From positions 6,193,190 through 6,257,189 of the forward strand of contig CM065311.1 of the NCBI GenBank assembly GCA_033032175.1: a stretch of 64,000 bases of DNA, read 5' to 3'. Each line of letters starts with the position of its first letter. The stretch's first letter is position 1. The notes under the pieces were generated by a model. That model was not told where the DNA came from, made no database searches, and saw only the letters and a program-made list of their open reading frames with translations. Of this stretch, positions 1 through 64,000 are shown piece by piece. Origin of the DNA: Saturnia japonica (lineage: Eukaryota; Arthropoda; Insecta; Lepidoptera; Saturniidae). The position numbers were made by a program, and so were the translations under genes.

Positions 1-538
1 ACCTGTTGTCAAGGTGCAATGACACACAGGAAGGACCTATCAACCCTAAGGAGCCCTAACAAGCCCGGGGCCGAGGACGCAGACCGGGCATGTCCGGGCT
101 AGGCCCAAACAGGTTCCCGGGGATGGAGTGTGCAGGATCGGAAGGTTTGGCAGGAGACACCTGGGGCAAGACTATGCGATAACCGCAAAGGCCTAGATTC
201 CCAGGCCCGTCCGAGTCTGGCTGTTTGCCTCTGAAGGAGACAACCAGCGGGCTGCTCGGGTCACGCCCCACTTGCCTTCGTTGGCACCGTCAGGTATCCA
301 GCAAGTGACCACAAAACCGTGGATTTACAAAAAAAAAAACAAGCAAGTCGCACCGAAAAGTGCGGTTTACCACGCGAGCGTTAGACACCAGTTGGTTTAC
401 GTCGTAATTGCAACAATATATTTGAAATAAATTCCAAATATAAGATCGCAACAATTAAGTCACGTGATGGTCAAAATTGAAAACGGAGCGACACGTCCGT
501 TAGCAACAGTGACCAAATCGGAACTCCTAATAGGACGG
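1..538. other. gene-free stretch, probably NAPRT intron 3
   Basis: No exon or recognisable transposon protein was found here. Positions 1-280 are GC-richer than the rest of the window and look like part of an unidentified repeat. An A-run sits at 328-338. The stretch is probably intronic, because the NAPRT exons to the right read leftward and the gene is incomplete. Confidence 0.4.
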
Positions 539-860
539 TTTTTTTTTTTTTTTTTTTTTTTTTTTTGAACTGACTACACTGTTAGCCTTAGGGGCCCTAA
601 AGCCGCTGCGGCTTTTACAGCTTCACCGGACTTGGGGGCGAGCGCAGAGGGCACTCAGCCGCGAAAGTTTTGTGGACGACTCGCACGAGGGTGCCAAAGT
701 GGCCGGACCTCGGCTCGGGCGGTCGCCGCGTTCGCAAATAAGTCGCGATCTAATCGAATCCCTACACCTACGATTCGAGCTAACTAATTTATACACATAG
801 GCACGTTCCCTTCCTCCTGGGAGGAAGGAAGGAACCGTGCGTATGTGTATTCAGTAATCG
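539..860 (-). mobile_element. 5'-truncated Jockey-type LINE copy (3' UTR and poly-A)
   Basis: This is a minus-strand copy whose poly-A tail shows as a T-run at 539-566. It is followed by the family's 3' end, CTGACTACACTGTTAGCC on the plus strand. The direct repeat AATAGGACGG flanks it at 529-538 and 861-870, as expected for a target-site duplication. A long imperfect hairpin lies at 791-850. The same 3' sequence occurs at 5416-5495, 38399-38710 and, in plus orientation, 52160-52259. The 38.4-kb copy continues into Jockey-type RT sequence, which is the basis for the family name. Confidence 0.75.
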
Positions 861-870
861 AATAGGACGG

Positions 871-3800
871 TCATAGAGGTTCGAATTTATACCTGTTTGG
901 TACTAGGGGCAGGCTAAATTTGATTGATACCAAAATGTGAGCCAATGAATTTGGTATGTGGTTAAAATTTAATTTATTTATGGTTACGTTCATTTATTTA
1001 GATGGCTATAGTGACTGTGTAGGTAGCCCAAAATGTTAAATGTCTTAATAAAACTTGATTGCATATTTATACATATTTTGATAACCTTCACCGCCACGGG
1101 GAACGCAGCGCGGTGCGGCGAGCGAGGCGGCAATTCATGTGACACAGTTTGCACCCCACAAGTTTACGCCACGGGCATTACGTTTACCACCGAGACTATA
1201 GTCGTACAAGTTTGTGCTAGACCGTCCTATGTTTTAGACGTTGGCGGGAACGTGGTAGCACGACACTACACTACACAGTAGGTACACTAAAGTAAACAGT
1301 ATGTTATCTCGTTAGTATTCTTGAAATAATTATCTGCAGCAGCCTAGCCACGCCTAAACACGCACTAGGACTGCCCTCTGACTGTATTTCTTGCGTTACC
1401 TACTTACGTATTTGATAATGCTATATTAAATTGTCATTATTATCTTTCCATCAAAATACATAAATATATAATTTTGTAAGTTTTATAATTTAAATTATTT
1501 CTACTTAGGTTTTATTTCAAAAGTGATTATGGATTACTAAAAAGAAAATTTATTATACATTTAAAATATTAATTGAGCTTTAAAGAATATACTGAAAAAT
1601 GCAAATAGTTTATTTGGGCTAATGTCCGATTAACACAATAAGGGATACATTTTTTGCCGGCACACCATTGGCCAATTTTTCTCGTATAACAACTTCAGTG
1701 AAACTGTCAATTTTATTATTTTTTTTAGGGAAAAGATTTTTCCGCGTTGAATTGAAACTCACTGTGCTTTTTTATGCTTCCATAGATATTATGTCTTTAA
1801 GTATTTTTTAAATACTGTTTTCCCAAAAACCAGTCACTTCAGGCACGCCTTTCGCCAAATTAATGTCATTTGCACATTCAAAAGTAAAAGGGTCATTTTT
1901 ACGAATTTGAAAATACATACTTGTACTCTTTGTACACAACATACTTAGTCTAACATGAAATGGAATTGCTCATCTTCAAATCGTAACCGCGTGTGCATCA
2001 AACCCGATAACATTTAGAGTAACTCGTCCCTACCAACATCTACCGTCCGGTAGGACAAACTAGTTCTAGTCTAGTCGAACTGTAGTTATAAATTAGATAA
2101 CTGCGGTGCACTAGCGACAATTGTGTACCGAAGTTTATAGAGATCTCGAAGCGCGTCATTTCGCCCGTTTGTATGGAGACGTCGTAGTTGCCAACTTAGT
2201 GCCTTATGTACTAAATCTAGCTAATTTTTAACATTTCAATTCTCAAAGTTCCATTTTAGAGCCTAGTTCATCACATTATCAAAGTTTTATATTGCTTGGA
2301 GAATAGTAGTTTTTTGTTTCAAGATAAAATATTTGGAAATTTGGATATTTGGAAATTGTTTTGTATATTTATTCCAGCAATCTCTTTACTACTTGTTTTC
2401 ATTAATGAAGTGGATGACCAGACTACCAAATAGCTGGCCTGGCTAAAATTTCGGTAATAAAATTTCAATATTAAATTAATTGCGGCGAATATAACTAAAC
2501 AGGTTTGTCTTCTGTACTATTCGCCGTGTCTACTGTTCGACGCCGTGGCATTCGTTGGACAAATTTCGCACGTCGCGCCCTGCCGAACACCGGTACGCGT
2601 GGCATGGTTAGTACATTTCTGTACATTTGTTTTAATCGCTAGACGCTTCGTCATTCGCACCGCGCGAATATTCACTGAAGCGAACGATGATGATGCGCGT
2701 TGGACATGGGTATTAAAACAAGTTCTTTCCGATATCTTCGTTTTATAATTATATTCCCGTATGCAGAAGTGTTCATATTCCCGTCATCTTTCTATTTTCA
2801 TCTATGAACATTTTTATATTGAAATCGCACCGTTCTAAATACGTGTACTTGCTGGAAGTCGCGTGTGAACTGAATGCAACGCAACCACGGAGTCTCTAGA
2901 ATTTCGACTCGTGTGAAACACTCATAGATTTTTTAATTATCATATATCTATTAATTAAGATTTAACAAAAACAAAAAAAAGGAAGCATGCTAAAACTAAA
3001 GTACCAATAAAAGAGGTAATAAGCCTCGATTACTGTGTCATTAAGTGCCTGTAATTAAGTGACCCAGTCAAGCTTGCATATTGATAAGAGGATGTTTTAC
3101 CTACTTACTTATCTCCATAATCACAAATACGTATGAAAATAATCGTAATAGTGAACAGCTATCGTCATACGTCAGAATTGATTAAAAATCTACATTTTTA
3201 TCAGCAGAATTTGAGAATCTGTACTTTATAATTAATTGCACTGTACACAACCGCGATGAGTTTCCATTTATTAACGGTTGAACGGTTTTATTATTTTTTT
3301 ACATGGTATAATTCATTAACTTTAATTCATTTCAAACTAGTTTCGTAATAACTTTCGCCAAAATTAATTACAATCATTTATTCTTGTTGAATTTGAAGTA
3401 CTTTATAAAGCTCACTCTATATCACGATTGACGATGTTTTAAAATTTAAATTCACAGTCGATTAATTTAACTGACTAAGTTCGAATGCATGTTAAATATC
3501 TTTATCGAAAGGCGGAATAATTATTATCATTAGCGCATAAATCAATACAAATACACACGATGACAAGCCATTATTTATTTATTATTCATATTTTTGTTAT
3601 AAGTTTTGTACTAACATTAAAGTTGACTTACCTTGCAAAATTGACTAACGTTAACAAGGTCGTCTCTATTAACTGCGTTATTATTAAAGGGCCTTCGACT
3701 CTCAATAAAGGTACTCTGAAAGTTTCATTACATTTGTTATTGCATGAAAAAAAGTAATACTAGGACCGATTCGGGTAAAGATATTAGCCCAAACAGTATA

Positions 3801-4349
3801 GACGTACTAAATCAATAATAGTTCAAGAAAATAATTACAGTATCTATTTGGTTTTACCAAATTAAAGAAAAAATAAAATTTGTATATATTTTCTTCCCTG
3901 CAAATTGTTAGATACCTATATTTATTTTACTTAGGTCATGCGAGGCGCTGGTAAACTTTTCAAATATGAAAATCTTTACAATTAATCCAACGTTTTTGAG
4001 GTTTTTTCGTTAACTTACATGCATGTCGGTCGAGAATTTTTTTTTTTAATTTTTAATATTTTATTTTCATTAAAATGAATATCAGTTTGTCAGAATCTAT
4101 GAAGCAAATTAGTTATTTAAAAAAAAAAAAAGTAAACCAGACTGTACATTTACGCAACTATTACCATAACATACAAAAGAAATTGGCATAATATTTTTAA
4201 TGGAATTTGACAGTGTGACAGGGTTTTTCTTGCCGCGAATCTTAAAAATAATTGAAGCTATTGACTTACAGTTGTAGGATGTTGCATATTTATTAAGATT
4301 GAGAAAATTTAATATTTCTTTAAGTTTACTGTAAAAATAGTTTTCATAC
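871..4349. other. AT-rich stretch, probably NAPRT intron 3
   Basis: No exon could be supported on either strand and short open frames here match nothing I recognise. The area at 2500-2730 is relatively CpG-rich. I looked for the next NAPRT exon, which should begin in phase 2 just after the VVFPR segment, and did not find it. It is probably outside the window. Confidence 0.4.
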
Positions 4350-4476
4350 CTTGGAAAAACTACAGACCCTTCTTCAATTGCACTCACTTTGACATCCTTA
4401 CAAGTTAAATCTTTTAAGTATTCATAAAACTCGTGTTCAATGCTATCAGGCAATACTTGCATCAAATATTGTATAT
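4350..4476 (-). CDS. NAPRT: NAPRT exon 3
   Basis: The acceptor is GCCTTTCAG|ATATACAA and the donor is TTCCAAG|GTATGAAA on the minus strand. It encodes [17 protein letters not shown] through EEGSVVFPR. The open frame that runs on to 4109 is intronic read-through past the donor. Confidence 0.88.
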
Positions 4477-7400
4477 CTGAAAGGCAAAATTAATTTTAAC
4501 AAACACAATTATTTCTCAGGCTAATAATAATTAATAATTTTATAATCAACTAACTGACCCGCGTAACTATGTCTGCCTCACATAAGAGAGAGAGAGGGTT
4601 AGAGAGAGTGGGACGTAGGCAGAGACAAATAACCATTGTCGTAAGCACCTACAATACTGTTACACCCGTGGGTATTAAAAAAATGCCGATGATTGACGTG
4701 AAGAAGATTGATTTCAATTGCACACAGTTACGAATTACACGAACTTACAACACTTATTTATTACACTGTGGTTTCGCTTCCCTTTTATCGCTCGTTGTTA
4801 TCGCTTTATAATTCAAAACTGAACTGCGTTTACGACGCGAACATTGTTTTGAAGTCCTGAGAAGTTTGTAGTTGCTTCGAGATATTTTGGGAACAGAGTT
4901 TCTCTATCTTTTTAATCTGGTTGTAACAGGTCGTAACAATACAATTTATATTATAGGTGCCTCCCGCCTGCTAAATTATTCCACTAAAATACACGCGCGG
5001 TACTTCAATATTTTGCTGCGGAGTTATTTTAAAACTGTGGTATTTCCTAAGATATTAATTGAAAGCAAATGATGTTAAGGGTAATTTTGTCCAAAATTAA
5101 ATACTTACGATGAATAACGTATTTTTTTCGATAAGGATTAATACCATGTTTATAAAAACACCTTCGCAAATAATGCATTATTTTAGAATAAATTTTATCA
5201 CCATAAAAAAGGTTATATTGTGTCAACCTTAAAAGACAGACATAATAAGCTATCGCGGACTTTTTTTAAAAACTTTTTAAGTGAAACAATTCCGTCACAC
5301 ATCATTGTTGCGTAACTTTAACCATTTCCGCAACGCACGCAATGGGAACTTTCAAAAGGAATAAATTTTACCAGTTTTTGAAACATTTTTCATTGATACT
5401 CCGCTCCTATTGGTCTTTTTTTTAGAACTGACTATACTGTTAGCCTTAGGGGCCCTGGAGCCTGTAACGGCTTTTACAGCTTCACCGGACTTGGTCTCCT
5501 ATTGGTCGTAGGGTGATGTTATATAGCCTTATAGCCTTCCTTGATAAATGGACTACCCAACACTACAATAATTTTTATATTCCAACCAGTACTTCCTGAG
5601 ACTAGCGCATTCAACCAAACAAACAAACAAACTTTTCAGCTTTATAATGTTAGTATAGATAACATAAGAGTTGAATACGATATATCAAAAAATTCTGAAA
5701 TATACAAATTTGGAAATATTCAATAACAATGATATGAAATATGCAGGAGAATTTTTTATATTATTAATATATTATTAAGTGAACCCCTTTTTAAGCGTAT
5801 TGCGTGCACGAAAGACTGAGATTTGACATGGTTTAAATTTATATGGAGAAAGAGTGCAGAAAGCTAAAATTTATCTATAATATCTGTTACTAATATATTA
5901 AATTAAATAAATTAATACTGCGAATCCTATCCCAACCAGTGCCATTGAACTTAGACCACCCAAAATATTGACATTATCACTCAACGAAAAGCGACAGCAA
6001 GTGATGTAGATAATACTTATTGTTTTGGATCATGAATACTGAAAATGTCAAATAGAAAATAGTCTATGATCAAAAAGTCGCTGGTCGAATTTCGACCTTA
6101 GCTGAGCTGTGTCCATTGATAAGTCCATTTCTTATCTTTGTATATTGCTAAGTGCCCTGTTAAGTTATATAAGATGAAATCCATGATATCGTTTTTATCT
6201 TTTGATTATAGTTCGCTTTTATTTTTTTGTGGTCAGTATTTCTTCCATGTTACACTAAGTTATTTGTCTGTCTAATTCCTTTTCATTGCTATTTACGTCA
6301 AAAGACACCAATTTCCCTAAGTACATATATTTGTTTGCATATTCTATCAGTTTTTCCTCTATTTTGATTGTCTCCTTGTGAATGTCTGACATAATTTTAG
6401 TTTTGGATGCAATCATGTGTAGGCAATTTTTATGCTTTCATAATTTAAGCTTTGTAACATTTCGTTTTTTTTTTTCAGATTTTTACAAGTCTGTAATGGA
6501 TTTGCTAAAGAGAACTATGTCATCTGCAAACCTTAAATGTGTCAATATATTATTAAGTATCCATATGCCTTTACTTTATTTTAATTTTATCAATATTTTA
6601 GAATGTGTTCAAGTACAGCTATGAATAACTTTCTCCCAACAGTACCCCTCTTCCAATTATGAACTCTTCCCCTTGTGTTTCCAATTATTCTTGCAATGTT
6701 GATAAGTTCTTATTCAAATTTTGTATGCAGTTGCTGTTCTCACGTGTGGACTAAAGTTTACTGGGTAGGTTTTTCAATGTTCCCAGCTAATTGTAGGTAT
6801 TTGAATTTTCATAGAGCATCTTACTATTCTGTGGTCAGATGGAAAACTTATTTTGTTCAGAACCTGTACATTTGTTACCGATTTTGGGGTAGGGCTCAGT
6901 ATAAAGTAAATTTCGTTTTTTGTTTTATTATCTGGTGATATCCATGTCCGTTTTTTAGAATCTTTTTTCGTATAATACATGTTCATCACTGGCAGTTTGT
7001 TCCTGTTGACATTCCCCTCTGGTGTTCCGTATGTCGTAAACCATATTTTCCCATTATTAAACTTTCGTGGAGATTTGGATGACCAATGTTAGCATTGAAG
7101 TCTCCCGTGCAGTGGCGTAGCTAGGGGGGGGGGGGCGGGGCGGCCCGCCCCGGGTGTCACCCGCTTAGGGGTGACACCCGAGCCTGACTATGACCATCAG
7201 TTATAGTTCTTTCTACCTATAAAAAATCGTAAATCTATGGCAGAGAGTATAACCGCCACTAATAAAATTATCTAGGTAACTATGATTTCGTACCACGAGC
7301 ATAATAAATTGATATTTAGAAATCGATCTGGGATTCCCCCAAAATTTAATACCCCGTTCGCGCATAACCAACGCTAGTCAGGAGTCAGGGGATTCCCTCG

Positions 7401-10400
7401 ATATAGCGCTCGTCACTTGTATTGTGGATTGGGCCAATTCTTTTGTTTCCGACCGCATTCAGTTCAGTATTCTCTTACGTGAACGTGTGAACGTCTAGTG
7501 CAAAGTGTTTGTTAATTATTAGATATTATAAACAAAATTTTTTGTATAAAAACCGATTTAATATAGTTGATTCTTGAATAAAATAAAAAAGGTAATTGAA
7601 GTATTTTTGTTATTACAGGTAATACTTACATTTTTAATTCATTTAGTATCTAATAGCAGTATTTTAGATTATTTTCAAAAACCCTTCAATTATTTTATTC
7701 TCTTTTAATTACTGTGTATTTTAAAACTATATTATTGAGCCATCCTAAATGATAAATAGGTACCTACCTACAGAAGGTATTTTAGACGGATTGCAGTAAT
7801 ATTTTTTTGTTTAGCCTGGGCAAGTATTATTATCTACTAAATGTATTTATTTATTAAAATAGGTTTTAAAGGCTTTGCTGGCGTAAAAAGATTTTATTTA
7901 TATTTCTACACGTTTTACGATATTACTTTAGGTAATAATGTTTAATTGTAAATAATATACTTATTTATTATTTACTTACTTATTATTTTCCGATCTAATA
8001 GCAATGGGATTTGTTTACAAAAACGGAATATATTAAGTTTAGATTTTTGATTGAAAGTAATCATAATCGTATCATACAATTTCGCGTACGTTGATTTGCC
8101 TCCGAGATGAGTAGCTCGAGCACTCGTGGCACGGATATCACAAACAACGGTGGAGTATTTAACTAGTATTTTTCTAATAATACTTAAATATATATTTACA
8201 CCCAGACGCAGGATTGTTAATTTATATAAAAATATATTTCACAAAGCTAGTTACGTAACGTGTAGGTGTTTATTTACTGTTATAATTAGTTTATAAAATC
8301 AACGTATCACTTACTAACTAAAAATATTTTTTAGTATACCCAGAACGAAATATGCCTCGGGGAATTCATACTTCGAAAAGAGAAAGCGGGTTTCAACAGA
8401 GAAAAGCCAAAAAGGCCAAAATGGATGAAATTCAGAGCATGTCCGGTTCTCTTTTCAAATATGTCACAAAAGTAGATAGCGGCCAAAGTTCAAGTAAAGT
8501 ACCCGAGTCTCCTGCTGACGAAAGTTATGATTCTCATCTTAGAGACTCACATTCAGATAGCAACATCGACAATACAGAATAAATGAAGGCGACCCAGGAC
8601 CTTGACGGAATCAAAATAAATAATGAAAATGACGCTGTTAATGCTACTTTCGGAGATAGCATTAGCTTCAAATAATCAGTTCAACACTTGAGAGATGTTT
8701 CACATTGGAGTTTACCGGTACCTGATAATGTTCGCATTGACATAATAAAAAAGGGCAGTGAACATTTCCAGAACAAAGAAGGACCGTTTCCTACTGTATC
8801 TCGTCATGGTTCAAAGATTAAAGGTGATTCTCGTCATCTTTCACAGGAATGGTTTTATAAACAGATGCCTAGTGGTGAAAAAAATCTACGATCATGGATG
8901 GTATTTTCTCCTATATTAAATAACCTGTACTGTTTTTGCTGTCGTTTATTTGCTGTCAGTAACATACAAACAACATTTACAACTAGATTTCAGAAGTGGT
9001 GGAAACTAAATTCTAAAGTATTGGACCATGAAACTTCATGTGAACATTTAGAAAATTTCGAAAAGTGGAAAACTTTGGAAATGAGATTAAAATCTCACAC
9101 CACAATAGATGATGCAACCTTGCAATTAATGAATACGGAAAAACAGAAGTGGAAAAATCTTTTATCTAGATTATTAGATATAACATTGTTTTTGGCTAAA
9201 CAAAACCTAGCATTTCGTGGACATGATGAAACCCAAGGGTCGTCTAATAAAGGTAATTTCTTAGAACTAGTTAAACTGCTGTCAAAGTATGATGCAGTAC
9301 TCAAAGAACATATACTATATTTGGAGCAGGAAAAATCACCTAAAGTAACATATTTATCGCCAGAATATACAAAATGAGTTTATAAATGTTTTAGCTAATC
9401 ACTTAAAATTGTTGGCATTACGAATTATGTGCCTTTGCCTAAAAACAATAATAACTTTTAAAAAAGTATGTATGTGGCAATCTGCTCTGTGTACTCTGTA
9501 TGTGTCACTTCAATAAAAAACTTTAAATTATAAAAGTGAAGTGTTATTCATTAATAAATATTAAAACTCTGCATAAAATTACAATAATAACAAAATTAAA
9601 TAATCACAGGTTATGGGCCCAGCACGCTTCCACTGAGCACTCTGCTTGTTGTTCTGAGTCAAAAAGCAACACTCTTACTTTCTCCATTAGTGTCCGGTTA
9701 TACCGTTCAGCTTTACCATTCTGTTGAGGGCTGTAAGGTATAGTATAGTCTAGTCTTATACCTCTTTTACGAGACCATTCTTTTAGTTCATTACTTGTAT
9801 ATTCACCACCTCCATCACATCTTATCATGCTAACTTTCATATATGAGCTTCTTTCAACTTCTTTTATGTATTCCTTTAGACAAGTAAATACTTCACTTTT
9901 GTGAGTTATACAATGTGTCTGTGTATAGTCAGTGTAGTCATCAATAAAAGTGAGTATATATTTTTTTCCATCCCAACTGATAGGTGTTATTGGGCCACAC
10001 ACATCGGTATGTACAATTTCTAATTTTCTTTCAGCTTTCTTACGGTGTGTATTGAAAGGTAGACGAGTCTGTTTAGCTCTGGTACATATGTCGCAGGTAG
10101 ATGTAAGTGTATCTATTTCTTCTTTTGTTACATTAATTCCATCAACTGATTCTATAATTTTCTTCATTGTTTGTTTTACTGGGTGACCAAGTTTGATATG
10201 CCAGTCTAATGCTGTTTCTTTTTTATTTGTCAATAAAACATTTTCATTGATTTCAGTTTTTAAATTTATTTTATATAACCCTTCAGCTTTCCTTCCTTTC
10301 AGAATTATTTTATTATTCTTTTCTATTATTACTTTTTCTTTAGTAAATGTAACCTTTCCATTGTTTTCTGTTATATCATTTACAGACAATAGGCTTCTTT

Positions 10401-13400
10401 CCAACTCTGGAATGTACAAAACATTTTCAAAGTTGCATGTTTATGTTTGTATGGTACCCTTAAATTTTGATTTAATCGTGTTATCTTTCTTAGCTGTTTG
10501 AATATCTATATTGCATTCTGTAGGTTTCTTCAAGATATTGTAGTTATTAGTCATATGAGATGAACATCCACTGTTACAATAAAATTCTCTGTCTGTGGTA
10601 TGTTTTGATTAGGTTTAATTTCTGTGAAAAATGATATAACCTTTTCTTTCTTCCTAAAATAGCAGTCCTTTTCTGTATGATTAGTTCTTTTACAGATTGT
10701 ACACTTCTTTTGTTTGAAATAACAATTTCTTTCATTATGATTAGGCTTTTGACATATTGAGCATAATTTATTTTTGTTGAAATAACAGTCTTTATCATTA
10801 TGGTTGTTTTTCTTACAGATTTTACAATATAACTTTTTCCTTTTGATTATTTGCTTTAAATGCAATTGGATTCTTATTGTTACATAACTGTCTATTTTCT
10901 TCAGAAAGCAATCTACTTTTTAAATTTTGTAAATTTTTGTCTTGTGATGTTGTTGATTCCCATGCAGTTACAAAATAGTTCCATTTTTCTTATTTTTGAT
11001 ATAATCATACTTTCTTCAATTTTCTGACCAAGTTTGCTAAGCCTGAATGTTATGTTTTCTATTTCTGTTAGGAAATCCATGATTGTCTGACCTGTATACT
11101 TAAAATTGAAAAAGTCTTGAAGGATTTGGCATTCATTACGTTCTTCACCGCCATCATATATTTCACACAACTTTTTATACATTTCTCGTGATGTTTCACA
11201 ACATAACAACTGATTACAGTGTTTTTTGTCAATTGTTGTAATTATAATCCTTTGGGCTATGGCGTCCTTTTTCAGCCACGCCTCTACGTCGAAGAAGAAT
11301 AAGAAGCAATAACTGGAGAAGATAGAGAGAAGTGGCTAAAAGCAATAGAAGAAGAAAAACTTTCATTACTAGAAAATAATACATGGGAAACTGTTTCGTC
11401 TGTTCCTGAAAACAAGAAAATATTTACCAGTAGATGGGTATTAAAAATTAAAGATAATGGAAAATTCAAAGCCCGCTTAGTAATAAGAGGTTTTGAACAA
11501 AAAGAAGGAATTGACTATAATGAGACATATAGCCCTGTTATTAATAGTAGCCCATTGAGAATACTATTCACCCTAGCACAAAATAAGAACTTTGTTATGA
11601 AAACATTTGATATAAAAACTGCCTTTCTATATGGAGAACTAGATGAAGATATATATATGTATCCTCCAGAAGGAATGGAAAATATTAAAGAAATATGTAA
11701 ACTTAAGAAAGCCTTGTATGGTTTGAAACAGGCACCAAGAAAGTGGAACAAAACACTTACAGAATTTCTTCACGAAGAAGGTCTGAAACAATTACAGACT
11801 GAAGCCTGCATATTTAAAAATGATAACAATACCATATATTTAGGAATTCATGTAGATGATGGAATATTACTAGGGAAAGATGAAGAGGTTGTAGAAAAAT
11901 TATTATATAAAATTAAAAACCATTTTAATACTACTATTGAGATAAATCCCTCAAAATATATTGGAATAGAAATTGTACGTACTAAAAACAACCTAAAACT
12001 AAAACAAGAAGGAATGATAAACAAATTACTGGACAATTATAACCTAAATGATGCAAAAATAGCTAAAACACCAATAGATACAATAAAAACTGATAAAGAC
12101 CGCTCTCAGAACATTAAATTCCCATTTAAACAATTACTTGGAAGCTTAACATACATAGCCAATAAAACAAGACCTGACATAAGTTTTGCTGTAAATAATT
12201 GCAGCAGAAATACAGAAAATCCAACAGAAGCTGATGTTATCAATATAAAAAGAATCTTGAGATACCTAAAAGGTACCAAAGAAAAAGGTTTAGAATACTT
12301 AAAGAAAGATGAACAATATAAACTCACAGCTTTCTGTGACTCTGACTATGCAGGTGACACTGAAACAAGAAGAAGCACCACAGTGTACATTATATACTTT
12401 TGTGGTTGTCCAATCAGCTGGTGTACAAGGAAGCAACCAGTGGTTGCACTTTCTACCACTGAGGCAGAATATATCGCTGCTGCGGAATTTGTTAAAGAAC
12501 TGTTGTATCTAAAAAGTGTGTGTAAAGAACTGTTAAATGTGAGTGTAAATGTTGAACTACATGTGGACAATCAGAGTGCTATAACATTAATTAATACTGG
12601 AGTTTTAAACAGATGCTCTAAACATATAGATGTTAGATATAAATTCATTCATGAGAAAGTTTCCAATGGTGAACTTAAAGTAATTTACTGCCCTACTGAT
12701 CAACAGATTGCAGACTTACTTACTAAGCCCTTGAATAATACTAAATTTAAATACCTTTTATCAAAAATTGTTAACTGAACTTTATTGAGTGAAATATTTA
12801 TTGAAATAGGTACATACTTAGTGTGTATTGTTTTGTTGTGTATTTAACAGCACATCTAAAATTATTATTCTAAGCATAAGAGCTACTTATTGTTATGTTC
12901 ACATAATATTAACTATGATTTATTGTTATGATTAGCTCTTGTATTACTCTATTTAATTTTTTCTAAGTTTTTTAGGTTTTCAAATTTGAATAGTAAAATA
13001 AGAGGCAAAGCTTACAAAATTAGAGGGGTGTGTTGGCATTACGAATTATGTGCCTTTGCCTAAAAACATTAATAACTTTTAAAAAAGTATGTATGTGGCA
13101 ATCTGCTCTGTGTACTCTGTATGTGTCACTTCAATAAAAAACTTTAAATTATAAAAGTGAAGTGTTATTCATTAATAAATATTAAAACTCTGCATAAAAT
13201 TACAATAATAACAAAATTAAATAATCACAAAAATATCAGCTTGTCAACGAAATTAAATCAGCCAAATATTTCGGAATCATATTTGATAGCACACCTGACG
13301 TTTCACATGTCGATCAAATGTCTGAAGTGATTCGTTATGTAAAAATTAATAATAGAAAAGTAGAAGTCAAAGAAGTATTCTTAGGATTCTTTCCTTTACA

Positions 13401-16400
13401 TGGAAAAAAGCAGCTGATTTAAGCACTGAAATACTAAAGAAGCTTGAAAACGATGGCTTAGATATTATGATGTGTCGTTCTCAAGGTTATGATAATGCTG
13501 CAGTTATGAGTGGAGTGCAAGCTATTATAAAAGAAAAAAAACAATAAAGCAATTTTTATTGGTTGTATAGATCATTCAATTAATTTATGTGGCCAACATT
13601 CGTTCGCACAAAATGTGACTTCTGTTACATTTATCGGAGCAGTGGAAACAATATTTAACTTTTTTTCAACTTCTACAAGCCGTTGGGAAGTGCTCCTCAA
13701 TCACAGCAAAGCATCTGTTAAAAGACTTTCGACAACGCGCTGGAGTGCTCATTATGGTGCAGTAAAAGTATTGGCTGAAAATTTTGATGGGATAATATCT
13801 ACAATTGAGGAACTATGTGACCAAGACGTAAATTTAGAAAGTAGGGGTGCTGCACAAAATCTTATGCCTGCTGTGTGCAATTTCTCATTTCTTTGTTTTC
13901 TTTTCTTTTGGAATGATGTGCTAAGGGAAGTGAACAATGCTCAGATAGCATTACAAAGTAAAGGTTTATGTGTTAATGAAATAATCATAAAACTAGAAGC
14001 ACTTCGTCTATTCATTGGAGAGAAAAGGTTGCATCTAGCAGAAGAGGCAATAGATTTTGCTGTACAAAAATCGGAAAAATACAACATTTCGATGGAACGA
14101 CGAATTCGTCGCAAGAAACGCATGCCCGGTGAGTTAGCATCGTCCACCGATGCTGGACTTACACTTAGAGCGGAACTTCAAAAGGACATGTTAGAATGTC
14201 TTGACAGATTCAATATTGAACTCGAAACAAGAGTAAAGTTCATTAAAGACGTAGCTTCATTGTTTGAGGTTGTGCAGTCAAAGACCTTGCTTTCGGCAAA
14301 CACTGAACAGTTAAAATTTGCTATATCAAAATTTACTAACCTTTACGATTAAGTATCAGAAACAGAACTCCTTTTAGAAATACCAAGATTGAGAAGACAT
14401 TTAAAAGCAGCTAATATTACTGTCTCTAATTGGGTGACACTGGACTTTTTGAAATTTATTGTGGAATGGGATTTTACAGAATCTCTTCTGAATCTAAGGG
14501 TCGCACTAAAGTTATATAATAATATGTGCATCAGTTGCTTCATGTGAGAGAAGTTTCAGCAAATTAAAATTAATTAAAAATTACTTGCGGTCTACAATGA
14601 CTGAAACCAGGTTAAACAATCTTGGTATTTTAACGATAGAACATGAAGCAACACAAAATATAAATTTTGAAGACGTGATTTCGGAGTTTGCTAGTGTCAA
14701 AGCTAGAAGGAAGAAATTTTATTTTTTAACAAAGTAATTTGTTTCACATAATATTCAAATATTTGTAATAGGTACTCATATTTTAATAAAAAGTAAATGA
14801 TTATAACTTTTTTTATTTTAACAGTTTCGATTGAGTTTTGGGGTGACACCTATAAAATCTGCCCCGGGTGCCACCTATGCTAGCTACGCCACTGCTCCCA
14901 TGATTAATCTGTTTTAAAAGTCAGTTGCTAAGCCACATGCTATAAAGTACATTAATAAAGGGAAAAAACATAAGATTAATTATTACAGTGATAAAATACT
15001 ACAGTAGGAAAATATTAAAGGTTGCAGGTAAACCTTAAAAGCAGTAGGGGAAAAACCTGTGAGCGGTAAATTGAACCCAAATTAGTTTAGTGGAACCACA
15101 AACTTTGTACAAAAGCAATGTATGATATAATGGGGAAAAATGTTTCATGCGCCAGAATAAGCAACATTGTTATGTTTTTATTCATTTATTTTCTCATAAC
15201 TTTTGTTATTATAGACAGTTTTGCAATTTTATTTATTAGATTTATTAAAATAATGAAACTATTAGATTTATGTATGGACACATAGTTAGTTGTAACATTT
15301 AATAACATTTTAGCTAAAATAAATAGTTAAAAATATAAAGTTGTTGTTTTCTCATTTCTACTTTTGTTGTATGCATCATTTTTCCCACTAAGGCTTCAAT
15401 TGTTTATTTATTTAAACTTTACACTATTAATTACAGATCCAATCAAACAATAAAATTATGTGATCAGTACAAAGGATGTCCTTATTGCTAAAAGCAATTT
15501 CTTCAAGGCAACCTTTGGAAGGATATGTTTCAGAGAGAAAATTAGGGGTAGTATTGGGTGTAATGAGCCACTATAACATAATGTTATGTATGTAATACTG
15601 TTATGTTGTACTGTTATGTTAAGCCAGTATGAAATATATACTACATTATTATTATTTATAAATATAATATGAACAAAATATAATTGAAATACATATTCTG
15701 TAATATTAATTGTTCAGCTAAATTAAAAGTTTCAAGGTACATAGTTGGAAAATTTTCAAACCAAAAGTTATTTTTTAATAATAACTAAACAATGACATAT
15801 TGATCCAATGAGACTCGAGCAATAATCATGCCCTAAGTTTTTTTTTCGCTTTTATTGTTGTGTAAAATTCTGTACAGAATAAAATCATGAGGAAAAATAT
15901 GACATACCACTATCTGAGTAATGAAAGTTTTCTAAAAATTTTAGGCATTCTTCCAGTCCTGCAAATATGGTGAATTCTCCTTGGAATGGATTTGTGCGAA
16001 AAAATAAATCAAAAACAGCAACATCATTAACTTTGCCCGATTTCCAGTATGCATATGCCATAGTTATTTGGTAAAAATCTGAAAATTTATACAATATTAC
16101 TTTTTACACTCACAGTTTTATAGAAATTATAATTAATTAATTATATTATGAAAATCAGGCAACTGACTGGCATTTATATTTATTGAAGTAAATTGTATCA
16201 CAAACTTGACATTCTAAAATAAAACTGATGGAAAATTTTACCAAGAATTGATAGACATATTGGTCAAATAAATATTTAAAAACTTAAAAATTATAATTAC
16301 ATTATTATACAATTTTAAATGGAATGATATCCACCATTGAGATTAATAGGTACATTATTTAAACAGTTTAGAGAGGTCTAAGTTAATCTTAATTATATAA

Positions 16401-17101
16401 TTGTTTATGAAACTATATAATTAAAATGAATATTATAAATCTTACACCTTAATACAACCATTATCATAGAATAAAATTGTATCTTATCATTGCACCATTA
16501 AAATATCATTAAAATATCTGCTTGGTAGTGATATTTTATCTTTATAACACTTATTGGAATAAGTAATTAGTAGTTCTTTATTTGAATTATTTTTCGTGTT
16601 CTAATACAATTATTTCCACATCGTTTTCTTTATACTTTATATTTTAGCTAAATCTCCTTACATTTTCTAGATTTTAAGTTAAATAAATGAATAGATAAAT
16701 AATTTTGCAAAAGTTTTAATTTATTTAAAAATATACAAGCAAAAAATATGATAAAAATGTTAAAGTGATATACAACATAATAACATATAATAATATTAAA
16801 AAAATATTTTTCTGACAACTATATAAAATAAGCATTAAGCAAACTAACGTACTTGAGTTTAATTACAGCAACAGTTACTATAAACAAGCATGATATTATA
16901 ATAAATTAATTTTCACTGGATCTTTTAATTTGCCTACCTATCATTTAAATGGTAAGAATAAATTTGTTTTTGTTTTAACATATTTTAGCCACTCAAGTCA
17001 GTAACTAAAGTACTAATATTTATACAAACTACGTTTATATAAAATATAATTTTTTACTCACCAGTTAATAAAGGTTGAACAATACCATTTTGTCGTGCCA
17101 T
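4350..17101 (-). CDS. NAPRT: nicotinate phosphoribosyltransferase, first three coding exons (gene continues beyond position 1)
   Basis: NAPRT is the cytosolic first enzyme of the Preiss-Handler route. It joins nicotinate to PRPP, with ATP, to give nicotinate mononucleotide for NAD synthesis. Three exons join in matching phase (40, 171 and 127 nt; phases 1, 1 and 2) to encode about 112 residues. The start [13 protein letters not shown] runs into the family's [15 protein letters not shown] segment, then [20 protein letters not shown], then [16 protein letters not shown] and EEGSVVFPR. These match the N-terminal domain in order, from my memory of the family. The enzyme is usually near 530-560 residues, so about 80% is missing and should lie to the left. 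Intron 2 is 11.4 kb and filled by nested transposons; intron 1 is 983 bp. No break is visible in the exons, so the gene looks functional. Confidence 0.9.
4549..5660 (+). repeat. degenerate LINE-like repeat, copy 1
   Basis: It starts with CTGACCCGCGTAACTATGTC and ends near TTTATAATGTTAGTATAGAT, a tail common to several repeats in this window. Related copies lie at 55516-56190 and 59113-59787, which lack roughly 350 bp of the interior. No coding is left. The 80-bp LINE insertion at 5416-5495 sits inside it. It lies in NAPRT intron 2. Confidence 0.65.
5416..5495 (-). mobile_element. 80-bp 5'-truncated Jockey-type LINE insertion
   Basis: Only the last 70-odd bases of the 3' UTR plus an 8-base tail are present, as a T-run at 5416. 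The 12-bp direct repeat CTCCTATTGGTC flanks it at 5404-5415 and 5496-5507. The homologous repeats near 56030 and 59620 have a single copy of this sequence and no insert, so they act as empty sites. Confidence 0.9.
5930..7109 (-). mobile_element. RTE-clade LINE remnant interrupted by the hAT element
   Basis: Read on the minus strand, the endonuclease part gives GDFNANIG next to the hAT end, then [16 protein letters not shown] and [14 protein letters not shown], in the order of the RTE endonuclease. Further left come the RT motif [14 protein letters not shown] and [12 protein letters not shown], then a decayed GHL..KDKKWTY segment typical of the RTE C-terminus. Stops, frameshifts and at least one internal deletion make it dead. 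Its start continues across the hAT for about 20 bp at 14895-14915, completing LIMGDFNAN. It is older than the hAT and lies in NAPRT intron 2. Confidence 0.8.
7110..8351 (+). other. hAT 5' noncoding region
   Basis: This is AT-rich DNA between the left inverted repeat and the transposase start. The hairpin GGGTGTCACCC / GGGTGACACCC at 7151-7180 may be a subterminal site for transposase binding. No other gene is visible. Confidence 0.5.
9410..9608 (+). repeat. Copia 5' LTR
   Basis: It starts TGTTGGCATTACG and ends AATCACA, with TG..CA borders. It contains AATAAA in CAATAAAAAACTT. It is preceded by AAAAT and matches the 3' LTR apart from one visible base. Confidence 0.95.
9609..9646 (+). other. 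extended primer-binding site: complement of the initiator tRNA-Met 5' half
   Basis: Directly after the 5' LTR comes GGTTATGGGCCCAGC, the primer site type used by Drosophila copia. The match does not stop there. It continues through ACGCTTCCACTG and ACTCTGCT to the 5' terminus of the initiator tRNA as I remember it, 37 of 39 positions, with one substitution and one missing base. The inverted integrase sequence starts right after. Copia is known to be primed by a 39-nt 5' half of this tRNA, so the stretch reads like a cDNA of the whole primer. Confidence 0.8.
9647..10435 (-). pseudogene. Copia integrase and GAG-pre-integrase domain, inverted and truncated
   Basis: The integrase inserts the element's cDNA into the genome. 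The zinc-binding HHCC part is present (WHIKLGHP and CDICTRAK). Core motifs [17 protein letters not shown] and [16 protein letters not shown] keep the D, D and E residues. The protein ends just after LLFDS, where the frame runs into the tRNA-complementary stretch and stops near 9604. The C-terminal third is gone. It reads opposite to its own RT, so it cannot be made as part of a normal polyprotein from this copy. Confidence 0.88.
10436..10620 (-). pseudogene. Copia protease remnant
   Basis: In a frame different from the gag zinc-knuckle ORF, the minus strand reads [14 protein letters not shown]. The usual Copia protease motif is a DSGxSSHM-like active site. Here the catalytic Asp position is Asn and a frameshift separates protease from gag. 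In-frame stops follow. The protease is therefore not expected to work. Confidence 0.65.
10551..11280 (-). pseudogene. Copia gag with three CCHC zinc knuckles, inverted, N-terminus missing
   Basis: The upstream part (11280-10913) reads [18 protein letters not shown] and then [17 protein letters not shown], the UBN2-type gag of Copia elements. It starts abruptly at the inversion border, so the first ~50 residues are lost. After a frame change come three tandem C-x2-C-x4-H-x4-C knuckles: [28 protein letters not shown] and [14 protein letters not shown]. Each is followed by Tyr-Phe. Gag forms the particle and the knuckles bind RNA; the copia gag I remember has one knuckle, so three is notable. 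Confidence 0.82.
11303..12778 (+). CDS. Copia reverse transcriptase and RNase H (intact part)
   Basis: It is open for 491 codons after an in-frame TAA at 11300. It starts with [11 protein letters not shown], the usual RT beginning. RT motifs follow: [44 protein letters not shown] and the catalytic HVDDGILLG. RNase H motifs are [30 protein letters not shown] and [11 protein letters not shown], ending ADLLTKPL. The enzyme copies element RNA into DNA and removes the RNA. No ATG of its own is expected, since it is normally the end of a gag-pol polyprotein; an internal ATG lies at 11555. Downstream the polypurine tract AGAGGGGTG touches the 3' LTR. Confidence 0.9.
   Translation, partial: EAITGEDREKWLKAIEEEKLSLLENNTWETVSSVPENKKIFTSRWVLKIKDNGKFKARLVIRGFEQKEGIDYNETYSPVINSSPLRILFTLAQNKNFVMKTFDIKTAFLYGELDEDIYMYPPEGMENIKEICKLKKALYGLKQAPRKWNKTLTEFLHEEGLKQLQTEACIFKNDNNTIYLGIHVDDGILLGKDEEVVEKLLYKIKNHFNTTIEINPSKYIGIEIVRTKNNLKLKQEGMINKLLDNYNLNDAKIAKTPIDTIKTDKDRSQNIKFPFKQLLGSLTYIANKTRPDISFAVNNCSRNTENPTEADVINIKRILRYLKGTKEKGLEYLKKDEQYKLTAFCDSDYAGDTETRRSTTVYIIYFCGCPISWCTRKQPVVALSTTEAEYIAAAEFVKELLYLKSVCKELLNVSVNVELHVDNQSAITLINTGVLNRCSKHIDVRYKFIHEKVSNGELKVIYCPTDQQIADLLTKPLNNTKFKYLLSKIVN
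13022..13229 (+). repeat. Copia polypurine tract and 3' LTR
   Basis: The polypurine tract AGAGGGGTG is at 13022-13030 and the LTR is 13031-13229. The LTR is followed by the target duplication AAAAT at 13230-13234. The same orientation as the 5' LTR shows that only the interior was inverted. Confidence 0.92.
14903..15907. other. NAPRT intron 2, right part
   Basis: The first ~15 bases finish the RTE fragment. The rest is AT-rich with no gene. A short repeated TGTTATGT pattern lies at 15575-15625. Confidence 0.5.
15908..16078 (-). CDS. NAPRT: NAPRT exon 2
   Basis: The acceptor is AAATTTTCAG|ATTTTTACC and the donor is GATAGTG|GTATGTC, both read on the minus strand. It encodes [15 protein letters not shown] through [17 protein letters not shown]. 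Phases 1 and 1 fit its neighbours. Confidence 0.9.
16079..17061 (-). other. NAPRT intron 1
   Basis: This is a very AT-rich intron of 983 bp with a clear donor and acceptor. No transposon or other gene is recognised in it. Confidence 0.75.
17062..17101 (-). CDS. NAPRT: NAPRT exon 1 (start codon)
   Basis: The ATG is at 17101-17099 and encodes [13 protein letters not shown] plus the first base of an Asp codon. The donor reads ACTG|GTGAGT on the minus strand. The PLLTD joint produced by splicing to exon 2 is the usual start of the NAPRT catalytic domain. Confidence 0.88.
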
Positions 17102-17496
17102 TTTATTTTTATTTACAAAATTTTCACAAGACATTTTTGCGTAAGTTCAAAGTTAGTACAGCACAAGCAAGGACGTCAGGACCGTACGTTAACAATCCAA
17201 CGACTAAATCAACTAAATGTATTTTCATCGTGAATTCGTGACCAAAGATTTCGTTATCAGCACGCCAAACAATAAGTAATGATAACTTCTGCGCATGCTT
17301 ATTGTATAAATTCTTTATCCAATCTATCAATGAAGGTAAAAATATTTATGGAGTTGGACTTGTCATCACTTATCAATTGAGCAATGAAGACTTTTTGAAG
17401 GTCAAACCTATCAAAATTTGTTACTTTTAACCATGAATTAACCAGAAGGACGTTTATCTTTATTTTGACATATCCCCAAATCATTTGGATATATCA
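17102..17496 (-). promoter_or_regulatory. probable NAPRT 5' UTR and promoter
   Basis: The stretch lies between the NAPRT start codon and a MITE 400 bp upstream. TGCGCATGC at 17290-17298, about 190 bp from the ATG, resembles an NRF-1 site, often found at housekeeping promoters. No TATA box is convincing. A short upstream open frame is present on the minus strand but looks like noncoding leader. Confidence 0.35.
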
Positions 17497-17504
17497 CCAC
17501 ATAC

Positions 17505-18279
17505 TAGGGATATTTATTCGACATACATCGATGAATCGAATTTACTCGATGTTTATAGTACAGTACAACGAATCGATACGATGCTTTGAAAAACTGTTGA
17601 TATACTCGATATATCGATGTATTATCATAAAACATTGAATCAATGGAAACCAGTTAATTATATATATTTATCACTGTTTCAGTTTATCTCGAACAATAGG
17701 GGGTAAATACATAATCTAAGGCCCTATATAGTTACTAATCGTAAAAAATATTTCGGTCAAAAAAACTTCAATTTATATTTTATTTTTTTTAATTATCGTA
17801 TTTAGGCATTTTAAACACCCGTCATTTTGGCGCGCTATCGTCACGTCATAGTATTGGACCACAACACCAATACAACTAAACTTGTTAAGAATACTGTGTA
17901 CTTTATTCCATTTTTTTTTTTTTCGCCTTTTATATTATGGGCAATGTATGATACCAGGCATTCTATGGAACTGACTGTGTTTTTTTTAATCAACTGAATT
18001 AGCTAAGGTTTGCATGAAATTTCGTTTTTTTCTGTTAGTTACATAGATTCCTTGAACATACCTTAACACACAATAAGCGTGCGGACAAGAAAAGTGGTGT
18101 TGTAGGAGTAATAGATAATTTATATTTGTGGTTTGTTTGTATGGAGTACTATGGAGTGTCAGGGAGCTGACTACAGCTTTATGATGCAATGTTAGAAAAA
18201 TTCTCGATTTTGCGAAAACATCGACGTTCTGACCGATGCATTCAAAAATATCGATGTATTTTCTAAGTGGACATCCCTA
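17505..18279. mobile_element. hAT-type MITE (775 bp, noncoding)
   Basis: The ends are inverted: TAGGGATATTTATTCGACAT on the left, and TAGGGATGTCCACTTAG when the right end is read backwards. Both reach ATACATCGAT within about 30 bases. The 8-bp flanks CCACATAC (17497-17504) and CCACAGAC (18280-18287) differ at one base, matching a hAT target duplication. ATCGAT motifs cluster at both ends. No protein is encoded. Confidence 0.75.
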
Positions 18280-18350
18280 CCACAGACAGAAAACAACAAA
18301 CACAGACTCAAGGAGAGGAAAGTTACTATTTCGTTTAGATAACTTTTTTT

Positions 18351-18640
18351 GTAGCAGTGGGCGATTATGAGTTATCTAATGTCCCTAGTGGTCGTAAGCA
18401 CGACTGCTATGAGCGAGGTCATGGGTTCGAATACCAGATCGAGCAAAGTGTTATTGGGGTTTTCCTATGAAATTCTCAGTAGCAGCTCGGAATTTGGTTT
18501 TGTGCCTGATTAGTCGCAATAGGCTCGCCCCCTATTACATGGGACCTAAAAACATACTCGGCGAACTGTGGGTGTACATTAGTACACCTCTGCCTAACCC
18601 TTCGGGGAATACAGGCGTGATGGTATGCTATGTTAATGTA
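18351..18640 (+). mobile_element. tRNA-derived SINE, copy 1
   Basis: A pol III A-box-like TAGTGGTCGTAAGCACG is followed by the B-box GGTTCGAATACC. The body contains GGCTCGCCCCCTATTACATG and GTACATTAGTACACC. It ends CAGGCGTGATGGTATG. The same body recurs at 62835-63050. Confidence 0.8.
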
Positions 18641-19110
18641 ATCATTCAATTAAGAAGATATCTCAATTATAGCTATTAGTAATCACTAATATTATTCAAT
18701 GATGAGTAATCATTCATAATCAAAGAACCATTAGTAATAATTACTAATATTTCGATGATGAATGATCATTCATAATCGAAGTACCATTAGTAATTGCTAA
18801 TGCTTGGTTACTAATTTGATAAAATGAGTAATTATTTCGAACGAACGACCTTTTCTTTGTTTTTTAGGTAATTGTTGTGTTCTTAGTTTACGACTGTGAC
18901 TTTTTTTAAGGTAATTGTTATGTGTTCTTGTACAGAACTTTGTTTACGACTGCGCGACCCTTTTTTTGTAATTCTTATGTTTTTGTAAACAACCTTGTTT
19001 ACAACTGCGCGACCTTTTTTCCGCTACCCACATTAGTAAATCGATTATGAATTATCACTCATAATTGAATTATCTCAATTTTGAAAAACATTCAGAATTG
19101 AATATCTCGA
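18641..19110. repeat. short tandem repeats
   Basis: At about 18669-18800 two and a half copies of a ~56-bp unit occur, each carrying ATTAGTAAT, TGATGA and CATTCATAATC. At 18845-19020 there are three diverged ~60-bp copies of a unit with TTTACGACTGCGCGACC. No coding is visible. Confidence 0.6.
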
Positions 19111-22100
19111 TTATGTAATTTCCAGTCTGCTTCCCAAAACAATTACTTTTCATAATAATTACCCGTTAAACAGTCTCTAAAAGCACTGACAGTTGGCCAA
19201 CTTTTGAAAATAACCTCTCATAAGGCACAAAGGTGTCAACTATGAGTAAAAATATTCGTGCCTGTTTATATAACATTGGAAAGATAATACATTTTATATC
19301 TTTTCATTCCTCCAACGGGTTTGATTTTAATTTCCAGACTGAATATAAAGATACCTCATCTTTTAAATTAGCACATCGTCTCTTTTGCACAACTGCAAGC
19401 TCTTTATGTTGGTAGAAGTAGAAGGCAGAAGATATCTTCTTTAAAAAGCATTTTTAATGTTGTATAGCATATCCACATGCATTTTAAATCGTCGATCTAG
19501 TAAGGTTGCCAGCTCTACCTGCGTATATGTTGTATTCTGTAAGACCAAATCTTTTTTACAAACTATCAACAGTGTGGTTCGACAGATTAGTAGCATACCA
19601 GCCAGGTGTCGATACTTTTACGCTTACTTACTTTTACTTAACTATGCATTATTTAAAAATAAGACATACAACAAAATTCTTATATTTAAGGTGTAAATCA
19701 AAGTACATAAACAGTTTTAGGTCAAAAACGTTTAAAAAAAATTTAAAATCCTATTTCCTCTAGCGGCAATTTTTATCCCACAGTGTGCCGTATTGGTGAG
19801 AAATTCACATAATGATACGTTCTCAGAATCAGATAAATACCACTATACTTACTTATATAGATTGTTTTCTAGGATTTAGAGCAAGAACAACATTGCTTAG
19901 ATGATTATACATTTTATTTCCAGAAAATATGATTTAGTAGTTATGTTCAAACAATTACTTAAAAAATATTTTCTCAACATATAATTTCCTGAAGCAGTGA
20001 CCTTTGTGGTAGCATTTCAAAACAACCTCGAATTAAGTTCAAAGGTGGCAACTATGTATAGAACACTGGCGCCCGTTTCTATATCGTGGGAAAATGATTT
20101 TAATATATTCCATCCTATTCCCATCTTTTTATTAGGTTCAATTATAATGAACAAATGCGATATGACGTCACATACTGTAAGGTAAACTTTTAATTAAAAC
20201 CAGAGGTTGTTACGACTTCAAATCATGCTTTTACTGCATAATATGAAATCCTTCAAGAATTGAAAATTATTCACAAATGTGGAATTTTAACCGGCTATGA
20301 GCGAGAACCTATCCGAGTACTTTTCACCCATTCTTACTCGATACTCGGTCACTATGAATTGATGCCAAAATTAGTTGGTACCGAAATGTAAATATCTAGT
20401 ATGTACGTGTATTTACACGATCCATCCCTAGTCAATTTCAGTTATTTTGCAGTGACTCGCCGCGCGAATTTTGTATCGCTTGACTATTATTTAACTAATA
20501 TCTGGAAAGCTATTATTCTGTATTCGTGTATCATAATATATTAGTTCGCGGCTCGTATTATAATACATGTACCTATTACGAATATATTCCTTACACCTCT
20601 AGTTGTCATTGTCAATGAAATATTTTGTGTGTTAAGTAGTAGTCTAAAGTCTTGCGCAAAGTATATCACTGAAAAGAAAACAGTGATATATATCTTTTCA
20701 ATGAAAGATATATATCTCTCTTTTATATCTCGCTCAGAGCGAGAGATATCGGGCTCACTGATGTAATGATTTACAGAGCTGTTTGGTTGATAAAGAGCGA
20801 GGTATATCTTACAAAAACAAATCTTACGATTTACAAAAAAGTATAAAATTATTGTCAACTATTTTGTTTAGAATAGAGATATCTTGGAAAATATTATTCA
20901 TACATTTGATTTCCATCATTCTTAACAATTAGCAGGCTAAAGTATGTCAATCTAGAAATGCAAAAGTATGTATTAAAGAGATAGTCAAATTATTATTTTA
21001 AAACCTGTAATAACAACAATAAAACTGAAGAAGATCGTGTGAGTAACAAAATATCTTAGCGTATTTTATAATCAGTGGCCATGGCTACATTTATATTGAT
21101 TTGAATTGAAATAATGTATATGTACATTATCTACCTTAAAATATAAACATGTATTAAGTCAATATTTTTTTACAAATTTGCTAGTCACTTTAGAAAGTTT
21201 TTTATCTATATGTACCTAATAATAAACACAATCCGATAATATATAATAACGATAATTCTTTTTAGCGATACGAAGTTCAAAGTGCATGGGTCAAATCACG
21301 CGTGACATTAAACTAAATTCAAAATTAGAAATACTGAAACAAAAACCCTTAAAAATAAAAACACTTTAAACTATATAAATACATGACACGGTAATTACGT
21401 AACCAATATTGTGCTTTATTATCAAGGTGTAACATAAGTTTTCTTATAATCATTAGTACCCGATCGCCTTTCCGCTCTCGGCTTGTTGGATCGAATTAGC
21501 TACCTATCTCTTTCTTAAGTAAGAATGTGGTGTATCTTTTTATTCAACTGATCTGAATCGCTCTGATTATATCTGAACGAACATTATTACTGAGAGCTAA
21601 AGAGCTAAAGATATACTTTACAAACAAGTGAGCTACTGATATACTCGCTCTTTTGTCGGGATTATATATCTTCTAATCTTTCGCTCGCGAGCGACACAAC
21701 TCTATTATGTAGGGGTTTTTGGCGGGATCTTGAAGTGACATGTTGTGGTTTTTATTTCTAACTCAATAACTTAGATTTTTGACCCTATATTATGTAATAT
21801 TGGTGGAGTTTTGCGTGATATACTTTGGTTTTTTTGCATATGTGAAGTGGATTATAAATATAAGCTGAAAGCATTCATTCCGAGATCCCACAAAAACTTT
21901 CTAGAAAGTTCTAACAAGGGAGCCATCATCTTGTTAGGATTCTGATCGTCATAACACATGACACTATAATTCACTCCATAATGGCAGTAATGGTCTTCAT
22001 TAAAGAGGACCGGTTGCCAAGTTAGGAAGAAGAAGAAGAAAAAGAGTGTTATGTATCGGAATAATTATTACTTTTAATTGTGATAAATATAAAAATTATT

Positions 22101-22138
22101 TAATAGGACTGTTTCAAGATATATCAGTTAATGTTATT
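19111..22138. other. AT-rich stretch without a recognised gene
   Basis: No exon is supported. Near 20680-20760 and 21590-21690 there are opposing GATATATATC and GAGCGAG/CTCGCTC motifs, possibly the ends of an old foldback element. The rest is unremarkable. Confidence 0.4.
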
Positions 22139-22409
22139 ATTTACTAGCTTGGTGTATTATTGGATATACACAGATAGATCTCGGAATACGACAAACCAAA
22201 AGAAAACCAAGATGGGTTTTATTATATCTGTAGGATAATACTGGTTAAATTATGGCTTTAACCGGGATACAAAGTACCCTATGTGTTATTCCAGATCATA
22301 GACTATCTGTCTGCCAAATTTCATTCAAATCCCTTCAGCCGTTTTTGCGTAATTGAGTAACAAACATCTAAACATACACACTTTCACATTTATTATATTA
22401 GTAGGATAG
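22139..22409 (+). repeat. LINE-tail-like interspersed repeat
   Basis: It contains CGACAAACCAAAAGAAAACC, shared with the repeats near 38260 and 40710, then CAAATTTCATTCAAATC, and ends TTTATTATATTAGTAGGAT. This is the tail type common in lepidopteran genomes, from memory. Confidence 0.6.
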
Positions 22410-25400
22410 TTGGTGCATTATAGTTGTATAACATAGTATAATTTGTGGGTTATAGTTGAATCAATCTTATTTTATGTGCAATTTAATTATGATGCGGATG
22501 TTAAAGTGAAAAAATATGTTAAGCTATACAATATTAAAAATAAAGATTATAAAAACAATAAATAATTCTGTGCATTACATTATGTTCTTTAGATTTACAT
22601 ATTTTCCATATTAATTTACGTAAATAATTAGCTAGCTATGCGTACGTATTTATAATAGAGTTTCAGAACAAGATCAACAGATTGAGCTACGTTCAACATG
22701 TTGGCATTAAAAACGCAAAAGTTTGGCACAGACTACTGAGCAGAGATAATTAATAACAATCAATAACAATTATTAAGTACTGATAGGATACTACATATAT
22801 GTGGGCGCGCCTGTTAAAACGCCATCTATCGATACAATTTAGTACATACATGAAAAAAATGAATAATCGATGTAGGTATTAATTTAATATGAAATTATTG
22901 TCAAATATTAATAGACATATTTTAATTTTCTGAGACTAATATTTGATTAGTATTTACAATCCTTTATAAACAATTGTGAGCACGCCCGATGCTACTTTCG
23001 GTGAACCGCTCCATATAATGTAAGGGAGTAATATTGAGAAAAAATAAAATGAGTAATGTTTTAATTATATAATAATCCATCTTAAAATATATTACATGTT
23101 AGTCTTCATTTATTTGTATTTATGAAATGATAAGTATTTAAAAAAATTTGAATGTTAAAAGGTGGCGCAGTTTCTTTTAAAAATAAAGGGAAATTGTAAA
23201 GATTATCTATTATTCATAATGCTTCTGTATTTATATTGGGATTATTCTTGATATTCCAAATATACAATATTAATAAATTATCAATTCGGGTGTCACCAAC
23301 AACCCTTCCATGGTATTATTCATTAGTTGGGTAATAAAGGTAGGTTGCAAGTGTTCTATGACCGTTCCTGTGGTTAAGTTAACAACATGTCTTGTTATGC
23401 TGTCTGAGTAAGTTTTGATTAATTTTAGTTTATAACTGCTTATTTATATATTTTTTGTGGCTGGCTAGTATAAACATCCACAAATATTAACTTCAACCAG
23501 TTTTAAAAAAATATTTTATATATTTTTATTTATATCTCAAAACCTGCACAAAACTGGCACCATGTGTCTTTGGAGAAAATGTGTTATATAATGACTAGAT
23601 ATTGGAATAAAACTTATAGAACGAAAAGCAAAAGCGGCGAGACATTCATATTTATAGGTAGCTTCCCATACATTAAAAACGGTTTTTCTCGATTTACTCC
23701 AAAACTATGAGTCCAAGCAAAAAAGTAATTTCACCCATATGTGATGGCAATTAATATGACAGAGCACTAATTCGATAGCCCTTTCTCGTTTGGTCTTTAC
23801 ATTTTTGTATGTCGCTGTTTCAGTTTGCACTAAGACACTGCAGACAATTGCTTAATCTACTGCGCTCGCCACTTAGCCTGATGAAGCTTCACCTACCTGT
23901 CTACCTTCACTAACTAAGTCACTTGAAAGAGCAAGGAAAAAGAGGATTTTAGAATGGCCAAGTTGTCATTTGTTACTCGAACTGAAATGAATGGTGACCT
24001 GCTTAACGAAAAAGATCCGCACAGGTGAATGATTTCATTGGCATCATCCGAAGTGAGCAGTTCATTTTAACTATACCTCTACCGTGTTAACTGTGAACTG
24101 AAAAGCGTTGATTTAATCGCTCGGTTTAACTATTCTTTGCATAATATTTATTCATTATATTCTTTCTATAATTATTTTCGAAATTAAACCTTCACTCACA
24201 CCTGGAAAAAATAAACGCATGTATGTAAATAATTTTAAGATAAAAACTTTGCCAGCCTGCCAGGTATTTAATGCACATACGTAAAGATATGATGTACAAT
24301 TCTACTTGAAATTATTAATTATCTGGTAATTTATGGTATATAGCTTGTCACACTCACCGCAGCAATTCAAAGTTATTAAATTTTCTACATGGCGGCTGAA
24401 GTTCAATGTTCTGCCATTTCACAGGTAGATGATTCTACTATACCCGTTCATGACTTTCAGGAGTTACACAAATCAGCTTTTAAGGCCACTCATGCCAGCA
24501 GCGTTAGTTGTTTGGAAAATAAAATAAAAAAGAAATATAAGTTAGATGTATAATGTCTTTGGTTTAAACAGTGGGTATGTTTTATAATTTAGTATAGGCC
24601 CCAACTAAAAATACATTGTCTTTATACATTTTGCTTAATATTCTATTTTTTTGAAGTTCTTTCACCAAGGCTATAGTGGTAACCAGGGTTGCAGTGTAGT
24701 ATTAAGTAGCGCCCATGGAATACCCATGCGTAGCCATGATATTCGCCGGAGGGTGGACGGGGAGTTCCCAGAGAAAAGTAATAGTTAATTATTTTCTATA
24801 CTAGCTTGTCAAAATTATTTACTATTCTTTTCGGGAGTACTCCGACCAAGGACCTATTAACATATTGCTAAGGCTGGAGGGGGGCGGCTGCGCCGCACTG
24901 CCTGTACCTGGCTACGCCCATGGCCTTAGATTAACTATTTAGACTAATGACTTCAATGCTCCACAATCTTTACTTATGTTATGACAATATTGAGGACACA
25001 GGGGTGCTCAAACTTCACAGAATATTTATGCAACAAGTGATTAACTGTGAACTTACTACAGAAAAACGCATAACGTTTAAGATATGCCTTTAAATACATT
25101 GCAGTTGTGCCAACAGCAAGTAAGATAGGTGTTTGTTAGTTAGTTGATTGCAATATTTGGATTTCATCATTTATCTTTTCTGCATATAGTGACTAACACA
25201 AATATGTAGATCCGAATAATGAATACTGTTAACAGAAGAGCTATATTTTCAAACGCGGATAAAATTTTCAGACATGAAATAATAAAAACAAAAATCACAT
25301 TGCATATTATGTCATTGTATGAGTCACTACCGCTACGGGAATTTCATGGTGAAATACATTTAATTAATTTCAGCGATCGCTTTGGAAAGCTCTTTCGATC

Positions 25401-25946
25401 GATAGTTTGAGCACCTCTGACATAATACTAGCAATTCGGAACAAAAATTGTGTCATAATTTTGATGGACTTTGGTGCAAATAATTATTCTTAAATTAGGG
25501 ACTCCACTAATTACATCACTAATTATAATAATAAAAGTATAATTAATAACAAAACAATAAGTTATATCTTTTTAATCGCGGCCATGACACTGTACATAAT
25601 GTAAAACAAAAATATGTTTTGTTGCCTACATTAGTTACATTAAGTTAATTACAATTTAAAGTTACAGTGAATAGGCTAAGAGATAAGACTAAGTGATTAA
25701 GTAAAATATGATTATTACGGACCCTACAATTCTAGAAACTATCAGCGAATTATTTATAGACTAAAAATATGAAAATATTATTAATTTCATTGAAAACTAA
25801 GTTGAGATCACCAATATAATTAAAATTTATGTTTTAAGTTAATATTATAAGGTTTCCAATTGAAATATAAAAATTGTCCCACAAAACTACCCTTAGCAGT
25901 TTGTCTGCAGGACCTTATGTTATTCTCGTTGACAATACTATAATTA
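22410..25946. other. mostly gene-free stretch
   Basis: No multi-exon gene could be assembled. One small open frame at 24389-24553 is listed separately. Around 24700-24920, CGCCCATGG and CTACGCCCATGG suggest an unidentified repeat. Confidence 0.4.
24389..24553 (+). CDS. small ORF of 54 residues, unknown
   Basis: ATGGCGGCTGAAG is a good start context (TACATGG). The product begins MAAEVQCSAISQVDDST and ends in a lysine-rich tail (NKIKKKYKLDV) followed by TAA. I do not recognise it. No membrane segment or signal peptide is seen. CACAG|GTAGAT inside it could be a splice donor, so it may instead be the first exon of an unseen gene, or noise. No neighbouring exon could be linked. Confidence 0.2.
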   Translation: MAAEVQCSAISQVDDSTIPVHDFQELHKSAFKATHASSVSCLENKIKKKYKLDV

Positions 25947-27430
25947 CATAAACCCTTTTGCAAAAAAACGGACTCTTTAGATTTTTTTTCTCTACTACAA
26001 TGAATACTACAAAAAACGAGGTTTTATTAATTTGACGGTGAATTGGCATGTTATTTGATGCATCCTGGCATGATTCTTTACGTTCCAAGTTTAGATTTTT
26101 AAACTAACCACAGAAAAATAATGATTATTGTAATATTTGCTTGACTAATGGCCGTGAATTGCTAAAAATGTTTTTTGCTGATTACTAAAATTTTAAAACT
26201 TCTAAGATATTTTCTACAATTAAACAAAAATCTTTCTTTTCGCATTTTACACCACTTCCTGATATGACTGATAAAACGATAAGGACCGGTAAAATTAGAG
26301 CCCTAATTTAAGAAAGTTGTTCGCAAACTTATGTCTCAGTGGCTAAGTGCGAGTCGTTTAATTGTCCAGACGACTTGGCAACGGTATCAAGAGGCTGGTT
26401 CGGTCAAAAGAAAACCAGGTTCGGGAAGAAAACGATGCACAGAACCAGAGATGACCGCTTTTTAGTGAGTCAGGCGAGTAAGAAGAGTAGGAGTTCGTTT
26501 GTGGATGGTCAGGAGGAAGCTTGGCTGCCAGTATCAGTAGTTACGGCCCGGCCCGGGGCCCTAAATCACTCCGTGAGCAGAGTGTTTTTCGACTTCAGTT
26601 TACTCGAAACTGTGCTTCATAGACTCTAGAGGACTGGAACAATATAGTTTTCTTATGAAGCTAGAATCTCTTTGTGTAGAGAGGGCCGATACCAGCGACT
26701 CGATATGGCGGAGGCTCCATTATGTTTTGGGCAGCAATTAATTCGAAGGAGCGTACGTTTTCATAGAAAATGGAACATTATATACACACTGGTACATAAC
26801 GGAAGTCCTAATTCCACATGCACAGCCCGCATTGACTACTCTTGAGGAAGATTCCATTTTTATGGACGACAATGTTCGCCGTCACCGTTCTAGCGTACAT
26901 GCAAGTTGGGGTCCGTCGTTTAGATTGGCTAGCTCGAAGTCCTGACCTCAATCCAATTGAGCATGTCTGGGATGTTCTAAAGAGACGGATAAGATCAGTG
27001 CAACCTACTTCACAAAAAATCAGGGAGCTAAAAAGAGTCATTGCAGAAGAGTTGGAACATATTCCTAAAAACATTATTAAAGATATTGTGGAAAGCAAGC
27101 CCAAAAGGATTCAAGCCTTGATTTTGGCAAAAGGAGATCACACTCGTTATTATGTTTCTACATTTGTAACATTATTCAATTTAATAAACAATAAAAAATC
27201 TTCTTGTCTTTATTATTCTGACCACTTATTATTGGTTGGATGTGTATATCGGTTTTATGAAATTCATCGAAAATTAATGAAAAAATTGCCAGAAATCACT
27301 TCACGTATATTAATTTACATGATTATAAGTATACAGACTATGTCAAACAATTAAATTCGATTTAATTTTCTGAAATCATTCTTAGATCGTAAATTTCCTT
27401 AGGTGCCGTTTTTTTGCATAGGAGTGTATT
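25947..27430 (+). mobile_element. Tc1-like DNA transposon, decayed
   Basis: The outer ends share TGCAAAAAAACGG in inverted orientation (25959-25971 and 27405-27417). About 1.48 kb lies between, a normal Tc1 size. It carries a broken transposase on the plus strand. It lies 230 bp past the stop codon of the zinc-finger gene. Confidence 0.75.
26333..27130 (+). pseudogene. Tc1-type transposase, broken
   Basis: In successive frames it reads MSQWLSASRLIVQTTWQRY and KRKPGSGRKR (paired-like DNA-binding part), a GG.GSIMFWAAI segment, FMDDNVRRHR (second catalytic Asp), then LARSPDLNPIEHVWDVLKRR with the third acidic residue, and the tail ELEHIPKNIIKDIV. Several frameshifts separate these pieces and the region before SIMFWAAI has lost material. 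It would have been a cut-and-paste transposase of about 340 residues using TA sites. It cannot be made now. Confidence 0.82.
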
Positions 27431-27662
27431 TATTTATCTTCAACTTTTATATTTTGGAGAAGATAATCTTTTTGCTTAGGTATTACAATATTAATTCATT
27501 TTAAAAGAATATTTACAGCATTGTTTGTAATATAGCATTGAGAGCAAATACAGATATTATGTTTGTTGTATATCTATTATCTTTCTACACATAACAAAAA
27601 ATTTCTACATAATTTTTTATATACGAGACACCTTTTTCATAGTGTGATGGACCTTTGAGTTG

Positions 27663-27821
27663 TTATTTAAGCAAAAGATTTTTAGTTAAAAGCGCCAATG
27701 GTCTCTTTTGTGAAGGATGTTCTTTATCATGATGTATCAATAAGCCTTTCCTAGTTACAAATTTGTCGGAACAATATGAACAATGAAATGGTTTCTCTCC
27801 AGTATGTTGATACATGTGATA
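27663..27821 (-). CDS. zinc-finger gene exon 5 (fingers 6-7, stop)
   Basis: The acceptor is CTGTTTCAG|TATCACATG. It completes finger 6 (YHMYQHTGEKPF), holds finger 7 (CSYCSDKFVTRKGLLI) and ends LLTKNLLLK with TAA at 27663-27665. A possible poly-A signal, AATAAA on the minus strand, occurs near 27430 at the edge of the Tc1 element. Confidence 0.9.
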   Translation of the reverse strand, partial: YHMYQHTGEKPFHCSYCSDKFVTRKGLLIHHDKEHPSQKRPLALLTKNLLLK

Positions 27822-30800
27822 CTGAAACAGATACAAATTTTATTAAACATGCCGCTATAAGTATTATTATTAATACAAGTAATATATCCATATTAATCAA
27901 ATGTTGAGTAAATCAGAATAGTTATTACTTGATATACTGAACTAGGAGGCCCGTAAAGTTATTTGCACAATATAGAAAAAATAAGCAAACTAAATAACAG
28001 CGGTCATATTAGTTAAACAGATTGTTATTAGATGGCATCTCCTACATTTTAGTCGAATAATTTTTTTTGGAAATGTCATGGAAAGTTAATTGAATAATTT
28101 TTTATACGAAAAAATTAATTGAATTACGTAATTAAATGCAAAGCGAAGCAATGATGACTCAGTGGTAGCGCCTAAGGAGATCGCATCGATTGACGTGAGT
28201 TTGAATCCCTGCAATGAACCTGAACTTTCTAGTGCCTGCCTGTCTAGCTACCAATCTCGAGTTGAAAATCTGCCGTCAAGCACCTATAGTAAATGTGTTC
28301 CAGTAGTTGCGCTTGAGAGCCCAGAACTAGCACTAGGCTTAGTGTGTTATACCATCTTGGACCGCATTATCACAACATTAGATGAGATAGTGGCCAAACA
28401 ATAAACCAATAGAATATTTGAAAAAAAAAAACATTGACAACAATGAAAGACAACCTAGGAAACCCACGACTAGTAAAAAAACATAAAAACGACTATTACT
28501 CTTTGGCAAGGAAAGGTGATTCAATATAAATGTTATAAATAAAAATGTGAAAAGAATTATATAAATTTTTACATCACTTGTAACTTAAATAGTAATGAGT
28601 GCAACTGTGATCTAAGTGTCTAATTTTAAATTTATTTTATTTAGTAATACATGGTGTTCTTACAGCTAACAAAGTACATATATATATAGAAATAACATAC
28701 AAAGGCTATTTACAAGTTCACACAGATATACAGTAATATAGGTAGATTTAAATAGTTGGTTGGTAAAATTAGACTTGTGAAATTAGTTATAAAATTTACT
28801 GGTAAGATTTTTCCTAAGTTTGAGAAAATTTGTTTTAAAGAGATCTATATCTATGGTTTTTGAAGTAATATTAATTTGATTGCCAATTCTGACTAAAAAT
28901 GAGTTCTTTCTATACGATGATTTCACTAACGGCACATGTAAAGGGAACTTGTTTCTTGTATAAACAGCAGGCACTCGCAGGTTAATATTACCTAGCAATT
29001 CTGCACAGGATAAAGAAATAGAGCAATGCAGCAATGGAGGTAAATAGTTAAAATATTAATTAGGACTACATCAATAAACAGTAGTATGCTTACAGTGTAA
29101 TTATCTCTTCTCATAAAGCTGTGTTCACATGATTGACATTGATATTTGTAAATACCCCTTACATTCGTCAGGTGGCTCTTGGGTACGGGTCTCGGTAGGC
29201 CATTTTGACTTACTTTAGGTTGTCCTGCCCAACTTTCCATTTTGCCTTCAATATATAAATCAGGATGCATACGGTTTCTATGTGAGTAACAGTTGCCAGA
29301 ACTAGCAAAACATTTGTCACAAAAAGGGCATTTATATGGTTTTGCTCCTGTGTGTTGATTTATATGGAACTGCAATCAAATCACAAATTGTTTTTGACAA
29401 CTTTAGAATTTTATACACGTTTGTAATAGACATAGGGCCGTTTTCAATAATTTATTTAGCCTCTCTTTATATTACTGACGATAGAAAGATATATATTTTG
29501 GTAAGCTTATGCATTTCAATAACGTATCTTCGGATAGCTATTTCATACAAAAGCTTACAAACAGACATCTTTCTATCTTCAGTAGCAAAACTGGTTAGAT
29601 AGATTATTGAAAACAGCCGATAAAATATGTCTACTCTCACAAATCTACTGCAAAGTAACAATCGAAGATTACTCTGGATTAGATACCAAAAATCTAGTAT
29701 TATAAAAGAAAGATGAGAATAACAGATTATAGTAAGAAATAGAATTCGAGATAAAAAATTGAAAAAAGAAATGTTACTGTAAAAGTGAAGTTGCAGGGGT
29801 AGTGACCATTTACCTAGAGTACTAGACAGTCTAATTTATTTTTAACTGAATTCCAATTCTTAATGAATTCTTAAGATATTTTTATAACTAAATTGTTCAG
29901 GTTTCTTTATTAATAGATAATCCTATAAATTTCAATTGATAATGTGTTGTCTGCATAAAATATGGGTACATTTAGAAATTTTAACCCAACTTGAATCGAT
30001 TTTACGTTTTTTTAATCAATTTTCATTTAATAATAATAATTTAAAATAAATTTAACATCATGAAACAAAAAATAAAGACATAAAACTTTTTGTTCATGAT
30101 CAATTTATTTTATCGACTCTCAGGTTTAAAAAGTCAAATGTTTAGACTGTGCAGAGCCTTAGTACCCAAAGTGATCCAGGTGGACCGCCAGGAATTCACA
30201 GGAGACTCGACGGCGGTCTACGTTGGCGTTACAAAAAAATGGGAGTTCACAATTCGTAAGTAAGGGTCCACGAAAATGTATCTGCTTTCGATAGTGCAGA
30301 ACTAAAATGTTGGCTTGACTTCACACCTATTAATGTAGGCAGATAATATTTTAAGAAGCTCAGCGACTGTTACTTGTAAAAACTTGCATATTACATATTC
30401 AGTACAACGTGTCGAGACTTGTGCCGAAATCAGTCGCAACGCAAATTTCCATAGTTAGATCTAATCTTCACATTTTTTGTCGAGTTTTGGGAATATGGTA
30501 GAAATGTAGCTGCAGGGGTCCACCGGAACTAGCTAAATTTTTAAAGTGGGGTATGAGAAAAAAAGTTTGGGAACCTCTGGTTTAGACCTTCAGCCTTATT
30601 ACCTGTATCATAAAACTATTGCATGATTTTATTGCAACTATATTTATTTTTGGATCATATTGCATGCCACTTCAAAGCTAAAAACTTTGTGCAATTTTTT
30701 TGTTTTACGTGTTTAAATGTATACAACTTGGACACGATATTTTAGTACTTTTGGAAACCTCACAGAAGTGAGCTATGGGGCTACTAATTATTTGATTTGG

Positions 30801-33800
30801 AAACACTTTTGTTTACATTTTTGATCTCTAATTACATTTCCGACTATGTATAATTAAAAAATTACTTCTGATATAATACTGTTACGACGAGTTATATGCT
30901 CTCTAACAAAATTTGTTTTTCTTCTATTTATATTTAAAACTATCCCTAAAATATTTAACCCTTCTTTTAGAAAAATCAGTAACTCCAGAGGTTTTGCCAC
31001 ATATTTATCATACTATATATCTAACTTAAAATGGTTTTGCACATAAATTATCACGATTTTTTTTTTATTTTAACATTTTATGTATAAAGAGAACATGTTT
31101 AAGCTTTAATCTCTAACTATAAGTATTGTTATAAATATTTCAACTCATCATAGATTTTCTTTTTATTTATTAAAATTAATTATATTTATTAATTAAAAAA
31201 AAGATAGATACATATTCCACAATAGGTAACAGAAAAATACTCAGTTATAAAAGTTCTTCTTATACCACCATATCATCCTGAATCCTATAGAAAATATTTG
31301 GGGAATTTTCAAAAACATATTATTTTACATGACATTGAACAGAATATGATGGGATTAATTAAGTTAATAAATAAACGTACTTAATTAAATCAAATTGATG
31401 CAGAGATGTGGTATAATATTTGTTGATATGTAACAAGACAATTTTTAACAAAAAAGAAAACCAACTTCAATGATCTTGAGGAGTTCCCTGGTGTATCTTC
31501 TGAGTAGAAGGTACAATGAAATTAAAATCGAACCACCCTTGAGGTATCCCCTTTCCAACAAAAAAAAAAATATCTAAATCTGTTCATAAAGAAAGAAGTT
31601 ATGGTCCAGATGTCTATAAAAAATATACATTCAAATTGAGAACCTCCTCCTTTTTATTTCCCTTCCTAATCCGCTGCAGAGTATCAGTAGCTGTGCTCTG
31701 CGGACCGAGCCACACAAAAAATAAGTTGAGACTTGGGAGACTCTTTTAGATTCTACAGCTACCCACGTGTTTGTGCCGTGCGTGGAGACCCATACGCAGA
31801 GATAAAGGGATCCTGGAGTGCTGAGCCACCAGTGGTTAGGGTAGTATATAGCTACGGGTGACAACACGCCTCTTTGGCCCGAATTTTCTTGCCAAACGGG
31901 AGGTCCCGGAGGAGCCATTCGGGATCAATCGGCTGTGGTTATCATCAGAGATAGCCTGGCTAGGGTTGGGATATGTGCGGTGGACAGTCGGCGGTGCACG
32001 GAACTTGTGGTGAGCCTTCGGTTGGTACCTTCCAACCAGGTGGCAGCCGCATACTTCTTTGTGTCGTTTAGGCTCGTCTAGCTGCTGTTTCCTGGACCCT
32101 ATATCTCTGGTGGTAGGTCCTGACGGACGGGTACTTCTGATGCTCGGACGTCCCCTACTGCGGGCTCCCTGGAGGGTGGGACGCCGCCGGAGACGAATTA
32201 CAAATCCTTTAAAACAATAATGGAAAATAAAAAAGAAACCAAAGGGAAGAGGGCTGCGCCTGTCCCGATAAACAACACTCAGGCTGCAAATGCGCCACAA
32301 CAACAACAACAAGACAGGGCTGCGTCTAAGGATGCGCCTACATATCTAGACCTAAACACCCTTAGGGATGCCATGCCAGCAACGACCTCGCAAGAGGGAC
32401 CAGTTTGGCAAATGACGACCAAGAAGGGAAAAAACACCAACAAGCCAACCAGCAAAGGTAAACGTGCGCAAGCGCGAACCGAAGCTGGGAAGGTAAAGAA
32501 GGCAGACCTGCTCAGGAAGCAGCTACCTGAGGCTGCTGCTGCGACCGGGCCTAAGGCCCGTCGACGCAAGCGCGGCAAACAGAAAGCTGCTGAAGTGTCA
32601 AAACCACTGACACCCGTAGTCGAAGTATGCGAGGTTTCGTCCCAATGCGACGTAAAGGCCGCAGGGGCAGGCACCGCAGAAAAGGCTGAGCAGGTTAGCC
32701 AACCCGTGACAAAGGGTGCTGTACAGCCCCGACGGTCGCGAGGAAAACGGTCTGGAAAGGCGAAGCGACTACCAGATGTCAGCTCTGGGGAGACCTCTGG
32801 TCAAACCATGCCCTCCAACAAAAGGGCTCGCCCCGACGAGACTGTCTCCGAAGGGTGAGAGCAAACGTCTCAGGTTTGAGCCTAGCACTTCCAGCAAGCG
32901 CCCGAACACAAGCTACGCCGATGTCAGCAAGACCAATGACCTCTGCGTAGCAGTTATGATCCAGCCGTTTCGTGGTCTTACTGCGGAACAGGCAGAAGAA
33001 ATCAAAAAGAGCCTGGTGACCAAATTGCTAGATATGGTCAGCCCGTCTAGCTCCGCGACACCAGCCTTCATACCAGCCTTCCGTGGGAAGCCATTCTTCA
33101 GAGAAGGGGTCCTGAAGATGTGGTGCGAGAATGATCTCGCCCTCAACTGGCTTCACAAAACCATCGCAAGTACCCCATCACCAGTACCCAGAACTGGACT
33201 AGTTGTCAAACGACAGGCAGACATCCCCCGTAGGGTGAAGTGCGCCATGTTCGTACCCAACTGGTCCAAAGATGTTGACACGCTGCGGAGACTGCTCATT
33301 GGGCAGAATCCGTGGTACCACCTCAACACCTGGGCACTTTACAACGCCCAAACAAGAGAGGACGGCGTCTTCGTCGTACTTGGGATCCCGGCTGCGGAGA
33401 TCCCTATAATACTAGAGAGAGGACGCCGCGTGGCCTACTCGGTAGGCTGCGTCTACATCAGGTTCTTTGGGGAGAGTGGAGGCCTAAAAAATGTGCTACC
33501 AGGATTCCCAGAACCGAACATACAACACACTACACAAGCTGTAGCTAACCCAACCATGGAGGTGGAGGCATCGCTGGCTCTAGAGCAAAGTGAAGCCGAA
33601 ACCACCAAGGAGGATAACACAGTTCCTCAAGTGCGACGCATCAGCACGGCCATTAGGCTATGCGAAGCTGTCGCCGCAGCATCCTCCAGGAGTGCCAGCA
33701 GTGGCGCGCCGGAGAGTGAGGCTACCACTTGTGTTGGTAGGCCGGAAACCCCGCAGAGCTGGGGACTGAGGGACTGTGAGGGGGGATCTGAGGGGTCATT

Positions 33801-36800
33801 AGATACTGATGGCTTCCTTACATCATCCCCGACCCACCATTAATGTAATACAGACCAACCTCCAGCACAAGCAACTCGCGGCGGCTACCCTGCGTCGGCA
33901 GCTGGAGGTGAACAACGAGACCATCGCCCTGATTCAGGAGCCATGGATCAGGAAGGGCAGGATTTGTGGTCTCTCTAACATCGGTGGTAAGATCCTTCTG
34001 GACACAACTGTAAGTAATCCACGCACTTGTGTCTATGTGCCAAGAAATCTAACGACTGTACTAATGAATGAATTCTGTTCCAGAGATCTGACTGTTATTA
34101 GACTCGGGGGTGGAATGAGCAACCAGCTACCAGAGCTGGTCCTCGCATCTGCCTACCTGCCGGGTGATGCTGAGGTCCCAACGCCAGAGCTGGCTGCCCT
34201 TATTCAACACTGCGAAGGGGAAGGACTTAAGCTGGTTATCTCAGCGGATACCAACTCACACCATCCCCTTTGGTGTTGCGACACCTCAAACCTGAGAGGT
34301 GAACAACTTATACACTTTCTATTCTCTACTGACCTTCAAATCATGAACATAGGTTCGGAACCGACCTTTGTCACTTCGAGGGCCCAAACCATCATAGACG
34401 TTACTTTCGCATCGGAAAGGGCATCAAACTTCATTAAGGATTTGCGAGTATCCAATGAGGTTTCCTGTTCCGATCATAGATGGATTGAATATAGCCTATA
34501 TGTAGACGTGCCTTCACCAGAACCGAGTCGCAATCCACGTAAGACCGATCGCGTCTCATACAAAAAGCTGGTGGAGATGGAATTAAATAAGTACGGAAAC
34601 CCACCACCGTATACTGATACGGAAGGTATAGAAATCCATCTAAATAAACTTACATCAACAATAATAGAATGTTACGAAAAAAACGTGCCCTCTTACAAAG
34701 CAATCCGCCAATGCTAAAAGGAGGGACGGCTGGTGGGGCCCCGAACTTGAGCGCTTACGTAGCAAAGTTCGAAAACTTTTTAACCATGCGAAGAACACCA
34801 GGAAAGAACAAGACTGGAATGCTTACAAGGAGATACAACGCCAATTTAAATACCATATACGACAACGCAAACGCGAGTCGTGGCGAAGCTTCTGTACCAA
34901 CATTGAATCAAACAGTCAGGCAGCCAGAGTGAAAAATATACTCGCAGGCGAGCCCAACCGATCATTGGGGTCACTTAAGAAACCTGACAACACCTACACG
35001 AAATCCGATGTAGAGACATGTGAACTCCTTCTCCAAACCCACTTCCCAGGCTGTCTACTAAGTGCCAACCAATGCTGGAGCGACGGTTCGGTAGGAGAGC
35101 GCATAGAACCGGATTGGATAAACTGCCCGTAACATTGTCCAACAAGATAAGTTATTGTGGGCAATAAACAGCTTCCTTCCATATAAAGCACCCAGTTTGG
35201 ATGGTATCTTCCCCGGGCTTTTAAGATGGTGCGATAAGGCAATTGCAGCACACCTGCTAATAATTTTCCAGGGCTGCATTGCCTTTCGATACACACCCAA
35301 ACAGTGGAGGGAAGTAAAAGTAGTATTTATACCCAAACCAGGCAGAAGTGACTATACACAGACAAAATCTTTCAGACCCATTAGTCTCACGTCCTTTATT
35401 TTAAAGACCCTAGAGAGACTCTGTGATAGAGAAATAAGGGATAACATCCATATGGGCAAACCACTTCACTGCCAACAACATGCCTATACTGTAGGTAAAT
35501 CAACAGAATCTGCATTACATAACGTAGTCTCACGTATTGAATATGCTCTATCAAGTAAATTATCAACCCTAGGCTCTTTTATTGATATTGAAGGGGCCTT
35601 TGACAAAACAACTTTTAACAGCATCAGCCATGCCCTTTCAAGACATGGAGTAAATCCAACGCTTAGAAGTTGGATTGATAACATGCTTCAATATAGAGCG
35701 GTCCAGGTTACAGTGAATACAACCACCAGAGGTATTGCGGTTAGGGGGTGCCCCCAGGGGGGAGTACTCTCGCCACTACTCTGGAATTTGGTTGTAAACG
35801 AACTCATCACTGACCTGAACAAAAACAGTTATTATACTGTAGGCTATGCTGATGATCTAGCAATTCTACTCAGTGGTTCACATGAAGGCACACTCTGCGA
35901 TTTGATGAGGGGTGCCTTCCGCATAGTAGAGAATTGGTGTAAAAAACAGGAACTCACTGTTAATCCGTCGAAAACGGAACTAGTGTTGTTCACTAACAAA
36001 CGGAAATTGAGTAACTTTGTTTTACCAAAGTTGTTCGGCACTGACCTAGCACTAGTAGCTGAAGTCAAATACCTAGGCGTAATTTTAGACAGCAAGCTAC
36101 TCTGGAATAAACACCTGGAGAACAAACTAAATAAGGCCTGCATTACATTCTGGCAATGTAAAAGATTACTGGGCAAGAAATGGGGTCTGTCTCCAAAGAT
36201 TACCCACTGGCTTTATACTACCGTAATTCGACCGACCGTTACCTATGGTGCAGTGGTTTGGTGGCCTAGGACCGAACTAAGCACAGTCAGACGAAAGCTG
36301 CAGCAATTCCAACGTTTGGCTTGCTCAGCTATAACCGGCTGCATGCGCACCACGCCAACAACAGCCCTGGAAGTCATTCTCGGCATACCACCCTTAGATC
36401 TGTTTATACAACAGCAGGCCGCGGTATCAGCAATACGAATGACAAATCTGGGACTGTGGGGCAATCCGAATGGACCACACACAAAAATTTTAAAGAAGGC
36501 TATCATGTACGAACCTCTGTTAAGCTCTCCGTGTGATAGGATCCTAAAGAAACATATTTTCAACAGAAAGTACTCGATAGAACTATGCGAAGAAAAACAG
36601 GACCAATCCGGCATAAACGAGGTTCGCATATATACAGATTGTTCAAAAACTGATACAGGAACAGGCGCCGGGGTATTTTCCTGTGATCTAAACATTAAAA
36701 TATCAATAGCTTTAGGGCCACACAGTTCCATCTTCCAATGTGAATGTGTAGCCATTACTGAGGCGGCAAACGCAGTGCTGAACAGGAAAATAGAGAACCA

Positions 36801-39800
36801 CAATATAAGAATTATCTCCGACAGCACTGCAGTCTTACGAGCTCTGGAGAGTAACATACACGACTCTGGGCTTATAAATGAGTGTCACAAAGTACTGGAA
36901 AGGGTTACAACTAACAACAAAGTAACCCTACAGTGGATTAAAGGACACAGCGGATCACTGGGCAATGACGCAGCAGATGAACTGGCAAAGAGAGGTTCCG
37001 GCACTCTGCGGATGGGTCCTTTACCCATATTGCCTCTGCCGTTCAGCCTGATTCGCCCGTGGCTGCGTCAAAGAACAACAGAATCACATAAAGATCAATT
37101 GACAACAGCCAGTGACTGTAGACAGTCGAGAGAGACACTGCCCATCCCTGAACCGCGATTGTCGCGGCGACTTCTTGGTCTTAATAAAAGTGATCTACGT
37201 GTTATGGTAGGCACTATAACTGGCCATTGTTCACTTAACAAACACCTTTATGTTCTAGGTGTCACTGACAGTCCCATGTGCAGAGCATGCATGGAGGGCG
37301 AAGAAACCGCTACCCACGTAGTCCTGAAATGCGCGGGAGTTGCAACCCAACGGGCGAAAACCCTCAAAAACCCGAGGTCACTTCGAGAAGCCTGTGAATG
37401 CCCCAGGCTTCTGTGCTTCTGGTCGGAGTTGGGCTGGCTGGAATAGCCAGTCGGAATATCTACGCACAATGGACCTAGGAAGAGTCTAAGTGCGGACAAG
37501 TGGAGCCCACATAACATAACATAACATAAACATGCATGTACACCTAATGTTGATTTATTTTAAATTTAAACAATTAAAAAATAAACAGTTTCGGCATAAT
37601 TATGTAAAACTAGCTGTGCCCCTCGGTTTCACCCGAGTTTTTATCCAAGAAATACCGCGCCGCTAACGCGACGGACCCGTGTAGTCTATCATAATTGATA
37701 ATCATTTTCCGCAAGTACAAATTATTTTAATTTTTCATTTTCTCCTGAACTATGTGTCCTAATTACATTCTATAAAAAGAAAAATTTAAATTGTCTTTAT
37801 GATAAAATAACTTTCTTCGTAAGGATTACAATTACAATTTTTAATCTTCAACATAAAAACTCGTAAAATAACTTATTGTGGCTTATGCTATTAAGTAATA
37901 GGCATATGTTATCGAAGACTTTTTTAGATATACTAAAGAACAATATTTTTGTATTGTAGAATATTATATTTACGTATCACTAACTATTACGCCAACGCAT
38001 GCGGATAAAGTAGTTCGGGAAGACTTTCACTTCGACTTTACTTAAACAAAAATCAATATTTAAGGCTAGCTGAGAGGTTTAGCTTAGTTCCAGATAGCCT
38101 ATACTATTTTTCGTGAATCTGGCTATCATATACAAAAAGAATTTTTTGAATACGACTGCTACCAGTTGTCCAGAGATTACCATGTTTAAACAATCAGACA
38201 AAAAAAACTCGTCCGCTTTACTAAATTATTAATAGTATCTATACACGGACTGACCTCGGAACACGACAAACCAAAAGAAAATCATACATGTGTTTATCAC
38301 TATGTGTATGATGGTCGCGATACCTACCACCCTGCTATATTACTGTATATACACTGACTAATCTTTGAACATAATAAACCAAAAGAAAATTATAGATGTT
38401 TTTTTCTTTCTCACTGACTATACTGTTAGCCTAAGGAGCCCTAAAGAAATAGAGCCACTTATGGCTTTGACAGCTTCACCAGGCTTGGGGGTGAACGCTT
38501 AAGGCATTCAGCCGCGAAAGCCTGAGCAACATGCGCACAAAGGTGCTAAAGTGGCCAGACGTCTGCTTGGGCTATTACCGCGATTGTGAAAAGGTCGCGA
38601 ACTGACTAATTCCCTATCTGTAGAAAATTCGAGCTAAACTAACGCATATATATAACATGTCCCTGCCTCTAGGAGAAAGGAATGAACATGTGTATATGTA
38701 TTTAGTATTCTGGAAACATGATCGAAAGTAACTATAGTAAAAAAAGAAAAAAAAGTCCCTTACAGAATCTATGTACTTATGTGGTGTGCACGTATGTATG
38801 TACATATTGTGTGTAATGATGTGTGTGGGTAGCTACGTATTTGCAGGTGCAGTGTCACCTGTATCGCGCGAGCGGCTGCATGATTCAAGGGTTCTACACC
38901 GAGGGAACGGACCTAGGCTTGAGTTGCCGTAAGAGAGGGAGGACATGACGGGTTTGCGGGAGCGAAATTAGCCGCCCGTCCCCTGCGGAGGGAACGGTGG
39001 TTTCCCGGGCGTAGGCGCGAGCACGCTTTGTTTGGAGAGACGGTGGAGTAGTATTTGTTTATTTCCTCGACCTTATAAACGGGCTCGGTGATGATATTCG
39101 CGACTGGAGTTGTTCGCGTGGGATGTTCGGTTTTGGGGTTTAAGTCGCGGCAGCTTTCATCAACAGATTCACGTGATTCAAAGCAGTATCGAAGAACGAT
39201 CGCGTAAGATATTTAATATACGATTCGACCAACGTACCAAGGGGCTTTGTTAATTTTACGTAAGAATCGGTTTTGGAGGATTTGGAATTTGTTAATGTTG
39301 ATCTTTGACGTATGTGCGAATGTAGCGCAGCTTATATGTCATGATAGGACGGACATATGTTTTTTATAATGTAAACTTATGTCTCAGGAACATTTTGCTT
39401 AGTATCAAGGTGTGCAATCTATGTGTATTGTAAATCACCCTTATTTTTTAAAACACGAAACACTGTTATTTCTTCTTAAAAGCATAAATATGAATTTTCA
39501 TAACCCTAAATTTAGAAATAGTGGGTTCTTCATACAATCTTTCATCCCCTGTTCCACCTCTTAAAGTTTTATTTTCACGACATAAGGTAAGCCAATGTCT
39601 TTCTTTAAGGTCCAATTTATCTCTATACCAAAATGCATCAAATTTGGTTTGATGCGTTCTTCGTACAAACCTTCATCGTCTATTTCAGGGCGTGAAATGC
39701 AACAAACAGGACAGACAAAGTTACTTTCACATTTATAATATTAGTATGGATTATTCATTTCATTATGCTGTCGTTCTCTATGGTGTCAGTAAATTACCCA

Positions 39801-42800
39801 ATAGCAGAATAACGACAACAGTTTATAATAAAACATTTTTGAAATTAATTCTCTCTCTCTCCCTCTATACCTTTCTTTGTTTCTAAAGAGAACTGATACT
39901 TTAGCATGGTAAAAATAGCAAAAGATCGATTGTTGTGGTGTCCTTTTTGTTTTCTATAATAGGGATTTTTATATTGTTTAATATCTATTGTCTATAAGAA
40001 AGTCGATTTTTTGGAGTGATCGATCTTTTAGACCTCGATTTATTATGAATCGATACATCAGAGTTTGATTCGAATCGATCTTTTTCGGAATGAATTGCCT
40101 AGCAGCGATGCGGCACTCGACTTGCTTGCGTGGTTATATCCAACCTAGGGTGACCACTTATTAATATGATTTATTATATAGATGTAAGGTCAACTCATAT
40201 TGGAAAGTTCCAAATTCTCTGAAACTGTACATTTTTTAACTTTATGTAAACTTTCTATAATCATCATTTTACAAACCAGTTTCAAAGTTTCAGCCAATAC
40301 AACTGAAGAACTATTTTATAGCACTTTTATCGAACAAATGTTCGACGTGATTTTTTAAATTGATATAACTTTGTTATTTATGAATTTATTGAAGTAAAAC
40401 CAACACTAAATGTTAAGTGAACCTTACCAAAATATATTAGTTGAAACCGTTTCCAAATCAGTTAAGCCGTTTCTGAGATTAGCGCGCACCAACGTTGGCA
40501 AACAGACAAAAACAAAAATTCTAACAATCATTGTTTTGGGTTCTGCTGCGTTGATAAAGGCCCCCAATAATAGTTTTTCTCATATATATTCTATGTTCAG
40601 ACATCGATCAGTTACGCTTTTATTATATGTATAGATGTAGATATGGTGGTCGCGATACCTACCACCCTACTATATTATTACATATACACCGACTGATCTC
40701 TGAACACGATGAACCAAAAGAAACTCATAGTTGGGTTTATAGCTATTTGTATGGTGGTCGCGATACCTACCACCCCTCTATATTATTGCATAAACACTGA
40801 CTGATCTCCAAACATGACAAAGCAATAGAAAATCATAGATGGATTTATCACTCTATTTGTAGGGTATTGTAAATTATCCCTTATTGTACCACCCTGCCGA
40901 TTCATTTTTCAAAAACGCGAAACCCTTTTATTTCTTCCTTAAATCATAAATATGAATTTTCATATCCCTAAATTGAGAAATAGTGGGTTCTTCATACAAA
41001 ATTTCATCCCCTATTTGACCCCTTCATGTTTTATCTTTGCGCCATAAGGTACCCTATGTCCGCCTCCAAGGTCCAATATATCTCTATTCATCAAAATTGG
41101 TTTAACGGGTTCTTCGTACAAACCTTCATCCCCTATTTCACCCTTTAAAGTTTTATTTTCACCACATAAGGTAGCCAAAGTCTTTCTCCAAATTCCTACA
41201 TATCTCTATATCAAAATTAGATTCTTTATACGAACTTTCACTCCCCATTTAACCCCTTCCAATTTTATATCCAAAAGTAGCCAATGACCTTTCTCAACCA
41301 AAGTTCTTCAAAATTGGTTCAGCGGTCTAGGCTTTGGAAATGCAAAAGACAGGACAGACAGAATTACTTTCCCATTTATAATATTAGTAGATATGGATTA
41401 TTCAATTCATTATGCAGTCATTTTCTATGGTGTCATTTAGTAATTAAAAAACGGTAAATTATTACCCAACAGCAAAATAACGACAACAGTATAATAATAA
41501 ATTTTTGAAATGAATTCTCTTTCCCTATATACCTGTAATAAATTCTCTCTCTCTATATCTTTCTATGTTTCTCTATAATAACTGATACTTTAGTAAGGTA
41601 AAAATTACAAAAATTGTGGTTCCCTTTTAATTTTCTATTTTAGGAATTGTTATATTGTTAATACAATTGCGAAAGTGAATCGAAAAAAAATCAATTTTTG
41701 AGAGATCAATCTTTTAGACATCGATTTTTTTGGAATTGTTTCATAAGAGTTCGATTCGAATCAATCTTTTTCGAAATGAATTGCCATCCCTAGCAGCGGC
41801 GTAGCTATATCCAGCATATGCTGACCCCCTTTTAATATGATTTATCACATAGATCTGAGGTCAACTTATAATGCAAATTTGCAATTTTTTAAACTCTTCA
41901 TTTTTTAACTTTATGAAAGGTTTCGATCATCATCGTTTTACAAATCATAATATACAGATAACTAAAATTTCAGTCAATTCAACTGAAGAGCTATTTTATA
42001 GCATTTTTATCAAAAAAATGTTCAACGTGATTTTTTAAATTTATATAACTTTTTTATTTATGAAGTTATTGAAGTAAAACAATCACTAAATGTTAAGTGA
42101 ACCTTACCAGAATATATCAGTGAAAACCGTTTCCAAATCGGTTATGCCGTTTCTGAGATTAGCGCGCACAAAAGTAGGCAAACAGACAAACAGACAAAAA
42201 TTCTAAAGACAATCTGATCCACAATCAATTACTAAAGATCATTGAGAAAAATCTTATAGTTTAGCCTAAGCTAATAGTATAAATGAATACAATTATAAAA
42301 CAAAAGTGAATCTAAATAAATGTTGTTGCCTTTCAAATTATCATATCAAATCATCTCTCCTGTTACCATATCAAAACTAGTGGTGACCAAAAAGTTACTT
42401 GCTCACCTTGAGATCTTGTTTTCGCTTAAAGCTCTTTTTGCAAAAGTGGCAAATGTATGGTCTCTCACTACTGTGTGTTATACTATGGTTTCTTAAACTG
42501 CTCCATGTTTTATATGTACGTCCACATATTTTGCATGTAAACGAGTTTGTTGTGGATGCATGAACAGTCATATGAGCTTTATATGTTTTCTCACTTCGAA
42601 ACCTGTAACCAAAAATAAGCCTTTTTTATTCACTTCCCTAAATGTAAACAGGGGCTTGAACAGAGTTTTTAGATGGGGTAGGCAAAAAAATTTTAAATGC
42701 TTATTTATAAATTATCAAAAATACTACATTTTCGTTCATTATCCACAAATATCAAATATCCATAGTCCATAAGTTGACTGATTTTATAGACATAACAATT

Positions 42801-45241
42801 TGCAGATATTCAAAATAACCTTTCAATGCATGTGTATGATGTTCTGTATTTGCAAAATTAAATAACAGCAATGAAAAGACACTGGTATGAGTATATGGAT
42901 CTAAGATGATTTTAAAAACATTTTCTGTGTATACACACACCACTTGAACAAATTTCAAATAAAATTATCAATTTTTCATACTATTATCAATGTTATAATC
43001 TTGAACACCTGCTATCATACCTTACAAAAAAATTCAATCAAACAAACAATTCAGTATAACAATTATATGACAAAAAGTAATGGTCCTTTGAATAGCACTA
43101 ATTAAATGAAACAATGCTACTTTTTAAAATATTTACATACATAACTTTGGTTTGGTAAACTTTGTTAAGTATCATAAGTTGTCTTGTTTTTTAAAAGACA
43201 TTGTGTACTCTGTGTGGCTCTGTGTTGTTCTGGGCGTTATTTGTGACATACCATTTCCATTTCTTTATTTTCTTGATGACAGCTCCTGTGAAAACTTGTA
43301 TGAGCATCTTTTTTACATTATGTATGCATTACTTTATAAAAATATGACATTTACACACGTACAAGGTTATACCAGAGTCGGAGAAACTTATAGGGATGGA
43401 GCTATATCGATAAACGTAACACGAAAACAGACCCAATATTTTTTTACAAAATGTAAGAAACTAAACTATTAATAATTCTTGATTGATAATGCCAACTTCT
43501 TCAAAATTTTAGAAGCTGTTGTAAAATAAGTAGGTATAGGTAGGTACTCAACAATGAAATTAAATCATTATAACAACAGGTAAATCTTTATTTATTTATT
43601 TTAATCACAATCTGATGAATTGTCACTGTCACTCGACTCTATGAAATATATGCGATCAATATCATTACTTATTTGGTCCCAACACTACAACTATCAAATT
43701 AGAACTCTCATCAAGAAAATAAAGAAATGGAAATAGTATAGTATACAACATATTTATAAGAACGCACACCCATTAAATCCCCATGATGACAAAAATAAAA
43801 ACTTTGATGTGGATAGTTTCTATAATTCCCAAGGCACTCAGCAGGGCTAGCAGAGTGCAATGGGAAGAGAATGAAAGGAGCAGGCATACTGTATCAATGA
43901 TACTAATTATGATACCACTTTCACTCAACATGTAGAGGTGATTTATGATTTAAAAAATTCTTGGTAGAATAATATTGGTTAAATATTGGTTAAGAATTGG
44001 AGCAATTGGCTGCATAGGTTTCAATGAGTTTCATAAATCATGTTGTTATGATACTTTAAATAATATAATATAGTATGTCATAACAAACTACAGTGATCCT
44101 TATGGCGACCTTGGTTAAGTAGAAGTTGAGGAATATTCTAGAAAATACCTTAGAATATGGGTGTTAGACTTTTTTACAAGCTATGTGCAATATTACAAAA
44201 TTATTAAAGTTACACTTACATTCTTCCACATAACTGACATAAACCATTTGTAATTTTATATTGTTTCAAAAGTGTTAAAACATCTGTTTTGTAATCACCT
44301 GTTTCTAAGGAAGTATTTTCAGTGTCATGACATTTTGCCTTTACAGTAATATGAATCCATGAATGATTCTTGAGTGCAAGTTCAGTGAAGAAACTTCTTT
44401 TACATGTTTTACAAGGAAATGGTTTGATTTTCAAACACTTTTCATCATCATCATAAGATTTCAATCCTCCATTCTTAATTAATTTGATTGTCAAATTCTC
44501 ACCATCAACATCATGTAAATGTGTGACATCCTGAACTGACAAATTATTGTCCAATGATTGTGGCTCCTCTTCAGAATTTTGTAACACCATCATTGGATCC
44601 ACACTAATTTCTATTTTCGTAGCCCTGCCGCCTTCACTATCAACATTTTCATTGTCAGAATTTAGTGCTCCATCACTTTTATGTATTTTAATTGCATCAG
44701 ACATTAAAGTGTGTTGTAATAATATTTCCTGAGCTTTGTGAGCTTGGTCTATGAACTCACATACTGTTTGTAATTTTGTACAACACTGAATACAAATATT
44801 TTTTGGTAACGCATCATTTTCTCCAACCTGCAAACCAAAAATTACTATTAAATTCTAGGCTCAGCTGTAGATCACAATTTTTTTAGTTAGATTACTCTAA
44901 AATTAGGTAAATATAAAACTTCACATTGCGGAAATAAATATGTAATTTTTGCGAAATATTTTTTTATATCGCAGTTTTTGTAAATCTGACAATACAAATG
45001 TCACTTCTAAGAAGTTGAAGAAAAGATTTTCGGAGATCGTAATTTTTTCTATTCTATTTATTATTGCATTTCTTTTAGAACATTAGGATTAACCTCTTAC
45101 CTCAATAAGCAAGTATTTATGAAGCTTTTTCTGCAGAAGCATAACTTCTGCTTCGTCGCTGAATATCATAATAGTAACATCTTGTTCTTCTGCGCACAGT
45201 CGACAATATCTCTCTAAAGTGGATTGTACTGTTTCGGTCAT
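27663..45241 (-). CDS. ZAD-C2H2 zinc-finger protein, complete, five coding exons
   Basis: A probable nuclear DNA-binding transcription factor of 459 residues. The N-terminus is a ZAD domain, an insect-specific dimerisation module, with ligands C13, C16, C59 and C62 (CRLC and CIQC). An acidic linker (about 85-185) follows. Seven C2H2 fingers lie at about 186-206, 244-264, 273-293, 301-321, 329-350, 393-413 and 421-442. Exons of 141, 608, 196, 276 and 159 nt join in matching phases (0, 2, 0, 0). The junctions rebuild fingers 2, 4 and 6 with exact C-x2-C-x12-H-x3-H spacing. ZAD fingers are a large family in insects, so no orthologue is named. Intron 3 is 13 kb and full of transposons. No break is seen. 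The DNA target is unknown. Confidence 0.92.
27822..29093 (-). other. zinc-finger gene intron 4
   Basis: A 1.27-kb AT-rich intron with a SINE-like insert at 28141-28404 and no other recognised element. Confidence 0.7.
28141..28404 (+). mobile_element. tRNA-derived SINE, second family
   Basis: The A-box-like TGACTCAGTGGTAGCGCC and B-box-like GAGTTTGAATCCC are about 35 bp apart, as in a tRNA head. The body has no homology to the other SINE in the window. An A-run follows at 28421-28431. Confidence 0.65.
29094..29369 (-). CDS. zinc-finger gene exon 4 (fingers 4-6)
   Basis: The acceptor is TGATTGCAG|TTCCATAT and the donor is AATTACACT|GTAAGC. It completes finger 4 with FHINQHTGAKPYKC, holds finger 5 (CPFCDKCFASSGNCYS) and starts finger 6 (CQSCEHSFMRRDNYT). 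Confidence 0.92.
31446..31653 (+). repeat. lepidopteran interspersed repeat with AACCTCCTCCTTTTT end
   Basis: It starts AAAACCAACTTCAATGATC and ends ATTGAGAACCTCCTCCTTTTT-like. In moths and butterflies I remember copies beginning with a TTCAA motif and ending in CCTCCTTTTT. It borders the LOA-like LINE, which may have inserted at its end. Confidence 0.6.
32220..33843 (+). pseudogene. LINE ORF1 (DUF4780-like), one frameshift
   Basis: ORF1 proteins bind the LINE RNA. The N-terminal part (MENKKETKGKRAAP, from 32220) is very basic with Lys/Arg-rich clusters and stops at 32858. The frame shifts by one near 32855, after which KSKRLRFEPS-like sequence runs to a stop at 33841. The second part contains AVMIQPFRGLTAEQAEEI, VKCAMFVPNWSKDVDTL and EDGVFVVLGIP, the order I associate with DUF4780. 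No CCHC knuckles are seen. The end overlaps the ORF2 start by 35 bp. Whether the shift is real or a sequencing error cannot be told. Confidence 0.75.
33809..37446 (+). pseudogene. LINE ORF2: endonuclease, reverse transcriptase, RNase H, two frameshifts
   Basis: The start ATG is at 33809. The endonuclease motifs are complete: IALIQEPW, ISADTNSHHPLW, TIIDVTFAS and CSDHRWIEY. The frame breaks near 34715, continues in another frame (WWGPELERLRSKVRKLF) to about 35130, then shifts again. The RT (from about 35137) shows KAPSLDGIFP, FRPISLTSFILKTLERL, FIDIEGAFD, GCPQGGVLSPLLW and the catalytic GYADDLAIL. RNase H shows IYTDCSKTDTGTGAG, QCECVAITEA, IISDSTAV and WIKGHSGSLGNDAADELAKR. A C-terminal CRACMEGEETATHVVLKC could bind zinc. 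All catalytic residues are kept, so decay is recent or the shifts are sequence errors. Confidence 0.88.
37610..38240 (+). repeat. LINE-like interspersed repeat, copy in plus orientation
   Basis: It starts CTAGCTGTGCCCCTCGG and contains TTTCACCCGAG and ACCCGTGTA. The same family lies reversed at 51327-51930 and its start recurs at 63687. No coding is left. Confidence 0.65.
38241..38398. repeat. minisatellite, ~108-bp unit, about 1.5 copies
   Basis: The units begin ATACACGGACTGACC and ATACACTGACTAATC at 38241 and 38349 and carry GGTCGCGATACCTACCACC. Related units occur at 40630-40860. Confidence 0.6.
38399..39424 (-). mobile_element. Jockey-type LINE 3' piece: end of RT ORF, 3' UTR, tail
   Basis: On the minus strand it begins with KMFLRHKFTL and YVRPIMTYKLRYIRTYVKD, matching KMSTRNKLTLYKMCIRPIMTY of the Jockey remnant at 48.2 kb. 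It continues through a decayed C-terminal region and the 3' UTR hairpin (about 38643-38700) to CTGACTATACTGTTAGCC and the tail at 38399. This copy ties the short 3' pieces at 539, 5416 and 52160 to the Jockey family. Confidence 0.72.
39425..42215. repeat. diverged tandem duplication of a ~1.4-kb unit, with minisatellite
   Basis: Unit 1 starts at 39425 (GTATTGTAAATCACCC) and unit 2 at 40864 (GTATTGTAAATTATCCC). Both run through ATAAATATGAATTTTCATA, TAGTGGGTTCTTCATACAA, a TTTATAATATTAGTA tail, ATTCATTATGC.GTC, and CCGTTTCTGAGATTAGCGCGCAC. Between them at 40630-40860 lie two copies of the 106-bp minisatellite. Divergence is clearly above 5%, so the duplication is old. Confidence 0.65.
42407..42602 (-). 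CDS. zinc-finger gene exon 3 (fingers 2-4)
   Basis: The acceptor is GGTTACAG|GTTTCGAAG and the donor is CTCAAG|GTGAGC. It completes finger 2 (RMFRSEKTYKAHMTVH), holds finger 3 (CKICGRTYKTWSSLRN) and starts finger 4 (CHFCKKSFKRKQDLK). Confidence 0.92.
42603..44219 (-). other. zinc-finger gene intron 2
   Basis: A 1.6-kb intron. It contains an inverted repeat: TTTCCATTTCTTTATTTTC near 43256-43275 and its reverse complement near 43715-43735. A 106-codon open frame at 43152-43472 overlaps the left arm and matches nothing I know. Confidence 0.7.
44220..44827 (-). CDS. zinc-finger gene exon 2 (ZAD second half, linker, finger 1)
   Basis: The acceptor is GGTTTGCAG|GTTGGAG and the donor is GAAGAAT|GTAAGTG. 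It encodes VGENDALPKNICIQCC, the acidic linker, finger 1 (CKTCKRSF..H..H) and CQLCGR, the first half of finger 2. It ends in phase 2. Confidence 0.92.
45101..45241 (-). CDS. zinc-finger gene exon 1 (start, ZAD first half)
   Basis: The ATG is at 45241-45239. It encodes MTETVQSTLERYCRLC through KKLHKYLLIE. The donor is GAG|GTAAGAGG, phase 0. The upstream stop TAA just before the ATG supports this start. Confidence 0.9.
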
Positions 45242-45480
45242 TATTAGCTAAATTTGATACATTTTTATTTTATTTTCGTTCGAAACTTCCCCCAACAATT
45301 CATTAATATCCACAGAGTACATTAATATCCATTATTCTTTTTCTACTTGTTTTAGTGCCGCTCAAAGAATATACTACTCTCTACCGAGAGGTGCCGCTCG
45401 TAGACCAATAACCAGAGGGTGCCGCTCATAGACCAATGTGCCCAGTGCCGCTTGTATTTGTCAGTGTCAATAAACTTATA
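45242..45480 (-). promoter_or_regulatory. probable zinc-finger gene promoter with four GTGCCGCT motifs
   Basis: GTGCCGCT occurs at 45355, 45391, 45419 and 45445, that is 115-210 bp upstream of the start codon and 26-36 bp apart. Two copies continue as CRTAGACCAAT, giving inverted-CCAAT-like boxes. The clustering suggests binding sites or a degenerate minisatellite. The transcription start is not identifiable. Confidence 0.4.
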
Positions 45481-46929
45481 TGACACCAGTGTTGCCAACC
45501 CTAGAATCCATTTGATCATAAAATTCATTTAAAAATACGTTACATTGTTTTTTTTTTTATTTTATATGGCAACCCTGTCCTCTTCTGGACTAACCCTGAC
45601 TGACCGGGTTATTTGTCTATGCTAAAGACTATACTACTTCTGACCACTACTACTGCCATTTTCAAGTGTAGTTTCCATCAGACCATCATAAGATCATAAT
45701 GAGGAGTTTAGAATAAGCTCAAAGTACTTGGAATCGTTTTAGATTTAGTTATGGGTATAGGCGGTTAATATATGGGCAATACATAAATGTATTTAAGATA
45801 GGATATTAGAAGGAAATATTATGAAATTTAACTAATGATTTTGTATATAACCTGTTTTAAAGAAAGTATAGATGGAAGGTCGCATGGAACGGAAGCTTTA
45901 AAATAACAGAATATATTAAACAGTGGCAAGGATCAAGGAAATATAACAAAGGACAATTGAAGAGAATGTGAACAATGTCACTATCCCCTATACCACATTC
46001 ACAAACAATCTCTGATACGAATCAAATGAACCAGTGAAGCACAGTGACCAAATCTTAGAAATCTGAAATTGAAATTGAATTGATCGAATTTTCTTATCTG
46101 AAATTTGTGATGTAATTTTTTTGCAGAATCTTAATTTGGAGAAACCACGGTCTGAGTGAAATCACAGATTGGTTACGCTAATAAAAATGAGCTTTTTTGA
46201 ATCATTCCACTCCGCATCCCACCTTTCGACCATTTTCTGCCTAGGTATATAAGCTACTAGGTCCTGACTATGCAAACTTATGAGTTTTTAATTTTATACA
46301 CAATTAAACATTCAACTTCAATTAGAGAAAATGGCAATGTTTGTAACATATTTATGTTTTTAATAATATCAAGTTCATCAACTTCACGTCAATAAAGAGA
46401 ATGTCGGTAAATTTCATTTATTTATATTTTGTTTTATAATTCTTTTATTTTAAATGTGAAGTACATGTTACATTGGCTTGCAAGAGTACCATAACCAATA
46501 TAAAAATCGGTTGTCTGTAAAGTCGGTTTACTGACGATAGTTGAACGTGATAACGTTATAAGAAAATACTGACGGAATGGTATCATTTTTCAAATAATAT
46601 CGAAAGAATCATTACCTTTATCGCCGCAATTATCGTTGCTATAAACATTCACTTTTCACTGCATTTTATACTTGACGAAAACATGTAAATGTATTATTGT
46701 ATAGCAGCTGTCCACGCGGACGCATCGCTCACTCAAGTAGGAGAGAGACAGATTTCGAACGCTGCCTAACGCGAAGGCCGATTGTGCCTCTTTGTCACTC
46801 GTTCCGCGCTCTCGCTTGCACTTCAAGTCTTAAATGGAACGCCTCAGATCGAGGTAATGCCGCATGAGTCATGTTTTTTCGTACGTGCAGCCGGCTCCAT
46901 CCAATTATAAGACCTTGTCACGTCAAAAA
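45481..46929. other. intergenic, with a probable interspersed repeat
   Basis: No gene is seen. The stretch from about 46450 to 46880 (GTCGGTTTACTGACGATAG, AACGTGATAACGTTATAAG, CACGCGGACGCATCGCTCAC) resembles a sequence I associate with many lepidopteran genomes, so it is probably a noncoding repeat. Confidence 0.45.
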
Positions 46930-47910
46930 TATTTTTATTAAAGTCTACTTTCTAACACAAACTACTACTAGAAGCTCCTTGAACAGCTGCTAATTTTGCC
47001 AACTCATCCACCATCTCGTATCCCTGGATACCTGAATGACCAGGAATCCATATCAAGGTAACCTGCTGATTGTTATCTGAGCGATGTTTAAGCTTGTTCT
47101 TTATTTCAAGAGAGATTGCTGAGGGCGTATTTTTGCTAAAAGGATTTTGTACAAGGGATTGCAAACAGCTTAAAGAATCTGTGAAAATTAAAGAGCATCT
47201 AATGTTATTCACAATAATGTAGTGAACACATTCGAAAATGGCCAAGCATTCCCCTGTAATATTAAAAGTAAGAGAGGAGTATTTGAAAAGCTTAAAATAT
47301 CCGCTAGAAGATTGAAAAAAAGCGGCACCTACACTTTGACTAGAACAATTTTGAGTTGTTGAAAAAACTACTGTGAAGTCCAAATCATTACCAGAGAAAA
47401 GATCAACCTGTTTAGAAGCATCAGTGAAAAATATTTCTGCATCAGAAGCATTTTGGTTAATATACGTAATCAGTTTAGCATTGGCATCTGGCAACTCTTT
47501 TGTTATTCCTATCGATAGGTGAACACTGGGAGGAAATACCAGAACGCGGTAGTAAAAAAAGAACAGAGAACAAACACTACCAATTATACTGTTTAGAAAA
47601 CTGATTTTCTCAATTAAAGGATGGAAACTAATTTGTAGCATTTTATAAAAATAGCGATCCGACAGGTATTGTCTCCTGATGTGAAGGTGGACTAGACTGT
47701 TTTATGGTTGCATTAAAATGAGGAATTTTTTTGGAGCAGGGAAGCAATATAAGGGAGTCTAATAGTACTTCAGATGTGTAGACAGCATAGAGTAACCGAC
47801 TCAGAACTGACCTCTGCGCTGCCCCTCTCCAGAACGTTCTGGTGGGGCTACCCTCTCCAGGAATCTTTAAGGTTATGCTTCTCCCAGAAAAAAGATCGAA
47901 AATCATAACT
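46930..47910 (-). pseudogene. I-clade LINE remnant: RT fragment and RNase H
   Basis: On the minus strand the left-most coding is an RNase H domain with IFFTDASKQ, GECLAIFECVHYI, LIFTDSLSCLQSL and LIWIPGHSGIQGYEMVDELA, keeping its acidic and His residues. Before it, in another frame, lies SPTRTFWRGAAQRSVLSRLL, a mutated form of the RT motif GLPQGSVLSPLL. The YADD region between them is deleted. The poly-A end is near 46930. It is dead and lies upstream of the zinc-finger gene. Confidence 0.78.
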
Positions 47911-48835
47911 CCCTTAATGAAATAATCAATTCCGCGTGATTCGACGCGGTGTCGAAGTAGGAGCGAGAAAGGTGTTTGGCGTAGGCATGTATTGAAGGAA
48001 GGTCCATATCTCTATGGAGATCTTCCATACGAACATACTGAGGGGCCCCGGTAAGGCGGTGAAGAAACCTATTCTGGATGGCTTGTAACCGTTTCTAGTT
48101 ATATCTTGACATATATGCGAACCCAACGCAACTATATGTCATTATCGGACGGATACACATCTTGTAGAGCGTAAGCTTGTTTCTCGTGGACATTTTACTT
48201 ACAGAACATAACGGAGGATGCAAACGGGCCAGGGTCCAGGCGGCCCTTTTCCTAACCAGAGTGACGTGACGTATAAAGGAGAGTCTACTATCTAGGGTTA
48301 CACCTAGATATTTGGTCTCCTTTACCCAGGGAATCGGATTACCGAGGAGTTCAAAAGGATAACTCTTGAGGCTTTTCGGTATCTTTGAGGAAGTTTTGTC
48401 GAAGAGCACCGCTGCGCTCTTCGAGGGGTTGATGGCTATTCACCAGTCGTTAAACCACTTCCCGAGAGTGGTCATGGCTCTTTGGATTCTAGTTTTGAGA
48501 TTGGTCCTTTGCCTTTGAAAGGAGTATATGACTGTATCGTTAGCGTATAGCCCTACCTCGACTTTCTCGGGAAGTTTTGGTAGGTCACCGACGTACAGAT
48601 TGAAAAGGCTAGGAGCCAGGATGGAACCTTGGGAGACGCCTGTAGCGGAAGGTGCGATCTGTGAGATGATCGCGGATGATTTTAACTAATCTATCGTTAA
48701 AAACACTCTTGCGTTTGAAGCTTATGAGCAACTGCGCGGGTGGTGGAGATGAGAAGGTCGGTTCTTGGAAATTTAGTCGCGATGGAACGCTTCTCCGGAG
48801 CGCAGCGGGCATTCTGCGTTAAACATTATTAAAAA
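47911..48835 (-). pseudogene. Jockey-clade LINE RT remnant
   Basis: The minus strand reads TGVSQGSILAPSLFNLYVGD, GLYANDTVIYSF, INPSKSAAVLF, VKETKYLGVTLDSRLSF and KLTLYKMCIRPIMTY in order, which is the Jockey RT. The catalytic YADD is YAND. Frames change near 48095 and a stop follows KWFNDW. After that PQYVRMEDLHRDMDLPS is readable in another frame. Upstream it ends near 48835 beside a mariner piece. Confidence 0.8.
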
Positions 48836-48899
48836 ATGGCGATTTGTGCACTATTATTTGACGTTTATTTTGGCGCGAGTTTGGATTACATGACGTAAA

Positions 48900-49640
48900 T
48901 CAGTGTCCGAAGCAAAGTGTGATTCGATCGTAGGTCAGAAAGTTCGAAGCTACTGGTTCGACTCTCAAACAGAAGCCTGCGGGACGCCCAAGGTCAACAA
49001 GAACGGAAGACACAATTGAACAACTTAGAGCTTCAGTTCAAAGTAATCCTGATCTATCAACTCGCAAGCGATCAGCTGAACTTGTGGTGTCCAGAACATC
49101 TTTGCGTCGCATTTTGTTGAAAGATTTGAATGTGCACCCGTTTAAAATTCAACTTTTGCAGGAATTACTGCCAAATGACCCAATTTTACGACGAGCTTTT
49201 GTTGAAACAATGTTGGAATGCTTTCAGAGTTTCAACAATATTCTGTTCTCCGACGAAGCCCATTTTAACTAAAATGGGCATGTCAATAAACAGAATTGCC
49301 GTTACTGAGCTGCAGTTACCGGATCTAACGCCACCGGACTTTTTCATGTGGGGATACCTCAAAAATAGAGTCTACTCCAATAACCCAGCCACGATTAACC
49401 AGTTGTAAATAAATATCCGAGAAGAAATGACAGCTATTTCTCGCGCAATGTGTCAGCGAGTTTTTACCAATTTGAGGTTCAAATTCGAGAAATGTTTGCA
49501 GTGGGATGGTGCACACCTGAATGATGTAATTTTTAAGAAATAAATTTCCCAGATGTCTATTTTAAATGAAATAAAGATGTATATGTGTATTGTATTTATT
49601 TTTATTCGTAAGTCTTTCTGGCCCACCTGTATATCAAAGT
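48900..49640 (+). pseudogene. mariner-type transposase remnant (same family as 57431-58496)
   Basis: It reads RKFEATGSTLKQKPAGRPRS, ASVQSNPDLSTRKRSAEL, then ILFSDEAHFN with the first catalytic Asp, a stop, and GHVNKQNCRY. The middle, with the second catalytic motif, is deleted. It resumes at LPDLTPPDFFMWGYLKNRVY and ends MCQRVFTNLRFKFEKCLQW..NDVIFKK. The right inverted end AGAAAG/CTTTCTGGCCCACCTGTAT is at about 49613-49632. The left end is missing. Confidence 0.8.
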
Positions 49641-49804
49641 TGAATAAAAAGTAAAGAATGTTTTTTTCATATTATTTTACGACCTTTTGTCCTCGGAATT
49701 TGGTTTTATAAGTAGGAATGTTCTTTAAACTGTAGCGACTTCTCTCGCCATAACTGACGCATTAAAGCATCTACATAGCGACACATAGCTACATCTATAG
49801 AGCC

Positions 49805-51190
49805 ATGGTGACCCCGCGAACACAAAACCGAAACCCGATGACGACTGATAAAGTATCAAGCCATCAACTAGCAAGTTCAGCATCATCAAGCTCCTCGTTT
49901 GTTCATGAAAAATACAGTCATAATGTCAAGCCCGGTTCCAGAATACATCGCAACTGCTGTACCAGCCACTGCCAACGCTCCAGCATCCGAAGTTACCGCC
50001 GTCGCCCTCGCCATGAGCGTTCCACGTTTCTGGAACGATAATGCATGGTTATGGTTCCACGCTCTCGAAGCCGCCGCCCAAGACGGATATCGTACTCAAG
50101 CACAGCTGGCACAAATACTCATCGCGCAACTCGATCGAACGAATGTCGAACAAATAAGCGATATTCTCTACAATCCGCCCAGCGAAGGAAACATTTATGA
50201 AGCTCTGAAAAAAAGACTCATGAATGTCTATGAAGAGTCCGACAACAAACAACTGTAAAAACTACTCTCCGAAATCGAACTCGGCGACCAAAAACCCTCG
50301 CAGATACTCCGGAAAATGCGCAGTCTAGCGAAGGATAAATTACCAGAGTCAACCGGAGTGGAATAATCATCTACCAGCACACGTTCGCTCCGTAATCGAA
50401 GTAAGTGATACCTTTCAGACGCTAACTGCACTCGATGATCTCGCTCTACTGGCTGATAAGATGATGGAGACACAGACCCTGCATGTAGCCGCCTTGTCTA
50501 CACCACCTCCATCAAACAAAATTCTGAAATAAAATTTCTAATCGAAGAAATCCGCAAGCTTTAAAACAGAAATCTCTGCTATCAAGTCGCAACATACGTT
50601 AAATAATTACAACGCATATGAACGCGGAATAAATACAACAATAGCAGATCAAGAAGCAACACACCCACATCGCCATATTGTTATTACCACCGTCGCTACG
50701 GTGCACAAGCACGCCGATGTACACCGTGTACATACAAAGAAAAAAAATTTCGGAAGTCGGAAAACTAAAACATACGGTGGCAGAGGCGGAACCCGGCGTG
50801 GAAGAAAATTCCTACCGCCTATTCGTCTGATATAAATTCGCAATACAAATTTCTCATCGACACCGCGGTGTCGGTTATACACCGATATAACACCGGCGCA
50901 AATATTTCCATATTACCTCGAATAAAGGGAACTACACAGAAGCCACTCGATTTTTAACTCTACGCAGCTAATAATACGGTAATAATACCCACTTACGGTG
51001 AAAAAACTACTACACTTGATCTCAACCTACGCCGACTGTTCAAGTGGACTTTTATTGTTGCCGAGGTCAGCAAACTGATTATTGGGGCTGATTTTCTCAA
51101 GCATCACAAATTGATTGTCGATCTACCGAATCGAAGACTAATCGACGGTATAACTCGCCTTTCATCGATATCATCTGTTCACCTATAAAA
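49805..51190 (+). pseudogene. Gypsy-type gag and protease remnant
   Basis: The gag part reads MSVPRFWNDNAWLWFHALEA, LIAQLDRTNVEQISDILYNP and LSEIELGDQKPSQILRKM, a gag type common in insect Gypsy elements. After frame changes comes an aspartic protease stretch: TGANISILPR, LYAANNTVIIPTYGEKT, FKWTFIVAEVSKLIIGADFL and HHKLIVDLPNRRLIDG. A short palindromic duplication (GACACCGCGGTGTC) splits the active-site DTGA. No RT, integrase or LTR is visible, so this is only the 5' half of an old copy. Confidence 0.8.
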
Positions 51191-51326
51191 CGCGCCTACA
51201 ATCAAAGACATAGCATCCGTCTGGCCGGAGGATCCTCCCTTTTCTATGGCGGATGAGGAATTTTACTCTCTGTTCCTCACACCTCCGCTAAAAAACCTTT
51301 ATCTGTAGTCTATACTATATATATGT

Positions 51327-51930
51327 ATATACTAATATAACAGAGCGGAAAAGTTTTATGATATTTGGTTGTTTAAATACGCTAATCTCTGGAACTACCG
51401 GTCAGATTTGAAAAATTATTCTTGTATACGTTTGATTGTATAAGTTTGATTAAGGAGAAATAGTACAGGGTATCTAGCTTCAAGGTGTACATCACAGCTA
51501 GCCTTTAATATTGATTTTTCTTAATTAAGTCTGAACACGAAACTCTCCTGAACTGCTTATCGGCGTGTGCTTCGATAATTTTTAGTGGTACGTTATTATA
51601 ATGAGCTTTAGTATATCTAGAAAATAGTGTGGGATAGCATATGCCTATCTGTTATATATAAGCCACAATAATCTATTTTATGACAAACAATAATTGTTAA
51701 AAAAATTTAAATATTTATGTTCATTATTTTAGACATGGCAAATAAAGACAATTTTATGAAATTAAATTTTTCTCTAGCATGTTATTTGGACACATAGTTT
51801 AGAGGATAATGAAAAATTAAAATTATTTGTACTTGTGGGAAGAACAATTATGATAAGGTACACGGGTGCATTGGCGTTGCGGTGTTTGTCGTATAAAATT
51901 AATACGGGTGAAACCGTAGAGCACAGCTAG
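51327..51930 (-). repeat. LINE-like interspersed repeat, minus copy
   Basis: Read on the minus strand it starts CTAGCTGTGCTCTACGGTTT and contains TTCACCCG, ACCCGTGTA and GAGATTAGCGTATTTAAAC, ending TTATATTAGTATA. It is homologous to 37610-38240. Confidence 0.68.
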
Positions 51931-52159
51931 AAATGATTATACACTGCGTGAATAAAAAGCAACTCTTATTATACCTTTTAACACACACTAAGTTAATGTA
52001 AAATGTAAGTTAATGACGAAAACGTTAAGTGGTGAATCTAAATAAATATTAAAAAGATAAATTAAAAATTAGCTAGTATCAAGACCGTTTACTCACTGTA
52101 TATAGGTTTACCATGATGTAAGCGATACTATATAGCGCTCATTTATTTCTTAATGGCCG

Positions 52160-52259
52160 CGTCAAGTCCGGTGAAGCTGTAAAAGCCGCAGCGGCTCTGT
52201 TTTGGATAGGTCCCCTAAGGCTAACAGTGTAGTCAGTTCAAAAAAAAAAAAAAAAATCC
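52160..52259 (+). mobile_element. short 5'-truncated Jockey-type LINE insertion
   Basis: It carries the 3' end GGTGAAGCTGTAAAAGCCGC to CTAACAGTGTAGTCAGTTC, then an A-run. TAATGGCCG flanks it at 52151-52159 and 52260-52268 as a target duplication. Confidence 0.82.
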
Positions 52260-52268
52260 TAATGGCCG

Positions 52269-53377
52269 TTCCAGAGACGGGCCGTGTATTTGTGACGAGA
52301 ATATACGTCGCCGCCGCGCCGCGCCGTGATCACCGCACAACGTGAAAAACTTTTCACACTCACAATGTCCACAATCGAGTTCACTCACTGGTACTAAATG
52401 TACGTAACTTCAGCTGCGGCGACTTTGACTCTACGTGCACTGGCATTTTATAATTATCTGCTTTTTTAAGATAGAAAATAAACTAAAGAAAAACAGAAAA
52501 ATCGAATATGGTAGATAACGAGTATACAACGCAACATACAGAGTTGATTATGTTTTAGACATGCTTATTTTAACATAATTTATCTATAGTACCTACGATG
52601 AAATCTGGAAATATCATTAATGTTGAAGAAAGTAAACATTCAAGAGAATTATTACAGGTACCAAAGATTATACTACGTTCTGCCGAGAGTACAGCGCGGA
52701 GTTAGTTGTTATGCATATTCAATTTATAACGAATCGAACTGCGACGCCGTGAATGTGGATAAGCCACGAACGCTTTGACACGGACATAAAAAACTGACTC
52801 AGAACGGAAAATGGGGTGTGAACAGGTCTGAAATCCGTTCACACTCGCGTTCACGCCCTTCACTAGTGTTCACGGCTTGAGCATGGAGCCTGCATACTAT
52901 TTTTGGGCAAATATACGAAGACAGCTTTTCTTTTACAACACAAATGATTCCATAGCCTGATGAGACATTAGCCTGTTCTCAAAATAATTAAATATATTTT
53001 TTTTATTCTAAAGATGTTCGTTATATTACACATCTGAAAAAAAGCGCCGCTCGAAACATATAGCATACGCTACCTATTATTTATTTTAACCGCAATCTGC
53101 TATATGCGGTTTTTTATATTTTTTAGTTTAGCTTCGTAATCAGATATTTGTTTTAACGCTATCTAGTATCTACTATGGAAGGCCCAAAATTCATACAAAT
53201 ATTTCGTATGCTGTCACCTGTGTCATAGGCTTATTTAATTCCTCAAACAGTCACTAGGGTCGTTGTGTAGCGGTATCACTAGTAATATCAACCTTATCGT
53301 ACTGAAATAACCACGATAATCGAATGTACATAAAGAACAATATTTTAAAGGTGTTTTTAACGAGCTAGTTGATATAT
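52269..53377. other. gene-free stretch
   Basis: A GC-rich part at 52300-52440 and repeated TTCAC-type words at 52830-52870 (GTTCACACTCGCGTTCACG) are visible. No gene is supported. Confidence 0.4.
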
Positions 53378-53379
53378 TA

Positions 53380-54629
53380 TGTCGGGGAATATGTTTCTTC
53401 GCATTTTTATATGAAAACTCAAGACATTTTTTTTTTCAAAATCTATTTACAGTATATATGTGCTGTTTTGTTCGATGACTTTCTGCCATTTTGTAGATAG
53501 AGACATGATCCCGTTGCTGTAGAAATTTTGGGACTTCTGATCAAAAAAACGCGACAAATAGTTTTGGCAGTCCTCTCTTGATGTTAACCTTACAGAACCT
53601 AAAGAAGTCTGAAGAGACCGAAGCAGGTGAAAATCTGAAGGTGCAAGGTCAGGGTTATATGGTGGATGCACTAACACCTCCCAGCCAAACTCTCTTCATT
53701 TTTGCTAAGTGGCTAAAGATGTGTGTGATCTAGCGTTATCGTGATAAAAGACCACACTCTTCCTGTTGATCAATTCCGGCCGCTTTCTCTCACTGCTTCC
53801 TTTAATCTCATCAGTTGTTGGCAGTAGAGATCCGAATCGATGATTTCGCCGGGCGGTAAAAGCTCATAATGAACAATGACCTTCCAGTCCCACCATACAA
53901 ACAGCATCACCTTGTTTCGAGTTAGCCCAAGTTTAGTCACAGTCTGTGAAGCCTGGCCGACCTTAGAACACGATCTTTTTCGCACGTTCTTATCGTACGT
54001 GATCCACTTTTCATCGGCAATTATCAATCTCTTTTAAAACGGCTCGGTTTCATTACGTCTCAAAAATGAATCGCAAATGAGTACACGGTTCATTAGGTTT
54101 CTTTCAGTGAGCTCGTGTGACACCCATATATCAAGCTTTTTGGTATAGCCAGCTTTCTTCAAATGGGTTAAAACTATTTTGTGGTCAATTTCCAGTTCTT
54201 CAGCTACATCGTAACTACAGATATGCCGATCTTGCTCCACTTTTTCAAAAATGGCGTCCATTTTATTCGTAATAGGGCAACCAGAGCGAGGTGCATCTTT
54301 AACGTCAAAATTTCCGAACTGAAAACGTTTGAACCAACTTTGTGCTACTTATACTGATACTGAATTAGGTCCATAAACAACACAAATATTTTTCGCTGCT
54401 TGAGTTGCATTTTTGCCTTTTTTGTAATAATATTTTAAAATGTATCGAATTTCTTCATTAGATTCTCTCATTTTTACAGAAAGAAAAACAAGTGAAAAAT
54501 AGGGAAAAACAACTTTTTTTAAATTATTATTTTTAATGTTATCAAACCAGCCAGATACAAATAGTACAGCCAAAGAAATTTTATAACAAGTTTATATCTA
54601 CGTTATGAGAAGAAACTTTTTCCCCGACC
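53380..54629 (-). mobile_element. mariner transposon with both ends
   Basis: The left end TGTCGGGGAATATGTTTCTTC and the reverse complement of the right end, GGTCGGGGAAAAAGTTTCTTC, form inverted repeats of about 25 bp. TA flanks both sides (53378-53379 and 54630-54631). The length is 1250 bp, normal for mariner. A broken transposase reads on the minus strand. Confidence 0.85.
53447..54471 (-). pseudogene. mariner (SETMAR-type) transposase, broken
   Basis: It starts MRESNEEIRYILKYYYKKG and shows the mariner helix-turn-helix part, then IADEKWITYDKNVRKR (first catalytic Asp), [12 protein letters not shown] (second) and HPPYNPDLAPSDFHL (third), so a DD34D-type enzyme. Stops or frameshifts occur near 54355, 54035 and 53780, and a stop lies between the second and third motifs. 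The expected length is about 345 residues. It once cut and pasted the element at TA sites. Confidence 0.85.
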
Positions 54630-54631
54630 TA

Positions 54632-54900
54632 TTATATTGTAGCAGGTCGAAAATAGGTCGCAAATTATCTGATGTTTTGTTTTGTTTGCAAAGTATTCCT
54701 CTTACATAGAAAAAAACGTATTATCATGTAAATTTATGGCTGAAACATAGCATTTTCTTTAATTAAAGACAAACGGTTAAATTCCCGCGAAAACTTACAA
54801 ATGTAGGTTTTCGTAACACCCAAATACACGATATAGTTCATTTGAAAAGATCTCAAATCTGTGATTGACCCACCCTTACTAACCCCTATAAAAAAACTAT
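54632..54900. other. gene-free stretch
   Basis: AT-rich DNA between the mariner and the first 1.93-kb repeat. Nothing is recognised. Confidence 0.4.
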
Positions 54901-56829
54901 TAAAAACTCTTGACATGTAAGATATAACGAAACAACGAACTAGCTTAATACTATGAATTGTAGGTAAATTGTAATGCCTAATGTATTGTCCGAACCCGAA
55001 ACGTGGGCTGCGAGATGCGAGTTAAAACATTCACTGCTGTAAATTTTAATGATTTAAAAATATTACAGCTTATAGCATAAAAAATATTCTGTGCTTTTAG
55101 TATAGCATATCGTTGTAACGCGTTTTGTGTTTATAGCCGTTGTCAACGTGCTTATTTGATTGGAAACAACGTAGACGTAGACGTTTATTGATTGAAATCT
55201 AGCATAGGATTGACATCCACTGCATTGTTGTTACTGTTGTAAGTTATAATTATAATTGTGTTGAATTATGGTAAACTGTTTTATATATTAACCACTATAA
55301 CTATAGAATAGACAGCATTGTATAAATAATTATACGGATTCTCTACTCACTGCGACGCAACACTGTACCAAGAGACACTGCGCCATGCTATGGCGCAATT
55401 ATTGTCAAAACAGTACCCTACAATCTGGTGCGCATGTGCTAATAGTCTATGCGCATTGCGCATGTGCTACTAAGTTAAGCCAATGAATTGAATGAATATT
55501 TCATCAATATTCTACACTAGCTGACCGGCGCAACTTCGTCTGCGTCACATAAGAGAGAGAGATCGAGGGGATTAGAGAGAGTGGGTCGTAGGCACATATA
55601 ATAATCCAATTCTAAAGCAGCTGAAACTTTCTTTATTTTGCAACGGAGTTATTTTAAAACTGTGATATCTTCTAAGATATTTATTGAAATCAGTTGATGG
55701 AAAGAGCAATTTTGTTCAAAATTAAATACTTGCGATGAATAACGTATTTATTTTGCTAAGAATTAATACTATGTATAAAAAACATCTTCGCAAATTATGC
55801 ATTATTTTAGAACAAATTTTATTACCATAAAAAAGGTTTTTATGAGTCAATCTTAAAAGATAGGCATGTGCTATAGCGGACTTTTTTTGAACTTTTAAAG
55901 AGAAACGATTCCGTCACACATGTTTGTTACGTAACTTTAACCATTTACTAAGCGCACGCAATGAAAGCTCTCAAAAGGAGTCAATTTTCCCCGTTTTTAC
56001 CACATTTTTCATTGATACTCCGCTCCTATTGGTCGTAGCGTGACGATATAAATAGCCTTATAGCCTTTCTCGATAAAAGGGTTATCCAACATAAAATATT
56101 TTTTCCATTCGTACTAATAATTCCTGAGATTAGCGCGTTCAACCAAACAAATAAATAAAAGTATTCAGTTTTGTAATATTACTATAGAATAAAGGAGTTT
56201 TTGTCGTCTCTAGTATCAACGTAATGTATGTCGATAAATTCCTGATCAACAGATATCAAAAAAATTTATAATATTTTTCTATTATTGGCGTAATCAGACG
56301 CGTCATATTAGGGAAAATGCATGTATAGCCTGACCACAAAAATGAAAAACCTGCAATGGGTACAATACTTTTGGATTTTATATGGCAACAAATAGCAAAG
56401 TCGTGAATATATGAATTGGCCTAAGTAATTATTATTATTTATTTACTTTCTAATTTAAAAAAATGTGTTTCTGTATAGAAACAATTTATATATAATTTAA
56501 GTATATGTTATTATATTTGTCATTTAATTATGCCGTACAAAGTGGCGCCTCAATGGCGACATTAAATTAATACATGTACCCGGTTACGTAATTTCAGATT
56601 TTAGAAATATTATAATTTATTTAACGTTATTATTAATTGAATTATCTACAATTGTATAAATTATCATTTTGTAACCACCCGTGTACATATACAACTGTAG
56701 TGCACAGATCATCCACCGAGGTGGCTTTTAATTATGCCAGTGTTTGGCAAAGTGCGGCTCCAAAGACGCATGCAGCTCTTTAGCCAAGGAGATGCAAGCA
56801 CATTGTTCGCATTAATTAATATTTATTAA
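54901..56829 (+). repeat. 1.93-kb direct repeat, copy A
   Basis: It begins TAAAAACTCTTGACATG and ends ATTAATATTTATTAA. It is nearly identical to 58497-60426. I found only a 1-base indel (near 55180), one base near 55836 and two or three bases near 56282. It includes a LINE-like repeat at 55516-56190. The borders lack TG..CA, so it is not an LTR. No gene lies inside. Confidence 0.93.
55516..56190 (+). repeat. degenerate LINE-like repeat, copy 2
   Basis: It starts CTAGCTGACCGGCGCAACTT and ends TTACTATAGAAT. Homologous to 4549-5660 but shorter inside. It holds the unoccupied version of the target used by the 5416-5495 insertion. Confidence 0.68.
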
Positions 56830-57430
56830 CTATGAAATTTAGTTTTATTTAGTGTAATAAAAGTTTACTAAACAAGCAGATTTAGCTCCCATTTTTTTTA
56901 AATTGTTGTAATGTTCATATTTCGCTCCTTGACTAATAAGTTTGCCGACCACTGAATTAAGCAATTATGAAATAAAAACGTAAAGAACAACTATTAAAAT
57001 GAGACCTTCCGCGTAATGCAGAGAAAAGAATAACCTATTTTAGCGAGGCATAGCCACTCAGCGTGGGTTATACTGGTAAGTAGCTTCATGAATGAGTCGG
57101 CTGCATAGAGTGTTGCGAAATTTATTATTCTAATTTTTTATTTAGTGCGTTTAAGAATTTAACTTTTTCATTTTACGAACTATTTTATTTTTAAGATTAC
57201 TGACCACTAGCCCAATTTTTTAATTAATGTCCTCATTGTAACGGCAATAGACTTAATGTATACTTAGATCGGCAATGGGTAGATTTGGGCGAGCCGAAAA
57301 ACAAAATACATTAGTGTGCGTGTAATAGTGCTGTAGCATTTACTAACTCGGCCTTAATGTCAATATTGATACACATATCGATGATTTCATGCCGCTTAAC
57401 ATATACGCATTAAGTAAAAAATTATATACA
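56830..57430. other. gene-free stretch between repeat A and the mariner
   Basis: AT-rich unique-looking DNA with no recognised element. It is not repeated after copy B. Confidence 0.45.
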
Positions 57431-58496
57431 AGGTGTCCAGAAAGGGTATCGGGTATTTGTAAGTTCAATGAAACAAAAATTATTTGTATGCAATAAAAAA
57501 GTTTATTGTTTATTATTAGCATATGAATTGGAGAATTATTTGGAAAAGATGATGTTATCCAAATGATGACCGTTACGTTGCTGGCACTCTTCTAAACGGA
57601 AACGAAGATTGGCGATAACACGTTGACACATAGCTATCGATATTGCTGCCATTTCTGACCTGATGTTTTGCTTTAACTGGTTAGATTCGTCGGATTGTTT
57701 GATAAACCTTACTTTTAAGGTATCCCCATGCAAAATAGTCAAGCGGGCTAAGGTCGGGGCTTCTGGGAGGCCAGTTGATGTTACCCTTCGCGAAATGACT
57801 TTATTAGGGAATAATTCGTTAACAACTTCCATTGAGTCATTTGAGGTATGGCAAGTGGCCCCATCTTGCTGGAACCACGTTCTTGAGTTGAAACCTGCAA
57901 ACTCCTGCAACTCTGGGACCAAAAAATTTCGCAACATATCGCAATAACGGTCACTATTCACATTAATTGCTCGGCCTCGTTGATCTTCATGAAAATAAGG
58001 ACCAATTATGCCTTTAGCAGATATAGCGGCCCAAACAACGACCTTTGGGCTATGCAGGGGTCGTTCATGCTTTCGTCTCGGATTCTCCACTGCCCAGTAC
58101 TGACAATTCTGCTTATTAACATGACCATTCAGGTGAAAATTTGCTTCGTCACAGAACAGTATGTTGTTAAAGTTGTTAAATCGCTGCAGTATTTCGTTCG
58201 CAAAATTCAGTCGATTAGCATAGTCCGTATCCTTCAATTCTTGAACCAATTGAATTTTATAGGCTTTTAGATGTAAGTCTTTCTTTAAAATCGAATGTAA
58301 AGACGATTTTTTGATGTTCAACGCTTGGCTTCGCTTTCGGATGGATAAAGACGGATTTTGACGAACCGACGCCTCAACTTCTTCAATTGTTTCTTCATCG
58401 CGAACTGAACGAGGACGACCAGAGTTTTGAATTTTAACTGTCGCACCTGTATTCTCGAACATCCTGATCCATTTCCTAATGCTATCGTCACTTGGC
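57431..58496 (-). mobile_element. mariner-type element, 5' end cut off by repeat B
   Basis: The end next to the transposase C-terminus reads AAGGTGTCCAGAAAGGGTA, related to the end of the 49.6-kb copy. The other end is missing: coding runs up to 58496 and is replaced there by the first base of repeat B. Confidence 0.8.
57536..58496 (-). pseudogene. mariner-type transposase, N-terminally truncated, third catalytic motif scrambled
   Basis: An open frame of 308 codons starts at an internal Met, and coding extends upstream as SDDSIRKWIR up to the repeat border. It shows RPRSVRDEETIEEVEASV, ILFCDEANFHLNGHVNKQN (first Asp) and TWFQQDGATCHTS (second Asp). The third motif is lost: the frame reads VTSTGLPEAPTLARL, while the neighbouring frame reads NWPPRSPDLSPLDYFAWGYL. 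A frameshift near 57795 and an opposite one near 57700 leave the ORF open but replace about 30 residues. The end is CQRVIANLRFRLEECQQ. The enzyme would be inactive although it looks intact by length. Confidence 0.85.
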
Positions 58497-60426
58497 TAAA
58501 AACTCTTGACATGTAAGATATAACGAAACAACGAACTAGCTTAATACTATGAATTGTAGGTAAATTGTAATGCCTAATGTATTGTCCGAACCCGAAACGT
58601 GGGCTGCGAGATGCGAGTTAAAACATTCACTGCTGTAAATTTTAATGATTTAAAAATATTACAGCTTATAGCATAAAAAATATTCTGTGCTTTTAGTATA
58701 GCATATCGTTGTAACGCGTTTTGTGTTTATAGCCGTTGTCAACGTGCTTATTTGATTGGAAACAACGTAGACGTAGACGTTTTATTGATTGAAATCTAGC
58801 ATAGGATTGACATCCACTGCATTGTTGTTACTGTTGTAAGTTATAATTATAATTGTGTTGAATTATGGTAAACTGTTTTATATATTAACCACTATAACTA
58901 TAGAATAGACAGCATTGTATAAATAATTATACGGATTCTCTACTCACTGCGACGCAACACTGTACCAAGAGACACTGCGCCATGCTATGGCGCAATTATT
59001 GTCAAAACAGTACCCTACAATCTGGTGCGCATGTGCTAATAGTCTATGCGCATTGCGCATGTGCTACTAAGTTAAGCCAATGAATTGAATGAATATTTCA
59101 TCAATATTCTACACTAGCTGACCGGCGCAACTTCGTCTGCGTCACATAAGAGAGAGAGATCGAGGGGATTAGAGAGAGTGGGTCGTAGGCACATATAATA
59201 ATCCAATTCTAAAGCAGCTGAAACTTTCTTTATTTTGCAACGGAGTTATTTTAAAACTGTGATATCTTCTAAGATATTTATTGAAATCAGTTGATGGAAA
59301 GAGCAATTTTGTTCAAAATTAAATACTTGCGATGAATAACGTATTTATTTTGCTAAGAATTAATACTATGTATAAAAAACATCTTCGCAAATTATGCATT
59401 ATTTTAGAACAAATTTTATTACCATAAAAAAGGTTTTAATGAGTCAATCTTAAAAGATAGGCATGTGCTATAGCGGACTTTTTTTGAACTTTTAAAGAGA
59501 AACGATTCCGTCACACATGTTTGTTACGTAACTTTAACCATTTACTAAGCGCACGCAATGAAAGCTCTCAAAAGGAGTCAATTTTCCCCGTTTTTACCAC
59601 ATTTTTCATTGATACTCCGCTCCTATTGGTCGTAGCGTGACGATATAAATAGCCTTATAGCCTTTCTCGATAAAAGGGTTATCCAACATAAAATATTTTT
59701 TCCATTCGTACTAATAATTCCTGAGATTAGCGCGTTCAACCAAACAAATAAATAAAAGTATTCAGTTTTGTAATATTACTATAGAATAAAGGAGTTTTTG
59801 TCGTCTCTAGTATCAACGTAATGTATGTCGATAAATTCCTGATCAACAGATATCAAAAAAATTTATAATATTTTTCTAATAATGGCGTAATCAGACGCGT
59901 CATATTAGGGAAAATGCATGTATAGCCTGACCACAAAAATGAAAAACCTGCAATGGGTACAATACTTTTGGATTTTATATGGCAACAAATAGCAAAGTCG
60001 TGAATATATGAATTGGCCTAAGTAATTATTATTATTTATTTACTTTCTAATTTAAAAAAATGTGTTTCTGTATAGAAACAATTTATATATAATTTAAGTA
60101 TATGTTATTATATTTGTCATTTAATTATGCCGTACAAAGTGGCGCCTCAATGGCGACATTAAATTAATACATGTACCCGGTTACGTAATTTCAGATTTTA
60201 GAAATATTATAATTTATTTAACGTTATTATTAATTGAATTATCTACAATTGTATAAATTATCATTTTGTAACCACCCGTGTACATATACAACTGTAGTGC
60301 ACAGATCATCCACCGAGGTGGCTTTTAATTATGCCAGTGTTTGGCAAAGTGCGGCTCCAAAGACGCATGCAGCTCTTTAGCCAAGGAGATGCAAGCACAT
60401 TGTTCGCATTAATTAATATTTATTAA
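58497..60426 (+). repeat. 1.93-kb direct repeat, copy B
   Basis: Nearly identical to 54901-56829, offset 3596 bp. It begins exactly where the mariner coding sequence stops. It includes the LINE-like repeat at 59113-59787. After 60426 the sequence differs from that following copy A. Confidence 0.93.
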
Positions 60427-61640
60427 ACCACACCATATCATCATAACCACGCCACCTATTAGAACTCCTGAAAAATAAATACCTTTTATTTTATTAATTT
60501 TGTTGCAAATTACGTAAAGATAAAATAGTTTAAGAAATTAATTTTATATAATTTCACTTTTGATAACTAAAATTGATAACTAAAATAACATTAGATTTTA
60601 CGTAAACAAGTTTTTCGAACTCAAAATAAAATTAAAACAAACTTACAATACTGCTCTATGAACTTAGTGTTGTCATGTTTAAAGTTTCTTTCTCTATGGT
60701 CCTATTGTAGTTAAATCGCTAGTTGTTTCCACTTTACTTTTAAAAACAGAACTGATGTTGCTCGGGATACGGCTCAAATATATACTCAAATAAAATATGC
60801 ATTCCAGTGTTTCGGAATTAGCCAGTGTATATCCAGCTTACAAAGAGACTTCTTACAAGTCAAATTGACAGTGACGACCATCGATAGATTGTCAATCTCT
60901 CGCGAAGACAGGATTACGCAGTGTCGCGTCGCTAGTTCAATTTTCACGTTGTGTATGTACATCATGTTAATGGAGAATTTATATAATATTACGTAGTAAA
61001 ATGATTTGAAAAAAAAAAAACGACAAATAGTTAGCCCATTCATTGAATCTAGGTTGCTATGCAGGGAATTTATTGTAAAGTACATTAATTAAAAGAAAAT
61101 GAAAATTCATTTTACAAATATTATACATTTTTGGTGCAGGTCTATGACGAATTATTTTCGATACTGGAATCGGAATTTCTTGTCTTCCAAACTCCCGGTA
61201 AAATAAAAGAATCAAACCAAAACCAATAACAGATATTGACAGCTTAGACCAGGGTGTTATAAATTAAAAAAAATCATCCACAAGTTCCATGCACTGAAAA
61301 ATAACTGCCTACCATAGACAAGTTACGTAGGAAGTTACAGAATAACCTACATTTCCAAGAATCTGCAGCAAGTCTCAGGCGAATATAAAAAAAATTGGAT
61401 TTTAAGTGAAAAAAACAAAAACCAGTAGAAAAATTTTAATTGAGCGACTGCGAATTAGATTTCAAAGAATTGAATACCTGAGAAAGATAAAAAAAATATA
61501 GAGTAGAAGAAAGACCTATTTACACTGATAAATCAAACGTCGATAGTTACCATATGTCTCACCATTCTTGGACAGACGGTCCCACCAAAGGCATTAAAAA
61601 ACCACTATCTAAAGGTAGCTGCATGGTTATGTAGCACGCG
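60427..61640. other. gene-free stretch
   Basis: AT-rich with A-runs. No exon or element is recognised, though 61200-61640 may be the decayed upstream part of the LINE piece at 61659. Confidence 0.4.
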
Positions 61641-61658
61641 GGCGGTGAAGCAGGTTTT

Positions 61659-61868
61659 ATGCCAAAAGCCATGCTGACGTTCAAAGTCAGTACAAAAAGC
61701 GGTAACTACTACGACAACGTGAGCGCGCTCCCCGCGACAGAGTCCCTGCCCCCGGTCACGTCAGAGGAAATCTGTTCCATACTCAAAAGGCTTAAGCTCA
61801 GAAAGTACCCAGGTCCCGGCGGGATCAGGAATGAAGGAATAGGAGCCGATTGTTTGGAAATCCGTTAG
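61659..61868 (+). pseudogene. LINE RT N-terminal fragment (Jockey-like)
   Basis: PPVTSEEICSILKRLKLRKY followed by PGPGGIRNEGI matches the entry to the RT domain of Jockey-type LINEs, usually KAPGPDGI. Only this short piece remains; it stops at 61868. Confidence 0.6.
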
Positions 61869-61969
61869 TATCGATTGTTTTGTAAAAATAATAATAAAAG
61901 ATATGTTAAAAATAATAAAATAATTGATGTTTAAATACTATTAAACACTGTAAAAATAAAAAAAGTTAT

Positions 61970-62062
61970 GTGCAGGGATTGAACCCGCAACCTTTCGGCT
62001 CAATAGTAGGCCTGACTATATGAACTGCTAACATTACGCATACGACTACCCTGCGTGTCCGT
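61970..62062 (-). mobile_element. tRNA-like SINE head
   Basis: On the minus strand the B-box GGGTTCAATCCC follows an A-box-like TAGTCGTATGCG by a tRNA-sized gap. No clean acceptor stem or anticodon loop is seen, so it is taken as a SINE or pseudo-tRNA, not a working tRNA gene. Confidence 0.55.
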
Positions 62063-62834
62063 CGTGCGGCGCCTGACAATAAACCATAGAGTAGAGTAAT
62101 ACTTAAGAAAATAAACGACGCTATCGTTGCGTTGTTGGCGATCGGATTGACTCCGGACGGATTGAATCCCTTGATCGGATCCTGCATACCCGATTCCTCA
62201 TTATACTGCACTGAATATTGACAAAAATCACGGTAGATCGTGCCGTATAATTACCCTATTACGCGACCCACCTACCTGCCCGCAACGGATGCTCGCGGAA
62301 TTACCCGCGACGAAGTACTTTTGTAAGGAACCACGCGGGCGCGTGCTTAACGCAGTTTCAGCCCTAAGAATGCAATATTTTACAAATTATACTAATAAAT
62401 AACGATAAAACTTAAACAAATTCACAAAACTATAAAAACACCCAGTAACTTCGCCTTTGTAACTGTACGCGGACTTTACGCCACGATTCGGTTTCACCAA
62501 TGATAGCGTTGCGTTTTGAGATTTTGAAATTCCCTCATATTTTTAACACTTTTTATTACTGAAAACATATATACAAAAAGCAAATAAATAATAATAATAA
62601 TAATAAACATTGTAGGCTGTGTAAATCTTCAGTAATAAAGAGTCCAAATGAAAATATTTCACCGACATTTAAATTACATGCTTCTATATTTCCCTGCGAA
62701 TCATCTTGCTAATAATTTGCTATTGCTAAAAATCAGTCTATTGATAGACATTTTTGTCGAACTGCAATATTTTTAGGAACTGTTAAAGAAGACAAAGGTT
62801 ACATTATTTTACAGGAACACATACAAATTCCTAC
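62063..62834. other. gene-free stretch
   Basis: An AT-rich region with a short (TAA/ATA)n run near 62585-62607. Nothing else is recognised. Confidence 0.4.
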
Positions 62835-63050
62835 TGTACATACTGGGTTCGAATCCCAGGTCGAGCAAAGTGTTAATTGGGTTTTTCTATGAAATTCTTA
62901 TTAGCAACTCGGAGTTTGGCTTTGTGTCCGATTAATGGCAATAGGCTCGCCCCCTATTACATGGGACATAAAAACATAGACGGCGAACTATGGGTGTACA
63001 TTAGTACACCTCTGCCTAACCCTTCAGGGATACAGGCGTGATGGTATGGG
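62835..63050 (+). mobile_element. tRNA-derived SINE, copy 2
   Basis: The B-box GGTTCGAATCCC at about 62847 leads into the same body as 18351-18640: GGCTCGCCCCCTATTACATG, GTACATTAGTACACC and CAGGCGTGATGGTATG. The A-box end is missing. Confidence 0.8.
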
Positions 63051-64000
63051 TGTATGTACATACAAACTCCTTAGGTATTCCGATAGACATATCGACATAT
63101 GCCAATTTCATTGAAATTAAGATTACAATTCACAAATATTCACGTTATTGATAATATCTTATTTTGAATTTGTATACTTTCGGAGAATTAATATGATTAA
63201 ATACTATATTTTCTACATTAATTTATATATAAAACTTTTACGAACTTTCTAAAATAATTTAGTTTGTGAACAGAACATTTCAATCGGCTTTACATGCCAT
63301 GTGAAATAAATATTTTGTCGATTTTCTCAATGGATGAGTTACAAGAAGACACTGCACAGGTAGCCATAACTGCAATACACTACCAAACACTAAATTATAT
63401 TGAAAACCCTTATTTTACGAAAATAGCAATATTTCTTTTCCTCGCGATTGACAAATGGCACTAAGTGCTGAAGATGTAAATCGACACCCCTTACACCCAA
63501 CACCCTTTCCCTAAGTGTGTCTACAGCTATTCTTTCAAATTTCAGCAGTTGTATCTTAAAATTAAGAATAAGATTAGGAAGAAGTTAAAGATACATAAAT
63601 AAAAACATATTTTCAACAGCTTACGAGACCAATGCTTTTCTTAGTACTAACTCTTAAACTGTACTTTATAATTTATATATTAATACTAGCTGTGCCACGC
63701 AGATTCACCCTCGTTAAATTTGGATTGTAAATGCCTGTTTCATACATATGCCTACAGATTGTCAGGTTGGTTGACGTTTATGGTTAGTGCTCAAATCCTT
63801 ATCCTAATCCAAATCATAGCGTAATGTTAGATAATATTTAACCTTAATAAATAATAAATTGCTTAATAAATAGCCTATACAATGTAAATCTGTTTGCTAG
63901 TTTCAGAGATTAGCACGTTTTTTTCACTAGTATGTATTGTCTTCGGCATTTCATTGAATTTGGAAAACAAAAAAATAATGAAATACGTGTGGCGCTTCGA
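63051..64000. other. gene-free stretch ending in a LINE-like repeat
   Basis: No gene to 63680. From 63687 the start CTAGCTGTGCCACGCAG of the family at 37610 appears and runs to about 63920 in degraded form. Confidence 0.45.

What the first reader, a model, noticed from the sequence alone, without database searches (positions are those of the whole stretch)
9609..9646. Copia copy carries the complement of a whole initiator tRNA-Met 5' half at an inversion joint
After the 5' LTR the sequence matches the reverse complement of the 39-nt 5' half of initiator tRNA-Met at 37 of 39 positions, as I remember that tRNA. It ends at the tRNA's first base, where inverted integrase sequence begins. Copia is known to be primed by this half-tRNA. 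Plus-strand synthesis that ran off the end of the primer would give this sequence, and the free end could then have joined internal element DNA backwards. I infer that this copy preserves an aberrant reverse-transcription or self-integration product.
Basis: partly seen in the sequence, partly recalled or inferred. Interest (0 to 1): 0.86.

Follow-up and report, generated by a model that had tools for sequence, protein, structure and literature searches.

The report
Retrotransposon copies keeping their tRNA primer
This rearranged retrotransposon copy carries a DNA copy of the whole half-tRNA that seems to have started its replication, and other copies in the same genome do too, which suggests that copying the primer too far is a repeatable way for such elements to be scrambled.

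Summary
Window 9609-9646 is the reverse complement of the 39-base initiator tRNA-Met 5' half, with 37 bases identical, one missing and one changed. It lies between an intact Copia 5' LTR and an inverted gag-integrase block, in one insertion (9410-13229; 5-bp duplication AAAAT; LTRs 198/199 identical). It is not a normal long primer site: the full-length sibling has 14 nt. It is also not unique. Of 121 primer sites preceded by A or C, 11 continue for at least 19 nt of tRNA complement: this copy, nine other loci and one tRNA gene. A later search added one locus, giving about 10 independent events. Seven of them end at tRNA base 10 or base 1. In the six cases where I could read tail and template, the tail's last 1-5 bases match the template (chance about 5e-6). 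At this copy's joint the integrase site is the best match to the tRNA 5' end among 4161 positions. Best explanation: plus-strand strong-stop DNA copied the half-tRNA too far and its free end primed elsewhere; here on the sense strand, giving the inversion. Self-integration is not supported.

The parts
9405..9409 (.). left target-site duplication AAAAT
   Evidence: flanks printed; matches 13230-13234
9410..9608 (+). 5' LTR, 199 bp, TG...CA ends
   Evidence: 198/199 identical to 13031-13229; single difference at 9448
9609..9622 (+). normal 14-nt primer-binding site, complement of initiator tRNA-Met bases 39-26
   Evidence: same 14 nt after the LTR in sibling L009
9623..9646 (+). over-extended tail: complement of tRNA bases 25-1, with one base missing at 9/10 and a substitution at 12
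   Evidence: tRNA gene sequences; alignment; absent from sibling L009
9647..11291 (-). inverted gag to integrase block (sibling L009 positions 975-2626)
   Evidence: blastn 96.1%; Pfam rve, gag_pre-integrs, Pol_BBD and Retrotran_gag_2 on the minus strand
11292..11300 (.). 9-nt filler AAGAAGAAT at the second joint
   Evidence: matches neither flank of the joint in L009; the related string GAAGAAGAA occurs at L009 3264
11301..13030 (+). reverse transcriptase to RNase H region and polypurine tract in normal orientation (ORF 11303-12778; purine-rich 13020-13030)
   Evidence: 98.3% to L009 3217-4947; Pfam RVT_2 4.1e-58; purine tract the same in L009
13031..13229 (+). 3' LTR
13230..13234 (.). right target-site duplication AAAAT

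Best explanation
The copy is an integrated aberrant reverse-transcription product. Inferred steps: (1) minus-strand DNA was primed by the 5' half (bases 1-39) of initiator tRNA-Met. (2) Plus-strand strong-stop DNA, started at the polypurine tract, copied the LTR and then kept copying the still-attached half-tRNA past the usual limit to its first base. (3) The resulting 3' tail could not pair at the primer-site complement and instead paired with a resembling site in the integrase gene of a sense strand (genomic RNA or plus-strand DNA). (4) Extension from there copied integrase back to gag, giving the inversion. (5) A second switch near the start of gag, with a 9-nt filler, moved synthesis onto minus-strand DNA at the RT gene and finished the element. 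(6) Integrase inserted the product with a 5-bp duplication. Shown: the sequence anatomy, siblings without the tail, about nine parallel events, terminal matches at the six joints tested. Inferred: the intermediate, its order, and whether the template was RNA or DNA. The same tail-then-mispriming route, to an in-sense site, would explain the parallel deleted copies.
For: Sibling L009 has a 14-nt site, so the tail is new. In four other families, normal copies have sites of 11, 11, 10 and 6 contiguous nt, while the tail copies L037, L034, L040 and L041 carry a continuous tRNA complement of 27-39 nt (at most one substitution); so the tRNA itself was the template. Tails start at base 39; 9 of the 10 pattern loci that I count as tails (window included, L042 not) have a recognised LTR end there, and L143 a U3 piece. 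The six joints whose template I read pass straight into element DNA, without tRNA-gene flank. At this joint the tRNA 5' end aligns to the integrase site over 22 nt (16 matches, one gap); the score ranks 1 of 4161 sense positions and no antisense position reaches it. Over six events, terminal matches total 14 nt against 1.8 expected (P about 5e-6), and all six have at least 1 (P about 1e-4). Intact LTRs and a 5-bp duplication show that the rearranged molecule integrated as a unit; four other tail copies (L034, L037, L040, L041) show paired LTRs and 5-bp duplications.
Against: No intermediate was observed. If the tail is scored with its own two changes, the integrase site ranks 3 instead of 1. 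By RNA duplex energy the site is not singled out: 13 of 4161 windows are at least as stable. Terminal matches at three other joints (L037, L040, L041) are only 1-2 nt; L037 shows no anchored similarity beyond that (557 of 4527 positions score as well), and L034 has a 6-nt filler. The templates of L036, L038/L039 and L042 were not found. The second joint of this copy has an unexplained filler. Only two other 5' ends of the window's family were read: L009, and the C20 pair with a mutated site.
Confidence: 0.74

Rival explanations
1. End joining: an LTR-plus-tail duplex end was joined by cellular microhomology-mediated end joining to a broken internal fragment of another cDNA, and the patched molecule was then integrated.
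For: Short terminal matches and fillers are also typical of end joining (general knowledge); L034 contains several joined, partly inverted blocks.
Against: Similarity at this joint runs 22 nt into the tail side (rank 1 of 4161), which pairing of a single-stranded tail predicts and 2-nt end joining does not.
Confidence: 0.16
2. Template jump in the other direction: a nascent sense strand of integrase jumped onto the 3' end of an over-extended strong-stop DNA and copied tail and LTR.
For: Gives the same final sequence and also needs the full-length tail; tails that end at base 1 would be end-to-end jumps.
Against: Does not predict the 22-nt similarity on the tail side.
Confidence: 0.08
3. Recombination of the primer site with a chromosomal tRNA gene, or an inherited long primer site, followed by inversion on the chromosome.
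For: tRNA-Met genes are abundant (clusters on C14).
Against: None of the normal family members read or listed has the tail, and the 6 joints read go straight from tRNA base 10, 13 or 1 into element DNA, without tRNA-gene flank.
Confidence: 0.02

Closest known systems
Half-tRNA priming of Drosophila copia by the 5' half of initiator tRNA-Met
   Same: Primer-site sequence complementary to the anticodon-arm part of initiator tRNA-Met; tails start at base 39. That copia uses a half-tRNA is stated in a passage of PMC5371799; which half and which tRNA is from recall.
   Different: The known site records only the pairing bases. Here the whole primer down to base 1 is written into DNA, at rearranged joints.
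HIV-1 over-extended plus-strand strong-stop DNA (read-through of m1A58 to the tRNA 5' end)
   Same: Plus-strand DNA copies the tRNA primer beyond the primer site; in HIV-1 an unmodified tRNA is copied to its 5' end and that product is not listed among the active templates (passages of PMC13191261).
   Different: The passages describe such products in vitro and in TRMT6-mutant cells. Here they were integrated in a genome after ectopic priming, from a half-tRNA whose relevant marks would be those at G26 and G9.
[quoted passage not shown] only the title seen, in the reference list of PMC5371799)
   Same: Same superfamily (recalled); the normal copies read here also do not inherit tRNA sequence beyond their own site.
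   Different: The copies described here are exceptions that do inherit it.
Rearranged proviruses and template-switched LTR elements (deletions, inversions)
   Same: Deletions and inversions in otherwise integrated copies; HIV-1 proviruses with inversions and a PBS-transfer model are described in passages of PMC9278108.
   Different: The passages read mention no tRNA tail at the joint.

Membership tests
Ty1/copia LTR retrotransposon | RVT_2-type reverse transcriptase, rve integrase and copia-type gag | tested here: met
   Pfam RVT_2 4.1e-58, rve 9e-14, Retrotran_gag_2 1.7e-17
Ty1/copia LTR retrotransposon | integrase upstream of reverse transcriptase | tested here: met
   in sibling L009 the gag-integrase block (975-2626, same sense as the element) precedes RT (from 3217); in the window the block is inverted
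Ty1/copia LTR retrotransposon | paired LTRs with TG..CA ends and 5-bp target duplication | tested here: met
Half-tRNA(iMet)-primed element | primer site complementary to internal bases ending at base 39 of initiator tRNA-Met | tested here: met
   GGTTATGGGCCCAG directly after the LTR in L009 and the window
Half-tRNA(iMet)-primed element | primer is the cleaved 5' half, shown biochemically | not testable with these tools
   tails running from base 39 to base 1 are what a 5'-half primer predicts
Over-extended plus-strand strong-stop product | LTR end continuous with tRNA complement beyond the primer site, absent in siblings | tested here: met
Over-extended plus-strand strong-stop product | endpoints at modified tRNA bases or at the tRNA 5' end | tested here: inconclusive
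   of about 10 events, 4 end at base 1 and 3 at base 10 (one step before G9), the others at 13, 11 and about 8; modification of this tRNA in this species is unknown
Self-integration (autointegration) product | an LTR terminus joined directly to internal element DNA | tested here: not met
   internal DNA is joined to the end of the tRNA copy, not to the LTR terminus

The most novel reading that the evidence does not exclude
In half-tRNA-primed Copia elements, normal inheritance keeps no more than 6-15 bases of primer sequence. When reverse transcriptase slips past that limit it stops at a second barrier (G9, methylated in yeast and mouse initiator tRNA) or at the tRNA's first base. The resulting tail is a standing source of deleted, inverted and non-autonomous element copies. 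Host tRNA modification would then set how often elements wreck themselves, and genomes would keep a readable record of primer use.
Probability: 0.4. Interest if true: 0.78.

Novelty: new variant of a known kind. Interest (0 to 1): 0.68.

Why it matters
A primer site records only the bases that pair. These copies record the whole primer, from its cleavage point to its first base, in several Copia families of one genome, so they support half-tRNA priming from sequence alone. They also suggest what happens when plus-strand strong-stop DNA overshoots: it is not simply lost but can prime elsewhere and be integrated as a deleted or inverted copy. That makes a little-explored step (what ends plus-strand strong-stop DNA when the primer is a half-tRNA) testable by a simple genome search in any species.

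Tried and rejected
Long normal primer site: rejected; the normal copies read have 14 nt or less in the five families with a normal 5' end read and 14-15 nt in the survey. Variant tRNA gene as source of the two changes: none of the 35 tRNA-Met genes tallied has them. Self-integration: rejected (no LTR terminus at the joint). Rfam search of 9000-14000: 3 matches, all below gathering score, none a tRNA. Viral contigs: pattern 0 matches, RT relatives 0. The inverted pair of copies on C20 (L011) was rejected as a parallel case: the inverted repeat extends beyond the element into flanking DNA.

m1G9 as the cause of the window's two changes: left open. It is suggestive, since the changes lie at bases 9/10 and 12, but three other full-length tails read bases 9 and 10 correctly (L034, L041, L143). 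L038/L039 can be read as ending at base 10, or as running on to base 7 with a change at base 9. L042 also has a change at base 12.

Literature: ten searches listed no title or abstract start that reports tRNA tails at joints of integrated elements; the library holds only openly licensed papers, and of six papers I read passages, of the rest listings only.

Full report
What is there. The window contains one Copia insertion, 9410-13229. Its two 199-bp LTRs differ at one base (198/199; position 9448) and it is flanked by AAAAT on both sides. Right after the 5' LTR, 9609-9646 is the reverse complement of the 39-base 5' half of initiator tRNA-Met, with 37 bases identical, one missing (base 9 or 10) and one changed (base 12). 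The tRNA sequence was checked against 35 tRNA-Met genes of the same genome; 18 have this exact half and none has the window's variant. At 9647 an inverted block begins (9647-11291, gag to integrase on the minus strand, 96.1% to L009 975-2626). A 9-nt filler (11292-11300) follows, and then the reverse transcriptase, RNase H region and polypurine tract in normal orientation (98.3% to L009 3217-4947).

Is the tail normal? The window's genome, G000 (580 Mb), has no name here. That it is a lepidopteran is only a guess from the best protein hit, 51% to an Arctia plantaginis protein. A full-length sibling on C25 (L009) has LTR, then GGTTATGGGCCCAG (14 nt), then ACCCAGATACC. The C20 pair (L011) has a mutated site followed by the same leader. 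In L009 the block lies in normal order; the window copy lacks L009 747-974 and the 590 bases 2627-3216 between the block and RT. Among the 51 matches listed for a 141-base query over the joint, only the window itself spans it (40 of 46 first candidates were scored). So the tail is new and, as far as seen, belongs to this copy alone.

How the joint was made. The base of integrase next to the joint is L009 2626. The site that follows it, AGAAGAGATGTGGAGTGAAGC, resembles tRNA bases 1-22 (16 matches, one gap). Anchored at the joint, it has the best score among 4161 sense positions of L009, and no antisense position reaches that score. Scored with the tail's own two changes it ranks 3, and by RNA duplex energy 13 of 4161 windows are at least as stable. 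A 3' tail that is the complement of the tRNA would pair with this site on a sense strand, and its extension would copy integrase backwards into gag. The tail keeps the tRNA base at the internal mismatch, as a primer would. The integrase site is the same in the four siblings that I aligned.

Not a single freak. A pattern search of the whole genome for the primer site preceded by A, C or T found 239 places; 121 are preceded by A or C. The longer pattern with at least 19 nt of tRNA complement found 11: the window, one variant tRNA gene (L025) and nine other loci. I read 87 of the 121. Exact matches run 14 nt in 74 and 15 nt in 2; none stops at 16-18; of the remaining 11, one is the tRNA gene and 10 are the tail loci, which reach 27 nt or more if one change is allowed. 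By the 34 unread places hold no exact match of 19 nt or more. L038 and L039 are 99.7% alike over 1500 bases and count as one event. A homology search found one further tail that the pattern missed, L143 on C22. That makes about 10 events. Families with a diverged site escape the pattern, so this is a lower bound.

Anatomy of the others. L037: LTR, 27-nt tail, end of RNase H, LTR; LTRs 223/223 identical; duplication ATAAT. L041: 39-nt tail with one change, then protease region in sense; LTRs 229/229; AACAT. L040: 30-nt tail with one change, then integrase in sense; LTRs 95.9% over 98 bases; ACAAT. L034: 39-nt tail, 6-nt filler, gag and integrase in sense, then a fold-back made of LTR end and primer site, RT antisense, a repeated gag-integrase block and the 3' LTR; LTRs 182/182; TCATT. 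L035: only 30 bases of 5' LTR, 30-nt tail, RNase H. L143: a U3 piece, 39-nt tail with three changes, protease region. L038/L039: RT in sense, last 37 bases of an LTR like that of L040, 30-nt tail, other sequence. L036: an LTR end like that of L037, 29-nt tail, unassigned sequence. L042: no LTR recognised, tail of about 32 nt with one change, unassigned sequence. Of the seven events whose tail runs into identified element DNA, six continue in the sense direction (deletions) and one, the window's, is inverted.

The tails come from the tRNA itself. In the families of L037, L034, L040 and L041 the normal copies read have primer sites of 11, 11, 10 and 6 contiguous bases (L135/L138, L147, L149, L140/L144/L145). 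In the L034 family all 38 listed 5'-end hits stop after 11 bases (a capped list). The tail copies nevertheless carry the tRNA complement straight through those positions, with no family leader. So those tails cannot have come from the element's own site.

Microhomology. For six events I could read both tail and template: window, L035, L037, L040, L041, L143. The terminal exact matches are 2, 3, 1, 1, 2 and 5 nt, 14 in all. Random positions in Copia DNA of this genome give 1.8 on average; P(sum at least 14) is 5e-6 and P(all at least 1) is 1e-4 in 200,000 draws. L034 was left out because of its filler; L036, L038/L039 and L042 because their templates were not found. L035 matches 6 of 7 terminal bases (13 of 1839 positions score as well). 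L037 has no anchored similarity (557 of 4527 score as well); an ungapped count over its 27 bases, chosen after looking, is reached by 35 of 4527.

Endpoints. Tails end at base 1 (window, L034, L041, L143), base 10 (L035, L040, L038/L039), and 13, 11 and about 8 (L037, L036, L042). If endpoints were uniform over 25 positions, three at base 10 has P 0.008 and four at base 1 has P 0.0007 (computed with n = 11, post hoc). Base 9 of initiator tRNA carries m1G in mouse (passages of PMC11347157), and m1G9, m2G10 and m22G26 are named for yeast initiator tRNA (passage of PMC10602860). The common 14-nt site ends one base before the base numbered 26 in the standard scheme (my count). This suggests, without proof, that reverse transcriptase normally halts at G26 and, once past it, halts at G9 or runs off the end. 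Modification of this tRNA in this species is unknown, and families with shorter sites need another limit.

Comparison. HIV-1 plus-strand strong-stop DNA is ended by m1A58; an unmodified tRNA is copied to its 5' end, and that product is not among the active templates (passages of PMC13191261). That copia uses a half-tRNA is stated in PMC5371799 (passage). The case here joins the two: over-extension on a half-tRNA, rescued by ectopic priming and integrated. I saw no earlier report in the listings of ten searches of an openly licensed library, which is weak evidence of absence.

Verdict. Observation confirmed. Interpretation supported, with ectopic priming instead of self-integration, and extended to a recurrent process. 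The identity of the template strand at the window's first joint and the origin of its 9-nt filler stay open.

Noticed in passing
L043, L046 and 13 more of the first 30 primer-site hits; G000 C8:20228838-20232933: A repeat family carries GGTTATGGGCCCAG preceded by T, with cttccactgcgctaccggctcataatctgctacaat or similar just upstream, which itself holds a piece like the tRNA complement: 15 of the 30 loci read. 118 of the 239 hits are T-preceded, most of them unread; 11 lie about 408 bp apart in a row on C8.
   Followed up: no
L034 (oriented) 3049-3151: Inside the rearranged copy two LTR-end-plus-primer-site arms meet head to head at GGGCCC; GGTTATGGGCCCATAACC is a perfect 18-nt palindrome, so strong-stop ends of such elements could prime on each other.
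   Followed up: partly
87 A/C-preceded primer sites: Among the 74 sites that match exactly 14 nt the next base is G 27, A 26, T 21; C there would lengthen the match to 15. Only two sites (L096, L132) have C and match 15, far fewer than a quarter.
   Followed up: no
L055 and L065: Two copies have a normal 14-nt primer site followed by a sequence other than their family's leader, as if a strong-stop DNA of normal length had also been misplaced.
   Followed up: no
L011 (C20:14835000-14844900): Two copies of the window's family lie head to head as arms of a large inverted duplication (2841 bp, 99.8%) that extends past the element, so it is probably a chromosomal palindrome and not a reverse-transcription product.
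   Followed up: partly
families of L037, L034, L040, L041: Families with short primer sites (6-11 nt) supply 7 of the about 10 tail events, perhaps because a short site makes normal transfer fail more often; copy numbers were not compared.
   Followed up: no
window 8340-9400 and 13235-14890: The insertion interrupts what reads like an old DNA-transposon transposase gene (impression from the sequence, not tested).
   Followed up: no
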